Under the pieces are notes generated by a model. It worked only from the letters and a program-made list of their open reading frames with translations, was not told where the DNA came from and ran no database searches. From Streptomyces sp. NBC_01198 (lineage in GTDB: Bacteria > Actinomycetota > Actinomycetes > Streptomycetales > Streptomycetaceae), in assembly GCF_036010485.1 (NCBI RefSeq), contig NZ_CP108568.1, positions 2,812,001 to 2,876,000 on the forward strand: a stretch of DNA of 64,000 bases, written 5' to 3'. Both the position numbers and the translations under genes were made by a program. Below, one piece after another: positions 1 through 64,000 of this stretch (positions are counted from its first letter, which is position 1; each line of letters opens with the position of its first letter).

Positions 1-1
1 G

Positions 2-112
2 GCGCTGCTCACCCAGTCCGCGGCCCACACCGTCGCGGGCCACCCGGCGTTGGCCCCCGCGCCCCTGGCCCGGGCCCAGGCCCTCTCCCCGACCCTGCGG
101 GTGCGCCGCTAG
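2..112 (+). CDS. C-terminal end of an unidentified protein
   Basis: The window opens inside a reading frame that runs to a TAG at 110-112 and supplies the last 36 residues of a protein ending LSPTLRVRR. Codon third positions are almost all G or C, as in a real gene of this genome. The fragment is rich in Ala, Pro and Leu and shows no recognisable domain. Its start and function lie outside the window. The stop falls just before a cluster of intergenic repeats, which may act as its 3' end. Confidence 0.55.
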   Translation, partial: ALLTQSAAHTVAGHPALAPAPLARAQALSPTLRVRR

Positions 113-156
113 CGCTTCTTGAGGGGTGCCGTGTCCCTTGCGGTGCGCTCCCGTGC

Positions 157-570
157 GCCGGAGCGTCGTGGCTTGTCGCGCCGTTCCCCGCGCCGCTGAG
201 GGGGTGCCACTTGCGGCGGCCCGCTGCCTTCACCACCGCCGTGGTTACGCGCGCCGTTCCCCGCGCCCCCCGGGGGGGTGCCTCTTGCGGTGGTCTGTCG
301 TCTGCGGCGCCGTCGTGGCTGGTCGCGCAGTTCCTCGCGCCCCTGAGGAGGTGCCCCTTGCGGTGGCGGTGCTGCTTTCCCGCCGTCGTGGCTGAGCGCG
401 CAGTTCCCCGCGCCCCCGATGGCTTGCCCTCTGCGCAGAGGGTGACCGTTTTCCAGGAGCGCGGGGAACTGCGCGACAAGCCCCCGCCGGGCTGCAGGCG
501 AACGCCCACCGAAAGGGGCAATCACGTGGGGGCGCGGGGAACTGCGCGCTCAGCCCTCGCCGGGCTGCAG
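157..570. repeat. Cluster of six copies of a GC-rich intergenic repeat
   Basis: The gap 113-606 carries no gene but holds six copies of one unit whose core reads GCGCAGTTCCCCGCGCCCC. Four copies are in one orientation (cores near 178, 254, 326 and 399). Two are inverted (near 460 and 532). A perfect 16-bp palindrome at 427-442 sits between the facing copies 4 and 5, so 382-490 could fold into one long hairpin or cruciform. Spacing is about 70-80 bp. The copies differ by point changes, so this is an old family and not a recent tandem duplication. A second cluster with the same layout is at 22508-22659. Possible roles are bidirectional terminator, mRNA 3'-end stabiliser or REP-like element; none is shown by the sequence. 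Confidence 0.85.
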
Positions 571-606
571 GCGACAGGCGACCGTGGGGGCCCGGGGGCC
601 CCGGCG

Positions 607-2400
607 TCAGCGGCGGAAGCCCATGTCCTCGTAGTCGGGGGTCTGGAAGCCGAACGCGCCGGCGTTGGCGACCGTCGTGCGGAGGGCGACCACCGCTGGG
701 CGCTGGTAGAGGGGGATCGAGCCGGCGGCAGCCCAGATGTGGGAGTCGGCCTTGGCCGTGAGGTCCCGGGCCGTCGAGGCGTCGAGCTCGCTGCCCGCCC
801 GGTCGAGCAGCTGGTCGATCTGGTCGGTACCGACCCTCGTGTAGTTCTGCGCGACGCTCAGCGAACCGTCCGGCGCCGGCACGGGCTTGGCGTAGATCGG
901 CGTGTCGTCGGTGGCCGGGTAGGCGCTGCCCGGCCACGAGTAGAGGGCCAGGTCGAAGTCGCCGGCGGCGATGTGGTCCTGGAAGTAGCTCGCCCCGTCG
1001 ACCTTGGTGATCTCCGTGCGGATGCCGATCGCGGAGAGCATCTTGGCGATCCGCCCGCCGACGTCGTTCAGCGTCGGCGAGTCCGTGGGAAGCACGAACC
1101 GCAGGCTGAGCTGCTTGCCGCTCTTGGTGACCGCCCGGCTGGGCTCCACGACGGTCAGCGCGCCCGAGGCGGCGCTGCGGCCGGGGCCGGCCGCCTGGTC
1201 GCCGGCCTTGGCGGCGGACTGCTTCCACCCGGCGTCGGCGAGCAGCGCCTGCGCCTGCTGGAGGTCGGTGCCGCCGAGCGCTGAGCTGTGGTCGGCGTAA
1301 CCGTCCTGCGAGGGCAGCACCAGGTGGTTGCCGAGCGCCACGGCCGGCAGCCCGAGCGGCTTGAGCACGGCCGTGGCGATGGCCTTGCGGTCGATCGCGC
1401 GGGCCACCGCGTGCCGTACCCGCTCGTCGGCGAGCGGTCCGGCGCTGCCGTTCAGCGCGAGCTGCGCGTAGGCGGCGTCCGGCGCCTTGCGCACCGCCAG
1501 GCCCCGGGTCCGCTTGACCGCGGCCAGCGAGCCCGGGTCGATGTCGGCCAGGTCGAGGGTGCCGGCGGCCAGCGCGGCGGGGCGCTTGGCCCGCGGCACC
1601 GCGGTGAGCACCATCCGGTCGAGCTTGGCGGGCTGTCCCCACCAGGAGGTGTTGCGCGCCAGGGTGACCGTGCCGGCCTTGGTGTCGACGGCCTTGACGG
1701 CGAAGGGCCCGGCCGTGACGGGCAGGGCGGTGCGGGCGCCGTCGTTGAAGGCGTCGGCGTTGCCGGTGACCGACTTGGGGTAGAGCGGGCTGAACAGCGA
1801 CCGCCAGTCGGCGTAGGGCGTGCTGAAGGTGACCTCGACGTGCTGCGCGTCGGCGCCCTGCTTGACCGAGGCGATCCGGTCGTAGCCGGCGTTGCGCGAG
1901 GTCCAGAAGGCCGCGTTCTTGCCGCTGAGCGCGTTCCACTGGGCGGTGAAGTCGGCGGTGCCGATGGCCCGGCCGTCGCTCCACCTGGCCTGCGGGTTGA
2001 GCTGGTAGGTGACGACCTGCCGCGGCTCGCTGTCGGTGACGTCGGCCTTCCTGAGGTAGTCGGCGTCCGCCTGCGGCCTGCCGTGGCTGTCGAGCCGGAA
2101 CATCACCGGCAGCGTGGCGCCGGCGATGGTGCCGGTGTCGGCGTCCGCGTCGGCCTGGAAGGCGTTCAGGGTGCGGGGCACGTCGTCGGTGGCCCAGCGC
2201 AGGGTGCCGCCGTCGCGTACCCCCGCCCTGGCGACGGTCGCCACGTCGGTGCCCGCGGTGCCCGCGGCGTGGTTGCCGCCGCCGCCCGACGAGCAGCCGG
2301 CGAGGGTGAGCGTGGCGCCCGCGGTGAGCGCCACGGCGATACGCACCGCGCGCGCCCGCGGCGCCGGGGTGACAGCGGTCGGGTCCGCACTGCGGTTCAT
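607..2400 (-). CDS. ABC transporter family-5 solute-binding lipoprotein
   Basis: This is a 597-residue extracytoplasmic binding protein of the oligopeptide/nickel family (SBP_bac_5). The chosen ATG at 2400 is preceded by GGAGGAG and begins a short basic region, a hydrophobic stretch and a lipobox LAGC with the acylated Cys at residue 36, followed by a Gly/Ser linker. The family core is visible, including the segment LADERVRHAVARAIDRKAI near the middle. Proteins of this type capture peptides or similar ligands for a permease with two membrane and two ATPase subunits. No permease or ATPase gene lies next to it, so it is an orphan that may use a distant transporter. The ligand cannot be read from the sequence. 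Confidence 0.88.
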   Translation of the reverse strand: MNRSADPTAVTPAPRARAVRIAVALTAGATLTLAGCSSGGGGNHAAGTAGTDVATVARAGVRDGGTLRWATDDVPRTLNAFQADADADTGTIAGATLPVMFRLDSHGRPQADADYLRKADVTDSEPRQVVTYQLNPQARWSDGRAIGTADFTAQWNALSGKNAAFWTSRNAGYDRIASVKQGADAQHVEVTFSTPYADWRSLFSPLYPKSVTGNADAFNDGARTALPVTAGPFAVKAVDTKAGTVTLARNTSWWGQPAKLDRMVLTAVPRAKRPAALAAGTLDLADIDPGSLAAVKRTRGLAVRKAPDAAYAQLALNGSAGPLADERVRHAVARAIDRKAIATAVLKPLGLPAVALGNHLVLPSQDGYADHSSALGGTDLQQAQALLADAGWKQSAAKAGDQAAGPGRSAASGALTVVEPSRAVTKSGKQLSLRFVLPTDSPTLNDVGGRIAKMLSAIGIRTEITKVDGASYFQDHIAAGDFDLALYSWPGSAYPATDDTPIYAKPVPAPDGSLSVAQNYTRVGTDQIDQLLDRAGSELDASTARDLTAKADSHIWAAAGSIPLYQRPAVVALRTTVANAGAFGFQTPDYEDMGFRR

Positions 2401-2723
2401 GAGGTCGCTCCTCCGCGGCCCAGGCGGCCGGCCGGAGGCGCGGCATACGCCGGGGACATACTCATCTGGTCGGATGGGCCTTTTAACTGGTGTTCCGGTT
2501 AATCGCACCCCCACTCCAGACGACGCCACCGGCGGCGCGGCCCCGACCCGCCGAGGCGCCCGGCGCACTCCACCCGTCCGGCCCACAGCCGTGCCGCACC
2601 CCGGCCTTCCTCCCGGTATTCCGTGCAGCCGTCTTCACAAGGCGCGGTGTGACGCGCAACACTCGCATCCGCAGCACCGCCCCGTACTGCATTCATCACG
2701 GCGGCAGATGGTGAGGACTGTTC
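2401..2723. promoter_or_regulatory. Divergent intergenic region with an AT-rich inverted repeat
   Basis: This 323-bp gap separates the solute-binding protein from the SDH region and must hold promoters for both directions. The only striking element is a near-perfect inverted repeat at 2483-2502 (TTAACTGG, 4 nt, CCGGTTAA; one mismatch) in an unusually AT-rich patch. It could be an operator for the binding-protein gene. No confident -35/-10 pair was found. Confidence 0.35.
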
Positions 2724-3011
2724 ATGTCCCTGCACGACGACCTGACGTCGGTTCAGCGCCGGCTCGACGACCTGATGCGCTGCGTCGCACGTCTCGACGA
2801 GCACAGCGGCGACACCCTCGACATGCGCCGGGTACGCAGTGCCGCGGCGCACCTGCGGGACAGCCTCGCGCTGCTCCAGGACTCGGCGCCGGCGGCCTCC
2901 GGGCAGCGGCAGGTCGAGATGGTCACCATCCCGGACGCGCCCTACGACCGCGGGCTGTGGGCGGACGCCGAGGACGAGGGGCTCGGTTCGCCGCACCGGC
3001 ACGCGCCGTAG
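2724..3011 (+). CDS. Small conserved-looking hypothetical protein upstream of SDH
   Basis: A 95-residue acidic protein. The ATG at 2724 follows GTGAGGA with suitable spacing. Residues 1-55 look helical with regularly spaced Leu/Arg (DLTSVQRRLDDLMRCVARL), suggesting a short coiled coil or helical hairpin. There is no signal peptide or membrane segment. The tail is Pro/Asp-rich and probably disordered. It lies 81 bp before the succinate dehydrogenase membrane subunit on the same strand and may be co-transcribed. I do not recognise a family, and a link to SDH is only positional. Confidence 0.6.
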   Translation: MSLHDDLTSVQRRLDDLMRCVARLDEHSGDTLDMRRVRSAAAHLRDSLALLQDSAPAASGQRQVEMVTIPDAPYDRGLWADAEDEGLGSPHRHAP

Positions 3012-3092
3012 CCGCGCGCAGCCCGTCGTACGCCTCGGGCGTGCGCCGGCACCGTCGCGCGCCCCCCGGTCCTTTCCCGTACGGAGTCCTCC

Positions 3093-3917
3093 TTGGCCAC
3101 CGGAACCACCCCCACCACCCCTGCCGCCCGCGGTGTGCTCGCACCCGGGCGGGCCGCGATCCCCGCCCGGCACCTGCGGACCGACCGGTGGTGGCTCTCA
3201 CCGCTGGTCACCGCGGTCGCCCTGACGATCTTCATCATCTACGCCACCTGGCGGGCCTTCGCGAACGGCGACTACTACTCGGCGCCCTACGTGTCGCCGC
3301 TGTACTCGCCCTGCCTCGCCTCGAACTGCACGGACATGAACGGCGGCGCCGACTGGCCCCTGTTCGGCTCCTGGTGGGGCCTGTCCCCGGCGCTGCTGGT
3401 GCTGGTCTTCCCGCTGGGCTTCCGGCTGACCTGCTACTACTACCGCAAGGCCTACTACCGCGGCTTCTGGGCGTCACCGCCGGCCTGTGCGGTCGCCGAG
3501 CCGCACGCGAAGTACACCGGCGAGACCCGGCTGCCGCTGATCCTGCAGAACATCCACCGGTACTTCTTCTATCTGGCCCTCCCGGTGGCCGGCATCCTGA
3601 CCTACGACGTGGTGCTCGCCTTCCGCGACGAGAGCGGCGCCTGGGGCCACGCGGGGCTCGGCACCCTGGTCATGGTGCTGAACATCGCGCTGATCTGGGC
3701 GTACACCCTCTCCTGTCACTCCTGCCGGCACATCATCGGCGGCAAGCTCCGGCACTTCTCCGCCCACCCGGTGCGCTACCGGCTGTGGGGCTGGGTGGGC
3801 GCGCTCAACGCCCGGCACATGCTGCTCGCCTGGTCCTCGCTGATCAGCGTCGGACTCGCCGACCTCTACGTGTACCTGGTGGCCAGCGGCGTATTCGACG
3901 ATCCGAGGTTCTTCTGA
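3093..3917 (+). CDS. sdhC: Succinate dehydrogenase membrane anchor subunit (Sdh1 type)
   Basis: A 274-residue membrane subunit that anchors the succinate dehydrogenase and passes electrons from its Fe-S subunit to quinone. The start is a TTG at 3093 with GGAG 6 nt upstream; no better start exists nearby. About five membrane helices are visible (roughly 35-53, 97-116, 155-178, 188-210 and 236-260). It is rich in potential metal ligands: Cys74, Cys79, Cys114, Cys132, and the motif CHSCRH at 208-213, with His155 in a conserved-looking NIHRYFFY. Length and features fit the single anchor of the mycobacterial Sdh1 class, not the two-subunit SdhC/SdhD anchors. It is followed directly by the flavoprotein gene. 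Confidence 0.85.
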   Translation: MATGTTPTTPAARGVLAPGRAAIPARHLRTDRWWLSPLVTAVALTIFIIYATWRAFANGDYYSAPYVSPLYSPCLASNCTDMNGGADWPLFGSWWGLSPALLVLVFPLGFRLTCYYYRKAYYRGFWASPPACAVAEPHAKYTGETRLPLILQNIHRYFFYLALPVAGILTYDVVLAFRDESGAWGHAGLGTLVMVLNIALIWAYTLSCHSCRHIIGGKLRHFSAHPVRYRLWGWVGALNARHMLLAWSSLISVGLADLYVYLVASGVFDDPRFF

Positions 3918-3918
3918 G

Positions 3919-5913
3919 ATGACACAAGTCGAACGGCACGCGTACGACGTGGTCGTGGTCGGCGCGGGCGGCGCGGGGCTGCGGGCCGCGATCGAGGCCC
4001 GGGAACGCGGCATGCGCACGGCGGTGATCTGCAAGTCGCTCTTCGGCAAGGCCCACACGGTGATGGCCGAGGGCGGCATCGCCGCCAGCATGGGCAACGT
4101 CAACTCGCACGACAACTGGCAGGTGCACTTCCGCGACACCATGCGCGGCGGGAAGTTCCTCAACCAGTGGCGGATGGCCGAGCTGCACGCCAAGGAGGCC
4201 CCCGACCGGGTGTGGGAGCTGGAGACCTGGGGCGCGCTCTTCGACCGCACGGCGGACGGCCGGATATCGCAGCGCAACTTCGGCGGCCACGAATACCCGC
4301 GGCTCGCGCACGTCGGCGACCGGACCGGCCTGGAGCTGATCCGCACCCTCCAGCAGAAGATCGTCTCGCTCCAGCAGGAGGACTTCGCCGAGACCGGCGA
4401 CTACGAGGCCAAGCTCCGGGTCTTCCAGGAGTGCACGGTCACCCGGGTACTCAAGGACGACGGCAGGGTCGCCGGGGTCTTCGGCTACGTCCGCGAGTCG
4501 GGCCGGCTGTTCGTGATCGACGCGCCGGCGGTGGTGCTGGCCACCGGCGGGATCGGCAAGTCGTTCAAGGTGACGTCGAACTCGTGGGAGTACACCGGCG
4601 ACGGGCACGCGCTGGCGCTGCTGGCCGGGGCGCCGCTGATCAACATGGAGTTCATCCAGTTCCACCCCACCGGGATGGTCTGGCCGCCCTCGGTCAAGGG
4701 CATCCTGGTCACCGAGTCGGTGCGCGGCGACGGCGGGGTGCTGCGCAACAGCGACGGCGAGCGCTTCATGTTCGGCTACGTCCCCGACGTCTTCAAGGAG
4801 AAGTACGCGCAGAGCGAGGAGGAGGCGGACGGCTGGTACTCCGACCCGGAAACCCACCGCCGCCCGCCCGAGCTGCTGCCCCGCGACGAGGTGGCCCGCG
4901 CGATCAACTCCGAGGTCAAGGCAGGCCGCGGCACCCCGCACGGCGGGGTCTTCCTGGACGTGTCGACCCGGCTGCCCGCCGAGGAGATCAAGCGCCGGCT
5001 GCCGTCGATGCACCACCAGTTCAAGGAGCTGGCCGACGTCGACATCACCGCGGAGGCGATGGAGGTCGGCCCGACCTGCCACTACATGATGGGCGGGGTC
5101 GACGTGGAGCCGGACACCGCGGCGGCCCGCGGGGTGCCGGGGCTCTTCGCGGCCGGCGAGGTGGCCGGCGGGATGCACGGCTCCAACCGGCTGGGCGGCA
5201 ATTCGCTGTCCGACCTGCTGGTCTTCGGCCGCAGGGCCGGGCTCTACGCGTCCGAGTACGCCGCCGGGCTCGGCGAGCGGCGGCCCGCCGCACCGGAGGA
5301 GCAGATCGACGCGGCCGCCGCGGAGGCGCTGCGGCCGTTCGCCGCCGCGGAGACCGCCGCGGACGACGGTCCGGCGGAGAACCCGTACACCCTGCACCAG
5401 GAACTGCAGCAGGTGATGAACGACCTGGTCGGCATCATCCGGCGCGGCCCGGAGATGGAGCAGGCGCTGGAGCGGCTGGCCGCGCTGCGGGCCAGGGCGC
5501 GGCGGGCGGGTGTGGAGGGGCACCGGCAGTTCAACCCGGGCTGGCACCTGGCCATCGACCTGCGGAACATGCTGCTGGTCAGCGAGTGCGTGGCCCGTGC
5601 CGCGCTGGAGCGCACCGAGAGCCGCGGCGGCCACACCCGCGACGACCACCCCGGCATGGACCGCGGCTGGCGCAAGGTCAACCTGGTGTGCGAGCTGACC
5701 GGCGCGGACGAGGCGGACGAGGTCGACGAGGCGGGCCGGGACGGGACGGCCTCGGCGGCCGGCCGGGACTCCGGGAGCGGCGCCGAGGGACCGGCACGGG
5801 CGCGGATCGGGCTGCGGCAGCGCCCGATGGACCCGATACGGGCCGATCTGCTGGCCCTCTTCGAGCGGGAAGAGCTGCTGAAATACCTGACGGACGAGGA
5901 GCTTGACCGGTGA
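3919..5913 (+). CDS. sdhA: Succinate dehydrogenase/fumarate reductase flavoprotein subunit
   Basis: The 664-residue catalytic subunit oxidises succinate to fumarate using FAD. Residues 9-30 form the dinucleotide fold (VVVGAGGAGLRAAIEA). The segment GKAHTVMAEGGIA carries the His that usually binds FAD covalently, HPTGM marks the active-site loop, and SNRLGGNSL is the C-terminal flavin motif. The ATG lies one base after the stop of the membrane subunit, and the last bases overlap the next start, so the three genes form one coupled operon in the order anchor, flavoprotein, iron-sulfur. An acidic linker rich in Asp, Glu and Gly near residues 595-625 precedes the conserved tail and is probably disordered. 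Confidence 0.95.
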   Translation: MTQVERHAYDVVVVGAGGAGLRAAIEARERGMRTAVICKSLFGKAHTVMAEGGIAASMGNVNSHDNWQVHFRDTMRGGKFLNQWRMAELHAKEAPDRVWELETWGALFDRTADGRISQRNFGGHEYPRLAHVGDRTGLELIRTLQQKIVSLQQEDFAETGDYEAKLRVFQECTVTRVLKDDGRVAGVFGYVRESGRLFVIDAPAVVLATGGIGKSFKVTSNSWEYTGDGHALALLAGAPLINMEFIQFHPTGMVWPPSVKGILVTESVRGDGGVLRNSDGERFMFGYVPDVFKEKYAQSEEEADGWYSDPETHRRPPELLPRDEVARAINSEVKAGRGTPHGGVFLDVSTRLPAEEIKRRLPSMHHQFKELADVDITAEAMEVGPTCHYMMGGVDVEPDTAAARGVPGLFAAGEVAGGMHGSNRLGGNSLSDLLVFGRRAGLYASEYAAGLGERRPAAPEEQIDAAAAEALRPFAAAETAADDGPAENPYTLHQELQQVMNDLVGIIRRGPEMEQALERLAALRARARRAGVEGHRQFNPGWHLAIDLRNMLLVSECVARAALERTESRGGHTRDDHPGMDRGWRKVNLVCELTGADEADEVDEAGRDGTASAAGRDSGSGAEGPARARIGLRQRPMDPIRADLLALFEREELLKYLTDEELDR

Positions 5914-6677
5914 CCCACACAGCGCACTTCAAGGTCTGGCGGGGCGACGCCGACGGCGGCGACCTGCGGGACTACGAGGTCGAGGTGAACGACGGCGAGG
6001 TCGTCCTCGACATCATCCACAGGTTGCAGGCCACCCAGGCCGCCGACCTGGCGGTCCGCTGGAACTGCAAGGCCGGCAAGTGCGGGTCGTGCAGCGCCGA
6101 GGTCAACGGGCGGCCGCGGCTGATGTGCATGACCCGGATGTCGGTCTTCGAGCCGGACGAGACGGTCACCGTCACCCCGCTGCGGGCGTTCCCGGTGGTC
6201 CGCGACCTGGTCACCGACGTGTCCTTCAACTACGACAAGGCCCGGCAGGTCCCGGCCTTCGTGCCGCCGAAGGGCGTGCCGGCCGGCGAGTACCGCATGC
6301 AGCAGGTGGACGTGGAGCGCTCGCAGGAGTTCCGCAAGTGCATCGAGTGCTTCCTGTGCCAGGACACCTGCCATGTGGTCCGCGACCACGAGGAGAACAA
6401 GGCGGCCTTCGCCGGTCCGCGCTTCCTGATGCGGATCGCCGAGCTGGACATGCACCCGCTGGACGCCGCCGCCGACCAGGGCCTGGTGCGGGCCGCCTCC
6501 GCGCAGGAGGACCACGGGCTCGGCTACTGCAACATCACCAAGTGCTGCTCCGAGGTGTGCCCCGAGCACATCCACATCACCGACAACGCGCTGATCCCGC
6601 TCAAGGAGCGGGCCATCGACCGCAAGTACGACCCGCTGGTGTGGCTCGGCAGCAAGATCCGCCGCCGCCAGGAGTAG
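5910..6677 (+). CDS. sdhB: Succinate dehydrogenase iron-sulfur subunit
   Basis: A 255-residue electron-transfer subunit linking the flavoprotein to the membrane anchor. The GTG start overlaps the flavoprotein stop (GTGA), indicating translational coupling. Three cluster sites are visible: the plant-type [2Fe-2S] set CKAGKCGSC with a later Cys in RLMC, the motif CIECFLCQDTC for the second cluster, and CNITKCCSEVCP for the third. The arrangement is that of SdhB/FrdB. It ends the operon; 197 bp follow before the next gene. Confidence 0.95.
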   Translation: MTHTAHFKVWRGDADGGDLRDYEVEVNDGEVVLDIIHRLQATQAADLAVRWNCKAGKCGSCSAEVNGRPRLMCMTRMSVFEPDETVTVTPLRAFPVVRDLVTDVSFNYDKARQVPAFVPPKGVPAGEYRMQQVDVERSQEFRKCIECFLCQDTCHVVRDHEENKAAFAGPRFLMRIAELDMHPLDAAADQGLVRAASAQEDHGLGYCNITKCCSEVCPEHIHITDNALIPLKERAIDRKYDPLVWLGSKIRRRQE

Positions 6678-6874
6678 GGCGGGGCGGGGTCCGCAGCGCG
6701 GTACAGCCGGGGGCCGCCACCCCCGGCCGTACCGTACGGCGCCCCAGGCCGGGCCGGGGCCGCCGTACGCGTACGACCGGGCGCCGCACATAAGTCGCGT
6801 AGCGCACATCCCGCACATAGCCTCCGATCACAGCCACGCGGTGGAGACGTGGCGCGGGCGAAGGGCGCGGGCGC

Positions 6875-8971
6875 ATGAGGCGGCGAGTCCCACGGTGGTG
6901 CGCGGCGCTGGGTGCGCTCGGGCTCGCGGTGCTGCTCGCCCATCCGGGTCAGGCCCGGGCCGACGACCCGGTCACGCTGTCGCGCAGCGGCCGGGTCACC
7001 GACCGGGTCGGCGCCCTCCAGGGCCGCACCCCCCAGGTCACGGCGGCGCTCGACCGGCTCGACGACACCCGGCACCTGCGGCTCTTCGTCGCCTACGTCA
7101 ACGGCTTCTCCGGCCGCAGCCCGCAGGACTGGGCGAACACCACGGCGACCAGGAACGGCCTGGGCCGGCGAGACATCCTGCTGGCCGTCGCCACCCACGA
7201 CCAGCAGTACGCCGTCTCCGCCGACCAGGACTCCGGGCTCACCCAGGCCCAGCTGGACGAGGTCGGCTCCACCGCCGTCGAACCCGCGGTGCGGCAGAAC
7301 GACTGGGCGGGCGCCGCCGTGGGCGCCGCAAACGGCTACGACGCGGTGCTGGCCGGGCGGCCGGTCAGCGCTCCCACCATCACCCCCGGCGCGGTGGACC
7401 CCGGCGGCGGGGCCGCGGCTGAGAACGGCGCCGCCGAGCTGTGGATCCCGGTGGTCGCGGTGGTCGCGGCGGTCCTGGTGACCCTCTACGCCGTCCGGCG
7501 CCGCCGCGCCACCATCGAGCGGGGGCCGGAACTCCCCGAGGCCGGCGCCGGTCCGGGTCCCGGCGGGCGCCCGCGCCGCTTCGCCCCCGCGCCGACGCCG
7601 CTGCCCGAGCTGGACTCCCAGGCCAGGCAGCTGCTGGTGGCCACCGACGACGCGGTGCGCACCAGCCAGGAGGACGTCGGCTTCGCGGCGGCGCAGTTCG
7701 GCGAGGCGGCGGCCCAGCCCTTCACCGAGGCGGTGGAGTACGCCAGGGACGAGCTGACCGCCGCCTTCCGGCTGCGGCAGCGGCTCGACGACTCAGTCGC
7801 CGCCGACGACATGACCCGGCGGCAGATGCTGGACGAGATCCTCTCCCGCTGCACCCAGGCCAACCGGCGGCTCGACGCCGAGTCCGAGGCCTTCGACCGG
7901 CTGCGGGCCCTGGAGGCGAACGCCCCGCAGGTACTGGAGCAGGCCGAGGCCAAGGCCGCCGCGCTTCCGGGCAGGATCGCGGCGGCCGAGACCGCGCTCG
8001 CCCCGCTGGCCGCCGGCTACGCCGGGAGCGCGATCGAGCCGGTCGCCGGGCACCCCGCAGAGGCCCGCGACCGGCTGGAGTTCGCCCGCGCCAGCCTCGA
8101 CCAGGCCCGGGCGGCGATCGGCACCGACCACGGCCGGGCCGCGGTCTTCGTCCGCGCCGCCGAGGGGGCGCTCGACCAGGCCACCACGCTGGCCGACTCG
8201 GTCACCCGCCGCGCCGATGAGCTGCACGCCGCCGACGCGAGCCTGCGCGCGGCCCTGACCGAGACCGACGCCGACCTCGCGGAGGCCCGCGGGGTGCTGG
8301 CCACGGGCGGCGCAGGCGGCCACACGGAGCTGCGGGCGCGGATCGCCCGGGCCGAGGCGGTGGTCGCCGCCGTACGCGGGGAGCTGGCCGGCGGGCGCTA
8401 CGACCCGATCGCGGGGCTGCGCCGGGTGGAGGAGGCGGAGGCGGAGCTGGACGAGGCGCTGGCCGGGGCGCGCGAGCAGGAGGTCGGGGAGCGGCGGGCC
8501 CGCGGGCTGCTCGACCAGGCGCTGCTGGCGGCCCGCAGCGAGGTCGCGGCGGCCCATGACGTGATCACCACCCACCGGGGGGCGATCGGCAGCCGGGCGC
8601 GTACCCGGCTGGCGGAGGCCGAACGCCGCCTCCAGCAGGCCCAGGCGGCGGCGGACGCCCCGGCCGCCCTGGCGCACGCCCAGGAGGCCGACCGGCTGGC
8701 CAGGGAGGCGCAGCGGCTGGCCCAGCAGGACGTCGGCGACTTCGGGCCGGCCGCCGGCGGCCGCCGGGGCGCCGCCGGTATGGGCGGCATGGGCGGGGCG
8801 ATGGTCGGCGGGATCATCCTCGGCGAGCTGTTCGGCGGCGGCCGCGGCGGATTCGGCGGCCTGGGCGGCATGCGCGGCATCGGCGGGGGCGGCGACTTCG
8901 GCGGCGCGGGCCCGGGCAGTTTCGGCGGCGGGGAGACGCGCGGCCGGATGGGCGGCGGCGGGCGCTTCTGA
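6875..8971 (+). CDS. TPM-domain membrane protein with long coiled-coil region
   Basis: A 698-residue exported protein. Residues 1-32 form a signal peptide ending near QARADD. Residues about 35-165 match the TPM fold (the Psb32 / founding proteins of phosphatase family), followed by one membrane helix near 190-210 (VVAVVAAVLVTLYAVRR). A long Ala/Glu/Arg-rich segment from about 235 to 620 is predicted coiled coil, and the tail is Gly-rich (GGRGGFGGLGG repeats). TPM proteins with this layout are common in actinobacteria and their biochemical role is not settled. The gene stands alone between SDH and the phosphatase pair. Its last codons appear again just downstream as a short duplication. Confidence 0.8.
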   Translation: MRRRVPRWCAALGALGLAVLLAHPGQARADDPVTLSRSGRVTDRVGALQGRTPQVTAALDRLDDTRHLRLFVAYVNGFSGRSPQDWANTTATRNGLGRRDILLAVATHDQQYAVSADQDSGLTQAQLDEVGSTAVEPAVRQNDWAGAAVGAANGYDAVLAGRPVSAPTITPGAVDPGGGAAAENGAAELWIPVVAVVAAVLVTLYAVRRRRATIERGPELPEAGAGPGPGGRPRRFAPAPTPLPELDSQARQLLVATDDAVRTSQEDVGFAAAQFGEAAAQPFTEAVEYARDELTAAFRLRQRLDDSVAADDMTRRQMLDEILSRCTQANRRLDAESEAFDRLRALEANAPQVLEQAEAKAAALPGRIAAAETALAPLAAGYAGSAIEPVAGHPAEARDRLEFARASLDQARAAIGTDHGRAAVFVRAAEGALDQATTLADSVTRRADELHAADASLRAALTETDADLAEARGVLATGGAGGHTELRARIARAEAVVAAVRGELAGGRYDPIAGLRRVEEAEAELDEALAGAREQEVGERRARGLLDQALLAARSEVAAAHDVITTHRGAIGSRARTRLAEAERRLQQAQAAADAPAALAHAQEADRLAREAQRLAQQDVGDFGPAAGGRRGAAGMGGMGGAMVGGIILGELFGGGRGGFGGLGGMRGIGGGGDFGGAGPGSFGGGETRGRMGGGGRF

Positions 8972-9034
8972 ACCGGGGTGCCGCAAGCACGGGTGTCGCT
9001 GGAGCGGGCGGCGGCGGAGCGCTTCTGAACCGGG

Positions 9035-9063
9035 CGGCACCCGAAACGGGGCGGCGGGTGCCG
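9035..9063. terminator. Hairpin between convergent genes
   Basis: CGGCACCC at 9035-9042 pairs perfectly with GGGTGCCG at 9056-9063 (8 bp, 13-nt loop). It lies between the TPM gene and the phosphatase gene, which converge here. There is no clear T tract on either side. Confidence 0.5.
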
Positions 9064-9098
9064 GTGCCAGGTGCCGCCGGAGGAGGCGGGACCCGGCG

Positions 9099-11663
9099 TC
9101 AGAACATGCTGAGCAGCTCGTCCACGGTGGGGGTCGCCGCATGGGACTGCCGCCCGGGCAGGGCCAGTTCGAACCACACGGTCTTGCCGCGGTGGGTGCG
9201 CCTGCTGCCCCAGCTCTCGCTGAGCATGGTGACCAGTTGCAGCCCGCGCCCGCCCTCGTCGGTGTCACGGGCGCGGCGGCGCCGCGGCTGCACCAGGGCG
9301 CTGTCCCACACCTCGCAGACCAGCGTGCGGTCCAGCAGGAGCCGTAGCCTTATGTCGCCGTAGCCGTGCCGCAGCGCGTTGGTGACCAGCTCGCTGACCA
9401 GCAGCTCGGTGGTGTCGACCAGGTCGCCGAGGTCCCAGGCGAGCAGCTGGTCGTGGGCCAGCTCGCGGGCCCTGGCCACCGAGGTGGGCTGCGGCTTGAG
9501 CGTCCAGTCGCCGACCTGGTCGGCGGGCAGGCCCTGGATACGGGCCATCAGCAGCGCGATGTCGTCCTCGCCGTGGGCGGTGTCCAGGGTCGCGAGCACG
9601 TGGTCGCAGATGTCCTCGAGCGGCCGGGCCGGTCCGTCCAGGGACTGCCGGAAGGCGTCGAGCCCCTCGTCCAGCGGGAGGCTGCGCGACTCGACCAGGC
9701 CGTCGGTGTAGAGGGCGAGCAGCGCGCCTTCCGGCAGCTCGACCTCGCTCTCCTCGAACGGCTCGCCGCCGACGCCCAGCGGGACGCCCCTGGGCAGTTC
9801 GAGCAGCAGCGGCGACTCGTCGGGCTCCACCACGACCGGCGGCAGATGGCCCGCGTTGGCGATGGTGCAGCGGCGGGTGACGGCGTCGTAGACGACGTAG
9901 ACGCAGGTGGCGAGGTAGACCTCGGTGAGGTCGGAGTCGCCGTGCTCCTTCGTCCTGCGGGTGCGGCCCGGGGTGGGCGCGCCCAGGCCGCGTACGACCT
10001 CGTCCAGGGCGCTCAGCACCTCGCCGGGCTCCAGGTCGAGCATCGCCAACGTGCGGACGGCCGTGCGCAGTTCGCCCATCGCGACGGCGGCGCGCAGGCC
10101 GCGGCCCATCACGTCGCCGACGACCAGGGCGGTGCGGTGCCCCGGCAGTTCGATGACGTCGAACCAGTCGCCGCCGACCTCGGTCTCCATGCTGCCCGGC
10201 AGGTAGCGGCAGGCGATGTCGAGGCCCGCGGCCTCCGGGTCGTCGGGGGGCAGCAGGCTGCGTTGGAGGATCAGGGCGCGTTCGTGTTCCCGCCGGTAGA
10301 GGCGGGCGTTGTCGATGAAGATGGCGGCGCGCGCGGCCAGTTCCTCGGCCAGCATCCGGTCGCGTTCGGTGAAGGGCTCGCTGCCCTTGGCGCGGGAGAA
10401 CTGCACGAGACCGAGCACCGTGTCGCGGGCGACCATCGGCACCACCAGCGTGGACTGCACCAGGGCGCCGCCCAGGTCCTGACCGCCGTCGCCGTCGAGC
10501 ACCTGGGGCTGCGCGGTTCGCAGCGCGCGGGCGCTCGCGGAGCTGAAGCGGTAGCGGTGGACGGCGCCGACGGAGACCGGGCCGTCGTCGGCGGAGATGT
10601 CGTCGTCGTCACCGGCCATCGCCACCGGCGCGTCAGACACGGAGCTGGCGAAGGCGACCCTGCGCAGCTCGCCGCTGCCGTCGGTGGTGCCCGCAAGCTC
10701 CTCCGCGCCGGACAGCAGCGCCTGGTAGAGGTCGACCGAGGCCAGGTCGCAGAAGTGCGGCACGGCCACGTCGAGCAGTTCGCGTGCGGTGGTCTCCAGG
10801 TCGAGCGAGGTGCCGATGCGCGCGCCCGCCTCGTTGAGCAGCGCCAGATTGCGCCGGGCGTGCGCGGCCTCGCGCTCGGCGCGCTGCCGGCCGGTGACGT
10901 CCATCGCCAGGCCCGCGACGCCGATCGGCCGGCCCGAGGAACTGTGCAGCCGGTACAGCGAGATCGACCAGCGGCGCCGGCCGGGGTGGCCGGGCACGGT
11001 GCCGACCAGCGGCATGTCGAGGACCGCCTCGCCGGTCTCAAGCACCTGGCGCAGGGCCGCGCTCAGCCGGTCGGCCTCGACCCGGGACAGGAAGTCGTGC
11101 GGGCCGCGCCCGCGGTGCTCCTCGGCGGGGCGGCCGAAGACGGTGGCGAAGCGGTCGTTGACCCGGATCAGCCGCAACTGGTTGTCGAAGAGCACGAAGC
11201 CCATCGGGGACTGCCCGAACACCGCCTGGGAGGCGGCCAGATCGGTCTCGATCTGGCGCAGCGTGGCCACGTCGACGGCGATGCACAGCGCCCCGCGGTC
11301 GGCGGGCATGACGTACACCTCGGCCAGGCCCTCGGCACCTGACGCGTCGTGGTACGGCACCAGCCCGGTCCACTCGCGGCCGTTGAGGATGTCGTCGAGC
11401 CGTTCGTGGCCGCGGTCCTGCACCTCGGGCGGCGCGAAGGCGCTGATGGGGTCGCGCCCGACGGCGTCCTCTGCGGAGACGCCGAAGAACTCCGCGGCGC
11501 GCTCGCTCCACTGCTCGATACGTCCGTCGGGGCCGAGCGAGAACGACGCGACTCGTATGTAGTCGTAGATGGAGCCGGGCGGGCTCGACTGCCAGACCGC
11601 GGCCTCGGACGCCGCGTCCGGACCGTCTCCTGGCGAAACCGCCCCTGCTGGCATGTCGCTCAC
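9099..11663 (-). CDS. PAS-PAS-GAF-PP2C phosphatase with C-terminal HATPase domain
   Basis: An 854-residue signalling protein that joins both halves of a partner-switching system. Two PAS sensor domains (about 35-130 and 145-262) and a GAF domain (about 275-455) precede a SpoIIE/RsbU-type PP2C phosphatase (about 490-690; GDVMGRG, ALYTDGLVES). An RsbW-like ATPase domain follows (about 720-835; ELVTNALRHG, GGRGLQLV). PP2C proteins of this type dephosphorylate STAS antagonists and the ATPase domain can bind or phosphorylate them. The GTG at 11663 is preferred because GGAGGGG lies 8 nt upstream; the ATG nine bases later would be too far. It is tandem with a paralogue and has a SigB-like promoter sequence upstream. 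Confidence 0.9.
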   Translation of the reverse strand: MSDMPAGAVSPGDGPDAASEAAVWQSSPPGSIYDYIRVASFSLGPDGRIEQWSERAAEFFGVSAEDAVGRDPISAFAPPEVQDRGHERLDDILNGREWTGLVPYHDASGAEGLAEVYVMPADRGALCIAVDVATLRQIETDLAASQAVFGQSPMGFVLFDNQLRLIRVNDRFATVFGRPAEEHRGRGPHDFLSRVEADRLSAALRQVLETGEAVLDMPLVGTVPGHPGRRRWSISLYRLHSSSGRPIGVAGLAMDVTGRQRAEREAAHARRNLALLNEAGARIGTSLDLETTARELLDVAVPHFCDLASVDLYQALLSGAEELAGTTDGSGELRRVAFASSVSDAPVAMAGDDDDISADDGPVSVGAVHRYRFSSASARALRTAQPQVLDGDGGQDLGGALVQSTLVVPMVARDTVLGLVQFSRAKGSEPFTERDRMLAEELAARAAIFIDNARLYRREHERALILQRSLLPPDDPEAAGLDIACRYLPGSMETEVGGDWFDVIELPGHRTALVVGDVMGRGLRAAVAMGELRTAVRTLAMLDLEPGEVLSALDEVVRGLGAPTPGRTRRTKEHGDSDLTEVYLATCVYVVYDAVTRRCTIANAGHLPPVVVEPDESPLLLELPRGVPLGVGGEPFEESEVELPEGALLALYTDGLVESRSLPLDEGLDAFRQSLDGPARPLEDICDHVLATLDTAHGEDDIALLMARIQGLPADQVGDWTLKPQPTSVARARELAHDQLLAWDLGDLVDTTELLVSELVTNALRHGYGDIRLRLLLDRTLVCEVWDSALVQPRRRRARDTDEGGRGLQLVTMLSESWGSRRTHRGKTVWFELALPGRQSHAATPTVDELLSMF

Positions 11664-11831
11664 TCGCCCGACCCCTCCAGCTCAGCACACATGGACCGGT
11701 TGGAGCTGAGTATTCAGCATGTGGACCGTCCAGCACACGGTCTTGTCGATCACAGCATCATCTCGGCTCGTGGGGCGCGGGGACCCTCCCCTGAACACCT
11801 CGGTCGCACCTTTCGCTCTCGTCTCTTCGGA

Positions 11832-11855
11832 ATACCCGGCCCACGCCCCGCGAAC
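11832..11855 (-). promoter_or_regulatory. SigB-like promoter
   Basis: Read on the minus strand, GGTT, 15 nt, GGGTAT fits the Streptomyces stress-sigma consensus GNNT-N14-16-GGGTAT. It lies about 170 nt upstream of the 9099-11663 phosphatase gene and points towards it. A PP2C phosphatase under a stress sigma factor would form a feedback loop. Confidence 0.45.
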
Positions 11856-11917
11856 CATTTCGGTGATCACAACGGGAGTGCGCCGGCGGGGGTCACGGGA
11901 ACGGCCGTTCACGGCTC

Positions 11918-14539
11918 TCACGGCAGTGCCAGTTCGAACCAGACCGTCTTGCCCAGCGGCCCGTGCCTGGTCCCCCAGCGCCGGGACGCGCCTGCCACCA
12001 GTTGCAGTCCTCTGCCACCCTCGTCCTCCTCGGTGACGACCCGCTCGCGGGGAGGGTCGGGCAGCGGGTCCGACACCTCGACCAGCAGCGAGGAACCGCG
12101 CACCATCCGCACCCCGATGGGGCCGTGCGCGTACCGCAGCGAGTTGGTGACCAGCTCGCTGACCAGCAGCACCGTCACGTCGGTCAGCTCGGGCAGCTCC
12201 CACTCGGCGAGCGCGTCCCGCACCCGGCGGCGGGCCAGCCGTACCGCGCTGGCCTCCGCGGGGAACGTCCAGGCCGTGGTGGACCCGCTCGGCAGGGTGC
12301 CCAGGCGGGCCATCAGCAGCGCCACGTCGTCGGGCTCGCGGCCGGGTTCCATGGTGGAGAGCAGGTCGTCACAGGCGTCCTCCAGGGAGTCCAGCGGGCG
12401 GGCGAGGGTGGAGCGCAGCCGCTCAAGACCGGTGCTGATGTCGTGGCGGCGGGACTCCACCAGGCCGTCGGTGTAGAGCACAAGGACGGTGCCGTCCGGC
12501 ACGTCGAGCTCGGTGGTCTCGAAGCGGATGCCGCCGACGCCCAGCGGTGCGCCCGGCGGCAGGTCGAGCAGCCGCGCCCGGCTCCCGCCCCCGATGGCGG
12601 GCTCGACGAGCACCGGCGGCGGGTGCCCGGCCTGGGCGATGGCGCAGCGGCGGGTGGACGGGTCGTAGACGGCGTAGACGGCGGTGGCCATCCAGCCCTC
12701 GGCCTGGCTCGGCGCGAGGTCGTCGCCCAGCTCGCTGACCCGGCGCAGCAGCTCGTCGGGCGGCATGTCCAGGCCGGCCAGGGTGCGTACCGCGGTACGC
12801 AGCCGGCCCATGGTCGCCGCTGCCGCCAGGCCGTGGCCCATCACGTCGCCGACGACGAAGCCGACCCGGCCGCCGGCCAGCGGCAGCACGTCGAACCAGT
12901 CGCCGCCCACCTCGGCGACACTGCTGCCCGGCACGTAGCGGTAGGCCACGTCGACGCCCGGCGCGGCCGGGGTGGAGCGCGGCAGCAGGGACCGCTGGAG
13001 CATCAGGGCGCCCTCCCGCTCGCGCACGTACAGCCGCGCGTTGTCCAGCGCCGCGCCCGCCCGGTCGGCCAGCTCCATGCCCAGCGCGACGTCCTCCTGG
13101 TCGAACGGCTCGCGGCCGCCGGCCCTGCTGGCCACCAGCAGCCCGAGCACCACGCCGTGCGCGCGCAGCGGCAGCGCGAGCAGCGACTCGATGCCGACCT
13201 CCAGGGCCGCGCGCACCTTGGGGTCGCCGGGGAAGGTCATACCGGCCAGTTCGGCGCGCGAGGAGAGCAGCTGGGGCTGCCCGGTGGCCAGCGCCTCGCC
13301 GAAGGGCGACTTGCGGTCGAAGGACATGGCCTGCCCCGGCCTGATCATCCGCACCACCTCGGGGCTCCAGTTGATCGCCCCGACCCCGGTCTGCCGCAGC
13401 GGCGTGCTGTCGCTGTACGGAGCCGTGGGCAGCGAGCCGCCGTCGGCGAGCTGGGAGTGCAGGACCACGCCCGAGTAGTCGCAGAAGGTCGGCACCAGCG
13501 AGGCGGCCAGCTCCTCGGCGTTGCGCCGGACGTCGAGCTGGCCGGCGATCCGCGAGCTGACGTCGTTGAGCAGCGCGAGGCGCCGCCTGGCCCGCTCGGC
13601 CCGGCCGGCGGCCTGCACCCGCTCGGTCACGTCGATCACCGTCGCGCTGACCCCCAGCACCCGGCCCGACCGGTCCGCCAGCCGGTGGTAGGACAGCGAC
13701 CTGTGCCCGTTGCCCACGGGCGCCGGCGAGACCAGGTCGATGACCGGCCGGCCGGTGATCAGCACGTCGCGCTGCAGCGCGGTCAGCGACTCGGCCACCG
13801 GGGAGCCGAGCACCTCCGCGACCGTACGGCCGAGGTGGTCGGCGGCGGAGATGCCGTTCAGCCGGGCCAGGGCGTCGTTGACGCGGACGTAGCGCAGTTC
13901 CTTGTCGAAGATCGCCACGCCCAGCGGCGAGGCGTCGAACAGCGAGTCGAGGGCGGCCAGGTCGTGCTCCAGCGTGCGCAGCCGGCTGGTCTCCACCACC
14001 GACGCCAGCACGAACGGGCGCCCGTCCCCGTCGACCAGCAGCGACGCCCTGGCCTCCACCTGCACGGTGTGCCCGTCGCGGTGCCGCAGTGAGAGGATGC
14101 CCTCCCAGCGGCCGCCGCGCAGCAGCTCCTGCAGGATCTGCTCGGCCTGCCCCGGCGACGGCATCGGTGGCCGCCGGCCACCGGGGGTCTGCCCGCCGGG
14201 CCCGAACAGGCCGCCCACCCGGCGCCCGACGATGTGCTCCCCCGCCCACCCGAGCATCTCCTCCGCCAGGGGGCTCCAGAGCAGGACGCGCCCCGAGGTG
14301 TCGAGCATGACGACGGCCACCCGCAGCGTGTCCAGCAGCGTCCCGGCCCCGGTCCCCACGATGCCGGTCTCGCCGTCGGACAGGCCGCCCTCGTCGGGCT
14401 CCTCGCCGCGGGGGACTTCGCCCTGGCCGCCGCCCGGCTTCTCGGGCGTCGCGGGCGGCTCGCCGCGCGGCGGGGGCTGGGCACGGTCCGGCGGCTGGTC
14501 GGCAGGCGGGGTGGCGCCGCTGGCGGTCATGCCTCGCAC
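11918..14539 (-). CDS. Paralogous PAS-PAS-GAF-PP2C phosphatase with HATPase domain
   Basis: An 873-residue protein with the same layout as its downstream neighbour. It has a disordered Pro/Glu-rich head (1-65), PAS domains near 70-185 and 190-310, GAF near 320-510, PP2C near 525-735 (GDVMGHG, VLYTDGLVES) and an RsbW-like ATPase (ELVTNSLRYA, GGRGLQLV). It is expected to sense a signal through PAS/GAF and act on STAS-type antagonists. The start is uncertain: a GTG at 14539 and an ATG at 14530 are both possible, and GCGAGG lies too close to the ATG for an ideal ribosome site. The two genes probably arose by tandem duplication, but their sensor domains have diverged well beyond their catalytic parts. 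Confidence 0.9.
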   Translation of the reverse strand: MRGMTASGATPPADQPPDRAQPPPRGEPPATPEKPGGGQGEVPRGEEPDEGGLSDGETGIVGTGAGTLLDTLRVAVVMLDTSGRVLLWSPLAEEMLGWAGEHIVGRRVGGLFGPGGQTPGGRRPPMPSPGQAEQILQELLRGGRWEGILSLRHRDGHTVQVEARASLLVDGDGRPFVLASVVETSRLRTLEHDLAALDSLFDASPLGVAIFDKELRYVRVNDALARLNGISAADHLGRTVAEVLGSPVAESLTALQRDVLITGRPVIDLVSPAPVGNGHRSLSYHRLADRSGRVLGVSATVIDVTERVQAAGRAERARRRLALLNDVSSRIAGQLDVRRNAEELAASLVPTFCDYSGVVLHSQLADGGSLPTAPYSDSTPLRQTGVGAINWSPEVVRMIRPGQAMSFDRKSPFGEALATGQPQLLSSRAELAGMTFPGDPKVRAALEVGIESLLALPLRAHGVVLGLLVASRAGGREPFDQEDVALGMELADRAGAALDNARLYVREREGALMLQRSLLPRSTPAAPGVDVAYRYVPGSSVAEVGGDWFDVLPLAGGRVGFVVGDVMGHGLAAAATMGRLRTAVRTLAGLDMPPDELLRRVSELGDDLAPSQAEGWMATAVYAVYDPSTRRCAIAQAGHPPPVLVEPAIGGGSRARLLDLPPGAPLGVGGIRFETTELDVPDGTVLVLYTDGLVESRRHDISTGLERLRSTLARPLDSLEDACDDLLSTMEPGREPDDVALLMARLGTLPSGSTTAWTFPAEASAVRLARRRVRDALAEWELPELTDVTVLLVSELVTNSLRYAHGPIGVRMVRGSSLLVEVSDPLPDPPRERVVTEEDEGGRGLQLVAGASRRWGTRHGPLGKTVWFELALP

Positions 14540-14631
14540 CCCCGACCGGGTCGGGCCGGATCCGACCGGCCTCCAACAGGGACTTATCCCCTTTTACCCG
14601 ATATTCGCCCATGGACCCGCTCCCCGCGTCC

Positions 14632-16882
<2,251 letters not shown>

Positions 16883-16910
16883 GAGGGGCTCCCGAAGCGT
16901 GTCCGTGGGT

Positions 16911-16944
16911 GTGTACGACGTATCGCTTTCAATACAACGTACAC
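16911..16944. promoter_or_regulatory. TetR-type operator
   Basis: GTGTACGACGTAT at 16911-16923 and ATACAACGTACAC at 16932-16944 form an inverted repeat with 11 of 13 positions matching and an 8-nt spacer. A further half-site-like ATACGCTGTACAC is at 16971-16983, close to the TetR start. The position between divergent reductase and TetR genes fits autoregulated repression of both. Confidence 0.7.
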
Positions 16945-17008
16945 AGTCGCGCGTACACCGTCCACTCCTGATACGCTGTACACATCCGACCGGAAGGAGC
17001 CCGCCGCC

Positions 17009-17758
17009 ATGCCCGCTCGACAGCGGCCGGAGCAGCCCGCCACAACACCAGAAGCGGCGGACCAGGTCTCCCTGTGGGAGCGGCTGGAGCGCCCGGCGCC
17101 CGCACCCCGGTCCGCGCTCACCCCAGGCCGGATCGCCGAGGCCGCCGTCCGCCTCGCCGACGCCGAGGGCCTGGACGCGGTCACCATGCGCCGGCTCGCC
17201 GGTGAGCTCGGCGTCGCCCCGATGGCCGCGTATCGCTACGTGACGGGCAAGGACGAGCTGCTCGAACTCATGGTCGACGCGGTCCACCGCGAGCTGACCG
17301 TGCCCGCGGACGTCACCGGCTGGCGCGACACGCTGCGGGCACACGCCCTGGACACCCGGGCCATGATGCTCGCGCACCCCTGGGTGCCGCGGGCAGGCGT
17401 CGTGATGCTGACGCCCCACCAGATGGCCGCCGCGGAGCGGATGCTGGCCGCGCTGGACGGCCTCGGCCTCGACCCGGACACCATGATGGCCGCCTTCGCC
17501 ACCGTCAGCGCCTACGTGCGCGGCGCGGTCGAGGCCGAGATCGGCGTGCTGCGGCTGATGCGCGAGCGCGGCTGGTCGAGCGGCCAGGAGACCCGCGAGG
17601 GGCTCGCCCCCCGGATGACCTGGCTGATGAGCACCGGCCGCTACCCCGTCTACCACCGCTACACGCAGCAGGCGGCACGCAAGGACGAGCCGGCCTGGCG
17701 GTTCGAGACCGGCCTGGGCTACGTCCTGGACGGCCTCGCCGCCCACCTGGACGCCTGA
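17009..17758 (+). CDS. TetR family transcriptional regulator
   Basis: A 249-residue repressor. The ATG at 17009 has GGAAGGAG upstream. The helix-turn-helix lies at about residues 38-85 (RIAEAAVRLADAEGLDAVTM, then LAGELGVAPMAAYRYVTGKD). The C-terminal part is all-helical like the tetracycline-repressor ligand domain. It is divergent from the FMN reductase/MFS operon and the shared promoter region contains a long palindrome, so it very likely represses that operon and itself. Binding of a toxic compound or quinone to the C-terminal pocket would release it; the inducer is unknown. Confidence 0.9.
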   Translation: MPARQRPEQPATTPEAADQVSLWERLERPAPAPRSALTPGRIAEAAVRLADAEGLDAVTMRRLAGELGVAPMAAYRYVTGKDELLELMVDAVHRELTVPADVTGWRDTLRAHALDTRAMMLAHPWVPRAGVVMLTPHQMAAAERMLAALDGLGLDPDTMMAAFATVSAYVRGAVEAEIGVLRLMRERGWSSGQETREGLAPRMTWLMSTGRYPVYHRYTQQAARKDEPAWRFETGLGYVLDGLAAHLDA

Positions 17759-17799
17759 CGCGGGCTCAGCGCGAGCGCACGGGCCCCGTCAGGCCTCCG

Positions 17800-18201
17800 T
17801 CAGGCCCCGCCGAGCCTGGACGCCACCCAGCGCACCGCCGGGCGGTCCTGCGGCAGCCAGTCGACGCTGTCGACCTCGCCCTGCCGCAGCCAGCGCAGCT
17901 CGTCATGGTCCTGGAGGGGTCGGGGGCTGCCGGACAGCAGCCGGGCCGTCCACACCTGGAGCACCAGCGCGCCGCCGGCCACCGGCCACTGCCCCGGCAC
18001 CCGCTCCAGCGGCTCGACCTCGACGCCCAATTCCTCGCGCAGCTCGCGCACCAGCGCGCCCGGCGCGCTCTCGCCGGGCTCCAGCTTCCCGCCGGGCAGC
18101 TCCCAGCGCCCCGCCAGGTCGGCCGGTGCGGTGCGGCGGGCGGCCAGCAGCCGGCCCGCGGACAGCACGGCGCCGCCCACCACCAGCCGGGCAGCCGTCA
18201 C
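17800..18201 (-). CDS. Nudix hydrolase, MutT-like
   Basis: A 133-residue nucleotide-pyrophosphate hydrolase. The Nudix box is complete: [20 protein letters not shown] followed by ELGV, matching GX5EX7REUXEEXGU. Small size and sequence around the box resemble MutT-type (deoxy)nucleoside triphosphate pyrophosphohydrolases that clean up oxidised nucleotides. The GTG start overlaps the stop of the preceding SPOR-like gene (GTGA), so it is the last gene of a coupled minus-strand set. It converges with the TetR gene across a 41-bp gap. Confidence 0.88.
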
Positions 18202-18416
18202 GCCTGGGCCAGCCGCGGGGTGATGCGCTCGATGACGTAGCGGCGGTCGTCCTCGCTCTCCCGCTCCTGGCCGTGGTCCTGGCCGCGCTCGCGGCTGCGT
18301 ACGTCGAGCTGGTCGGCGATCCGTTCGGCCTCCGCCCGCGTGGCGTACCGGCCCACGCGATAGCGGTTGGCGCCGCCGTCCTGGCGTATGAGGACCCATA
18401 CGAGGTCGGACGTCAT
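18198..18416 (-). CDS. Small SPOR-like domain protein
   Basis: A 72-residue protein whose first half ([20 protein letters not shown], then [10 protein letters not shown]) follows the SPOR-like pattern of a beta strand, a VGRY turn and an Ala/Glu-rich helix. There is no signal peptide or membrane helix, unlike cell-division SPOR proteins. The ATG at 18416 is preferred to the GTG at 18440 because AAAGGG lies about 8-10 nt upstream of it. It sits 4 nt after the RpiB-like gene and overlaps the Nudix gene. Such small SPOR-like proteins are common in streptomycetes; their role is unknown. Confidence 0.65.
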
Positions 18417-18420
18417 CAGG

Positions 18421-18993
18421 TCATGCCCTTTCACTTGCACTTCCGGCGGTCGCGCCGGCGGCGGTCACGTTCTCGGTCGCGGTGGCGGTGGCGGTGGCGC
18501 GCGCCGCGCCGGCCGCGTTCTCGGTGCTTGTCGCGTCTGGGGCCGGGGCGGACTCGATCGCACCGAGGTGCGCGATGTTCGCGCGGTCCTCGGCGTCCCG
18601 CTCCTGGTCGGCGCCGGCCGCGAACCAGGCGTCCAGGATCTCGGTGAGCAGCCCGCCGGACAGCGTACGCAGGCTCAGCGCCAGCGCGTTCGCGTCACTC
18701 CAGACGCGTGCCCCGCGCGCGGCGTACGCGTCGGCGCACAGCGCGGCACGCACCCCGGGGACCTTGTTGGCCGCCATCGACGCGCCGGCCCCCGTCCAGC
18801 AGCAGACCACGGCCTGATCCGCTTCGCCCCGTGCGACGGCGCGCGCCGCCGCCTCGGCGCTCCACGCCCAGTCGGCGCGGTCGCCGTCGCGGAGCGCGCC
18901 GAAGGGCTCCACCGTGTGCCCGCGGCGGCGCAGGTCGTCGGCGATCTGGCGGGCCGGTGGCTCATCCATGTCCGAGGAAACGGCGATGCGCAT
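18421..18993 (-). CDS. RpiB/LacA/LacB-family sugar-phosphate isomerase-like protein
   Basis: A 190-residue protein of the ribose-5-phosphate isomerase B fold. The family motif normally written CGTGIGMSIAANKVPGIRAA appears here as CCWTGAGASMAANKVPGVRA, so the catalytic Cys region is kept but a Gly is replaced by Trp. The rest of the fold (MRIAVSSDMDEPPARQIADD) fits. The C-terminus is extended by an Ala/Thr tail of about 40 residues with an ATATATATEN stretch. The start at 18993 has no ribosome site, but TAGGCT lies 7 nt upstream, suggesting a leaderless mRNA. It heads an operon with the SPOR-like and Nudix genes. Substrate and true activity are uncertain. Confidence 0.82.
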   Translation of the reverse strand: MRIAVSSDMDEPPARQIADDLRRRGHTVEPFGALRDGDRADWAWSAEAAARAVARGEADQAVVCCWTGAGASMAANKVPGVRAALCADAYAARGARVWSDANALALSLRTLSGGLLTEILDAWFAAGADQERDAEDRANIAHLGAIESAPAPDATSTENAAGAARATATATATENVTAAGATAGSASERA

Positions 18994-19094
18994 ATGCCCG
19001 AGCCTACGCCCGAGGTTCACAGCGCGGGTACGCATTGACACGAAGAGGAATCGATCCGGCCACCCGTTCGACCAGAAGTCGACGGGCCGTCAGG

Positions 19095-19847
19095 TCAGCG
19101 TACGGGCAGGTGGTAGACCGCCCGGTACTTCTCCGCGGGGATGACGACGTCGGCGGTCTCCACCGGCCGGCCCGACGCGTAGTACGTACGCCGGATCTCG
19201 ATCACCAGGTGGCCAGGCACCCCGCCGAGTGCCGCGGTCTCCGCCGCCAGGCCCGGCCGTGCGCCGACCTCCTCGGCCATGTGGTCGACCACCACGTCGA
19301 TGGCCGCCATCCTGGCCACCACGCCCTGCCCGCCGACCGGGCCCTCCTCGGGCAGCAGCACCGGCGTACGCCCGGTGAGCACCAGCGGCTCCCACGAGGT
19401 GGACAGCAGCGTGGGCTCGCCCTCGGTGCGGAACAGGTAGTGCGTCCGCATCACCCGCTCCCCCGGCTCGATCCGCAGCCGTTCCGCGACGTCGAGCGTC
19501 GCCACGTCCTGCACGCTGCGCGACTCCCAGGTGCCCTTGCTGCCCTCGTCGGCCTGTTCCTGCCGGTAGGGAGTCGACGGCCCCGCCGGGCGGTAGCCGC
19601 TGCGGACGATCCGCCGGGGCCGGGGGCGCTCGCGGACGTACGTGCCGGATCCCGAGCGGCCCTCGACGAACCCCTCGGCCATCAGCACCTTGCGCGCTTC
19701 GAGCGCGACGGTGTCGGAGACGCCGTACTCGGTGCGGATTCTGGCCTGCGACGGGAGCCGGGCGTGCGGGGGAAGCGTGCCGTCGAGGATCTTGCGGCGC
19801 AGGTCGTCGGCGACACGCAAATACGCAGGCTGCTCACCGAATGCCAC
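19095..19847 (-). CDS. GntR family regulator, HutC/UTRA subfamily
   Basis: A 250-residue regulator with a winged helix-turn-helix at residues 1-75 (LRVADDLRRKILDGTLPPHA, then SQARIRTEYGVS) and a UTRA effector domain from about 90 to the end (VMRTHYLFRTEGEP, VIEIRRTYYASGRPVE). The GTG at 19847 is chosen because GGAGGGG lies about 6 nt upstream; upstream in-frame codons lack this. UTRA regulators respond to small metabolites such as sugars, histidine breakdown products or amino acids. No obvious target operon is adjacent, and its neighbours on either side are separate units. A short palindrome CTGTCCGCGACAG at 19871-19883 upstream could be its own operator. Confidence 0.88.
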   Translation of the reverse strand: MAFGEQPAYLRVADDLRRKILDGTLPPHARLPSQARIRTEYGVSDTVALEARKVLMAEGFVEGRSGSGTYVRERPRPRRIVRSGYRPAGPSTPYRQEQADEGSKGTWESRSVQDVATLDVAERLRIEPGERVMRTHYLFRTEGEPTLLSTSWEPLVLTGRTPVLLPEEGPVGGQGVVARMAAIDVVVDHMAEEVGARPGLAAETAALGGVPGHLVIEIRRTYYASGRPVETADVVIPAEKYRAVYHLPVR

Positions 19848-19996
19848 GGGCTGCCCCTCCCAAGGGGTTGACTGTCCGCGACAGCTTCGCAACCCTGGGT
19901 ACTCGACCGCAAGCCCTGCCCCAAGCGTCACACTCTGCTCACGCCCCGGCCGCGCCCCCGCAGGCGCGGCCGGTCACGGCGTACGCGCCCCGCCGC

Positions 19997-20956
19997 TCAC
20001 ACCCCCACGCCGGAGCCGCCGGAGTCACCGGAGCCGCCCGAGTCGCCGGATCCGTCCGCCGGGCCGCCGCCGGACTTCACCGTGCCGGTCACCTGGCCGC
20101 CGGGCGCGCCGAAGAAGCAGATCACCGAACGCTCGTGCTGCGCCCAGTTGGCGGCCGGCGGCAGGTAGAAGTACAGCTTCTCGGACGACGGCGGCTCCTT
20201 GCCGTCGAGGTAAGTACGGGCGTACTTCACGCAGTTGGTCTGCGCGTCCTCGGTGACCCCGTCCACCCCGGGATACGGGTCGTCGGAGTCGGACTGGATC
20301 TCGTAGACCGCGAAGGCCTCGGCGTCGTGCGCGTCGGCGCAGTCCACGACGTCCACGGTGGTGGAGCGGGTGCCCTTGTCACCCCCGAAGTCGGAGAGCT
20401 TCGCGTCGACCGTGTTGAAGCACTGCCCGGCCTTGAGGTCCACGACCTGCGTGTTGCCCGACTTGAAGACGCCGGCCGCGGCGAGCGTGATGATCGCGGC
20501 AAGTCCCAGCGTCCACACGCTGGAGAGCGTGATCCCGGCGACCGCCATGCCCTTGCCGCGCTCGTTGCGCTGCTTGACCTGCTTGAGCCCCACCAGGCCG
20601 AAGACGAGCCCGAGGACGAGGGTGCAGGGCAGCAGGCCGACGACCAGCGCGGCGATGGACATGCCGTTGGTCGACCGCTCGCCCTGCGCGTACCAGCCCT
20701 GCTGCCCGGGGTACATGCCGGGACCACCAGGCGGCGGGTAGCCGTACGCCGGCTGCTGCTGCGTGCCGGGATACGGCGGCCCGTACGGGCTGGGGGCGGC
20801 ATACGGATTCTGCTGCGGGGATTCCGGCTGCTGCGGCGGCGGCTGCTGCGCGTACGGATTGTGCGGCTGCGGATACGACGGCAGCCCCTGGTGCGGCGGC
20901 GGCCCGGGCGGCGGCACACCGTCGGACGGCGGCGGCGGGGGCGGGGGTATGTCCAC
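19997..20956 (-). CDS. DUF4190 membrane protein with C-terminal septum-formation-like domain
   Basis: A 319-residue protein. Residues 1-95 are a Pro/Tyr/Gln-rich cytoplasmic tail with PPG and YPPP runs. Two membrane helices follow at about 98-120 and 138-162, with the loop GLVGLKQVKQRNERGKGMAV between them, which is the DUF4190 signature. The extracytoplasmic part (about 170-295) contains paired Cys (AGQCFNTV, VVDCADAHDAEAFAV, NCVKY, VICFF) as in the septum formation domain seen in actinobacteria. The tail is Gly/Ser-rich. The GTG start has no ribosome site but TAAACT lies 6 nt upstream, consistent with a leaderless mRNA. A role at the cell envelope is inferred only. Confidence 0.8.
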   Translation of the reverse strand: MDIPPPPPPPSDGVPPPGPPPHQGLPSYPQPHNPYAQQPPPQQPESPQQNPYAAPSPYGPPYPGTQQQPAYGYPPPGGPGMYPGQQGWYAQGERSTNGMSIAALVVGLLPCTLVLGLVFGLVGLKQVKQRNERGKGMAVAGITLSSVWTLGLAAIITLAAAGVFKSGNTQVVDLKAGQCFNTVDAKLSDFGGDKGTRSTTVDVVDCADAHDAEAFAVYEIQSDSDDPYPGVDGVTEDAQTNCVKYARTYLDGKEPPSSEKLYFYLPPAANWAQHERSVICFFGAPGGQVTGTVKSGGGPADGSGDSGGSGDSGGSGVGV

Positions 20957-21070
20957 GCACGGAGTTTACGGTCCGGCCGCGCGCCGCCCACGGCGGGACC
21001 GGTGCCGTACCGGCTACGCATGTTGGCGTACGCCGGCACTGCGGGGGCGGTACGGGTTCCGCCGTTCCCC

Positions 21071-21100
21071 TTGACCGTTATTGGTCCAGACCAATACTTT
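21071..21100 (+). promoter_or_regulatory. Leaderless chitinase promoter with DasR-like site
   Basis: TTGACC at 21071-21076 and TACTTT at 21095-21100 are 18 nt apart, and the chitinase ATG starts 7 nt after the second. Between them ATTGGTCCAGACCAAT (21080-21095) is a near-palindrome matching the TGGTCCAGACC element of Streptomyces chitinase promoters and the DasR binding consensus. A repressor bound here would block RNA polymerase directly. Confidence 0.75.
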
Positions 21101-21107
21101 CTGCGCC

Positions 21108-22460
21108 ATGCGTCGACGAATTCTCGGCCGTATGGCCGCCACGGCCGCCACACTCTCGCTGGTCGCCGTCCTGCCGGCCCTCACCGGCGGCAGCACAGCG
21201 CAGGCCCACGGCGGCCACTCACCCGCCAAACCCTCCTACAAGAGCGTCGGTTACTTCACCCAGTGGGGCATCTACGCCCGCAACTACCAGGTGAAGAACG
21301 TCCAGACCTCCGGCACCGCCGCCAAACTCACCCACCTCAACTACGCGTTCGCCAACATCGGCGCCGACGGCAAGTGCTTCGAGGCGAACGTCGCGGGTGA
21401 AGGCGACGCCTGGGCCGACTACCAGCACCCGGTCGACGCCGCGACCTCCGTCGACGGCACCGCGGACACCGCGGAGCAGCCGCTGGCGGGCAACTTCAAC
21501 CAGCTGCGCGAACTCAAGGCCAAGAACCCCCACTTGAAGGTGCTGATCTCGATCGGCGGCTGGGGATGGTCCACGCACTTCTCCGACGCGGCGCGAACCC
21601 CCGCCTCCCGCAAGGCGCTTGTCGACTCCTGCCTGGACATCTTCATCAAGGGCAACCTCCCGCTGCTCGACGGCAAGGGCGGCCCCGGCTCGGCGGCCGG
21701 CCTCTTCGACGGCGTCGACATCGACTGGGAGTGGCCCGGCTCCTCCGGTGACGTCGACACCGTCTACCGGCCCGAGGACAAGAAGAACTTCACCGCGCTG
21801 GCGGCGGAGTTCCGCAAGCAGCTGGACGCCTACGGGCGGCACACCCACATGCACTACGACCTCAGCGCCTTCCTGCCAGCCGCGCCGGCCAAGATCGACG
21901 CCGGGTTCGAGGCGAAGAAGATCTTCAAGTACCTGGACTTCGGCACGGTCCAGGGCTACGACTTCCACGGCCCGTACGAGACCGGCACCAACCAGCAGTC
22001 CGCGCTGCGCGCGCCGCGCAACTCGCCGGTGCCGAACGACTTCAGCGACACGCAGGCCGTCGGGGACTGGCTGCACCGCGGCGCCCCCGCGCGCCAGCTC
22101 GTCCTCGGCGTGCCCTTCTACGGCCAGGGCTGGACCGGCGTCCCCGACGGCGGCACCGCCGGGCTCTTCCAGCCGTCCACCGGCCCGGCGCCGGCCACCT
22201 GGCAGGCGGGCAACGAGGACTACCACGCGCTGAAGGCGCTCGCGGCGTCCGGAACGTACGCGGTGCACCGCGACACCCGGGACGGCTTCGCGTGGCTCTA
22301 CGACGGGACGAACTTCTGGACCTACGACGACCCGCAGGTGCTCGCCGCGAAGACGGCCTACATCCGCGGTGCGCGTCTGGGCGGTGCGATGGCCTGGTCC
22401 CTCGACGGCGACACCCCCGACGGCGAGCTGATCTCCGCGATCCACCGCGGCCTGTCCTAG
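21108..22460 (+). CDS. Secreted GH18 chitinase
   Basis: A 450-residue exported endo-type chitinase. A signal peptide covers about residues 1-34 (MRRRILGRMAATAATLS, ending near AQAHG). The GH18 barrel fills residues 42-450, with the substrate strand VLISIGGWGWS and the catalytic motif DGVDIDWEW, which carries the acid Glu. QGYDFHGPYE and MAWSLDGD are later barrel motifs. There is no chitin-binding or fibronectin domain, so this is a single-domain enzyme. It cleaves chitin outside the cell. The ATG at 21108 has no ribosome site and sits 7 nt after a -10-like hexamer. A DasR-like site suggests control by N-acetylglucosamine status. Confidence 0.93.
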   Translation: MRRRILGRMAATAATLSLVAVLPALTGGSTAQAHGGHSPAKPSYKSVGYFTQWGIYARNYQVKNVQTSGTAAKLTHLNYAFANIGADGKCFEANVAGEGDAWADYQHPVDAATSVDGTADTAEQPLAGNFNQLRELKAKNPHLKVLISIGGWGWSTHFSDAARTPASRKALVDSCLDIFIKGNLPLLDGKGGPGSAAGLFDGVDIDWEWPGSSGDVDTVYRPEDKKNFTALAAEFRKQLDAYGRHTHMHYDLSAFLPAAPAKIDAGFEAKKIFKYLDFGTVQGYDFHGPYETGTNQQSALRAPRNSPVPNDFSDTQAVGDWLHRGAPARQLVLGVPFYGQGWTGVPDGGTAGLFQPSTGPAPATWQAGNEDYHALKALAASGTYAVHRDTRDGFAWLYDGTNFWTYDDPQVLAAKTAYIRGARLGGAMAWSLDGDTPDGELISAIHRGLS

Positions 22461-22507
22461 GCCGCCCCCGGCGGTGACTGCCGCTTGCGGCGACATCGCC
22501 TCCGGCC

Positions 22508-22659
22508 CGTGAGTTCCCCGCGCCCCGAACAACGGTCACCCTCCGCGCAGAGGGCACCCCCCAGGGGCGCGGGGAACTGCGCGCACAACCACGACGCCGG
22601 GAAAGCAGTGAGGCCACACCAGGGGCGCCGGGAACGGCGCAGGCCAGCCCCGGCCGGGG
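22508..22659. repeat. Second copy of the intergenic repeat cluster
   Basis: Between the convergent chitinase and SDR genes lie one forward copy (about 22508-22530), a 16-bp near-palindrome CCCTCCGCGCAGAGGG (22539-22554) and two inverted copies (about 22563-22601 and 22621-22659) of the unit found at 157-570. The order forward copy, palindrome, inverted copy is the same as at 382-490. No gene is present in 22461-22689. Confidence 0.8.
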
Positions 22660-22689
22660 GGCAGGCGGCGGGCCAGCGCATGTGGCCTC

Positions 22690-23511
22690 CTAGAAGCGCG
22701 TCGCACGCGCCCTCTTCTCCCACCCCGTCACGTCCGCGCGGATCTGGTCGAGGTGGCCGAGGACCGCGTCGACGGCGTCGTCGCCGAGGGGGAGCCGCAG
22801 TGGCGTCTGCTCGGCTTCGAGGGCGGCCAGGATGAGGGCCGCGGCCTTGGCCGGGTCGCCCGGCTGCCTGCCGTCGCTGGCGGCGGCCCCCGCGCGGGTG
22901 ACGCCCACCGTGGAGGCGTAGTCGGCGAGCTGCGGGCTCGCGGTGAGATTGCCCATGAGGGACGTGCGGAAGGCGCCCGGCTCCACGATCAGGGTCCTGA
23001 TGCCGAGCGGGCCCACTTCGAGCGCCAGCGCCTCCGTCATCCCCTCCAGCGCGAACTTCGTGCCGCTGTAGGCGGAGTAGCCCGCGAAGGACATCTGGCC
23101 GCCCATGCTGCTCAGCTGGACGATCGCCCCCGACCTGCGGGCCCGCATCGACGGCAGGACGGCCCGGACCAGCGCCGCGGGGCCGAAGACATGCACCTCG
23201 AACAGGTCGCGCAGCTCCGCGTCACCGGTCTCCTCGAAGGCGCCCACGTGCCCGCGGCCCGCGTTGTTGACCAGCACGTCGATCCGGCCGTGGCGGGCGA
23301 GGACATCGGCGACCGCCGTGTCGATCGCGGCGACGTCGGTGACGTCCAGGGCCAGCGCCTCCACCTGGTCGGGGTGTGCGGTGACCAGGTCGTCGAGGGC
23401 GGCGACCCGGCGTACGGCGCCGACCACGACGTCGCCGGTGGCCACCGCCGCCTCGGTGATCGCCCGCCCGAAGCCGCTGTTCGCACCGGTGATCAGCCAC
23501 ACCTTGTTCAT
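22690..23511 (-). CDS. Short-chain dehydrogenase/reductase
   Basis: A 273-residue NAD(P)-dependent oxidoreductase of the classical SDR family. The cofactor motif is GANSGFGRA (GxxxGxG), NNAG is present in VLVNNAGRG, and the catalytic set is Ser in VQLSSMGG with YSAYSGTKFA supplying Tyr and Lys. The ATG at 23511 has GAGGAGC upstream. It is divergent from a LysR regulator across 94 bp, a common SDR/LysR pair in which the regulator controls the dehydrogenase. The substrate cannot be told from sequence. Confidence 0.92.
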   Translation of the reverse strand: MNKVWLITGANSGFGRAITEAAVATGDVVVGAVRRVAALDDLVTAHPDQVEALALDVTDVAAIDTAVADVLARHGRIDVLVNNAGRGHVGAFEETGDAELRDLFEVHVFGPAALVRAVLPSMRARRSGAIVQLSSMGGQMSFAGYSAYSGTKFALEGMTEALALEVGPLGIRTLIVEPGAFRTSLMGNLTASPQLADYASTVGVTRAGAAASDGRQPGDPAKAAALILAALEAEQTPLRLPLGDDAVDAVLGHLDQIRADVTGWEKRARATRF

Positions 23512-23592
23512 TGCCCGCTCCTCGTCCGTGTTGCCCCCCTGCTGTGCACCACCCTGCCGCCCGCCCCGCTTGCCGGTCCAAGACACACCGTG

Positions 23593-23607
23593 ATAACCGG
23601 TGGTTAT
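23593..23607. promoter_or_regulatory. LysR-type binding box
   Basis: ATAACCGGTGGTTAT is an inverted repeat with 6-bp arms and contains the T-N11-A pattern of LysR binding sites. It lies in the divergent SDR/LysR promoter region and touches the LysR start codon, which fits autoregulation. Confidence 0.6.
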
Positions 23608-24550
23608 GGATGTTCACGGGAGGGACCTGCGGTATTTCGTCGCCGTCGCCGAGGAGTTGCACTTCACCCGGGCAGCCGAGCGGCTCTTCGTCTCGCAGCC
23701 CGCGCTCAGCAAGCAGATCAGGGCGCTGGAGCGGCAGTTGGGCGCGCCGCTGTTCGACAGGAGCCGGCAGGGCGTCACGCTGACCGGCGTCGGCGCGGCC
23801 CTGCTGCCGTACGCGCAGCGGGTGCTCGCCGAATGGGACCGGGCGTGGACGGCGGTGGGCAGCGCCAAGGCCGCGCAGGTCAGCACCCTGGTGGTGGGGA
23901 TGAGCACCAGCCCGGGCCGCGGCGGCCTGCTGCCCGCGGTCCGCTCGCGCTTCACCGCCGCCCGCCCGGAGGCGATCCTGCGCCTGCGGCAGGTGAGCTG
24001 GGAGGACCCGACGGCGGGGCTGGCCGACGGCACCAGCGATGTGGCGTACGTCTGGCTGCCGTTGCCGGAGCAGGAGCGTTACGACCTGCTGGTGGTCGCC
24101 GAGGAACCGCGGCTGGTCGCGCTGCCGGACGGCCACCGGCTCGCGGGCGGCGACCCCGCGGACCCTGCGGACTCCGTGAACCCCGCAGACCCCGTGGACT
24201 CCGTGGACTTCGCGGACCTGCTGGACGAGCCCTTCCTGGCGCTCCCGGCGGCCGCGGGGCCGCTGCGGGACTACTGGCTGGCCACCGACGCCAGGGCGGG
24301 CCGGCCGGTGCGGATCGGCGCGGAGGTCGCCAGCGCGGAGGAGACGTACGAGGCGCTGGTCGCGGGCCTCGGCGTGGTCCTGCTCGCGGCGGGCAACGCC
24401 CCGTTGATCACCAGGGGCGGGGTCACGACGCGTCCGGTGCGCGGCATCGCCCCGAGCCGTTTCGCCCTGGCCTGGCCGCGTGCCGCAGCGGACCCGCTGA
24501 CCCGCGCGTACGCCGACGCCTGCCGCCGCGCCCGTACCGCACGGGCGTGA
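23606..24550 (+). CDS. LysR family transcriptional regulator
   Basis: A 314-residue regulator. The winged helix-turn-helix is at residues 1-60 (GRDLRYFVAVAEELHFTRAA, then SQPALSKQIRALERQLGAP). The effector domain follows from about 90. ATG 23606 is chosen because the protein then starts exactly as usual for the family; a GTG six bases upstream is possible. The effector domain carries a low-complexity insert at about 24151-24222 made of repeated Asp-Pro-Ala and Asp-Ser-Val units. It probably regulates the divergent SDR gene and itself. Confidence 0.9.
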   Translation: MDVHGRDLRYFVAVAEELHFTRAAERLFVSQPALSKQIRALERQLGAPLFDRSRQGVTLTGVGAALLPYAQRVLAEWDRAWTAVGSAKAAQVSTLVVGMSTSPGRGGLLPAVRSRFTAARPEAILRLRQVSWEDPTAGLADGTSDVAYVWLPLPEQERYDLLVVAEEPRLVALPDGHRLAGGDPADPADSVNPADPVDSVDFADLLDEPFLALPAAAGPLRDYWLATDARAGRPVRIGAEVASAEETYEALVAGLGVVLLAAGNAPLITRGGVTTRPVRGIAPSRFALAWPRAAADPLTRAYADACRRARTARA

Positions 24551-24564
24551 CGGTACGGGCGCGG
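24526..24564. terminator. 14-bp perfect hairpin between convergent LysR and SNF2 genes
   Basis: CCGCGCCCGTACCG (24526-24539) pairs perfectly with CGGTACGGGCGCGG (24551-24564) around an 11-nt loop. The structure straddles the LysR stop codon and lies just downstream of the convergent SNF2 gene, so it could terminate both. There is no T tract. Confidence 0.6.
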
Positions 24565-24589
24565 GTCACGGAGTTCACGGCCGCCGGTG

Positions 24590-26755
24590 TCAACCGGGCC
24601 TCCTCGCCAGCCGGTTCTGCTCCTCCTCGACGATCTGCCGGGCCAGCGGGACGTCGGAGACGTCGATGGCGTCCGGCGCCGCCTCCGCCACGTCGCTGCG
24701 GCGGGCGTAGGCGTCGAAGAGCCGCGCCTTGCTCCGCAGGATCGCCAGCAGCCGTTCGTCCACCCCCGTCGTGCTGAGCAGCCGGTGCACCCGCACCGCC
24801 CGCACCTGCCCCATCCGGTGGGCGCGGGCCACCGCCTGGTGCTCGACGGTGGGTTTGACCTGCGGCTCGCACAGGATCACCACCGAGGCCGCCTGGAGGT
24901 TGAGCCCCACACCGCCCGCCTCGATCTGTGCGAGCAGCACCGCGTGGCCGTCCACCGCGGCGAAGTCGTCGACCAGTTGCTGCCGCCGCACCGGCGTGAC
25001 CGACCCGGTGAGCGGTCCCAGGACGGCGGGGCCGAGGGCGCCGGCGACCGTGCCGAGCACCTCGCGGAAGTAGGAGAAGACCACGACCTTGAGGCCGCTG
25101 CCGGCCGCCTCGGTGACGATCTCCCGCAGCCGAAGGAGCTTCGCGGACTTCTCGGGGTCGGCGTAGGCAGCCCTGCGCATGGCCATGAAGTTCCCGGCCA
25201 GCACCGCCGTGCGGTAGGCGTCCTGGTCGGCGGCGCTGAACTCCGCCCACTCGTCGGTCTGCACCAGCGCGGGCAGTTCGGCCAGCACGTCATGCTGGTT
25301 GCGCCGCAGATACGCCGGCGCCACCGCCCGCCGGAAGGCCTGCGACCCGGCGGCCCCCGCCCCTTCCGCGGTGCCCGGCCGGTCCAGCAGCCCGGGCTGC
25401 AAGTGCGCGACGAGGCTGCGGAATTCGGCCACCCGGTTCTCCATCGGGGTGCCGGTCATGAACAGCACCCGCTCGCTGCCCGCGGCCCAGCCGGCCACCG
25501 CCAGCGACCTCCTGGTCTCCGGGTTCTTCACGTAGTGCGCCTCGTCGACCACGAGCATCGCCACCGGCCGCCCGCCGTCCGGTGCGGGAAAGCCGCGCAG
25601 GGCGTCATAAGTGGTGACGCCCACACCGCCGCCGGCCCGCCAGGCGGCGAACGCCTCGCCCCGGTCAGGCCCGTGCAGCGGCACCGCCCGCAGAGCGCTG
25701 CGGGCGCCGATCTCCCGGGTCCAGTTGACCAGCACCCCCGCCGGGCACACCACGAGGAAGTGCGTGCCGCCCTGCGCTGCCAGATGCGCCAGCGCGGCGA
25801 TGGCCTGGACCGTCTTGCCGAGCCCCATCTCGTCGCCCAGCAGCACCCGGCGCTGCGCCAGCGCGAAACGCGCCCCGAAGGCCTGGTAACCGCGCAGCGA
25901 GACCCGGCGGTGGGTGCCGTCCAGTGGCTGGGCGCGTACCCGCTCCACCACCTCGGCCGGCAGGAAGCCCTCGGCCGCCGCCACGTCGGGGGCGCCGCCG
26001 GAGAGCTCGGCCAGCAGGCTGTAGTAGTCGGCGGAGCGCAGCTCGAAGTCGACCCAGGCCGCGATGTCGTCCGCCGGCTCGCGCAGCAGGTCGACGGACG
26101 CCTGCCCGAGCAGCAGCGGCGTCCCGCGCTTCTCCTCCCGGGCGCACAGCTCCGACACCGCGGCGACCGCCGCCTGCGTCCGGGCACGGCGCTGCGGGCC
26201 CGCGAAGGCCCGGCGCAGCCGGCCGCCGGCCCCGGCCAGCTCCTCCAGCGGCGGGCCGAGGTCCGCCTCGACCTGGCGGGCCGCCTCGACGGCCCTGGTC
26301 GCCCCGGTTCCCGCCGCGACGAGCCGGTGCAGCGCGACGACCAGCGCGGTCGTCCGCGGCTCGGGCCGGTCGACGTCGATCCGTACCGCGACCGTCTCGC
26401 CGACCGCCGCCGCGATCTGCCGGGCCGCCGCGTAGGCCTGGTCCGCCGTCCGCGCCCCGACGCCGGGGATCTGCCGCAGCCCGTACCGCCCGGCGTCCAG
26501 CACCTGCCGCACCGAGCGGTAGCCGGCCGCCTCGATGGCGCCGAGCCGCAACCTGCCCTGCGTGACGTCCTTCAGGCGTGCGGCCGGGATCGACTCCAGC
26601 TCGTGGGCGGCCAGTTCGTCCACGATCGGGGCAAGTGCCGCGCGCACGGCGGCCACCGCCTGCCCGTGGTCGGCGAGCAGCGCACCGGCGGCGGCGAGCA
26701 GCCGCGCCCCGTCCGCCCGTACGTCCCCGGCCTTCCGCCCGCCCGCACCGCCCAC
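24590..26755 (-). CDS. SNF2-family DNA helicase/translocase with N-terminal helix-hairpin-helix
   Basis: A 721-residue ATP-dependent DNA translocase. An N-terminal helix-hairpin-helix-like region (about 60-120; LRQIPGVGARTADQAYAAAR) precedes the two RecA-like lobes. Helicase motif I is GDEMGLGKTVQ, motif II is VVDEAHYVKN, motif III is FMTGTPMENR, and motif VI is QAVARAHRMGQ. The order fits bacterial SNF2 proteins of the RapA/HepA-like group involved in DNA or RNA-polymerase remodelling. The GTG at 26755 is chosen because GGGGAGGG lies 5 nt upstream; the open frame continues further but over the neighbouring gene's region. It lies 98 bp downstream of the LysR-type gene on the same strand. The biological target is unknown. 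Confidence 0.88.
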   Translation of the reverse strand: MGGAGGRKAGDVRADGARLLAAAGALLADHGQAVAAVRAALAPIVDELAAHELESIPAARLKDVTQGRLRLGAIEAAGYRSVRQVLDAGRYGLRQIPGVGARTADQAYAAARQIAAAVGETVAVRIDVDRPEPRTTALVVALHRLVAAGTGATRAVEAARQVEADLGPPLEELAGAGGRLRRAFAGPQRRARTQAAVAAVSELCAREEKRGTPLLLGQASVDLLREPADDIAAWVDFELRSADYYSLLAELSGGAPDVAAAEGFLPAEVVERVRAQPLDGTHRRVSLRGYQAFGARFALAQRRVLLGDEMGLGKTVQAIAALAHLAAQGGTHFLVVCPAGVLVNWTREIGARSALRAVPLHGPDRGEAFAAWRAGGGVGVTTYDALRGFPAPDGGRPVAMLVVDEAHYVKNPETRRSLAVAGWAAGSERVLFMTGTPMENRVAEFRSLVAHLQPGLLDRPGTAEGAGAAGSQAFRRAVAPAYLRRNQHDVLAELPALVQTDEWAEFSAADQDAYRTAVLAGNFMAMRRAAYADPEKSAKLLRLREIVTEAAGSGLKVVVFSYFREVLGTVAGALGPAVLGPLTGSVTPVRRQQLVDDFAAVDGHAVLLAQIEAGGVGLNLQAASVVILCEPQVKPTVEHQAVARAHRMGQVRAVRVHRLLSTTGVDERLLAILRSKARLFDAYARRSDVAEAAPDAIDVSDVPLARQIVEEEQNRLARRPG

Positions 26756-26853
26756 GCCGACCCTCCCCGGCCATCCTCGCACGCACCGCCGACCGCGACC
26801 CGGCACCCGCGGAACGCCAGCGGCACCGGGCCGCCGCGCCCTGCGCTCCGGTC

Positions 26854-27615
26854 CTACGAGCGGCCGCGGGGCTTGCCGCGCCTGGCGCCGCGCGGGGTGG
26901 CGGACCCGCCCCTGGCACCCTTCGCCGACTTGCCCGGCGCGGGCCTGCCCTTCGGCTTCGGCTGGGACTGGGCCGCGTCCTTGTCCGCTGCCTGGGTCCC
27001 GCCCGCGCGGCCGCGGGTGCTGTTGACCGTCCGGCCGCGGACGATGCCGATGAAGTCCTCCACCCGGTCGGTGGTGGCGTCCTCCGGCCAGGACAGCGCG
27101 ACCTGGGACTGCGGCACGCCGGCCAGCGGTCGGTAGGTGAGGTCCTTGCGGTGGTGCAGCCGGGCCAGGGACTGCGGGACGACCAGCAGGCCCACCCCCG
27201 CCGCCACCAGCTCGACGGCGTCCGCCGTGGTGGCGGGGCGCTCCAGTGCCGGGCGGCCGGGCGGCCGCTCCCAGCCGAGGGTGTCGTCCAGCGGGTGCAG
27301 CACGGTCTCGTCGGCCAGATCCGCCGCCGCGACCTCCTCCACGGCCGCCACCAGGTGGTCCTTCGGGACCACCACGACCGTCGTCTCGGTGTAGAGCGGG
27401 ATCGCGCTGAGGTCGGTCCGGTCGACGGGCAGCCGGAGGAACCCCGCGTCCGCGCCCCGGGCCCGCAGCAGGTCCGCCGCCTCGGCGGCGGGCACCGGCA
27501 GCAGGCCGAGCGGCACGTCGGGCAGCCGCTCGTGCCAGATCCGCACCCATTTGGTGGGCGTCACACCGGGGACGTAGGCGAGCCGGAATGCGGGAGGTGG
27601 TTGCGTGCCTGTCAC
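26854..27615 (-). CDS. LysR-type effector-domain protein without a DNA-binding domain
   Basis: A 253-residue protein that begins directly with a LysR substrate-binding fold (FRLAYVPGVTPTKWVRIWHE, later AVELVAAGVGLLVVPQSLAR) and has no helix-turn-helix. The last 55 residues are Lys/Arg/Gly/Pro-rich and could bind nucleic acid nonspecifically. The GTG start has TAGCCT 6 nt upstream and no ribosome site, so the mRNA is probably leaderless. It is divergent from the DUF5997 gene with only 58 bp between the starts. This pairing is known to me from other streptomycetes; its role is not. Confidence 0.82.
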   Translation of the reverse strand: MTGTQPPPAFRLAYVPGVTPTKWVRIWHERLPDVPLGLLPVPAAEAADLLRARGADAGFLRLPVDRTDLSAIPLYTETTVVVVPKDHLVAAVEEVAAADLADETVLHPLDDTLGWERPPGRPALERPATTADAVELVAAGVGLLVVPQSLARLHHRKDLTYRPLAGVPQSQVALSWPEDATTDRVEDFIGIVRGRTVNSTRGRAGGTQAADKDAAQSQPKPKGRPAPGKSAKGARGGSATPRGARRGKPRGRS

Positions 27616-27673
27616 CCCGCAAGGCTATCCGCGATGGTCAGGGGCGCCGCACGCGCTCGTTACCCTTGACCGT

Positions 27674-28072
27674 ATGACGTCGCAGAAGACCGCCCAGACG
27701 ATGAAGCCCGCGACCGCGGCGAAGAAGCTGGGTGTGTACCTCCAGGCCACCCCCGCGGAGTTCCAGGAGGGTGTCGTCTCCCGCAGCGAGCTGAACGCGC
27801 TGCAGACCGACCCTCCCCAGTGGCTCCAGGACCTGCGCAGCAAGGGCCCGCACCCGCGCCCGGTCGTCGCGGCGAAGCTCGGCGTGTCCATCGCGGGCCT
27901 GGCCCGCGGCGGCGTCACGGAAGCGCTCACGAGCGAGCAGATCGACGCGCTGAAGCAGGAGAGCCCCGACTGGCTCCAGCGGGAGCGCGCCACCCAGGCC
28001 GAGGTCCGCAAGGAGGCCGCCCGCGTGAAGGAGAAGCAGGCCGAGCGCGCCGCGGCCGACCGCTCCCGCTGA
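27674..28072 (+). CDS. DUF5997 family protein
   Basis: A 132-residue soluble basic protein. It opens MTSQKTAQTMKPATAAKKLG and continues with two similar halves: QEGVVSRSELNALQTDPPQW and, later, TEALTSEQIDALKQESPDWL. This looks like an internal repeat of a small helical unit. The C-terminus is a charged helix (EVRKEAARVKEKQAERAAAD). This matches the DUF5997 family of actinobacteria. The ATG has no ribosome site; TACCCT ends 7 nt before it, so it is probably leaderless. It is paired divergently with the HTH-less LysR-type gene. Confidence 0.75.
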   Translation: MTSQKTAQTMKPATAAKKLGVYLQATPAEFQEGVVSRSELNALQTDPPQWLQDLRSKGPHPRPVVAAKLGVSIAGLARGGVTEALTSEQIDALKQESPDWLQRERATQAEVRKEAARVKEKQAERAAADRSR

Positions 28073-28300
28073 CCTCCCCGGCCCCGCGTCCCGCGCGCCG
28101 CGACGCCTTGCCCGCCTGCCGGAGCGGGTCTAGCGTGGACAATGTGGTGGTATGCGTCATCTGTCGCGAGGCACCGTACCGCCCAGGGACCGACGTTTCC
28201 CGAGCCTTCAGCGGCGACCGCCCCCATCCCGGTCACACCGACCGGTTGTCGTGCGGGCGGATTTGACGCAATCCCGAGCCCAACTGGGCCGGAGGTCGAT

Positions 28301-29170
28301 GTGCTTCCCACGCGACACAAGACAGCAACCATCAACGGCCAAGAGGTCTTCTACCGTGAGGCCGGCCCCAGCGACGCACCCGTGGTGCTGCTGCTGCACG
28401 GATTCCCCAGCAGCTCCCACATGTTCCGCCATCTCGTCCCCGCGTTGGCGGACGACTACCACGTGATCGCCCCCGACCACATCGGCTACGGCCACTCGGC
28501 GATGCCCAAGGTCGACGCGTTCGAGTACACCTTCGACAACCTCACCGCCGTCACCGCGGGGCTGCTCAACCACCTCGGGGTCGACCGTTTCTCCGTCTAC
28601 GTGCACGACTACGGGGCGCCGATCGGCTGGCGGCTGGCTCTCGACCCCGCCTTCGAGGTCACCGCGATCATCTCGCAGAGCGGCAACGCCTACATGGAGG
28701 GCTTCACCAAGCCCTTCTGGGACGACCTGTTCGCGTACGCCACCGAACCCAGCCGGGACACCGAACCCGGCGCCCGGGCCAAGTTCAGCCCCAGCACGAC
28801 CCGTTGGCAGTACGAGAACGGCGCCCACGACAAGAGCCTGGTCAGCCCCGACACCTGGACGCTGGACCAGCTCCTGCTGGAACGGCCCGGCAACGACGAG
28901 ATCCAGCTGGCCCTCTTCCGCGACTACCCGACGAACATCGACGGCTACCCGGAGTTGCAGGAGTACTTCCGCAAGAGCCAGGTGCCGCTGCTCGCGGTGT
29001 GGGGCGAGGGGGACGAGATCTTCGGCCCGGACGGCGCGCGGGCGTTCTCCCGCGACCTGCCGGACGCCGAGGTCCACCTGCTCCCCGCCGGGCACTTCGC
29101 CCTGGAGACCCACCTGGACGCCATCAGCGGCTACATCCACGGCTTCCTCGGCCGCGTGCTGACCGCCTGA
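28301..29170 (+). CDS. Alpha/beta hydrolase, haloalkane dehalogenase/epoxide hydrolase-like
   Basis: A 289-residue hydrolase. The GTG at 28301 follows GGAGGT with 4-nt spacing, the best ribosome site in the region. HGFPSSS is the oxyanion-hole motif. The nucleophile elbow reads VHDYGAP, so the nucleophile is Asp, as in haloalkane dehalogenases and epoxide hydrolases, and not Ser. The catalytic His is in PAGHFALETH near the end, and the acid is probably in WGEGDEIFGPDG. A cap domain lies between about 140 and 220. It could open epoxides or dehalogenate small molecules; the substrate is unknown. The 228 bp upstream contain no gene. Confidence 0.88.
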   Translation: MLPTRHKTATINGQEVFYREAGPSDAPVVLLLHGFPSSSHMFRHLVPALADDYHVIAPDHIGYGHSAMPKVDAFEYTFDNLTAVTAGLLNHLGVDRFSVYVHDYGAPIGWRLALDPAFEVTAIISQSGNAYMEGFTKPFWDDLFAYATEPSRDTEPGARAKFSPSTTRWQYENGAHDKSLVSPDTWTLDQLLLERPGNDEIQLALFRDYPTNIDGYPELQEYFRKSQVPLLAVWGEGDEIFGPDGARAFSRDLPDAEVHLLPAGHFALETHLDAISGYIHGFLGRVLTA

Positions 29171-29527
29171 GCCGCCTGGCCCGTCTGGCCCGCCCCAGGT
29201 CTGCGGGGCCGCCGGCGCCCACTCGCGGCGCCGGCCGAAGGTGCCTGTGTGAAAGCCGCGCTCGGGGGCATACGCCGGGGTTATGCTTCGGGAGACGTCC
29301 CGGACCCCGGCGTGACCCTGCTGTAGTCGTACAGGTGCCTGCGGGAGCGGACGTACGCATCCGCCGGCGCCACCTTCGTGGCGAGGCGGTCTTCCGCCGG
29401 CGGTCCCGTATCACGGGATCGCCGAGGCGAAGCTTCGTCCGACCTGGTCCTGGCGCCCGGCCACCGACACGGCGTGCCAGGAGGATCGGCGAGGACCGAC
29501 CCGTACAGGTGCCGAACCTGAGGTCAC
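29171..29527 (+). promoter_or_regulatory. Intergenic region with a possible stress-sigma promoter
   Basis: No gene is seen in these 357 bp. GTGT (29247-29250), 15 nt, GGGCAT (29266-29271) resembles the GNNT-N14-16-GGGTAT consensus with one mismatch in the -10 box and points towards the STAS gene. Several imperfect GC-rich inverted repeats follow, for example around 29290-29320. Confidence 0.3.
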
Positions 29528-29932
29528 ATGAACCGAGGCATCATGCCCGTTCCGCCCAACCTGAACGTCTACCGGCACGACCGGGGACATCATGCGACGA
29601 TCACCCTGGCGGGTGAGATCGACATGGCCGCGGCGCCCGCGCTGCGCATGACGGTCGAGGACTGCCTGCGCGAGGGAATCCGCACCATCGACATCGACCT
29701 GACCGACCTCGACTTCTGCGACATCGGCGGCCTGAACGCTTTTCTGGCCGTCGCCGAGCGCACCGCCTCGCTGGGGGGATTCCTGCGCCTGCGCCATCCG
29801 CGTCCCGCCATCGCCCGGCTGCTGGTCATGAGCGACACGGCCTTCCTGCTGCGTTTCCTGCCTCCCGCACCCGAGCTGCTGCCGGCGCCCGGCCCCGTGG
29901 CCGCCGCCGGTCCTGGACTGCTGGCCTCATGA
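29528..29932 (+). CDS. STAS-domain anti-sigma antagonist-like protein lacking the phosphoacceptor Ser
   Basis: A 134-residue protein with a single STAS domain (residues 15-108; ATITLAGEIDMAAAPALRMT, then RTIDIDLTDLDFCDIGGLNA). In RsbV/SpoIIAA proteins the loop after the third strand is D-S/C-S-G and its Ser is phosphorylated by the anti-sigma kinase. Here it reads CDIGGL, so that Ser is missing. The protein may therefore act as a permanently active antagonist or have another partner. The ATG at 29528 has GAGG 4 nt upstream; the ATG at 29543 also has a GAGG and cannot be excluded. It heads a plus-strand set with two GAF-ANTAR genes. Confidence 0.85.
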   Translation: MNRGIMPVPPNLNVYRHDRGHHATITLAGEIDMAAAPALRMTVEDCLREGIRTIDIDLTDLDFCDIGGLNAFLAVAERTASLGGFLRLRHPRPAIARLLVMSDTAFLLRFLPPAPELLPAPGPVAAAGPGLLAS

Positions 29933-29975
29933 CCGGGCCACCCGCCGCGCCGCCCGGTCCCGAGAGCGGGCCCCG

Positions 29976-30716
29976 GTGATCAGCGACGGTATGGCGCAGG
30001 TGCTGCGTTTACTGACCATGGGCGCCGGCGCGGACGCCATCGCCGACGTCGTCTCCGCGATCGGCGCCAAGGCGCTGGGTATGGACGGCCTGGCCGTCTC
30101 CCTGGTCACCGGCGACGACCGCACCGAGCCCATGTGGTGCTCGGACCCCACCACCCGGCACATCGAGGACCTGCAGTTCACCCTCGGGGAGGGACCGGGG
30201 CCGGACGCGGCACGTACCGGGGTGATGGCCTGGGCACCGGACCTGGCCCGGCTGCCCTTCGCGCGCTGGCCCGCCCTGGCCATGGAGGCCCCGGACCTCG
30301 ACGCCCGCGCGCTCTTCTGCTTCCCGATGGGCATCGGCGCCATCAGTGTCGGCGTGCTGACCGCCGTACGCCGGACGCCCGGCCCGATGACCGCCCAGCA
30401 GATCGACGACGCCACGATCCTGGCCGCCGCCCTCACCGCCCGCTGCCTGGGCGGCGGGAGCAGCGGCGGTCCACCGGGAATCCCCCTCCCGGTGGACTCC
30501 TCCCTCGCCCTGCGGCACGCGGTGGTCCACCAGGCGACCGGCATGCTCAGCGTCCAACTCGCGCTGCCGCTGCCGCAGGCCCTGATACGGCTGCGCGCGC
30601 ACGCCTACAGCAGCGGGCGTGCGCTCACCGACGTCGCCCAGGACGTGGTGGACCGGCGCCTGCGCCTGGATCCGGGCACCAACGGCACACCCTCGACCGC
30701 CGTAGACAAGGATTGA
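29976..30716 (+). CDS. GAF-ANTAR RNA-binding regulator (TTA codon)
   Basis: A 246-residue regulator with a GAF sensor (about 20-150; LAVSLVTGDDRTEPMWCSD, FTLGEGPGPDAARTGV) and a C-terminal ANTAR domain (about 175-235; AVVHQATGMLSVQLALPLPQ, LIRLRAHAYSSGRALTDVA). ANTAR domains bind paired hairpins in mRNA and act as antiterminators. Codon 12 is TTA (30009-30011), so translation should depend on the bldA tRNA and be tied to development. The GTG start lacks a strong ribosome site; an ATG at 29991 is an alternative. It follows the STAS gene by 43 bp and precedes a second GAF-ANTAR gene by 5 bp. Confidence 0.85.
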   Translation: MISDGMAQVLRLLTMGAGADAIADVVSAIGAKALGMDGLAVSLVTGDDRTEPMWCSDPTTRHIEDLQFTLGEGPGPDAARTGVMAWAPDLARLPFARWPALAMEAPDLDARALFCFPMGIGAISVGVLTAVRRTPGPMTAQQIDDATILAAALTARCLGGGSSGGPPGIPLPVDSSLALRHAVVHQATGMLSVQLALPLPQALIRLRAHAYSSGRALTDVAQDVVDRRLRLDPGTNGTPSTAVDKD

Positions 30717-30721
30717 TCGAC

Positions 30722-31471
30722 ATGACCCGCGAACAGCGAATGACCGAGGTCTTCGTAGAGGTCGCCGACTCCCTGACCGACGACTTCGACCTCATCGACT
30801 TCCTCCAGCAGCTCTCGGTGCGCTGCGTGGAGCTGCTCGACGTCGCCGCGGTGGGCATCCTGCTGGCCGACGCGCACGGCACCCTGCAGACCATGGCGGC
30901 CTCCGACGAGCACACCCGGGTGCTGGAACTCTTCGCCCTGCAACACGACCAGGGCCCCTGTGTGGACTGCTACCACAGCGGCGAGGCCCGTACGAACATC
31001 GACCTCGCCGACCCCGACGTGACCGCCCGCTGGCCGGAGTTCGCCACCCGCGCCACCGAGACCGGCTTCGTGGCCAGCAACGCGCTGCCGATGCGGCTGC
31101 GCGGGCGGGTCATCGGAGCGCTCGGCCTGTTCCAGACCGACCCCGACCCGCTCAGCGGCGAGGACGTCACCCTCGCCCAGGCCCTCGCGGACGTCGCCAC
31201 CATCGCGATCCTCCAGCAACGCACCCTGGACCACGGCCAGACCGAGCGCGCCCAGCTCCAGTACGCGCTGACCAGCCGCATCGTCGTGGAGCAGGCCAAG
31301 GGCATCCTCGCCGAACGCTGGCAGGTCTCCCTGGACACGGCCTTCGACGCCTTCCGCGGCTACGCCCGCGCCCACAACCTGCAACTCGCCCAGTTCTCCA
31401 GGAAGATCGCCGCCGGCACCTTCGACACCTCCGCCATCCCCCGCCCGAACCGCCCCGCGCCCCGCGACTGA
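30722..31471 (+). CDS. GAF-ANTAR RNA-binding regulator
   Basis: A 249-residue regulator. The GAF domain covers about 10-165 (VAAVGILLADAHGTLQTMAA, DQGPCVDCYHSGE, ALPMRLRGRVIGALGLFQTD). The ANTAR domain covers about 175-235 (LTSRIVVEQAKGILAERWQV, FDAFRGYARAHNLQL). The motif VVEQAKGILAE is the canonical ANTAR core. The ATG at 30722 has AAGGA upstream and the gene is only 5 bp after the previous one, so the two are co-transcribed. Two different GAF sensors feeding two RNA-binding outputs suggest control of the same or overlapping transcripts. No paired-hairpin target was recognised in this window. Confidence 0.92.
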   Translation: MTREQRMTEVFVEVADSLTDDFDLIDFLQQLSVRCVELLDVAAVGILLADAHGTLQTMAASDEHTRVLELFALQHDQGPCVDCYHSGEARTNIDLADPDVTARWPEFATRATETGFVASNALPMRLRGRVIGALGLFQTDPDPLSGEDVTLAQALADVATIAILQQRTLDHGQTERAQLQYALTSRIVVEQAKGILAERWQVSLDTAFDAFRGYARAHNLQLAQFSRKIAAGTFDTSAIPRPNRPAPRD

Positions 31472-31658
31472 CCGCGGCCGCGCGGCCGAACCCGTACCGG
31501 TCCAGGCGCCGTTGACACGGCGGGAACGCCGTCGTTCACTGGCACGTACGGCGTGCGGCTACGACGTCCGGAGCATCCGGGCGACGCGCCGCGTCCGTTT
31601 CGCCCGGACCCCGCGGAACGCAGGGCACATCGCCCTGCGCATGAGCGGAGGGCCGGTC

Positions 31659-31829
31659 ATGCTCCTCTGGATACTCCTTCTCCTGCTCGGCCTCGTCGCC
31701 TTCGCCCTGGGCATCGAGATCCACCTCCTGTGGATCGCCGCGGCCGTCCTGCTGGCCGCCTGGCTGGTCGTCATCGAACGCCACACCCGCCGCCCCGGGA
31801 CCCGCCCTTCCGGCCGCGCCCGGCGATGA
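31659..31829 (+). CDS. Small hydrophobic membrane protein
   Basis: A 56-residue protein. The ATG at 31659 follows GGAGGG with 6-nt spacing, which excludes longer versions. Residues 1-40 are two hydrophobic stretches (MLLWILLLLLGLVAFALGI and LLWIAAAVLLAAWLVVI) and the tail is Arg/Pro-rich. Such tiny hydrophobic proteins occur widely in streptomycetes beside stress-response genes. It might insert into the membrane under stress, but no function is established. Confidence 0.75.
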   Translation: MLLWILLLLLGLVAFALGIEIHLLWIAAAVLLAAWLVVIERHTRRPGTRPSGRARR

Positions 31830-31878
31830 AGTGGCGGAACCGGGCACCAAGTGCCGCTCCAGCGGCCAGGATCGGTCC

Positions 31879-33555
31879 ATGACGACTGTCTCCACCGGTG
31901 GAATCGCCTGGAACGTGTGCGACCAGCCAGGCTGCATCGGTGTCACGGCGCCGCCCTACGACTCATGCCTGGCCCACCTGCGGTCGGGCCAGCGGGCGCG
32001 GGTGCTGATCGGCACCACGGCCGGCATCCTGGCGGACTTCCGCGGCGTCGCCTTCACCGCGGAGCTGTTCGAGGAACTCTGCGGCAGGACCCGCTTCCTG
32101 CAGAGCGCGCGCTTCGACCACGCGCAGTTCCTCGGCGACGTCACCTTCTCCGGCGTCCCGTGGCCGTCCGCCGTGGGGATGGTGTCGGCGTCGGACATCG
32201 TCTTCCTGGGTGACGCGTCGTTCCGGCGGGCGGTCTTCCGGGGCTCGGCCGACTTCGGCACGGCCCGGTTCCGCGGGCGGGCGGCCTTCGACGGCGCACG
32301 GTTCGAGGGGGAGGCGCTGTTCGACGAGGTGAGCTTCGGCGGACACGCGACCTTCCACCGTGCGGTCTTCGAGCAGTACGCGTCGTTCCGGGGCGTCCGG
32401 GCCGAGCAGGGCATCGCCTTCCACCGGGCGCGGTTCGCCGGCGAGCTCGAAGGCACCCTGGTCAGCGACGGCACGGTCGACCTGAGCGGCACGTCGGTGG
32501 CGCAGGCGCTGCGTCTCCAGGTGGCCGCCACCGCGCTGGACTGCACGGCGGCCACCTTCAACGGCCCGAACACGCTCCAACTGCGCTACGCCGCCGTCGA
32601 TCTGACCGACACGGACCTGCACGGCCAGACCTCGCTGAACTGGCACCTCGGCTGGTTCTCCGAGCCGGACGGATCATGGCTGGACGACTCCTTCCTGCCC
32701 GGCAGTCTGCGCCCGCGGGTGGTCTCGCTGCGCGGTGTAGACGCGGCCCAGCTGATGCTCACCGACATCGGCCTGGAGCAGTGCCGCTTCTTCGGCGCCC
32801 GCAACCTGGACCAGATCCACATGGCCGGCGAGTGCACCTTCCAGTCGCCCGCCACCCGCTGGACCCGCATCGGGCCGCTGCCCTTCCGCTGGTCCCGGCG
32901 CAACGCGATCGCCGACGAGCACCAGTGGCGGCGGCAGGGCGCGTACCCGCGGGGGCTCGCCTGGTCCGGTGACGACTACGACGTACCCGGGGTCCTCGTC
33001 GAACCGGACCATATCGGCGACCTCTACCGGCAGTTACGCAAGGCGCTGGAGGACCGCAAGTACGAGCCCGGCGCCGCGGACTTCTACTACGGCGAGATGG
33101 AGATGCGCCGCCGGGCCCAATTCCGCACCACCCTGGCGGAACGCTGGCTGCTGCACGCCTACTGGCTGCTGTCCGGCTACGGGCTGCGCGCCTCCCGCGC
33201 CCTGGGCTGGCTGGCCCTGACCATGATGGTCTCCGTCCTGCTGCTGCTCGGCCTCGGCCTGCCGGACTCCGACCCGCAGCAGGTCGCGACGGGAACCGTG
33301 CCGGCCGCCGGCCGCCCGCTCTCCCTCACGATCGCCACCCAGGACCCCCGGCTGACCCTCCCCGCCGACCGCCGCTTCACCGGCCCCCGCGCCGACCGCG
33401 CCCTGCGGATCGTCCTCAACTCCGCGGTCTTCCGCTCCGGCGACGCCGACCTCACCACCTGGGGCACCTACACCGAGATGGCCGGCCGCTTCTCCGAGCC
33501 GGTCCTCCTCGGCCTGGCCGCCCTTGCCGTCCGCGGCCGCATCAAACGCGGCTGA
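31879..33555 (+). CDS. Membrane-anchored pentapeptide-repeat protein (TTA codon)
   Basis: A 558-residue protein. A short Cys/His cluster near the N-terminus (NVCDQPGCIG, then DSCLAHL) could bind zinc. Residues about 60-250 contain degenerate pentapeptide repeats of the A(D/N)LXX type with Phe at the centre (DASFRRAVFRGSADFGTARF). These should form a right-handed four-sided helix. A second repeat-like stretch follows at 250-320. A charged helical region (DLYRQLRKALEDRKYEPGA) leads to one clear membrane helix near 450 (LALTMMVSVLLLLGLGL). A final hydrophobic stretch ends in RIKRG. The ATG at 31879 has AGGA 7 nt upstream. Leu codon TTA is at 33034-33036. Function is unknown. Confidence 0.8.
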   Translation: MTTVSTGGIAWNVCDQPGCIGVTAPPYDSCLAHLRSGQRARVLIGTTAGILADFRGVAFTAELFEELCGRTRFLQSARFDHAQFLGDVTFSGVPWPSAVGMVSASDIVFLGDASFRRAVFRGSADFGTARFRGRAAFDGARFEGEALFDEVSFGGHATFHRAVFEQYASFRGVRAEQGIAFHRARFAGELEGTLVSDGTVDLSGTSVAQALRLQVAATALDCTAATFNGPNTLQLRYAAVDLTDTDLHGQTSLNWHLGWFSEPDGSWLDDSFLPGSLRPRVVSLRGVDAAQLMLTDIGLEQCRFFGARNLDQIHMAGECTFQSPATRWTRIGPLPFRWSRRNAIADEHQWRRQGAYPRGLAWSGDDYDVPGVLVEPDHIGDLYRQLRKALEDRKYEPGAADFYYGEMEMRRRAQFRTTLAERWLLHAYWLLSGYGLRASRALGWLALTMMVSVLLLLGLGLPDSDPQQVATGTVPAAGRPLSLTIATQDPRLTLPADRRFTGPRADRALRIVLNSAVFRSGDADLTTWGTYTEMAGRFSEPVLLGLAALAVRGRIKRG

Positions 33556-33670
33556 CCCCGGCCGGCGCGGGCTCTCACCGGCTGGCGCGGCGGAAAACCC
33601 CGGCCGGGTGTGCTGCGGGACCGGGCGGCCGTTCTGCTGCGCACCCGTTCAGCTGGGCGGATCGCCGGGA

Positions 33671-34051
33671 TCAGCCGGCCTCGCCCTTCCTCGATGACAA
33701 GGGCGCCCAGGTGTACTGGACGCGCACCCCCTGGTCGCGGAGCCAGGCGGCCTCGCGGTGCCGGAGTTGGCGCGCACACTCCGGAGCGATGGCGCTGGGC
33801 CAGCGCACGAGTACCGCGGTGACGCGGCCCGCCTCCGCCAGCTGTCTCACCCGCCGCCAACCGCTGCGCCGGGCCGGGTCGGACTCGCCGTAGGTATCGG
33901 TGACGACCTCGGTGATCGTCAGTCCGCGCTCCTCGGCGAAGGCCTGGCCCTCTGTCTGCGCACGCTGCGTGGCGTCCCTGGACGCGCACTTCGCTCGGTC
34001 GGCGCACACGTAGAGCACGACGGAAGAAGCGGCTTCGTCACGGGGAGTCAT
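33671..34051 (-). CDS. Resolvase-fold protein lacking recombinase catalytic residues
   Basis: A 126-residue protein whose whole length resembles the N-terminal domain of serine recombinases. It has a first strand VVLYVCAD, a helix RDATQRAQTEGQAFAEERG, a strand EVVTDTYGESDPARRSGWRR and LAEAGRVTAVLVRWPS, then RHREAAWLRDQGVRVQYTW. In active enzymes the first strand reads YxRVS and supplies catalytic Arg and Ser. Here it is YVCAD, and the later RLSR motif reads WPSAIA. No DNA-binding domain follows. It is therefore not an active recombinase. Its ATG overlaps the stop of the upstream RsbW-like ATPase gene (ATGA), which strongly suggests the two proteins work together. Confidence 0.7.
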   Translation of the reverse strand: MTPRDEAASSVVLYVCADRAKCASRDATQRAQTEGQAFAEERGLTITEVVTDTYGESDPARRSGWRRVRQLAEAGRVTAVLVRWPSAIAPECARQLRHREAAWLRDQGVRVQYTWAPLSSRKGEAG

Positions 34052-34506
34052 GGGTGGGCCGCCAACTCTGCCCAGACGAGGTTGCCTTCGGTCCGCGTCG
34101 AGCGTGCGGAGCCCCACCTGTCCGCGAGTCGCTGGACGAGGAACAGCCCTCGACCGCTTTCCTCGCCGGGGCCGGCATGACGTTCGGGCCGGCGGAGCGG
34201 AGTGCCGCCCTCGTCGTGGACTTCTATCCGCAGGCGCGGCTCGTCGCCGGTCAGCATGAGGCCGCACAGGACATGACCACCGCCGGTGTGGAGTACGGCG
34301 TTCGTGGTCAGCTCGGAGACCAGCAGCACCGCGTCCCAGCATGTCTCGCCGGGGAGTTTCCAGGCACGGAGCCGGTCGCGCACGGTGTCGCGGGCGGGTC
34401 TCACGCTGGTATGCAGTGCGGGCTGGCCGAACCAGAACTCCCGGCGCGGCGGGGTCCCGGCTAAGCCGGGCGTCGAGACCGGGGCTGAGGGCGTGGACAG
34501 AGTCAC
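34048..34506 (-). CDS. RsbW-like ATP-binding protein (anti-sigma kinase type, TTA codon)
   Basis: A 152-residue stand-alone HATPase of the GHKL type. The N box reads LLVSELTTNAVLHTG, the G1 box is VHDEGG, and the G2 region is SGRGLFLVQRLADRWG. Proteins of this type bind or phosphorylate STAS antagonists and sometimes sigma factors. Many stand-alone copies in streptomycetes have no assigned partner. The GTG at 34506 has GGAAGG 8 nt upstream. Codon 15 is TTA (34462-34464 on the complementary strand), predicting bldA dependence. It is coupled by a 4-nt overlap to the resolvase-fold gene and is divergent from the XRE gene. Confidence 0.88.
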   Translation of the reverse strand: MTLSTPSAPVSTPGLAGTPPRREFWFGQPALHTSVRPARDTVRDRLRAWKLPGETCWDAVLLVSELTTNAVLHTGGGHVLCGLMLTGDEPRLRIEVHDEGGTPLRRPERHAGPGEESGRGLFLVQRLADRWGSARSTRTEGNLVWAELAAHP

Positions 34507-34820
34507 GGATGTCGCCTTCCAGCGCCTCCGGGGGCGGGGCGCGGTGCGGGGATACGGGACTGCAACTCGATCGGTGAGAGGCGTACCCGAAGCAATTGCC
34601 CGGCAGCGGGGGCCGACCAGGGCATCGACACCACGCGCGCGCTCCGGACCGGAGCCTGCGTCATTGCTGTGACTTGACCGCTCACACGTCCACTATGCGC
34701 GTGATAGAGCTCACGCCGCAACCGGCTCCCTGATAATTTCAGTAGCTCTCGTATCACTCTGGCGGGAGCATCAAATCGCTGCCAGAATGGCGCTGTTGAC
34801 GGTCCCTCAGGAGGTTGGGC
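34507..34820. promoter_or_regulatory. Divergent promoter region between ATPase and XRE genes
   Basis: This 314-bp gap is more AT-rich than its surroundings. GATAAT at 34732-34737 is a near-consensus -10 box on the plus strand towards the XRE gene; no good -35 is seen. GCGTGA (34699-34704) and TCACGC (34711-34716) form a short inverted repeat around AT-rich sequence just upstream, a possible operator. AGGAGG at 34809-34814 fixes the XRE start. No gene is supported. Confidence 0.45.
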
Positions 34821-35687
34821 GTGAGCGAAGCCCGTTCCAGCACCAGCGCGCCGACAGTCCTGCGCATGATCCTCGGCCGTCGGCTGCAGGAGATGCGGCA
34901 GGGCGCCGGTGCCTCGCTGGAGGACGCGGCGAAGGCTCTGCGCGTGACGACCCTGACGATCCGCCGGCTGGAAAAGGCCGAGGTCGCGCTGAAGCCTCTC
35001 TACGCGGAGAAGCTCCTGGAGACCTACGGCGCCGGCCGGCAGGAGATCGACGAGTTCGTCGACCTGGCCGAGCAGGCCAACAAGCCCGGCTGGTGGCACC
35101 CTTATCGCGATGCGATCCCCAGCTGGTTCACCGCCTACGTCAGCCTGGAGACCGGCGCCAAGACACTGCGCACGTACGAACCCCATTACGTCACCGGCCT
35201 CCTGCAGACCCCCGACTACGCGCGCGCCGTGCTGCGCGGCGGGTTACCGAACGGCAGCGAGGAGGAGCTGGCACGCCGCGTGGAGCTGCGGCTGCGCCGC
35301 CAGAGCCTGCTGGAGCGGGAGAACGCCCCGACGTTGTGGGTGGTCATGGACGAAGCCGTCCTCCACCGGGTGGTGGGCGGCCCTCATGTGATGCGGGAGC
35401 AGCTGGAGCGACTCCTGGAGGTCTCCGAGCTCGCGCACGTCAGCGTTGACATCGTGCCCTTCGCCGCGGGCGCGCACGTCGGAGCGTGTGCCCCGTTCAC
35501 ATATTTCCGGTTCGAGGAACCCGAACTGCCCGACGTGGTCTACAGCGAACTCCTGTCCGCCTCGGTCTACCTGGACCAGCGCGCGGACGTCGTCTCCCAT
35601 CTCGAGGCACATTCCCGCATGGCGCTGCTGACGTCATCGGAGGACAGCAAGGCGCTTTTGAACCGCATGCGCAAGGAGTACTCATGA
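34821..35687 (+). CDS. XRE family regulator with DUF5753 (TTA codon)
   Basis: A 288-residue regulator. The helix-turn-helix is at residues 15-70 (GRRLQEMRQGAGASLEDAAK, then VTTLTIRRLEKAEV). From about 105 to the end is the DUF5753 domain (YVTGLLQTPDYARAVL, RRQSLLERENAPTLWVVMDE). GTG 34821 is chosen because AGGAGG lies 6 nt upstream. A TTA Leu codon at 35244-35246 predicts bldA dependence. The stop overlaps the next ATG by four bases. XRE/DUF5753 with DUF397 is the classical WhiJ/BldB-type pair of streptomycetes, which affects development and may behave like a toxin-antitoxin pair. Confidence 0.92.
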   Translation: MSEARSSTSAPTVLRMILGRRLQEMRQGAGASLEDAAKALRVTTLTIRRLEKAEVALKPLYAEKLLETYGAGRQEIDEFVDLAEQANKPGWWHPYRDAIPSWFTAYVSLETGAKTLRTYEPHYVTGLLQTPDYARAVLRGGLPNGSEEELARRVELRLRRQSLLERENAPTLWVVMDEAVLHRVVGGPHVMREQLERLLEVSELAHVSVDIVPFAAGAHVGACAPFTYFRFEEPELPDVVYSELLSASVYLDQRADVVSHLEAHSRMALLTSSEDSKALLNRMRKEYS

Positions 35688-35935
35688 CGGTGACCGACGA
35701 GGGCGTCTACAACGGGATGCCGGCGCGCAACCTCGGGGAACAGGGCTGGGAGCGGCCCTGGAGCGGCCCGAACGGCGGTCAGTGCGTCGAGACGAAACAA
35801 CTCGCCGACGGCCGCGTGGCCGTACGGCAGTCCACGGACCCGGCCGGCCCGGCGCTGATCTACACGCCGGAGGAGATCGCCGCGTTCGTCCGCGGGGTCA
35901 AAGAGGGTCTGGCCGATCACTTGGCCGCCGGATGA
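35684..35935 (+). CDS. DUF397 family protein
   Basis: An 83-residue protein with the DUF397 core: WERPWSGPNGGQCVETKQLA, then VAVRQSTDPAGPALIYTPEE and IAAFVRGVKEG. The ATG overlaps the XRE stop (ATGA) and has AAGGAG upstream, so the two are translated together. DUF397 proteins usually accompany XRE/DUF5753 regulators in actinobacteria and are thought to modulate them. The N-terminus (MTVTDEGVYNGMPARNLGEQ) is longer than the minimal domain. Confidence 0.92.
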   Translation: MTVTDEGVYNGMPARNLGEQGWERPWSGPNGGQCVETKQLADGRVAVRQSTDPAGPALIYTPEEIAAFVRGVKEGLADHLAAG

Positions 35936-36017
35936 CCCGGCGGCGAGCAGGAGAGACGACGACACCGATCCCGCCCCTGGCCTGCGGGCCGACAGACACG
36001 CTCATGAAGGGGAGAAC

Positions 36018-36836
36018 ATGACCACCAGGCAGGCCGGCCGCGATCTCGACACGAGCAAGGCGCACTCGGCCCGGATGTACGACTACTTCCTCGGCGGCAA
36101 GGACCACTTCGAGATCGACAAGGAGGCGGCCCTGGTCGCTGCCCGGGCCCACCCCGGCATCTACCTGACCGCGCGCGAGAACCGGGCGTTCATGCACCGC
36201 GCCACCCGGGTCCTGGCCCAGGAACACGGCATCCGCCAGTGGCTCGACATCGGCACGGGCATACCGACCGAGCCCAACCTGCACCAGGTGGCCCAGTCCG
36301 TGGCGACCGACGCCCGCGTCGTGTACGCGGACAACGACCCGCTCGTCCTGAAGTACGCCGAACGCCTCATGCGCAGCACCACACAGGGACGCACCGCCTA
36401 CGTCGAGGCGGACATCACCGACCCCGACGCGCTGATGCGCTCCGTGGAGGACTCGGGGGTCCTGGACTTCGACCAGCCCATCGCCCTCTCACTCAACGCG
36501 CTCATGCACTTCATCACCGACCCCCACGACCCGTACGCCATCGTCCACCGGCTGCTCGACCCGCTCCCGGCGGGCAGCGCCCTCGCCATGAACCACTGCA
36601 CGCCGGATTTCGACCCCGTCACCTGGAACAAGGTCGCCGAGGTCTACACGAAGTCCGGGTCTCCGGTGCAGTTCCGTTCGCACAGCGACGTCCGCCGCTT
36701 CTTCGACGGGCTCGACCTGATCGACCCCGGCCTCTGCTGCTGCCACCGCTGGCGCTCCGCCGAACCCGCCACGCACGGGGAGGAGATCACGGACGCCCAG
36801 ATCAGCCTGCTGGCGGGCGTGGGCATCAAACACTGA
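36018..36836 (+). CDS. SAM-dependent methyltransferase, Methyltransf_19 family
   Basis: A 272-residue predicted methyltransferase (PF04672/DUF574). The start at 36018 follows AGGGGAGAAC. The family signature SARMYDYFLGGKDHFEIDKE lies near the N-terminus. The SAM-binding motif I is WLDIGTGIPTEPNLH, motif II is VVYADNDPLVL, and the later part includes ALSLNALMHFITD. These proteins are numerous in streptomycetes, often beside XRE/DUF397 genes, but substrates are mostly unknown. It probably belongs to the same transcription unit as the XRE/DUF397 pair, 82 bp upstream. Confidence 0.92.
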   Translation: MTTRQAGRDLDTSKAHSARMYDYFLGGKDHFEIDKEAALVAARAHPGIYLTARENRAFMHRATRVLAQEHGIRQWLDIGTGIPTEPNLHQVAQSVATDARVVYADNDPLVLKYAERLMRSTTQGRTAYVEADITDPDALMRSVEDSGVLDFDQPIALSLNALMHFITDPHDPYAIVHRLLDPLPAGSALAMNHCTPDFDPVTWNKVAEVYTKSGSPVQFRSHSDVRRFFDGLDLIDPGLCCCHRWRSAEPATHGEEITDAQISLLAGVGIKH

Positions 36837-36936
36837 CGGCCCACCGAGCTCACCCGGACGGGACCCTCAGGTCCGCCGAGGCGACTCGGGGGGCGGCCCG
36901 TTCCAGCGGGCAGTGACATGGCCCTGGACTCGGCGT

Positions 36937-36953
36937 GCCGGGAAAACCCCGGC
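36937..36953. terminator. Short hairpin between convergent methyltransferase and ATPase genes
   Basis: GCCGGG, loop AAAAC, CCCGGC. The 166-bp convergent gap holds no gene. Confidence 0.35.
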
Positions 36954-37002
36954 GGCAACGAAGCCGATGCCTCGATCCGCGTGGTGGCCACCGCCCACCC
37001 GG

Positions 37003-38442
37003 CTACCGCGGCTGCCACGCCCGTACGAGCTCCTCCGGCCCCCAGTGCGCGGCGAGCGGCAGTCCGTCGGCCACGCCGCAACGGGAGACCGCGACCATCG
37101 GGGTGTCCACGGTGGTACCGGGGACGGCGAGCATGTCGCGTACGAGGGCGTCGTAGTCATGGCGGTCGAAGGGCTGGGTCTCCAGCCACTTGACCGACCC
37201 CACGAAGTGCACCTGCCGAGCCACCGGCTCGCGGTCCGCACCGACGAGGTCGATCTCCGGGTTGTTCTGGCGGTTCCACCAGCCGCCGACGGCCTCGGTC
37301 CCGGGCCAGTCGGCGTCGGGCATCAAACGCAGCAATGACTCACGGATCAGCGGCTCGACCGCCCGCCCACGCCAGGTGGCCCACGACCGCTCGATGCGTT
37401 CCAGCGCCACGTCACCCCGGCCGCGCTCGACGAGCGGGATCACGCGCGCCAGGAAGGCCAGCCAGAACCGTAGATACGGGTCGTCGATCCGATAGCGCTT
37501 GTTCCTGCTGTCCGGCTTGACAGACAGCGGGAGATCAGCGGCAATGACCCGCTTGGTCTGCAGCGTGGCCAGCAGCGGGGAAAGCGTGCCGGACGGCAGT
37601 GCACCGGCGCCGCCTGCCTGAGCCGCGATCGCGCCGAACGTACGCTCGCCGCTGCCCACGGCTTCCAGCACGGACCGTGAGTGCGAAGCCTCGGGGAATT
37701 CACCCAGCAGGGACAGCTCGCCGGCCACCAGCAGGGGCGAAAGCGGATTGGCGACCGCCGCCTGCAAGAAGTCCGTACGCCCCATTCCCGGACGCCATGA
37801 CTGCACGATCTCGGGAAATCCGCCGGTGACCAGCTGGGCGTCGACGGCCCCTGCGGCGTCGAGCCCCGTCATGTCCTGGACGTCAGCCAGGTTCAGCGGA
37901 CGAACGGTCATTTTCGCTGCTCGTCCGAAGAACGGGCGTCCGTAGGACTGCAGTGCCTCCATCACCGACGTATCGCTGCCGACCAACAGCAGAAGCACGG
38001 GTTTGGCAGACAGGTGGCGGTCCCAGACGGTTTGGAGCGCGCCCTCGAACTCCTGATCCTGTTCGACCAGCCAGGGAACCTCGTCGATCACCGCGATACT
38101 GGGTGAGTCGTCGGACACGGCGATCGCCAGCGAGCGCAGCGCCTGATTCCAGTCCTGCGACTGGAGACCGGCGACCAGTGCCGCGCCCGGCAGCGGCGAC
38201 TGCGCGAGGGTCGCGGCGAAGTCGGCGCGCTCGGTCACGGGGTTACGCCCACGGGTGGCCTGGAACACCACGTACGGCGCTCCCGACCGGTCGCAGAACT
38301 CCTGAACGAGTCGCGACTTCCCCACTCGGCGTCGCCCCGTCATGATCACAGCTCGCCCTCGGGCGCCCCCACCCCCGTCTGCCACTGTCCGGTACTGCTC
38401 GGCCAGCAGCTCAAGATCCCCGACCCGACCTTGGAACTCCAC
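37003..38442 (-). CDS. AAA ATPase with C-terminal DUF234 nuclease-like domain
   Basis: A 479-residue protein of the archaeal-type ATPase family. Walker A is GRRRVGKSRLV (about 35-46), Walker B is IAVIDEVPWL (about 115-124), and a sensor region reads LLLLVGSDTSVMEAL. The C-terminal DUF234 part has a PD-(D/E)XK-like pattern (NPEIDLVGADREP, FVGSVKW). The GTG at 38442 has GGAGG 6 nt upstream. Homologues are common in archaea and scattered in bacteria by transfer, often near mobile or defence genes. Here it borders a PIN-domain remnant and a YefM/YoeB pair. The biological role is unknown. Confidence 0.85.
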   Translation of the reverse strand: MEFQGRVGDLELLAEQYRTVADGGGGARGRAVIMTGRRRVGKSRLVQEFCDRSGAPYVVFQATRGRNPVTERADFAATLAQSPLPGAALVAGLQSQDWNQALRSLAIAVSDDSPSIAVIDEVPWLVEQDQEFEGALQTVWDRHLSAKPVLLLLVGSDTSVMEALQSYGRPFFGRAAKMTVRPLNLADVQDMTGLDAAGAVDAQLVTGGFPEIVQSWRPGMGRTDFLQAAVANPLSPLLVAGELSLLGEFPEASHSRSVLEAVGSGERTFGAIAAQAGGAGALPSGTLSPLLATLQTKRVIAADLPLSVKPDSRNKRYRIDDPYLRFWLAFLARVIPLVERGRGDVALERIERSWATWRGRAVEPLIRESLLRLMPDADWPGTEAVGGWWNRQNNPEIDLVGADREPVARQVHFVGSVKWLETQPFDRHDYDALVRDMLAVPGTTVDTPMVAVSRCGVADGLPLAAHWGPEELVRAWQPR

Positions 38443-38462
38443 GGCATCCTCCAGAGGCTTAA

Positions 38463-38494
38463 CGTAGATGCCATCTTACGTAGATTCGATCTAC
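38463..38494. promoter_or_regulatory. AT-rich repeats at the ATPase promoter
   Basis: CGTAGAT occurs twice (38463-38469, 38479-38485). The second copy is part of the palindrome GTAGATTCGATCTAC (38480-38494; 6-bp arms, 3-nt centre). It starts 21 bp upstream of the DUF234 ATPase start and could be an operator. The AT content stands out against the flanks. Confidence 0.5.
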
Positions 38495-38583
38495 CTCGCT
38501 TCTCCCCCGTGCATCCCCGCCGCGGAGCCTTCCGCAACACCGTCATCCAGGGTCACCGCAACGGTGGCACGGCGGGGCAGGTA

Positions 38584-38706
38584 CGGGCTCCCTACCTCGC
38601 CGACCCGCCCGCCCGGAGCGCATATCGCCCGGTCACCGTCCTCACGTCCGACCCCGAGGATCTGACGCTTCTTTGCGGCCCAACCGTTGGGATCACCAAG
38701 GTGTGA
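38584..38706 (+). pseudogene. Remnant of a PIN-domain (VapC-like) toxin gene
   Basis: The frame ending at 38706 closes with YRPVTVLTSDPEDLTLLCGP and TVGITKV, which resembles the last strand-helix-strand of VapC-type PIN toxins (V-TSDP-DL). The upstream part of the same frame shows no PIN start and none of the early catalytic Asp motifs. This looks like the 3' end of a decayed gene. The region 38707-38982 contains nothing I can support as a gene. Confidence 0.5.
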
Positions 38707-38982
38707 AACCGAGGTGACCCCGCCGCGATCCGCATGCCGAAGAACATGTGGGACCTTGGAGCCTGCCGTGGCCGCACCTCCGGCGGCCCCCATCCGCTCA
38801 CCTACACGTTGAAGCGGAACGCATCCGGGCTGGACCTGACCTGCGGCGGAGCATCGATCATGGCTCTGACCAGGTAGTTCTGTGCTGGCGTGCATTGGCT
38901 GCCGACGGGGGTTCACGGGCGTCCTGCGGACTGTCTGCGGACCGGCCGATCGAGGGTGGGGCGGACGTTCGGCGGGGGACGA

Positions 38983-39237
38983 TCAGTAGTGGTAGCGGGC
39001 GGCGAGGACGATGACCTCTTCGTCCGTGACGAGGTAGACGAGGCGGTGCTCGTCATCTATCCGCCGCGACCAGGCGCCGGCCAGGTGATACTTCAGCGGC
39101 TCGGGCTTGCCGATTCCCGTGAAGGGATCACGCTTGACGTCCTCGATGAGCTTGTTGATCCGGGCGAGCATCTTGCGGTCGTTCTTGAGCCAGGACGTGT
39201 AGTCCTCCCAGCCCTGGCCCTCGAACATGAGCCTCAC
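38983..39237 (-). CDS. yoeB: YoeB family mRNA-interferase toxin
   Basis: An 84-residue toxin that cleaves mRNA at the ribosomal A site. It has the same length as E. coli YoeB, and the catalytic residues fall at the same numbers: Glu46 (KPEPLK), Arg65 (DEHRLVY), His83 and Tyr84 (RYHY at the end). The GTG start overlaps the antitoxin stop (GTGA), so toxin translation is coupled to antitoxin translation. The gene appears intact and functional. It is paired with a YefM-type antitoxin and an upstream operator. Confidence 0.95.
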
Positions 39238-39515
39238 GCGGCACCCTGCCCCGTATCCGCCGCGTCAGGGTCGATCAACTCACGCTCGGAGAGATTGATG
39301 CGACCGAGAGCGTTCTCGTAGGCCTTGAGGAGGCGGCGGGCATTCGCAGGCGAACGCAGAAGGTAAGAGCCCTCACGCAGGGCAGCGTAGTCCTCAGCGG
39401 AGACGAGCACGGCATTCCCGTGCTTGGAGACGATCTCGATGGCCTCGTGATCGTCGTTGACCTTCTTGATGAGCGGGAACAGATCCTTGCGGGCCTCGCT
39501 CGCGGTGATGGACAT
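39234..39515 (-). CDS. yefM: YefM/Phd family antitoxin
   Basis: A 93-residue antitoxin. Residues 1-60 form the Phd/YefM DNA-binding domain ([20 protein letters not shown], then [20 protein letters not shown]). The C-terminal part ([20 protein letters not shown]) is the segment that wraps the toxin. The ATG at 39515 is preceded by GAAGGG. It precedes and overlaps the YoeB gene. With the 9-bp-arm palindrome just upstream, the usual autorepression by the antitoxin-toxin complex is expected. Confidence 0.95.
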
Positions 39516-39533
39516 GGCAGGAAACCCTTCGCC

Positions 39534-39559
39534 GAGTGGTACCGAATAACGTACCACTC
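39534..39559 (-). promoter_or_regulatory. Operator of the YefM/YoeB module
   Basis: GAGTGGTAC (39534-39542) and GTACCACTC (39551-39559) are perfect 9-bp inverted arms separated by 8 nt, 18 nt upstream of the antitoxin ATG. The AT-rich centre (CGAATAAC) overlaps the likely -10 region, as expected for an autoregulated toxin-antitoxin promoter. Confidence 0.8.
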
Positions 39560-39694
39560 TCGGGGTCGGTCGAGCAGAGGGAACGGTCGGACAGCACCCG
39601 CGGAGAAGGCGAATCTGAAATCTTGCGGACCGCTGCGGACTGCAAGGCAGCACAAATCGCTTCCCTGCGGTTCAGGGCGCCCGTAGGTACTCGA

Positions 39695-40783
39695 TCACAC
39701 GTTGAAGCGGAACTCCACCACGTCGCCGTCCTGCATCACGTAGTCCTTGCCCTCCATGCGGGCCTTGCCCTTGGCGCGGGCTTCGGCGACGGAGCCGGTG
39801 GTGACCAGGTCGGTGAAGGAGATGACCTCGGCCTTGATGAAGCCCTTCTGGAAGTCGGTGTGGATGACGCCGGCCGCCTCGGGGGCGGTGGCGCCGCGCT
39901 TGATGGTCCAGGCGCGGGATTCCTTGGGGCCGGCGGTGAGGTAGGTCTGGAGGCCGAGGGTCTCGAAGCCGACGCGGGCGAGGGTGGCCAGGCCCGGTTC
40001 CTGCTGGCCGACCGACTGGAGCAGTTCCAGGGCCTCGGCGTCGTCCAGTTCGGCCAGGTCGGATTCGAGCTTGGCGTTGAGGAAGATCGCCTCGGCGGGG
40101 GCGACCAGGGCGCGCTGCTCGTCCTTGAAGGCCTCGTCGGTCAGCTCGTCCTCGTCGACGTTGAAGACGTAGAGGAAGGGCTTGGTGGTGAGCAGGTGCA
40201 GCTCGTGCAGCAGGGCGCCCTGCTCGGTGTCCTTGGTGATGCCGTGCGAGAAGAGGGTGTCGCCGGCGGCCAGGATGGTCTGCGCGGCCTCGGTCGCGGC
40301 GAGGACCGCGGCCTTCTCCTTCTGCAGCCGGGCCTCCTTCGTCAGCCGCGGGATGGCCTTCTCGACGGACTGCAGGTCGGCCAGGATCAGCTCGGTGTTG
40401 ATGGTCTCGATGTCGTCCTTGGGCGAGACCTTGCCGTCCACGTGGACGACGTTCTCGTCCTTGAAGGCCCGGATGACCTGGCAGATCGCGTCGGACTCGC
40501 GGATGTTGGCGAGGAACTTGTTGCCCAGGCCCTCGCCCTCGGAGGCGCCGCGGACGATGCCGGCGATGTCGACGAAGTCGACGGTCGCGGGCAGGATCCG
40601 GGCCGAGCCGAAGATGCCGGCGAGGGTGCCGAGGCGGGCGTCGGGGACGCCGACCACGCCGACGTTGGGCTCGATCGTGGCGAACGGGTAGTTGGCCGCG
40701 AGCACGTCGTTCTTGGTCAGGGCGTTGAAGAGCGTCGACTTGCCGACATTCGGCAGACCGACGATTCCGATGGTGAGCGACAC
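39695..40783 (-). CDS. ychF: Redox-regulated ATPase/GTP-binding protein YchF
   Basis: A 362-residue Obg-family P-loop protein, the normal length. G1 is [12 protein letters not shown], the switch region is [10 protein letters not shown], and G3 is [10 protein letters not shown]. The place of the NKxD motif reads [11 protein letters not shown], the change that makes YchF prefer ATP. The C-terminal TGS domain ends ...[17 protein letters not shown]. YchF associates with ribosomes and stress responses. The GTG start is preceded by GGGAAG. The gene is divergent from the DUF6542 gene. Confidence 0.97.
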
Positions 40784-40959
40784 GTGGCGACTTCCCGTAG
40801 CTTCCCGTAACGAGGCCGGCGTCCGCAGCCCGGATGCCGGCCGCCAGTCTACGGGGCCGGGGGGCGCCGCCCCGCCCGGCTTCGAACAGCAGCGCCCAGC
40901 CGGGCGAATGTCCGGGTCAGCTGCGCTGATTCCCGGGTCGCGGCGCCTACGTTGGGTAG

Positions 40960-41562
40960 GTGGATCAACACAGCGCGCGACCGGGCGGCCCTGGTGCGGC
41001 CCCCACTCCTGCATCCGGCGGAGAGGCCGCCACGGGGGTCTACGTGCCGCCGCGGACGCAGCCGGGGGCGCCGCCGCCGGAGGCACCAGGCAAACCCGCG
41101 CACCCGCTGACCGCGGTGGTCCGCCGGCTGCGCGCCGTCCGGCGGCCCCGGCCCCGGCTGACCGGGCTCGGCACCGGGGTGCTGGTGACCGTGGTGACGG
41201 TGCTGGCCGGCACCACCGACGCGATGTTCTTCGACGGCCCCGGCGCCTTCTTCGGCGTCGTCTTCGTCGCGGTGTGCGCGACCGCGGCGGTCTACGTGCG
41301 CCCGTACGACCTGGTGGCGGCCCCGGTGTCGGCGCCGATCGCCTTCGCGGTGGGGATCGGGCTGACCGCCGACAGCGGGGGCGGCGGGCTTGCCGGGCAT
41401 CTGCTCGGCCTCTTCACGGGGCTGGCGCTGATGACCGGCTGGCTCTACACCGGGACCGTGCTGGCCGCGCTGATCGTCGGGGTCAGAGCTTTGCGGCTGC
41501 CATCGCGGCGCCGACGATCCCGGCGTTGTTCTGCAACTCGGCGGGAACGATCTCCGCGCTGA
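40960..41562 (+). CDS. DUF6542 membrane protein
   Basis: A 200-residue protein with a Pro/Ala-rich cytoplasmic head (1-65) and about four membrane helices from 68 to 173 (GLGTGVLVTVVTVLAGTTDA, FFGVVFVAVCATAAVYV, VSAPIAFAVGIGLTAD, LYTGTVLAALIVGVRAL). The tail is a string of Arg/Ser. This matches DUF6542, a family usually found beside ychF, ispH and xseA in streptomycetes. The GTG start has TACGTT 6 nt upstream and no ribosome site, so it is probably leaderless. Its last 80 bp overlap the convergent ppgK gene. Confidence 0.75.
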   Translation: MDQHSARPGGPGAAPTPASGGEAATGVYVPPRTQPGAPPPEAPGKPAHPLTAVVRRLRAVRRPRPRLTGLGTGVLVTVVTVLAGTTDAMFFDGPGAFFGVVFVAVCATAAVYVRPYDLVAAPVSAPIAFAVGIGLTADSGGGGLAGHLLGLFTGLALMTGWLYTGTVLAALIVGVRALRLPSRRRRSRRCSATRRERSPR

Positions 41563-42226
41563 GACCGTGGCCGTGCAGGTACGGCAGGAACTTCTCCGAC
41601 TTGCGGCTGACGCCGCCGCCCAGCACGAACAGGTCGGGCGAGAACAGCATCTCGACGTGCGCCAGATACTTGCGCAGCCGGTGCGCCCAGTGCTCCCAGC
41701 TCAGGTCCTCGTCCTCGCGGGCCTTGACCGAGGCGCGCTTCTCCGCGTCGTGGCCGTGCAGCTCAAGGTGGCCAAGCTCGGTGTTCGGCAGCAGCCGGCC
41801 GTCCACGAAGACGGCGCTGCCGATGCCCGTACCGAGCGTCAGCACGATGACCGTGCCGCCGCGGCCGCGCCCGGCGCCGAAGGTCATCTCGGCGACGCCC
41901 GCCGCGTCCGCGTCGTTCAGCAGCACCACAGGCAGCCCGAGCCGGTCGCCGAGCGCCTTGCGGGCGTCGAAGCCGACCCAGCCGGGGTCGACGTTGGCGG
42001 CGGTCCTGGTGACGCCGTCCATCACGACCCCGGGGAAGGTCACCCCGAGCGGTCCCTTCCAGCCGAAGTGCGTGACGACGTCGTGGACGCCGTCGAGCAC
42101 CGCGTCCGGGGTCGCCGGGTGCGGGGTCAGCACTTTGTACCGCTCGTCGGAAAGCTCGCCCTTGTCGAGGTCGACAGGGGCGCCCTTGATGCCCGTACCG
42201 CCGATGTCCACACCGAACACGTTCAT
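41483..42226 (-). CDS. ppgK: Polyphosphate glucokinase
   Basis: A 247-residue ROK-family kinase that phosphorylates glucose using polyphosphate or ATP. The phosphate motif is VDIGGTGIKG at the N-terminus, the second is VLTLGTGIGSAVF, and the substrate region reads ELGHLELHGHDAEKRAS. REDEDLSWEHWAHRLRKYL is typical of actinobacterial PpgK. The ATG has TAGCCT 7 nt upstream; GGAGG is also present but very close to the start. It overlaps the convergent DUF6542 gene by 80 bp. It is followed on the same strand by none of its pathway partners. Confidence 0.95.
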   Translation of the reverse strand: MNVFGVDIGGTGIKGAPVDLDKGELSDERYKVLTPHPATPDAVLDGVHDVVTHFGWKGPLGVTFPGVVMDGVTRTAANVDPGWVGFDARKALGDRLGLPVVLLNDADAAGVAEMTFGAGRGRGGTVIVLTLGTGIGSAVFVDGRLLPNTELGHLELHGHDAEKRASVKAREDEDLSWEHWAHRLRKYLAHVEMLFSPDLFVLGGGVSRKSEKFLPYLHGHGLSAEIVPAELQNNAGIVGAAMAAAKL

Positions 42227-42298
42227 GACCTCCAGGCTAGAGGCGGGCCGTCGGCCGCACCTCTCGTAGCTCCCCCGGTGGGAGGCGCGCGAAAGAAC

Positions 42299-43285
42299 TC
42301 ACATCTTGCCCGATTCCCCGGCTGCGACCTCCGCACGCAGATCGCGGCGCAGTTCCTTGGGCAGCGAGAACTGGATGGACTCCTGCGCCGAGGTGACAAT
42401 CTGGACGTCCGCGAAACCCCGTACCGCCAGCCACTCCAGCACCTGGTCGACCAGGATCTCCGGCACCGACGCGCCGGAGGTGACCCCGACCGTGGCGACG
42501 CCTTCGAGCCAGCCGTCCTCGCACTCGTCGGCGAAGTCCACCAGATACGAGGCGCCGGCGCCGGACTGCAGGGCGACCTCGACCAGCCGGATGGCGTTCG
42601 AGGAGTTGCGGGAGCCGACCACGAGCACCAGGTCGGCCTCGGCGGCGATCTGCTTGACCGCGACCTGGCGGTTCTGGGTGGCGTAGCAGATGTCGTCGCT
42701 GGGCGGCGAGAGCAGGTTGGGGAAGCGCTCCTTGAGCGCGTCGACCGTCTCCATGGTCTCGTCCACCGACAGCGTCGTCTGCGACAGCCAGACGACCTTG
42801 GACTCGTCGCGCACGGTCAGGTCGGCGACGTCCTTGGGGCCGTCGACCAGATGGGTGCGCTCGGGCGCCTCACCCATCGTGCCGATGACCTCCTCGTGAC
42901 CCTCGTGGCCGATCAGCAGGATGTCGTAGTCGTCGTTGGCGAACCGGACGGCTTCCTTGTGGACCTTGGTCACCAGCGGGCAGGTCGCGTCGATCGAGGC
43001 CAGTTTCCGCCGGTCGGCCTCCTCGTGGACGACCGGGGCGACGCCGTGCGCGGAGAAGATCACGATCGCGTTCTCCGGCACCTCGGCCGTCTCGTCGACG
43101 AAGACGGCGCCCTTCTTCTCCAGGGTCTGCACGACGTATTTGTTGTGCACGATCTGCTTGCGGACGTAGACCGGGGCGCCGTACTGCTCCAGCGCCTTCT
43201 CGACGGTGATCACGGCACGGTCCACGCCTGCGCAGTACCCGCGGGGGGCGGCGAGCAGGACACGGCGGCTGGTTTCGGTCGTCAT
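42299..43285 (-). CDS. ispH: 4-hydroxy-3-methylbut-2-enyl diphosphate reductase
   Basis: A 328-residue [4Fe-4S] enzyme that makes IPP and DMAPP in the last step of the MEP isoprenoid pathway. The three cluster cysteines are Cys18 (PRGYCAGV), Cys102 (DATCPLV) and Cys200 ([11 protein letters not shown]). Conserved His are at 47 and 80 (IVHNKY, FSAHGV). The ATG at 43285 is preferred over one nine bases upstream because TACGAT ends exactly 7 nt before it, the pattern of leaderless genes here. Gene order with ychF, ppgK and xseAB is that of streptomycete cores. Confidence 0.96.
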
Positions 43286-43348
43286 GCGGTCCATCGTACG
43301 GGTGAGGTCCGGCGCACACGGGAGCGGCCGGGGGGCGTGTGGAGGCGG

Positions 43349-44380
43349 TCAGGAACTCGCCCCGATGAGGTACGCGGTGCCACCGAGCTGGACGGGCTTG
43401 CCGGCGGCGGGGACCGAGACCACGTTCTGGCTCGCGTAGCGGCTGCGGATGCCGTGCTGGTCGCCGTGCAGGTAGGTCTGGGTGATGCCGTCAGGGACCA
43501 CCGAGCAGGTCTCCGGGCGGGTGGAGAAGTCGAGCTCCACGAAGTACGAGGTCGAGGCCACCAGCGCGCCGCCGTCCGCGGTCTTCAGGGCGTAGGTGTC
43601 GGGGTACTTGAGGTACGCGCTGTCCCACTTGGTGCCGGCGGCCTCGTAGTCGGTCCGCAGGCAGTTCTTGTACCGGCCCCAGTCGTCGTTCCTGGTCGTG
43701 TACTTCTTCACCGCGTCGCGTCTGACGGCGGAGTCGGCGAGGGCGGCGCCGGCCTTGGCGCCGCCCGTGACGCGCAGGTCGTTGACGGCCGCGCCGAGGG
43801 CGGAGAGCTTGGTGCCGCCGACGGTCGCGTCCGGCGCGACGATCACCGGGGCGCCGTCCGGGCCCTTGGCCAGGGCGGGGAGCGCGCCCTGGTAGCTGTT
43901 CGCCACGACCATCTTCCAGTGGCCGCCGGTCTGCTGCTGGAAGACCATCAGGTTGAAGGTCTCGCCGGTGTAGCCGCTGGCCATGAACCACGAACCGGTG
44001 GTGGGGATGTAGAAGTGCCGCTGGGTGTAGGTGAACGCCGGGAAGTAGTTCTGGCGCTGCTTGGCCGACAGCTTCGGGTACTGCTTGTAGACCGCCGAGT
44101 CCACCTGGAGCAGTGCGCCGGCCTCGATGGTGCCGAGCTCGGCGAGGTCCCGGGTCTTGTTGGCGGCGTTGTTGGTCTTCTCGTAGGTGTCCAGGACGGC
44201 GGCGGCCTGCGCGGGCGTGATGATCGGTGCCGCGGCCCCGCTGCCCTTGCCGTCCTTGCCCGGCGCCGAGGACGAGGACGCGTCCGGCTTGTCCTTGCCG
44301 CCGTCCCCGCCACCGCAGCCGGCGGTGAGCAGGCCGGTGGCGGCGAGGCCCACGGCGATGGTCACGATGCGCCTGTTCAT
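43349..44380 (-). CDS. Secreted lipoprotein of unknown function
   Basis: A 343-residue exported lipoprotein. The signal peptide ends in the lipobox LTAGC with Cys22, followed by a Gly/Asp/Lys/Ser linker to about residue 50. The remaining domain has three Cys (NCLRTD, PETCSVV and the acylated Cys) and a regular alpha/beta look (YFPAFTYTQRHFYIPTTGSW, FNLMVFQQQTGGHWKMVVAN). The ATG has GGGGG 7 nt upstream. Its position beside xseA fits conserved streptomycete synteny. I do not recognise a named domain. Confidence 0.82.
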   Translation of the reverse strand: MNRRIVTIAVGLAATGLLTAGCGGGDGGKDKPDASSSSAPGKDGKGSGAAAPIITPAQAAAVLDTYEKTNNAANKTRDLAELGTIEAGALLQVDSAVYKQYPKLSAKQRQNYFPAFTYTQRHFYIPTTGSWFMASGYTGETFNLMVFQQQTGGHWKMVVANSYQGALPALAKGPDGAPVIVAPDATVGGTKLSALGAAVNDLRVTGGAKAGAALADSAVRRDAVKKYTTRNDDWGRYKNCLRTDYEAAGTKWDSAYLKYPDTYALKTADGGALVASTSYFVELDFSTRPETCSVVPDGITQTYLHGDQHGIRSRYASQNVVSVPAAGKPVQLGGTAYLIGASS

Positions 44381-44491
44381 GGTGTTTCCCCCGGGGCATT
44401 TCGTACGGGCGTCGTAGCTTGTACGACTGTAGTGCGGGCGGCCGGCAGCGTTGCCCCCGGGGGTGTCGGGGGTCGCCGGTAGGGTCGGGGA

Positions 44492-45718
44492 ATGGCTCTC
44501 AGCACCTCGGCGGACTCGCCGATCCCGGTCGGCGAGGTGTCCCGGCTGATCGGCGGGTGGATCGACCGGCTCGGCGCGGTGTGGGTGGAGGGGCAGATCA
44601 CCCAGCTGTCCCGGCGCCCGGGGGCGGGCGTGGTCTTCCTGACGCTGCGCGACCCCTCGCACGACATCTCGCTGAGCGTGACGTGCTTCCGCGGGGTCTT
44701 CGACCAGGTCGCGGACGTGGTCGGCGAGGGCGCACGGGTGGTGCTGCACGCGAAGCCGGAGTGGTACGGGCCGCGTGGCAGCCTGTCGCTGCGCGCGGTG
44801 GAGATCCGGCCGGTGGGCGTGGGCGAGCTGCTGGTGCGGCTGGAACGGCTGAAGAAGCAGCTGACCGGCGAGGGGCTGTTCGCGCTTGACCGCAAGCGCC
44901 CGCTGCCCTTCCTGCCGCAGCTGATCGGCCTGGTCACCGGGCGCGCCTCGGCCGCGGAGCGGGACGTACGGGAGAACGCCCGGCTGCGCTGGCCCGCGGT
45001 GCGCTTCGAGGTGCGCAACGTGCCCGTGCAGGGGGCGAACGCGGTGCCGCAGGTCATCGAGGCGGTGCGGGAGCTGGACGCGCACCCGGAGGTCGACGTG
45101 ATCATCGTGGCGCGCGGCGGCGGCAGCGTGGAGGACCTGCTGCCCTTCTCCGACGAGCAGTTGGTGCGCACGGTCGCGGACTGCGTGACGCCGGTCGTCT
45201 CGGCGATCGGGCACGAGCCGGACTCCCCGCTGCTGGACCTGGTGGCCGACCTGCGGGCGTCCACCCCGACGGACGCCGCCAAGCGTGTCGTGCCCGATGT
45301 GCGCGAGGAGCTGGCCAGGGTGCAGCTGGTCAGCGACCGGGCGCTGCGGGTGATGCGCGGGCTGCTCGACCGGGAGGAGCGCGGCCTGGAGGCGGCGTTG
45401 AGCCGGCCCTCGATGGCGGCGCCGCACCGGATGATCGACGAGCGGGCCGCGGAGGTGGCCGACCGCCTCGACCGGGGGCGCCGCTCGCTGCGGCACGCCC
45501 TGGACCGGGCGGACGCCGACCTGGCGCACACGCTGGCCCGGGTGGTGGCGCTGTCCCCGGCGGCGACCCTGCGGCGCGGCTACGCGGTGCTGCAGCGGGC
45601 GGACGGCGCCGCGGTGCGCGACCCGGCGGAGGTGGCCGCGGGCGAGGAGCTGCGGGCGCGGGTCGCGGCGGGCGACTTCACCGTCCAGGTGACCGGCGGC
45701 GGCACCGCGGGAGCCTGA
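44492..45718 (+). CDS. xseA: Exodeoxyribonuclease VII large subunit
   Basis: A 408-residue nuclease subunit that, with XseB, degrades single-stranded DNA. Residues 15-105 form the N-terminal OB-fold ([33 protein letters not shown]). The catalytic domain from about 130 has [20 protein letters not shown] and [20 protein letters not shown], the usual signatures. A coiled-coil region precedes the short C-terminus ([13 protein letters not shown]). The ATG has TAGGGT 6 nt upstream and no clear ribosome site, so the mRNA is probably leaderless. The stop codon lies inside a 20-bp tandem duplication. Confidence 0.97.
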
Positions 45719-45753
45719 GCGGGGCCCGCGCGGCCTGAGCGGGGCCCGCGCGG
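45714..45753 (+). repeat. 20-bp tandem duplication across the xseA stop
   Basis: CCTGAGCGGGGCCCGCGCGG occurs twice head to tail (45714-45733, 45734-45753). The first copy contains the xseA TGA (45716-45718). The two copies are identical, so the event is recent. Confidence 0.9.
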
Positions 45754-45838
45754 CGGGAGCGGACCGGGGGCGGGCTGTGGGGCGGGCGGGCCGCGGCCGG
45801 TGGGCCGGGCTGTCGGCGGCCGCCCCTAGGCTTGTTGC

Positions 45839-46099
45839 ATGGCAGCAGACCAGGACACCACCACCGCCGCGCTGGGCTACGAGCAGGCCCGCGACGAGCT
45901 GATCGACGTCGTGCGCCGGCTGGAGGCCGGCGGCGCCACGCTGGAGGAGTCGCTCGCGCTCTGGGAGCGGGGCGAGGAGCTGGCCAAGGTGTGCAGGCAC
46001 TGGCTGGAGGGAGCCCGCAAGCGGCTGAACGCGGCACTGGCGGCGGAGGACGAGGCGGCCGGCGAGCCGGCCGGGGACGGGGACGACGCGGAGGCGTGA
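45839..46099 (+). CDS. xseB: Exodeoxyribonuclease VII small subunit
   Basis: An 86-residue partner of XseA. Core helices read [20 protein letters not shown] and [20 protein letters not shown], then [13 protein letters not shown], as in XseB. The tail is acidic. It follows xseA by 120 bp and has its own leaderless-type start: TAGGCT at 45827-45832 ends 6 nt before the ATG and no ribosome site is present. Independent transcription of the small subunit is therefore likely. Confidence 0.95.
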
Positions 46100-46125
46100 A
46101 GGCCCGGCCTCGGGCCCCCGACGAG

Positions 46126-46143
46126 ACGGGCCCGCGGGCCCGT
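46126..46143. terminator. 18-bp perfect palindrome between convergent xseB and DUF4245 genes
   Basis: ACGGGCCCGCGGGCCCGT is self-complementary and sits in the 55-bp convergent gap. It can fold on either transcript. Confidence 0.5.
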
Positions 46144-46154
46144 GCCCGTGCTCG

Positions 46155-46694
46155 CTACTGGCCGCTGCGCTCCTGGAGCGCGGCGGCCATCTGCGTGAGC
46201 TGGCTGTCCGGGCCGGTGCCGAGCACGATCGTGGTCACACCCTGCTCCTTGCGCACCAGCGCCGTGTACCGCTTGCCGGTCCAGCGCTCCCAGACCTGGC
46301 CGCCGACGGTGACCGTACGGCTGCCGTCGCGGTGCGCGTTCAGGGTGACCGCGGCGATGAAGTCGGCGGGGACGTCGTTGCTCTGCTCGACGGCCACGTA
46401 CTGCTGCTCGGGGTCGACGAAGCCGATGTGCCAGCTGACCTTGTGCGGGTCGGCGGCGTTGTAGTCGACCGAGGTGGCGCGCCACTGCGCGCTCAGCCCC
46501 TCGGGCCCGGCGACCTTGAACGGCGCGTCCCGCCTGGCCTGTCCGAGCTCCACCGAGTAGCTGATCGGCTTGACCGGGTCGGCCTTGGAGTCGTGCGGGA
46601 CGAACAGGTAGATGACGGCGACGACGACGCTGAGCACCACCAGGGACAGGACGAGGTCCCTCACCGTCTTGTTGCCACGCTTGTCTGCTGCCAC
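46155..46694 (-). CDS. DUF4245 membrane-anchored protein
   Basis: A 179-residue protein with a short basic head, one membrane helix at about 11-31 (VRDLVLSLVVLSVVVAVIYL) and an extracytoplasmic domain (PISYSVELGQARRDAPFKVA, VSWHIGFVDPEQQYVAVEQS, TVGGQVWERWTGKRYTALVR). It ends in a Gln/Leu helix. This is the DUF4245 family, usually found beside glpX in actinobacteria, as here (divergent, 216 bp apart). The GTG at 46694 is chosen to match family starts; an in-frame ATG 18 bases upstream is possible. Function is unknown. Confidence 0.82.
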   Translation of the reverse strand: MAADKRGNKTVRDLVLSLVVLSVVVAVIYLFVPHDSKADPVKPISYSVELGQARRDAPFKVAGPEGLSAQWRATSVDYNAADPHKVSWHIGFVDPEQQYVAVEQSNDVPADFIAAVTLNAHRDGSRTVTVGGQVWERWTGKRYTALVRKEQGVTTIVLGTGPDSQLTQMAAALQERSGQ

Positions 46695-46910
46695 GCACCT
46701 ATCGTCCCCCATGCCCCACCGTGCCCCGACCGCCGGGTCCCGGACCGGCGCTGCCCGGCGGGCGGACGAGTCGGCGGGCGGCGAACGGGTGGGGGCGGCA
46801 CCCGGCGGGAATCCGCTCATGTGACAAGCATGCTGCTCATATTCGCGGGAACCCGATAAGGTCGCAGGACCCTCATATCCGGCCGTCCTCGTACAGAAAG
46901 GTGCGCTGCG

Positions 46911-47942
46911 ATGACCGAACAACACCTGCCCCCCGCGCTCGAAGTAAGCCCCGAGGCACCCGACCGCAACCTCGCCCTGGAGCTGGTCCGGGTCACCGAG
47001 GCCGCCGCGATGGCCGCCGGGCGGTGGGTCGGCCGCGGCGACAAGAACGGTGCGGACGGCGCCGCCGTCAAGGCGATGCGGACCCTGGTGCACACCGTGT
47101 CCATGAACGGTGTCGTGGTGATCGGCGAAGGCGAGAAGGACGAAGCGCCGATGCTCTTCAACGGCGAGCGGATCGGCGACGGCACCGGTGCGGAGTGCGA
47201 CGTCGCCGTGGACCCGGTCGACGGCACGACGCTGACCGCCAAGGGCATGCCCAACGCCGTGTCGGTGCTGGCGGTCGCCGACCGGGGCACGATGTTCGAC
47301 CCGTCGGCGGTCTTCTACATGGACAAGCTGGTGGCCGGCCCGGAGGCGGCCGAATACGTCGACATCACCGCGCCGCCGTCGGTCAACGTGCGCCGGGTCG
47401 CCAAGGCCAAGGGCACCGCGCCCGAGGACGTCACGGTCGTGGTGCTCGACCGGCCGCGGCACGACGGCATCGTGCGGGAGATCCGGGAGACCGGCGCCCG
47501 CATCAAGTTCATCGCGGACGGCGACGTGGCCGGCGCGATCATGGCGGTCCGCGAAGGGACCGGCGTCGATCTGCTGCTCGGCATCGGCGGCACGCCGGAA
47601 GGGATCATCGCCGCCTGCGCGGTCACCTGCTTGGGCGGCACGATCCAGGGCAGGCTGTGGCCGAAGGACGACGCCGAGCGGCAGCGGGCGCTGGACGCGG
47701 GGCACGACCTGGACAAGGTGCTGGAGACCAAGGACCTGGTCAGCGGCGACAACGTCTTCTTCGTGGCGACCGGCGTCACGGACGGCGAGCTGCTGCGCGG
47801 GGTGCGCTACCGGCGGGAGACGGCGACGACCTCGTCACTGGTGATGCGGTCGAAGTCCGGCACCATCCGGCAGATCGACTCCGAGCACCGGCTGTCCAAG
47901 CTGCGGGCGTACAGCGCGATCGACTTCGACCGGGCACGCTGA
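46911..47942 (+). CDS. glpX: Class II fructose-1,6-bisphosphatase
   Basis: A 343-residue gluconeogenic enzyme that hydrolyses fructose-1,6-bisphosphate. The metal-binding motif is [20 protein letters not shown], preceded by [40 protein letters not shown] and [18 protein letters not shown] are GlpX signatures. The ATG has GAAAGG upstream. Actinobacteria use this class as their main FBPase. It is divergent from the DUF4245 gene and convergent with a WhiB-like gene, with two strong hairpins after its stop. Confidence 0.97.
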
Positions 47943-47948
47943 CCGCTC

Positions 47949-47974
47949 CCCCGGCGGGGGCACCCGCCGGGGGC
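47949..47974. terminator. glpX terminator hairpin
   Basis: CCCCCGGCGGG and CCCGCCGGGGG (11-bp perfect arms, 4-nt loop) start 7 nt after the glpX stop. Confidence 0.7.
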
Positions 47975-47996
47975 GGACAGCACCTGGCGACGCCAC

Positions 47997-48057
47997 CGCA
48001 CCTCCCGCCCGGGTCGGCTCACCCCGAGCGCGCGCCGGTCCGGGCGGGAGGTGCGGA
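47997..48057. terminator. Second, 17-bp perfect hairpin between glpX and the WhiB-like gene
   Basis: CCGCACCTCCCGCCCGG (47997-48013) pairs perfectly with CCGGGCGGGAGGTGCGG (48041-48057) around a 27-nt loop. It lies 24 nt beyond the end of the convergent WhiB-like gene and could terminate both genes. Confidence 0.65.
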
Positions 48058-48081
48058 GCGGCGGTCAGCCCGCGGCGCCGG

Positions 48082-48435
48082 TCAGCCCGCGACGGCTATA
48101 CCGGCCGCGGGGCGCTGCAGTTCGACCTCGCGGCGGCGCCTGCGGGCCAGCACGACCCGGCGCTCGGCCGCGGTCATGCCGCCCCACACGCCGTACGGTT
48201 CCGGCTGCAGCAGCGCGTGTTCGCGGCATTCGAGCATCACCGGGCAGCGGGCGCAGACCCGCTTGGCCGCCTCCTCCCTGGCCAGCCGGGCCGCGGTGGG
48301 CTCCTTCGACGGCGCGAAGAACAACCCCGCCTCGTCGCTGCGGCATGCCGCCTCCGAGTGCCAGGGACCGCCCAGGTCTCGTGGATGACCAGGTGGGGTG
48401 GCGGTGTCCATGACGGGCTCGATCGGTTGAAGCAC
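48082..48435 (-). CDS. WhiB-like [4Fe-4S] transcription factor
   Basis: A 117-residue Wbl protein. The four cluster cysteines are in EAACRSD, and in VCARCPVMLEC (C-X2-C-X5-C). The turn GVWGGMTAAERR and the basic tail (LARRRRREVEL) complete the signature. Wbl proteins bind the principal sigma factor and alter promoter choice in response to redox or developmental cues. The GTG at 48435 follows AGGAG with good spacing. Position beside glpX fits the WblI subgroup as I remember the S. coelicolor order; that name is not certain. Confidence 0.93.
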   Translation of the reverse strand: MLQPIEPVMDTATPPGHPRDLGGPWHSEAACRSDEAGLFFAPSKEPTAARLAREEAAKRVCARCPVMLECREHALLQPEPYGVWGGMTAAERRVVLARRRRREVELQRPAAGIAVAG

Positions 48436-48733
48436 GGGAAACTCCTGACGACGGCTCGTGGTGTGCCACGCTGGCCCGCGCCGACTGCTCCCCGTGCGCA
48501 GCGTGCGGCGGCGGCAGCGCGGCGGCGTGTCCCGTTCCCCTACCCGCTGTGCGCAACTTCATGCGCACCGTGTTCACGTCCGGTCACGCACCGATACCCC
48601 CGTTGACCTGCACTTGGCGTGAACACGCACTATCCGTGGCGCACACACGCCACATGCCTCCCACCCCTCCCGGCCTCACCAACCGCCCCAGCGGGCCTGC
48701 CGGTTCGGGGCGGCGGTGCGGGAACGCGGCGGA

Positions 48734-49471
48734 TCAGGCGCCGAGGTGCTTCTTCGTCCAGTCCTTGACCTTCTTGCCGCGCTTGGCCTTCGCCTCGACG
48801 CCGCCCCAGAAGGCCACGCCGTCGACCCGGACCACCGGGGCGCCGGGGTCGGTGGACTCGTAGGCCTTGACGTCGGAGCCGCCCATGATGCCGATCACGC
48901 CGCCGCCGCGCAGCGTCACGTTCTCCGGCAGCCTGATGCTGACCCCGCCCAGCACGGCGGTGCAGTGGATGACCAGTTCGGGCGCGGTGAAGGTGGCCTC
49001 GGACAGGTCGATCTCGACGCCGCCCAGGATCGCGACCGCGGTGATCTTGTGCCCGACACGCCAGCGGCCCTTGCGCTCGGCGCCGCCGAGGATGCCGACC
49101 AGGTTCGGGTTCTCGCCGCTGCCGTCGCCGGCGTATCCGCGGGCGGCGGGGGCGGGTGCGGTGGACGCCGTGCGCCCCGTCGGCAGGTCGCGTACCAGCG
49201 GCTCCAACTCGCCCATCGTCTTGGCCGCGTAGACCTGGTCCAGCCGCTCGGAGTGCTCGGCGGAGTCCAGCCGGCCCTCGGCCAGCGCCTCGCGCAGGAT
49301 GTCGGCGATCCGGTCCCGGTCGGCGTCGGAGGCGCGCAGGCCGGCCTCGGCGGACGGCGCGGGGACGGCGGGCGAAGCGGCGGGCGCTGCGGCGGTGACG
49401 GCCGTCTCCGCCGGGCGGTCAGCGGGCTCTACGGGCTGCTGCGCGGGCTTCTGGAGCTGCGATTCATCCAC
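48734..49471 (-). CDS. DUF1707 domain protein with C-terminal LiaF/DUF2154-like repeat fold
   Basis: A 245-residue protein. After a disordered Ala/Pro/Glu head it has the DUF1707 domain at about 45-98 (LRASDADRDRIADILREALA, EHSERLDQVYAAKTMGELEP). From about 125 there is a beta-rich domain with repeated GGVEI/GGVSI/GGSDV turns, resembling the cell-wall-active antibiotic response (LiaF) domain. No membrane helix is present. GTG 49471 is preferred because TACGGT ends 6 nt before it, the leaderless pattern; another GTG lies 15 bases upstream. A role in envelope stress is inferred from the domains. Confidence 0.85.
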   Translation of the reverse strand: MDESQLQKPAQQPVEPADRPAETAVTAAAPAASPAVPAPSAEAGLRASDADRDRIADILREALAEGRLDSAEHSERLDQVYAAKTMGELEPLVRDLPTGRTASTAPAPAARGYAGDGSGENPNLVGILGGAERKGRWRVGHKITAVAILGGVEIDLSEATFTAPELVIHCTAVLGGVSIRLPENVTLRGGGVIGIMGGSDVKAYESTDPGAPVVRVDGVAFWGGVEAKAKRGKKVKDWTKKHLGA

Positions 49472-49683
49472 CGGGCCACCGTACACAGACGCGATAGATC
49501 GCGACTACCCCCAGAACACCGGACCTGACCCGCATCCGACCCCTAGGGGTCGGGCCCGGGCGGGCCGCCGGAGGCCCCCCCGGGCCCGGCGGGTGAGCGC
49601 TACCTCACAGCCGTGGCGGCGCGCGCACGCTCGTATGCTGGACGGGCTTCAGCGACGACGCAGCCGAGTGAGGAATGCCCCTT

Positions 49684-51339
49684 ATGCCCGAGTTCGAATA
49701 CACGGATCTGCTCCCTCTCGGCGAGGACACCACCGCGTACCGCCTCGTCACCTCGGAAGGGGTGAGCACCTTCGAGGCCGAGGGGCGCACCTTCCTGACC
49801 GTGGCACCCGAGGCACTGCGCCGGCTCGCCGCCGAGGCGATGCACGACATCTCGCACTACCTGCGGCCCACCCACCTCGCGCAGTTGCGGCGGATCCTGG
49901 ACGACCCGCAGGCCAGCCCGAACGACCGCTTCGTGGCGCTGGACCTGCTCAAGAACGCCAACATCGCCGCGGCCGGCGTGCTGCCGATGTGCCAGGACAC
50001 CGGTACGGCCATCGTGATGGGCAAGCGCGGCCAGCAGGTGCTGACCTCCGGCGGCGACGAGGAAGCGCTCTCCCGGGGCATCTACGACGCCTACACCAAG
50101 CTCAACCTGCGCTACTCGCAGATGGCGCCGCTGACCATGTGGGACGAGAAGAACACCGGTTCCAACCTGCCGGCCCAGATCGAGCTCTACGCCACCGACG
50201 GCGGCGCGTACAAGTTCCTCTTCATGGCCAAGGGCGGCGGCAGCGCCAACAAGTCCTTCCTCTACCAGGAGACCAAGGCCGTACTGAACGAGGCCTCGAT
50301 GATGTCCTTCCTCGAGGCGAAGATCCGTTCGCTCGGTACGGCGGCCTGCCCGCCGTACCACCTGGCCATCGTGGTCGGCGGCACCAGCGCCGAATTCGCC
50401 CTGAAGACCGCGAAGTACGCCTCCGCGCACTACCTGGACGAGCTGCCCGCCGAGGGTTCGGCGGCCGGACACGGCTTCCGGGACAAGGAGTTGGAGCAGA
50501 AGGTCTTCGAGCTGACCCAGACCATCGGCATCGGGGCGCAGTTCGGCGGCAAGTACTTCTGCCACGACGTGCGGGTGGTCAGGCTGCCCCGGCACGGCGC
50601 CTCCTGCCCGGTGGCCATCGCCGTCTCCTGCTCGGCCGACCGGCAGGCGCTGGCGAAGATCACCGCCGAGGGCGTCTTCCTGGAGCGGCTGGAGACCGAC
50701 CCGGCGCGCTTCCTGCCGGAGACCACCGACGAGCACCTGGACGAGGACGTCGTCCGTATCGACCTCAACCGCCCGATGGACGAGATCCGGGCGGAGCTGA
50801 CGAAGTACCCGGTCAAGACCCGGCTCTCGCTGTCCGGGCCGCTGGTCGTCGCCCGCGACATCGCGCACGCGAAGATCAAGGAGCGGCTCGACGCGGGCGA
50901 GGAGATGCCCGGCTACCTGCGCGACCACGCGGTCTACTACGCGGGCCCGGCCAAGACCCCCGAGGGCTACGCCTCCGGCTCCTTCGGCCCCACCACCGCG
51001 GGCCGGATGGACGCCTACGTCGAGCAGTTCCAGGCCGCCGGCGGCTCCCTGGTGATGCTCGCCAAGGGCAACAGGTCCCAGCAGGTCACCGACGCCTGCG
51101 CGGCCCACGGCGGCTTCTACCTCGGCTCGATCGGCGGCCCCGCGGCCCGGCTCGCGCAGGACTGCATCAAGAAGGTCGACGTCCTCGAATACGCCGAGCT
51201 GGGCATGGAAGCGGTGTGGAGGATCGAGGTCGAGGACTTCCCGGCCTTCGTGGTCGTGGACGACAAGGGCAACGACTTCTTCACCGATCCGGCTCCCGCG
51301 CCGACCTTCACCTCGATCCCGCTGCGTCCGGGCGCCTGA
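49684..51339 (+). CDS. Fumarate hydratase class I
   Basis: A 551-residue iron-sulfur fumarase (FumA/FumB type, both domains fused). The cluster region begins [12 protein letters not shown], with further Cys in [15 protein letters not shown] and GPTCHDV-type positions ([11 protein letters not shown]). [13 protein letters not shown] and [13 protein letters not shown] are class I signatures. The ATG at 49684 is chosen because AGGA lies 9 nt upstream; the ATG at 49675 would leave no spacing. TATGCT near 49634 is a plausible -10 box. It is oxygen-sensitive by type. The window also has a class II enzyme 4.4 kb downstream. Confidence 0.96.
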
Positions 51340-51350
51340 AGGTCCGCTCC

Positions 51351-51393
51351 TGCCGGCCGCCCGGGGTGACGGGGTGTCACCCGGCCGGCGGCA
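51351..51393 (+). terminator. Imperfect long hairpin after the class I fumarase
   Basis: TGCCGGCCGCCCGGGGTGA pairs with TCACCCGGCCGGCGGCA with two bulges around a 7-nt loop, 11 nt after the stop. Confidence 0.6.
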
Positions 51394-51501
51394 TCGCGGC
51401 GGCCGGGCAATGTGGGGCGTAACGGCTGCTCGGCATGGCCGAGTTGCGCCGGAGGGAGGTTGGCGGGTATCCACAGCGGTGACGCTGGGGAAGGTGGTGC
51501 C

Positions 51502-52398
51502 ATGGCCGGGCTGATGAGCGCCTGGAAGCGGTCGGCGGGCGGGCGGCTGTGGAAGCAGGCCACGCACATCGAACTGATGCACCGTTCGATGGGCTTCGCG
51601 GCCCTGGGTTTCGTGACGCTGATGCCGCTGCTCGTGGTCGTCGCCGCGGCCACGCCGTGGGAGCACAGACCCGGGTTCGCGCAGTGGGTCGTGGACGGGA
51701 TGGGGCTGGACGCCGACGGCTCGCACAGCGTGCGGACGCTCTTCGCGGCGCCCAGGACCGTGCTGAGCGCCACCAGCGCCTGGAGCCTGGCGTCGCTGGC
51801 CTACTTCGGGCTGACCTTCGTGGCCAGCGTCGAGACCGGCTACCGCAAGATCTGGGACCTGCCGTCCGGGCCCTGGCACCGGGACTGGCGGCGGGCGGTG
51901 TGGCTTGCGGTGCTGACGGCCTATCTGTTCAGCGAGTCGCAGAGCGCCGCTGCCATGGGCAGCGGCCCGGTGCGCGGCATCGCCAGGATCACCATCACCT
52001 TCGGGCTCGGCGTGGCCTTCTTCGCCTGGGGCCAGCGCTTCCTGCTCGGCGGCAAGGTCTCGGTGCGCACCGCGCTGCCCGGGGCGGTCTTCACCATGCT
52101 GGGACTGGCCGGGCTGCGGGTCTTCTCGCACTTCTTCTTCGCCCAGATGATGATCAGCAACGGTGACGCGTACGGGCCGGTCGGCACCGTGCTGACGGTG
52201 GTGACCTGGCTGGTCGGGGTGGGCTTCGTGGTCTTCGGCGGGGCGCTGCTCGGCCGGCACCTCAGGGATGTGCGCATCCTGCGGCGCGGCGCCGAGATCC
52301 CGCGGCCGCGCCGCCAGGAGGGCTGGTACGAGGAGCCCGAGGAGGCGACCCCCGGGGTGCGCTGGCGCTCCGACGGCGCGGGCGGGGCGATCGACTGA
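51502..52398 (+). CDS. YihY/BrkB-like integral membrane protein
   Basis: A 298-residue membrane protein with about six helices (FAALGFVTLMPLLVVVAAAT, SLASLAYFGLTFVASV, TITFGLGVAFFAWGQRFLLG, VFTMLGLAGLRVFSHFFFA, VLTVVTWLVGVGFVVFGGAL). ETGYRKIWDLP is the YihY family motif. The tail is charged and Pro-rich. Older names call the family ribonuclease BN, but that activity belongs to another protein. The ATG has GGGAAGG upstream. Its position next to fumarase is conserved in streptomycetes as I recall. Confidence 0.85.
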   Translation: MAGLMSAWKRSAGGRLWKQATHIELMHRSMGFAALGFVTLMPLLVVVAAATPWEHRPGFAQWVVDGMGLDADGSHSVRTLFAAPRTVLSATSAWSLASLAYFGLTFVASVETGYRKIWDLPSGPWHRDWRRAVWLAVLTAYLFSESQSAAAMGSGPVRGIARITITFGLGVAFFAWGQRFLLGGKVSVRTALPGAVFTMLGLAGLRVFSHFFFAQMMISNGDAYGPVGTVLTVVTWLVGVGFVVFGGALLGRHLRDVRILRRGAEIPRPRRQEGWYEEPEEATPGVRWRSDGAGGAID

Positions 52399-52514
52399 CG
52401 GCACCGCCGTCACTTCCTTCACAAAATCTCCCGTCCGCACCTGACGTCGCAGGCCAGCCGGTCGCGCGGCGGCGGTGTGCGCGGTTTGTCGCTGCCGCGA
52501 CTGTTCATCAAGTG

Positions 52515-52569
52515 TTGACATGTGCGCAGCATGAGCGGAACATTCCGTGCTTGGGAGAGCGCTCTCCCA
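52515..52569 (+). promoter_or_regulatory. Promoter with LacI-type operator upstream of the DUF1996 gene
   Basis: TTGACA (52515-52520), 18 nt, AACATT (52539-52544) forms a good promoter. The perfect 18-bp palindrome TGGGAGAGCGCTCTCCCA (52552-52569) begins where transcription should start. The GAGAGCGCTCTC core resembles LacI-family sites of actinobacterial glycan-degradation genes such as CebR boxes. The same core recurs upstream of the next gene. Confidence 0.8.
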
Positions 52570-52662
52570 CACGCTCTCCCCCACTGACGGAGCCGACCCG
52601 GCGCCTCCCGTCGCGACGCGCCGTCAGACCCCCCATGTGGCAACACCGAGCAGGAGGTCTCC

Positions 52663-53787
52663 ATGGCACGGAGGACCAGAAGGATCCCGGGGCTGCTGAT
52701 CGCCCTGTCACTCGCCGCGACCGGACTGGGCATCGGCGGTGTCGCGCTCACCGCGAACGCGTCCGCGAGCACCCCGGCCGCCGCGGCGGCGCAGCCGGGT
52801 ACGTCAGGGCAGCAGGCCGCCAAGGCGATGGCGGAAATGCCGGGCATGGCGGTGCCGAACCAGGCCTCGGGCGACGACCCGGACGGCGACGGCTACATCA
52901 TGGCCAACCCGCCGGTGACCGGCGTGACCCCGTCGACGTACGACCCGCCGCACGCGTACTTCCACGAGTTCCAGGCCAAGTGTTCCCCCGACCACACCGC
53001 GCCGGACGACCCGATCGTCTACCCGGGACAGCCCGGCGCGTCCCACGACCACACGTTCATGGGCAACAAGAGCACGAACGGCAACTCCACGACCGCCTCG
53101 CTGGAGGCGGCCGCCGGCACGGCGTGCCTGGCACCGGGCGACAAGTCGGCCTACTGGATGCCCTCGCTGTTCAAGGGCACCCAGAAGATCCTGCCGGTCG
53201 GCCCGCAGACGATCTACTACAAGTCCTCGGTCAACGACTACACCTCGGTGCGCCCCTTCCCCAAGGGACTGCGGTTCGTGGTGGGCAGCCCGATGCAGAG
53301 CCAGGATGACTTCAAGAACCTCAAGGGCACGGTCGAGGGCTGGGAGTGCGGTCAGAGCTACCACAACTGGAACTTCCCGGCGAGCTGCCCGAACACCCCT
53401 GACACGCAGCTGAACATCCGGCTGCAGGCGCCCAGTTGCTGGGACGGCATCCACCTGGACACGCCGGACCACAAGAGCCACATGGCCTATCCGGTCGCCA
53501 CGGGCGCGAACCAGAACGTGTGCCCGGCCGACCACCCGGTCGCGCTGCCGATGATCGAGTTCAAGATGGCCTGGCCGGTCAACGGCGACATGTCGCAGAT
53601 ACGGCTGGCCAGCGGCGCGGGCTACTCCTTCCACTACGACTTCTTCGCCGACTGGGACACCGCCACCCAGTCCGCGATGGTCACCCACTGCATCAACGGC
53701 GGGCTGCAGTGCGACCCGCACGGCTACGACCAGTCCCAGCCCGGCAAGGGGGCGGTCCTGGACAGCAACTACCAGCTCATCCACTGA
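52663..53787 (+). CDS. Secreted DUF1996 protein
   Basis: A 374-residue exported protein. The ATG follows CAGGAGG. The signal peptide covers about 1-36 (IPGLLIALSLAATGLGIGG, ending near ANASAS). The mature DUF1996 domain has conserved blocks PPHAYFHEFQAKCSPDHTAP, GASHDHTFMGNKSTNG, CWDGIHLDTPDHKSHMAYP and YSFHYDFFADWD, with about ten Cys that probably form disulphides. Many His/Asp residues suggest metal or polysaccharide binding. DUF1996 proteins in fungi and actinobacteria are secreted and often accompany glycan-active enzymes. It shares a LacI-type operator with the next gene, so both are likely part of one carbohydrate response. Confidence 0.9.
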   Translation: MARRTRRIPGLLIALSLAATGLGIGGVALTANASASTPAAAAAQPGTSGQQAAKAMAEMPGMAVPNQASGDDPDGDGYIMANPPVTGVTPSTYDPPHAYFHEFQAKCSPDHTAPDDPIVYPGQPGASHDHTFMGNKSTNGNSTTASLEAAAGTACLAPGDKSAYWMPSLFKGTQKILPVGPQTIYYKSSVNDYTSVRPFPKGLRFVVGSPMQSQDDFKNLKGTVEGWECGQSYHNWNFPASCPNTPDTQLNIRLQAPSCWDGIHLDTPDHKSHMAYPVATGANQNVCPADHPVALPMIEFKMAWPVNGDMSQIRLASGAGYSFHYDFFADWDTATQSAMVTHCINGGLQCDPHGYDQSQPGKGAVLDSNYQLIH

Positions 53788-53797
53788 CCCGTCCGGC

Positions 53798-53845
53798 GCG
53801 CTCTCCCGGGCGGGTTCTTTCCGGCCCCCCGGGAGAGCGCTCTCC
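53798..53845 (+). promoter_or_regulatory. Overlapping terminator hairpin and LacI-type operator
   Basis: GCGCTCTCCCGGG (53798-53810) and CCCGGGAGAGCGC (53828-53840) form a perfect 13-bp stem with 17-nt loop just after the DUF1996 stop. The right arm also starts the palindrome GGAGAGCGCTCTCC (53832-53845), the same core as at 52552. One stretch can thus act as terminator for the first gene and operator for the second. Confidence 0.75.
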
Positions 53846-53882
53846 AAGGTCAACCCCTCACCCCCACCAAGGAGGACGACCC

Positions 53883-55643
53883 ATGCACCGACCCTTCCGC
53901 GCCGGGCGGGCCCGCCGAGCGGTCGCACCGCTCGCAGCGACCGCGCTGGCCGTCACGGGCCTGGCGGTGCTGCAGGCACCGAACGCGCACGCGGCGGGCA
54001 GCGTGGTCAAGGTGACCGGCTCGCAGGGCAGCTGGCAGCTCACCGTGAACGGCGCCCCGTACCAGGTCAAGGGCCTGACCTGGGGCCCGCCGCCCGGTGA
54101 CGCGGCCAGGGACCTGCCGGACGTGGCGAGGATGGGCGTCAACACCGTCCGCACCTGGGGTACGGACGCCTCCAGCGCGCCGCTGTTCGACGCGGCGGCG
54201 GCCAACGGCATCAAGGTGATCGCCGGCTTCTGGCTGCAGCCGGGCGGCGGTCCGGGCTCCGGCGGCTGCGTCAACTACCTCACCGACACCGGCTACAAGA
54301 GCGACATGATGGCCGAGTTCCCCAAGTGGGTGAGCACCTACAAGGACAACCCCGGCGTCCTGATGTGGGACGTCGGCAACGAGTCGGTGCTCGGCCTGCA
54401 GAACTGCTACAGCGGCGACCAGCTGGAGCAGCAGCGCGACGCCTACACCAGCTTCGTCAACGACCTGTCGAAGGCCATCCACGCCGTCGACCCAAACCAC
54501 CCGGTGACCTCCACCGACGCCTGGACCGGTGCCTGGCCGTACTACAAGAGGAACACCCCGGACCTGGACCTGCTGGCGGTCAACTCCTACAAGGACGTCT
54601 GCAATGTGCGGTCCGCCTGGGAGGCCGGCGGCTACGACAAGCCGTACATCGTGACCGAGGGCGGCCCGGCCGGTTCCTGGGAGGTGCCCGACGACGCCAA
54701 CGGGGTGGCCGACGAGCCCACCGACCAGCAGAAGGCCGACGGCTACACCACCGCGTGGAACTGCGTCACCGCCCACCAGGGCGTCGCGCTCGGCGCCACC
54801 CTCTTCCACTACGGCAACGAGGACGACTTCGGCGGCGTCTGGTTCAACCTGGTCCCCGACGGCCTGAAGCGGCCCTCGTACTACGCGGTGAAGCGGGCCT
54901 TCGGCGGTGACACCTCGGGCGACAACCTGCCGCCGCGGGTGACCGGCATGAGCGTGGACGGCGCGACCACCGGCGTGCCGGCCGGCGGCACCGTGACGAT
55001 CGGCACCAGGACCAGCGACCCGGAGAACGACCCGGTCAGCTACCAGGTGCTCTTCAGCAGCCTCTACATCGACAACAACGGCGCCCTGGTCCCGGCCGCG
55101 ACCACCGACCACGGCGGCGGCTCGCTCACTGCCACCGCGCCCGACAAGGTCGGCGTCTACATCGCCTACGTCAAGGCCACCGACACCCACGGCAACGTCG
55201 GCTACGGCTCGAAGTCGGTGCGCGTCGTGCCGCCGAAGGCGGACGGCACCGACGTGGCGCTGAACAGGCCCGCCACCGCCTCGTCCTTCCAGACCGACCC
55301 GACCGGCGGCTGCCCGTGCACCGCCGCCGACGCGGTCGACGGCAGTCTCACCACCCGCTGGTCCAGCGACTGGAGCGACCCGCAGTGGATCCAGGTGGAC
55401 CTGGGCCGGCCGACCGCCTTCCGACACGTCCAGCTCGCCTGGGAGGCGGCATACGCGAAGGCGTACGCCGTCCAGACCTCCGACGACGGGCAGAACTGGA
55501 CGACGGTGCGGTCGGTGACCGACGGGAACGGCGACATCGACGACCTCGACGTGAGCGGCACCGGCCGCTACGTGCGGATGCAGGCCACCCAGCGCGGCAC
55601 CGGCTACGGCTACTCGCTGTACGAGTTCGGCGTCTACAGCTGA
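53883..55643 (+). CDS. Secreted TIM-barrel glycosidase with C-terminal F5/8-type carbohydrate-binding domain
   Basis: A 586-residue exported enzyme. The ATG follows AAGGAGG. The signal peptide covers about 1-38 ([20 protein letters not shown]). The catalytic barrel (about 45-345) has [19 protein letters not shown] supplying the Asn-Glu acid/base pair, and [10 protein letters not shown] with the likely nucleophile Glu, as in clan GH-A. It is closest in look to GH2-C/GH5/GH72-like beta-glycan enzymes. A fibronectin-like linker domain (about 350-450) and a discoidin/F5-8 type C domain (about 455-586; [34 protein letters not shown]) follow. It probably acts on an extracellular beta-glucan or related glycan, in partnership with the DUF1996 protein. 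Confidence 0.88.
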
Positions 55644-55690
55644 CGGCCGCCTGACGCCCGGCCGCGGCGCGCTTTCGACGGCCTTCCCGC

Positions 55691-55725
55691 AGTGCCCGGG
55701 AACACATCGGGTGTTCCCGGGCACT
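55691..55725 (+). terminator. 15-bp perfect hairpin just before fumC
   Basis: AGTGCCCGGGAACAC (55691-55705) pairs perfectly with GTGTTCCCGGGCACT (55711-55725) around a 5-nt loop. It lies 47 nt after the glycosidase stop and ends 9 nt before the fumC ATG. It may terminate the glycosidase mRNA, or control fumC translation if carried on its leader. Confidence 0.7.
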
Positions 55726-55734
55726 GTAAGAGGT

Positions 55735-57144
55735 ATGAGTGACAGCGACGCGACCACGGACGGCGGCTACCGCACCGAGCACGACTCGATGGGCGAGGTT
55801 CGGGTGCCCGCCGGGGCGAAGTGGCGGGCTCAGACGCAGCGGGCGGTGGAGAACTTCCCGATCTCGGGCCGCCGCTTGGAGCGGGCGCACATCGAGGCGC
55901 TGGCCCGGATCAAGGCGGCGGCCGCGAAGACCAACGCCGAGCTCGGCGTGCTCGACGAGGAGACGGCCGGGGCCATCGCGTCGGCGGCCGAGGAGGTGGC
56001 GGCCGGGCGCTGGGACGAGCACTTCCCGGTGGACGTCTTCCAGACCGGCTCGGGCACCTCGTCGAACATGAATGCGAACGAGGTCATCGCGACCCTGGCC
56101 ACCGAGCGGCTCGGCCGCCCGGTCCACCCCAACGACCACGTCAACGCCAGCCAGTCGTCCAACGACGTCTTCCCCTCCTCGCTGCACATCGCGGCGACCG
56201 CGGCGGTCACCGGCGACCTGATCCCGGCGCTGGGGACGCTGGCGGAGGCGCTGGAGCGCAAGGCGGCGGAGTTCGCCACCGTGGTCAAGGCGGGCCGCAC
56301 GCATCTGATGGACGCCACGCCGGTGACGCTGGGCCAGGAGTTCGGCGGTTACGCCGCCCAGGTGCGCTACGGCGTCGAGCGGCTGCAGGCGTCGCTCCCC
56401 CGGCTGGCCGAGCTGCCGCTGGGCGGGACGGCGGTGGGCACCGGGATCAACACCCCGCCGGGTTTCGCGGCCGCGGTGATCGCCGAGGTGGCGCGGACGA
56501 CCGGGCTGCCGCTGACCGAGGCGCGCGACCACTTCGAGGCGCAGGGCGCGCGGGACGGCGTGGTGGAGACCTCGGGGCAACTGCGGACCATCGCGGTCGG
56601 GCTGACGAAGATCGCCAACGATCTGCGCTGGATGTCGTCGGGCCCGCGCACCGGGCTGGCCGAGATCGTGCTGCCGGACCTGCAGCCGGGATCGTCGATC
56701 ATGCCGGGCAAGGTCAACCCGGTGGTGCCCGAGGCGGTGCTGATGGTGGCGGCGCAGGTGATCGGCAACGACACGACGGTCACCGTGGCGGGCGCGGCGG
56801 GGAATTTCGAGCTGAACGTGATGCTGCCGGTGATCGCCCGCAACGTGCTGGAGTCGGTGCGGCTGCTCGCCAATGTCAGCAGGCTGCTCGCGGAGCGCAC
56901 GGTCGACGGGATCACCGCGAACGTGGAGCGGGCGCGCGAGTACGCCGAGTCGTCGCCGTCCGTCGTCACCCCGCTGAACAGGTACATCGGTTACGAGGAG
57001 GCGGCGAAGGTGGCGAAGCGGGCGCTGGCGGAGCACAAGACGATCCGCCAGGCGGTGATCGAGGGCGGCTACGTCGAGCGCGGGCTGCTGTCCGAAAAAG
57101 AGCTGGACGACGCACTGGACGTGTTGCGTATGACCCGTCCGTAA
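55735..57144 (+). CDS. fumC: Fumarate hydratase class II
   Basis: A 469-residue oxygen-stable fumarase. The family signatures are clear: [57 protein letters not shown] and [16 protein letters not shown], the last being the catalytic loop with Ser. It performs the same TCA step as the class I enzyme upstream but without a cluster. The ATG at 55735 has AAGAGG very close, so initiation may be weak or leaderless. A large hairpin ends 9 nt before the start. Confidence 0.96.
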
Positions 57145-57167
57145 CACGTGATCCGTAAGCTCTGTTC

Positions 57168-57971
57168 ATGACAGCCCATACCGAGACGGGGACCGCGGCC
57201 CCGGCAGGAGAACCGCAGGGGCGCTTCTGGACGCCCGGCGAGCAGGTGCTGTGGCGCTACCGGGGCAACGGTACGGAGGCGGTGCACATCGCCCGTCCGG
57301 TGACTGTGGTGCGCGACGACGCGGACGTGCTCGCGGTGTGGATGGCGCCGAACACGCCGGTGGTGCGCCCGGTGCTCGCCGACGGCACGCCGGTGCACCG
57401 GGAACCGCTGGCGACCCGTTACGTCAAACCGCGGACCACCCGGGTGGAGAAGTGGTGGGGCGCGGGAGTGCTCAAGCTCGCCCGTCCGGGTGAGCCGTGG
57501 TCGGTCTGGCTGTTCTGGGAGCCGGACTGGCGATTCCGCAGTTGGTACGTGAATCTGGAGGAGCCGCTGTGCCGGTGGTCCGGCGGGGTGGACTCCGAGG
57601 ACCACTTCCTGGACATCGCGGTGCACCAGGACCGCAGCTGGCGCTGGCTGGACGAGGACGAGTTCGCCCAGGCGCAGGCGGACGGCCTGATGACGGCGGC
57701 GCTGGCCGCGCGGGTGCGGAAGGCGGGCCGGCGGGCGGTCGGGGTGATCAGGGCCTGGGGTCCGCCCTTCAGCGACGGCTGGCAGGACTGGCGGCCCGAC
57801 CCGCGGTGGCCGGTGCCGGCGCTGCCCGCGGACTGGGACCGCCCGGCGGACGTCCCCGGCGCCGCGGCGGGCGGCCGCGGCGGGGACCGGGCAGGTGAGC
57901 GGACCGGTGGCCTGGCGGGCGACCGGTCCGGCGAGCGCTTCGCGGTCCGTCCCGCGAGACGATCCGCCTGA
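57168..57971 (+). CDS. DUF402 (FomD-like) protein
   Basis: A 267-residue soluble protein. The DUF402/FomD core covers about 105-190: WSVWLFWEPDWRFRSWYVNL, then VDSEDHFLDIAVHQDRSWRW and LDEDEFAQAQADGLM. Acidic and His residues there match metal sites in FomD-type phosphodiester hydrolases. A Gly/Arg/Asp-rich tail follows. The ATG at 57168 has TAAGCT ending 6 nt upstream and no ribosome site, so it is probably leaderless. It lies 23 bp after fumC. Confidence 0.85.
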   Translation: MTAHTETGTAAPAGEPQGRFWTPGEQVLWRYRGNGTEAVHIARPVTVVRDDADVLAVWMAPNTPVVRPVLADGTPVHREPLATRYVKPRTTRVEKWWGAGVLKLARPGEPWSVWLFWEPDWRFRSWYVNLEEPLCRWSGGVDSEDHFLDIAVHQDRSWRWLDEDEFAQAQADGLMTAALAARVRKAGRRAVGVIRAWGPPFSDGWQDWRPDPRWPVPALPADWDRPADVPGAAAGGRGGDRAGERTGGLAGDRSGERFAVRPARRSA

Positions 57972-58661
57972 ACCCCTTGTTGCGCCCCGGAGCGTCAACC
58001 GTAGGATCGGTCTCCGGAGCATCGCACAAACGCCGGTTCACGGCCTAGAGTTTGACGCCGCGTCACCGGCGCGCCCGGTGGACGCCCGGCGCACGATGTC
58101 GCGCCGGCGCACGAACCCGCACGGCCGCACCACCGTCCGTACCAGCCCATCACGACCGAAGAGCAGTCAGGGAGGCCCTGAGCAGTGGGAACCGGCGGCG
58201 GGGAGCGCGATGGGACGACGCGGGGCACGCACGGCGCCGCGGCCTGCGGCCGGCCGTTCGGCCATGCCGGGCACGCCGGGGCGCGGCACGCGGCCGGCCG
58301 GGACTGCCGGGGGACGGGGCGAACGGGGACGACGCACCGATTCCGTTCCACGGTCACACGATCCGGGTATCGGGTTGTCAACGGGACGAACCGCTGCAGG
58401 TCGTCACGGATGCGGGCCCCGGGATGATCGAGGAGGATGCGTACGCGTGCCCGCCCGCCGGCGCCGGCGCGCCGCCCGGGCCGCCGGTCCTCCCGCGCTG
58501 CCGGCGCGGGTGAACCGCGGCACGCGTCCGGGACGTCCATATCGGCACACCCCCGACCCCAGGCACGAACGCAGGTAGGAACGCACACAGCACGCAGACA
58601 CCGAACAGGCCCGAGCCCGCCGCGGCCAGCGCGTGGCGCACACACGGATGGAAAGACTCGC
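57972..58661 (+). promoter_or_regulatory. 690-bp gap with a SigB-like promoter and a possible small frame
   Basis: GTTC (58345-58348), 16 nt, GGGTAT (58365-58370) resembles a stress-sigma promoter directed at the downstream phosphatase. GGGAGG followed by GTG at 58185 could start an 80-residue frame to 58427, while another frame ending at 58513 has protein-like codon use from about 58330 (VSGCQRDEPLQVVTDAGPGM). Neither is convincing alone; a frameshifted or unannotated small gene is possible. Confidence 0.35.
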
Positions 58662-60788
58662 GTGACCACGGACCCGCCCCGCCCACCCAGGCACCCCGCC
58701 GCGCCTGCGCCGGAACCGCGTGGCGGCTACAGCCTGCCGGACAAGCCGGCGGACGACGCGCCGGAGGCGCCGGCCGCCCCGCTCGGCGCCCCCGCCCGCC
58801 CCGCCGCGCTGCCGGAACCGGCGGAGCCGCCGCACCGGCCAGGCCCGCCGGAGCCCGCGCGGCGCCGCGGCCACCACCGTCCCGACCCGGACGAGCGCCG
58901 CACCGCGCAGGACCAGGGCGTGACGCTGCCGCGTCACGACCAGCGCCCAGGTGAGGAGATCCCCACGACGTTCGTCAGCGCGCCACCCCGCGGCACCCCG
59001 GTCAAGTCGATCGGCCACCCGGCGGACGAGGAGTCGGTGGGGATGCGCATCCCGATGCCGGCCCAGACCGGCCCGGAGGCCGACCGGCTGCGCTACGTCG
59101 GCGCCGCCACCCGGCGGATCGCCCGCGGGGTCGACCTCGACGAGATCCTGCTCGGGCTGTGCCGTTCCGCGGTGCCGGCCTTCGCCGACGCGATCCTGGT
59201 CTACCTGCGCGAGCCGCTGCCGGTCGGCGACGAGCGCCCCTCGGGACCGCTGCGGCTGCGGCTGCGCCGCTCCGACGGCGGACTTGAGGGCCCCTCGGAG
59301 ACGGACGACGACGCGCCGGTCGGCGCCACGCCGCTGCTGCCCGCGCTGCTGCCGACGCTGGAGCCGTCGTACGGAGGCACCGGCGACTCGATCGGCGTGC
59401 TGCTCGACGGACCGCTGGCCGAGGTGCTGCGCGGGGTGCGCCCGGTCTTCGCCGACTCGGTGCGGGCCGCCGACGCGCTGGCGGAACTGCTGGGGCGTCC
59501 CGACGACCAGATCGGGCTGCCCACCGGGCGGCGGGCGCTGCTGGCCCCGCTGCGCGGCCGCCGCCGGGTGATCGGCGCCGCGGTGCTGCTGCGCCGGGCG
59601 GGCCGGCCGCCCTTCGAGTCCGACGACCTGCTGGTCGCGGCCCAGCTGGCCACGCACACCGCGCTGGGCGTGGACAAGGCGGTGCTGTACGGGCGCGAGG
59701 CGTACATCGCGGACGCGCTCCAACGCGAGATGCTGCCCGACTCGCTCCCGCAGCCGACCGGTGTCCAGCTGGCCAGCCGTTACCTGCCGGCCGCGGAGTC
59801 CGCGCGGGTCGGCGGCGACTGGTACGACGCGATCCCGCTGCCCGGCAGCCGGGTGGCGCTGGTGGTCGGTGATGTGATGGGCCACTCGATGACGTCGGCG
59901 GCGATCATGGGCCAGCTGCGTACGACCGTGCAGACGCTCGCGGGCCTGGACCTGGCGCCGCAGGAGGTGCTCTACCACCTGGACGAGCAGGCACAGCGGC
60001 TGGGCCAGGACCGGATGGCGACGTGCGTCTACGCCGTCTACGACCCGATCGCGCACCGGCTGGTGGTGGCCAACGCCGGGCACCCGCCGCCGGTGCTGCT
60101 GCACGCCGACGGGCGCGCGGAGGTGCTGCGGGTGCCGCCGGGCGCCCCGATCGGCGTCGGCGGGGTGCCCTTCGAGGCCGTCGAACTGCCCGCGCCCGCC
60201 GGGGCCACGCTGCTGCTGTACACCGACGGCCTGGTCGAGTCCCGCAGCCGGGACGTGTGGGGCGGCATCGAGCTGCTGCGGGAGCGGCTGCACGACGCCG
60301 CGTCGGTCGTCTCGCCGCCGCCGCTCGAGCCGCTGTGCGACGAGGTGCTTGAGATCCTCGGGCCCGGCGACCGGGACGACGACATCGCGCTGCTGGCCGC
60401 CCGTTTCGACGGGATCGCGCCGAGCGATGTCGCCTACTGGTTCCTTGAGCCGCAGGACCAGACCCCGGGCCGGGCGCGCCGGCTGGTCCGCCAGGCGCTG
60501 CGCCGCTGGGACCTGGAGGACCAACTGGACGCGGCGGAACTGCTGGTCAGCGAGATCGTCACCAACGCGGTGCGCTATGCCGAGCGGCCGATCACCCTGC
60601 GCCTGCTGCGCACCGACGTGCTGCGCTGCGAAGTCGGTGACGACGCCCCGCTGCTCCCCCGGATGCGCCATGCGGCGCCCGAGGAGGAGGGCGGCCGCGG
60701 CCTCTATCTCGTCAATCGGATGGCGCAGCGCTGGGGGGCGACCCGCCTGGGCGCGGGCAAGGTGGTCTGGTTCGAACTGCCGTTGTGA
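58662..60788 (+). CDS. GAF-PP2C phosphatase with C-terminal HATPase domain
   Basis: A 708-residue signalling protein. A long disordered Pro/Ala/Arg-rich head (1-130) precedes a GAF domain (about 150-330; ATRRIARGVDLDEILLGLCR). A SpoIIE/RsbU-type PP2C domain follows (about 345-560; RVGGDWYDAIPLPGSRVAL, GDVMGHSM, LLLYTDGLVES). The C-terminal RsbW-like ATPase (about 580-708) has LLVSEIVTNAVRYA and GGRGLYLVNRMAQRWG. It lacks the PAS domains of the two paralogues at 9-14.5 kb but has the same output part. The GTG at 58662 has GGAAAG upstream. It probably acts on STAS antagonists in stress or developmental signalling. Confidence 0.9.
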   Translation: MTTDPPRPPRHPAAPAPEPRGGYSLPDKPADDAPEAPAAPLGAPARPAALPEPAEPPHRPGPPEPARRRGHHRPDPDERRTAQDQGVTLPRHDQRPGEEIPTTFVSAPPRGTPVKSIGHPADEESVGMRIPMPAQTGPEADRLRYVGAATRRIARGVDLDEILLGLCRSAVPAFADAILVYLREPLPVGDERPSGPLRLRLRRSDGGLEGPSETDDDAPVGATPLLPALLPTLEPSYGGTGDSIGVLLDGPLAEVLRGVRPVFADSVRAADALAELLGRPDDQIGLPTGRRALLAPLRGRRRVIGAAVLLRRAGRPPFESDDLLVAAQLATHTALGVDKAVLYGREAYIADALQREMLPDSLPQPTGVQLASRYLPAAESARVGGDWYDAIPLPGSRVALVVGDVMGHSMTSAAIMGQLRTTVQTLAGLDLAPQEVLYHLDEQAQRLGQDRMATCVYAVYDPIAHRLVVANAGHPPPVLLHADGRAEVLRVPPGAPIGVGGVPFEAVELPAPAGATLLLYTDGLVESRSRDVWGGIELLRERLHDAASVVSPPPLEPLCDEVLEILGPGDRDDDIALLAARFDGIAPSDVAYWFLEPQDQTPGRARRLVRQALRRWDLEDQLDAAELLVSEIVTNAVRYAERPITLRLLRTDVLRCEVGDDAPLLPRMRHAAPEEEGGRGLYLVNRMAQRWGATRLGAGKVVWFELPL

Positions 60789-60905
60789 TCCGGCCGATGT
60801 CGGCCGCCACGGCCGCACCACCGCCGCAGTCGGCCTTACCGGCCGACATGCCGGGCAGGCGGACTGGTGCGACCGTGGGGGCATATCGGACGGAAGGCTT
60901 ACCGC

Positions 60906-62363
60906 ATGACCACCCAGAACGTACCGCCGACGACGAACAACGCGGGTATTCCGGTGGAGAGCGACGAGCACTCGCTCACGCTCGGCGCCGACGGGCCCAT
61001 CCTGCTGCAGGACCACTACCTGATCGAGAAGATGGCCCAGTTCAACCGCGAGCGGGTGCCCGAGCGGGTGGTGCACGCGAAGGGCAGCGGAGCCTACGGG
61101 CACTTCCGGGTCACCAACGACGTCAGCCAGTTCACCAGGGCCGACCTCTTCCAGGCGGGCCGGGAGACGCGGATGCTGGCCAGATTCTCCACCGTGGCCG
61201 GTGAGCAGGGCAGTCCGGACAGCTGGCGGGACCCGCGCGGCTTCGCGCTGAAGTTCTACACCCAGCACGGCAACTACGACCTGGTGGGCAACAACACCCC
61301 GGTGTTCTTCGTCCGGGACACCATCAAATTCCAGGACTTCATCCGCAGCCAGAAGCGCCGCCCGGACAACGGGCTGCGCGACAACGACATGCAGTGGGAC
61401 TTCTGGACGCTGTCGCCGGAGTCGGCGCACCAGGTGACCTGGCTGATGGGCGACCGCGGCATCCCCAGGACGTACCGTCACATGAACGGCTACGGCTCGC
61501 ACACGTACATGTGGATCAACGCGGGCGGCACGAAGTTCTGGGTGAAGTACCACTTCAAGACCGACCAGGGCATCGACTTCCTCACCCAGGCCGACGCGGA
61601 CACGCTGGCCGGCGAGAACGCCGACGCGCATCGGCAGGACCTGTGGGAGGCGATCCGGCGCGGCGACCACCCGTCGTGGACGCTGTACGTGCAGGTGATG
61701 CCGTTCGAGGACGCGGCGGACTACCGCTTCAACCCGTTCGACCTGACGAAGGTGTGGCCGCACGGTGACTACCCGCTGATCGAGGTCGGCCGGATGACGC
61801 TGGACGAGAACCCGGAGGACTTCTTCGTCCACATCGAGCAGGCCGCGTTCGAGCCGTCGAGCATGGTGCCGGGCATCGGCCCCTCGCCGGACAAGATGCT
61901 GCTCGGCCGGCTGTTCTCCTACCCCGACACGCACCGCTACCGGATCGGCCCGAACTACGCCCAGCTGCCGCCGAACCGGCCGCACGTGCCGGTGCACTCC
62001 TACGCCAAGGACGGCCCGATGCGCTTCGAGCCGAACCGGGTGGGCGCTCCGTACGCGCCCAACTCCTACGGCGGCCCGGCCGCGTCCCCCGAGGCGTACG
62101 GCGACATCGCCGGGTGGCAGGCCGCGGGCGAGATGGTGCGCGAGGCCTACACCCCGCACCGCGAGGACGACGACTTCGGGCAGCCGGGGACGATGGTCCG
62201 CGAGGTGCTGGACGACGCGGCCCGCGAGCGGCTGGTCGGCAACGTGGCCGGGCATCTGAGCGACGGGGTCAGCGCCCCGGTGCTGGAGCGGGCCTTCGCG
62301 TACTGGCGCAGCGTCGACCAGGGCATCGGCGACCGGATCGCCGCGGCCACCAAGCCCGCCTGA
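60906..62363 (+). CDS. Monofunctional haem catalase
   Basis: A 485-residue small-subunit catalase. The catalytic His is in [14 protein letters not shown], the Asn in [11 protein letters not shown], and the haem-ligand Tyr in [17 protein letters not shown]. Length fits the clade 3 type of about 480-500 residues. It disproportionates hydrogen peroxide in the cytoplasm. The ATG at 60906 follows GGAAGG with 8-nt spacing. It stands alone, 117 bp after the phosphatase gene. Which regulator controls it is not shown here. Confidence 0.96.
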
Positions 62364-62475
62364 CCCCTCCCCCGCAGGACCGCAGCCCCGAGGCACGTGC
62401 TGACAGCCCCGTGCCCCGGGGCTGCATCGTGCCCCTCCGGGGGAATTGTGATAAGTACGCGCCAAGGACCACCCC

Positions 62476-62938
62476 GGCGCGCTGGTGGCCGTCCTGATCG
62501 CGCTGGGCGTGGTCGTCGTCCTCGGCGCTGGTCACGCTCTTCGGCCTCACCCAGGTCGCCCCCCGCCAGGCACGGGTGTGCCGGCTCTTCGGGCGCTATC
62601 AGGGCACCATCAGGCAGGACGGCCTGCGCTGGGTGAACCCGTTCACCAGCCGCCGCAGGATCTCCACCCGGCTGCACAACCACGAGACCGCGGTGCTCAA
62701 GGTCAACGACACCGCCGTGCGGCACATCGCGACCAACTACCCCTACGACGCCCACGACGTCGACTCGCTCTCGCTGCGCGGCAACTCCGCCGACATCACC
62801 GAACGGCTGTCCACCGGGATCGCCGCCCGGGTCGAGTCGGCCGGTGTCAAGGCCAGCATGGTGAGCAACCTGCTGGTGGTGCTCTGCGGCGACCGTGCCG
62901 CCCAGCCGGTCCTCAATACCGGGACCCTCTACCAGTGA
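62476..62938 (+). pseudogene. Decayed SPFH/band 7 protein gene
   Basis: Pieces of an SPFH (stomatin-like) protein are recognisable but not continuous. A hydrophobic head (ALVAVLIALGVVVVLGA) is in one frame, while RLFGRYQGTIRQDGLRWVNP and what follows to the TGA at 62936-62938 are in the next frame, so a frameshift lies near 62525-62530. Within the second part, VNDTAVRHIATNYPYDAHD and SAGVKASMVSNLLVVLCGDR bring together segments that in intact family members are separated by long stretches, so two internal in-frame deletions are inferred. The remaining ~150 codons cannot make a normal SPFH fold of about 300 residues. Confidence 0.75.
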
Positions 62939-62951
62939 CGGAGCGCCCGAC

Positions 62952-63347
62952 GTGACGGAGCCCGGCGAGCCGGCCGACACCGCCGCCCCGGCCGCGCGCA
63001 CCCCGCGGCCCGGCAAGCAGGTGCTGCTGCGGCTCGACCCGGCCGTCCGCGACGCCCTCGCGGCGTGGGCGGCCGGCGAACTGCGCAGCACCAACGCGCA
63101 GATCGAGTTCCTGCTGCGGCGGGCACTGGCCGACGCGGGCCGGCTGCCGCCGGCGGCCGGCCCGATCCCGCGCCGCGGCCGCCCGCAGAAAGCCGGTCCG
63201 CCGCCGTCGGAGCCGCCAGGGCCCGTCAGAGCCGCAACAGCCAGCCGAGCCCCCGGAGACAACCTCCTGACCTGCGAGAACGTCGGTCCCGCCAGTTATT
63301 CACCTGGGTATACACATGATGTATACCCATGGTGTACTGTGCTCGGC
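62952..63347 (+). pseudogene. Ribbon-helix-helix (Arc-like) frame without its own stop
   Basis: From the GTG at 62952 (GGAGCG upstream) the frame encodes an Arc-like ribbon-helix-helix protein: QVLLRLDPAVRDALAAWAAG, ELRSTNAQIEFLLRRALADA and PIPRRGRPQKAG. Small RHH proteins of this type usually follow SPFH genes in streptomycetes and end soon after the RGRP motif. Here no stop follows, and the frame continues through a Pro/Ser stretch into the PadR gene in phase, making a 306-residue open frame. Either the stop was lost or a fusion arose. Confidence 0.6.
63305..63329 (+). promoter_or_regulatory. PadR operator
   Basis: TGGGTATAC (63305-63313) and GTATACCCA (63321-63329) are perfect 9-bp inverted arms with 7-nt spacer. 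TACTGT (63335-63340) follows and ends 7 nt before the PadR ATG. The site sits where a repressor would block transcription of the PadR/ABC operon. Confidence 0.8.
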
Positions 63348-63872
63348 ATGTCAATCGGCCACACCTTGCTCGGACTTCTGGAGTCCGGCCCGCGCCACGG
63401 TTACGACCTCAAGCGCGCCTTCGACGAACGCTTCGGCCACGACCGGCCGCTCGCCTACGGCCAGGTCTACTCGACCATGGCCAGGCTGCTGAAGAACGGC
63501 CTGGTCGAGGTCGACGGGATAGAGCCGGGCGGCGGACCCGAGCGCAAGCGGTACGCCATCACCGACGCCGGGGTCACCGACGTGGAGACCTGGCTCGCGC
63601 AGCCCGAGAAGCCCGAGCCGTATCTGCAGACGACCCTCTACACCAAGGTCGTCCTGGCCCTGCTGACCGGCCGCCCCGCCGGGGATCTGCTGGACACCCA
63701 GCGCGCGGAACACCTGCGGCTGATGCGCGAGCTGACCCGGCGCAAGTCGGCCGGCGACTTCGCCGACCAGCTGATCTGCGACCACGCCCTCTTCCATCTC
63801 GAAGCCGACCTGCGGTGGCTGGAACTGACCGCCGCCCGGCTCGACCAGCTCGCCGTGGAGGTGACCAGGTGA
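63348..63872 (+). CDS. PadR family transcriptional regulator
   Basis: A 174-residue repressor. The N-terminal winged helix reads GHTLLGLLESGPRHGYDLKR, LAYGQVYSTMARLLKNGLVE and ERKRYAITDAGVTDVETWLA. The C-terminal half is a Vir_act_alpha_C-type helical dimerisation domain. The ATG at 63348 has no ribosome site but follows a -10-like TACTGT and a perfect operator, so it is taken as the true, leaderless start, although the frame is open further upstream. The stop overlaps the next GTG (GTGA). PadR regulators overlapping an ABC ATPase gene usually repress that transporter and respond to its drug or peptide substrate. Confidence 0.92.
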   Translation: MSIGHTLLGLLESGPRHGYDLKRAFDERFGHDRPLAYGQVYSTMARLLKNGLVEVDGIEPGGGPERKRYAITDAGVTDVETWLAQPEKPEPYLQTTLYTKVVLALLTGRPAGDLLDTQRAEHLRLMRELTRRKSAGDFADQLICDHALFHLEADLRWLELTAARLDQLAVEVTR

Positions 63873-64000
63873 CCGCCGCCCCCGAGCCGCTGCTCGTCGC
63901 GACCGACCTGCACAAGACGTACGGCCCCACCCCCGCACTGGACGGCGCGGAACTGACCGTGCGGCCCGGAGAGGTGGTCGCCGTGATGGGCCCCTCCGGG
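63869..64000 (+). CDS. ABC transporter ATP-binding protein, N-terminal part
   Basis: The first 44 residues of an ABC ATPase. The start GTG overlaps the PadR stop. LLVATDLHKTYGPTPALDGA and ELTVRPGEVVAVMGPSG run up to the Walker A motif, where the window ends. The short spacing to Walker A and the wording resemble MacB/LolD-type exporters. It forms an operon with the PadR regulator; the permease should lie downstream of the window. Confidence 0.93.
   Translation, partial: MTAAPEPLLVATDLHKTYGPTPALDGAELTVRPGEVVAVMGPSG

Follow-up and report, generated by a model that had tools for sequence, protein, structure and literature searches.

The stretch analyzed here (the window, 64,000 nucleotides of the genome of Streptomyces sp. 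NBC_01198) raises the question of what a protein resembling the catalytic domain of a serine recombinase does directly behind a gene for an anti-sigma-type ATPase. An earlier note, made from the DNA letters, had described this pair as an RsbW-like ATPase whose stop codon overlaps the start of a small resolvase-fold protein (here RES). Both reading frames and the ATGA overlap are present where it placed them (see the table), and its description of the pair was correct; what it missed is the setting of the pair in a developmental WhiJ/BldB/AbaA cluster like that of SCO1979-SCO1980. In the reading that we consider rather probable, the locus is a switch cluster of the SCO1978-SCO1980 type carrying an extra output gene, RES, which would act by binding and not by recombination.

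Table. Features of the RES locus (coordinates are those of the window)
Feature	Position	Strand	Remarks
RES, 126 aa, ATG start	33671..34051	-	catalytically dead serine-recombinase-fold protein
ATGA, overlap of ATPase stop and RES start	34048..34051	-	4 bp
AbaA-like (RsbW/SpoIIAB-type) HATPase, 152 aa, GTG start	34048..34506	-	HATPase_c_2
Intergenic region separating the divergent regulator and ATPase genes	34507..34820		central block strongly conserved in 26 relatives
Predicted promoter of ATPase and RES, TTGCGG-18 bp-CATAGT	34692..34721	-	conserved; consensus reading only
CTGAAATTATCAG, imperfect palindrome	34730..34742	-	nearly invariant in alignment; putative operator
WhiJ-type XRE-DUF5753 regulator, Sco1979 family	34821..35687	+	GTG start at 34821 after AGGAGG ribosome site
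DUF397 (BldB-like) protein, 83 aa	35684..35935	+	4-bp overlap with regulator

The regulator matched DUF5753 with 188.7 bits and the NCBIfam model TransRegSco1979 with 408.5 bits (cut-off 350). Its listed TTG start at 34815 falls directly on the AGGAGG sequence, and the GTG is therefore the better start. The gene behind it, which is found in this place in relatives too, encodes a DUF397 protein (59.1 bits, cut-off 24). The divergent ATPase scored 57 bits against HATPase_c_2 (cut-off 27.4), and additional weak matches to RsbA/RsbW place it with the anti-sigma kinases; an N-box with its Glu and Asn kept (SELTTN) and a G2-like GRGL motif are readable, and the protein groups with the ATPases of SCO1979-type clusters. 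Its gene has a rare TTA leucine codon at codon 15, and a TTA at or near the matching position was seen in 19 of 22 window-type ATPases (window counted) within an otherwise variable N-terminus. TTA codons are read by the bldA leucyl-tRNA and are a means of developmental control. A review names SCO1980 among the AbaA-like genes, which often have a TTA codon, and places it beside the WhiJ-like SCO1979 (PMC4255298). SCO1978-SCO1979-SCO1980 and the window thus have in common an XRE-DUF5753 regulator, a DUF397 gene behind it and a divergent, TTA-bearing gene for an AbaA-like ATPase, whereas the window has RES as an extra gene behind the ATPase. Clusters of the SCO1979 type commonly lack RES (26 of 29 loci), which makes a later gain of this gene the simplest account. 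In the window genome, DUF397 proteins are encoded at about 16 loci, about 8 of which have a HATPase within 2.5 kb, and RES is present only at the locus studied here. Other genes in the vicinity encode an S-adenosyl methyltransferase directly 3' of the DUF397 gene (Methyltransf_19, 365.9 bits; 36018-36836, plus strand), a pentapeptide-repeat protein convergent with RES (31831-33555, plus strand) and, at 29976-31471 on the plus strand, two neighboring genes resembling GAF-ANTAR proteins.

The conserved block between the regulator and the ATPase persists even at loci without the ATPase gene. The palindrome CTGAAATTATCAG, which is likely the operator of the regulator, lies directly upstream of the likely promoter for the ATPase and RES. 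A WhiJ-type protein could act on this promoter block either as an activator or as a repressor.

Is RES a recombinase? Its score against Pfam Resolvase (PF00239) was 19.6 bits, under the cut-off of 23.3, and weak matches to this family were found for 13 of 23 aligned members (P0001 counted). An AlphaFold2 model built from an alignment of 40 sequences (mean pLDDT 83.5, pTM 0.77) has a b-a-b-a-b-a-b core, and its top Foldseek matches were catalytic domains of serine recombinases, the best PDB entry being the IS607-type TnpA, 6dgc (E 4.4e-6, TM 0.71). The best recombinase match of the RES sequence profile among PDB chains was also 6dgc, with a weak E-value of 1.4, so that the fold assignment rests on the model. 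In this model the protein, as the earlier note had anticipated, modeled as a resolvase fold, and no match to a STAS domain was found in RES. It stops just past the fourth strand and therefore lacks both helix E and the DNA-binding part, the absence of the latter having been recognized before. Serine recombinases dimerize via the long helix E.

A second, related dead family (RES2; the family of the window is RES1) provides a link to recombinases by sequence. Comparison of the two profiles with hhalign gave 98.6% and an E-value of 1e-15, and the RES2 profile finds large serine recombinases, thereby tying both families to them. The nucleophile and its Arg are gone from RES2 also, and one Arg of the later motif is kept. 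RES2 genes, which occur mostly in another genus, are divergent from XRE-TPR regulators. We also observed a third group of dead-resolvase-like proteins of ~160 aa (VERFRCVIYLC...WRSMIS) at L031-L033, L177, L179, L180 and L192, with an XRE-TPR-like gene upstream on the same strand at several of these loci; L192, from another family, is a looser match.

Residue conservation was analyzed in 56 distinct RES relatives, with recombinase equivalences taken from alignment and not from superposition. Where recombinases have YxRVS, the window protein has YVCAD, and where they have LDRLxR, it has WPSAIAP; both replacements hold in kind across the relatives. The Arg of YxRxS (R8 equivalent) is Cys in all 56. 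The nucleophile position (Ser10 equivalent) is occupied by Asp, Glu, Gln or Val, with Ser in a single relative (L020) and in none together with the Arg, and each of the two Arg of RLxR (Arg68 and Arg71 equivalents) is missing from all 56. The R45 equivalent is retained in the alignment. These tests rule out an active recombinase and agree with the prior claim of a dead one. In place of the lost residues, a new set is invariant (Y14, C16, D52, R62, W65, R83, W84 and W115), and position 114 is Ser or Thr in all 56. The AlphaFold2 secondary structure places C16, D52, R83-W84 and S/T114-W115 at the C-terminal ends of the four strands or immediately beyond them. The recombinase active site sits at this edge of the strands. 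We therefore read the pattern of invariant residues, as placed by alignment and model, as repurposing rather than decay.

Consistent with this reading, the median dN/dS of RES over 300 pairs was 0.27, indicating a true gene under purifying selection. It could be argued that an integrase or resolvase decayed and left RES behind, given the homology of RES to large serine recombinases, the many plasmid-borne genes and the copies that appear truncated or frameshifted (L080, L022, L021). However, the dN/dS value largely refutes this and, together with the residues invariant in 56 of 56 relatives, rules out a degenerate pseudogene; length and context are also consistent across Streptomyces and Actinacidiphila. 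We regard decay as extremely improbable. RES thus shares with the serine recombinase catalytic domain (Pfam Resolvase; IS607 TnpA, 6dgc) the core fold and, via RES2 and the large serine recombinases, homology, and differs from it in lacking the equivalents of the nucleophile, R8, R68 and R71 as well as helix E and the DNA-binding domain. As part of the favored reading, it probably descends from such a domain, with the recombination chemistry gone and the core fold kept. A recombinase domain that is conserved although it no longer catalyzes has been described before: the inactivated serine recombinase F16 (OPG061) of poxviruses (PMC4304020) was among the structural matches of the RES model, although its organism and context are unrelated to those of RES.

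A genus-level scan of 35 genomes turned up RES1 in 3, a family-level scan of 395 genomes gave about 20 clear cases, and 21 Streptomyces plasmids carry it as well. A scan of named genomes yielded 42 loci, all in Streptomyces or Actinacidiphila, and a class-wide profile scan gave nothing clear beyond the family. Neither a phage collection nor viral contigs contained a match to RES, and we reject a phage origin on this ground. With few exceptions, the RES1 loci examined have an XRE-type regulator gene divergent from RES. Window-type RES proteins form one clade (support 100/99) nested among those of other contexts; in these other loci, many of them plasmid-borne, the regulator opposite RES is of the XRE-TPR type and a GNAT gene is often present. 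At nine loci without the ATPase (L012, L013, L021, L034, L036, L038, L067, L069 and L076), a conserved protein of ~77 aa (PDGD.PVAWL.P.GGG.EW) follows RES about 360 bp past the RES start, the two genes overlapping by 4 bp in L036 and L038; two copies scanned against Pfam gave no convincing match. A toxin-antitoxin function has been proposed for XRE-DUF397 pairs, and the numerous plasmid copies beside XRE-TPR and GNAT genes might suggest that the cassette is a plasmid-maintenance or defense unit with RES as effector. We consider this quite unlikely. PADLOC gave no match, which speaks against a defense system, the phage collection lacked RES, and none of 14 DUF397 proteins overexpressed in S. 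coelicolor was toxic (PMC10364602).

The central question is then whether RES and the ATPase act together. The pair is not confined to the window: the ATPase lies between regulator and RES in 22 of 26 window-type loci. In the other four (L045, L056, L057 and L062) it is gone while RES and the promoter block remain, the tree indicating at least three losses, and it is absent at most XRE-TPR loci; an obligate partnership is thus excluded. Likewise, the ATGA overlap, from which stoichiometric production had been deduced, is limited to 3 of the 22 relatives of this type, namely the window itself, L042 and L061; the remaining ones have gaps of 64-205 bp, and the overlap so does not describe the clade in general.

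These observations, which count against the favored reading, would also fit RES and AbaA ATPases being separate cargo that came repeatedly to lie at WhiJ and XRE-TPR promoters, with no joint action. RES often stands alone or with another coupled partner such as the ~77-aa protein, the repeated ATPase losses left it in place, and WhiJ-type loci carry AbaA ATPases anyway, so that the two would be found together at some loci even if they made no contact. Such independence is possible, if doubtful, in view of how the pairing recurs. In L037, L039 and L071, RES1 comes first and shares 4 bp with the ATPase gene, and all nine close RES2 members overlap the following HATPase gene as GTGA. L143 has a single 469-aa ORF composed of a RES2-like domain, the HATPase and a further C-terminal part, and in a near relative the two genes are separate with a possible 4-bp overlap; the fusion comes from this one genome, which counts against the favored reading, and no second was found in 395 genomes. 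The RES-linked ATPases fall in several separate clades, and the association has therefore probably arisen more than once. Given how often AbaA ATPases occur at loci of this kind, the recurrence argues well for joint action but does not prove it. The earlier suggestion of a partner for the kinase remains plausible, the more so with the overlaps and the fusion, whereas its classical dimerization version is weakened by the missing helix E and its DNA-end-sensing version found no support.

A more specific form of joint action would have RES in the STAS slot as antagonist or phosphorylation substrate of the ATPase, i.e., a partner-switching module with a new fold. As in RsbV-RsbW and SpoIIAA-SpoIIAB, a small alpha/beta protein is coupled to a HATPase kinase; in RES2 and in the swapped RES1 loci the RES gene is the first of the two and overlaps the ATPase gene by 4 bp, the L143 fusion joins the two, position 114 always bears a hydroxyl, and the ATPase keeps the N-box Glu and Asn. 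On the other hand, the antagonists in those systems are STAS-domain proteins, and the window pair has neither a STAS protein nor a sigma factor gene next to it. Moreover, S/T114 is not evident in RES2, many RES loci have no ATPase, and the gene order is reversed in the window clade. We find such a module unlikely; lacking a STAS protein, the locus does not belong with the RsbV-RsbW systems, although its mode of action may resemble theirs.

Returning to the WhiJ/BldB/AbaA switch with an added output, we envisage that the DUF397 protein would modulate the WhiJ-type XRE regulator, and that this regulator would control the divergent promoter and thereby expression of the ATPase and then RES. The TTA codon would make the ATPase dependent on the bldA leucyl-tRNA, and in the window this dependence would probably reach RES via the ATGA overlap. 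Because the chemistry is lost while the core fold and new invariant residues are kept, RES most likely works by binding, as a partner tuning its own ATPase or an AbaA paralog in trans. We thus infer XRE control, bldA dependence, physical contact of RES with the ATPase and a developmental role, and the cluster identity, the matching TTA near codon 15, the recurring ATPase pairing, the homologous RES2 and the modeled dead-site fold are consistent with this scheme.

Within the same reading, RES may instead be a parallel effector of the switch, like IosA and AbaA6 in S. venezuelae, where WhiJ9 activates the divergent iosA and overexpression of AbaA6 and IosA mimics a bldB mutant (PMC10294661). In iosA-whiJ9-bldB9, too, the output gene divergent from a WhiJ/BldB pair encodes a small protein that is not an AbaA, and IosA (15 kDa, basic) and RES (14.0 kDa, pI 9.3) are similar in size and charge. 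However, the IosA model was reported to resemble no solved structure (PMC10294661), and RES has its matches among serine recombinases; this reported fold, rather than a comparison with the sequence (vnz16670), sets the two apart and argues against homology.

A literature search located no published description of the RES-ATPase pairing, in agreement with the earlier note. Beyond this locus, it is conceivable, though rather unlikely, that a recombinase catalytic domain was recruited repeatedly, in two related families, as a dedicated partner of anti-sigma-type ATPases in place of STAS antagonists, in XRE-controlled switches that are also plasmid-borne. If binding by RES is true, it would be a clear bacterial case of a recombinase domain turned signaling protein. 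WhiJ/BldB/AbaA clusters are abundant in Streptomyces, and to our knowledge no binding partners of AbaA ATPases are known. RES, whose fold is defined and which is coupled to the ATPase and in one case even fused to it, is a concrete candidate for such a partner, and with it the way in which these switches act becomes directly testable.
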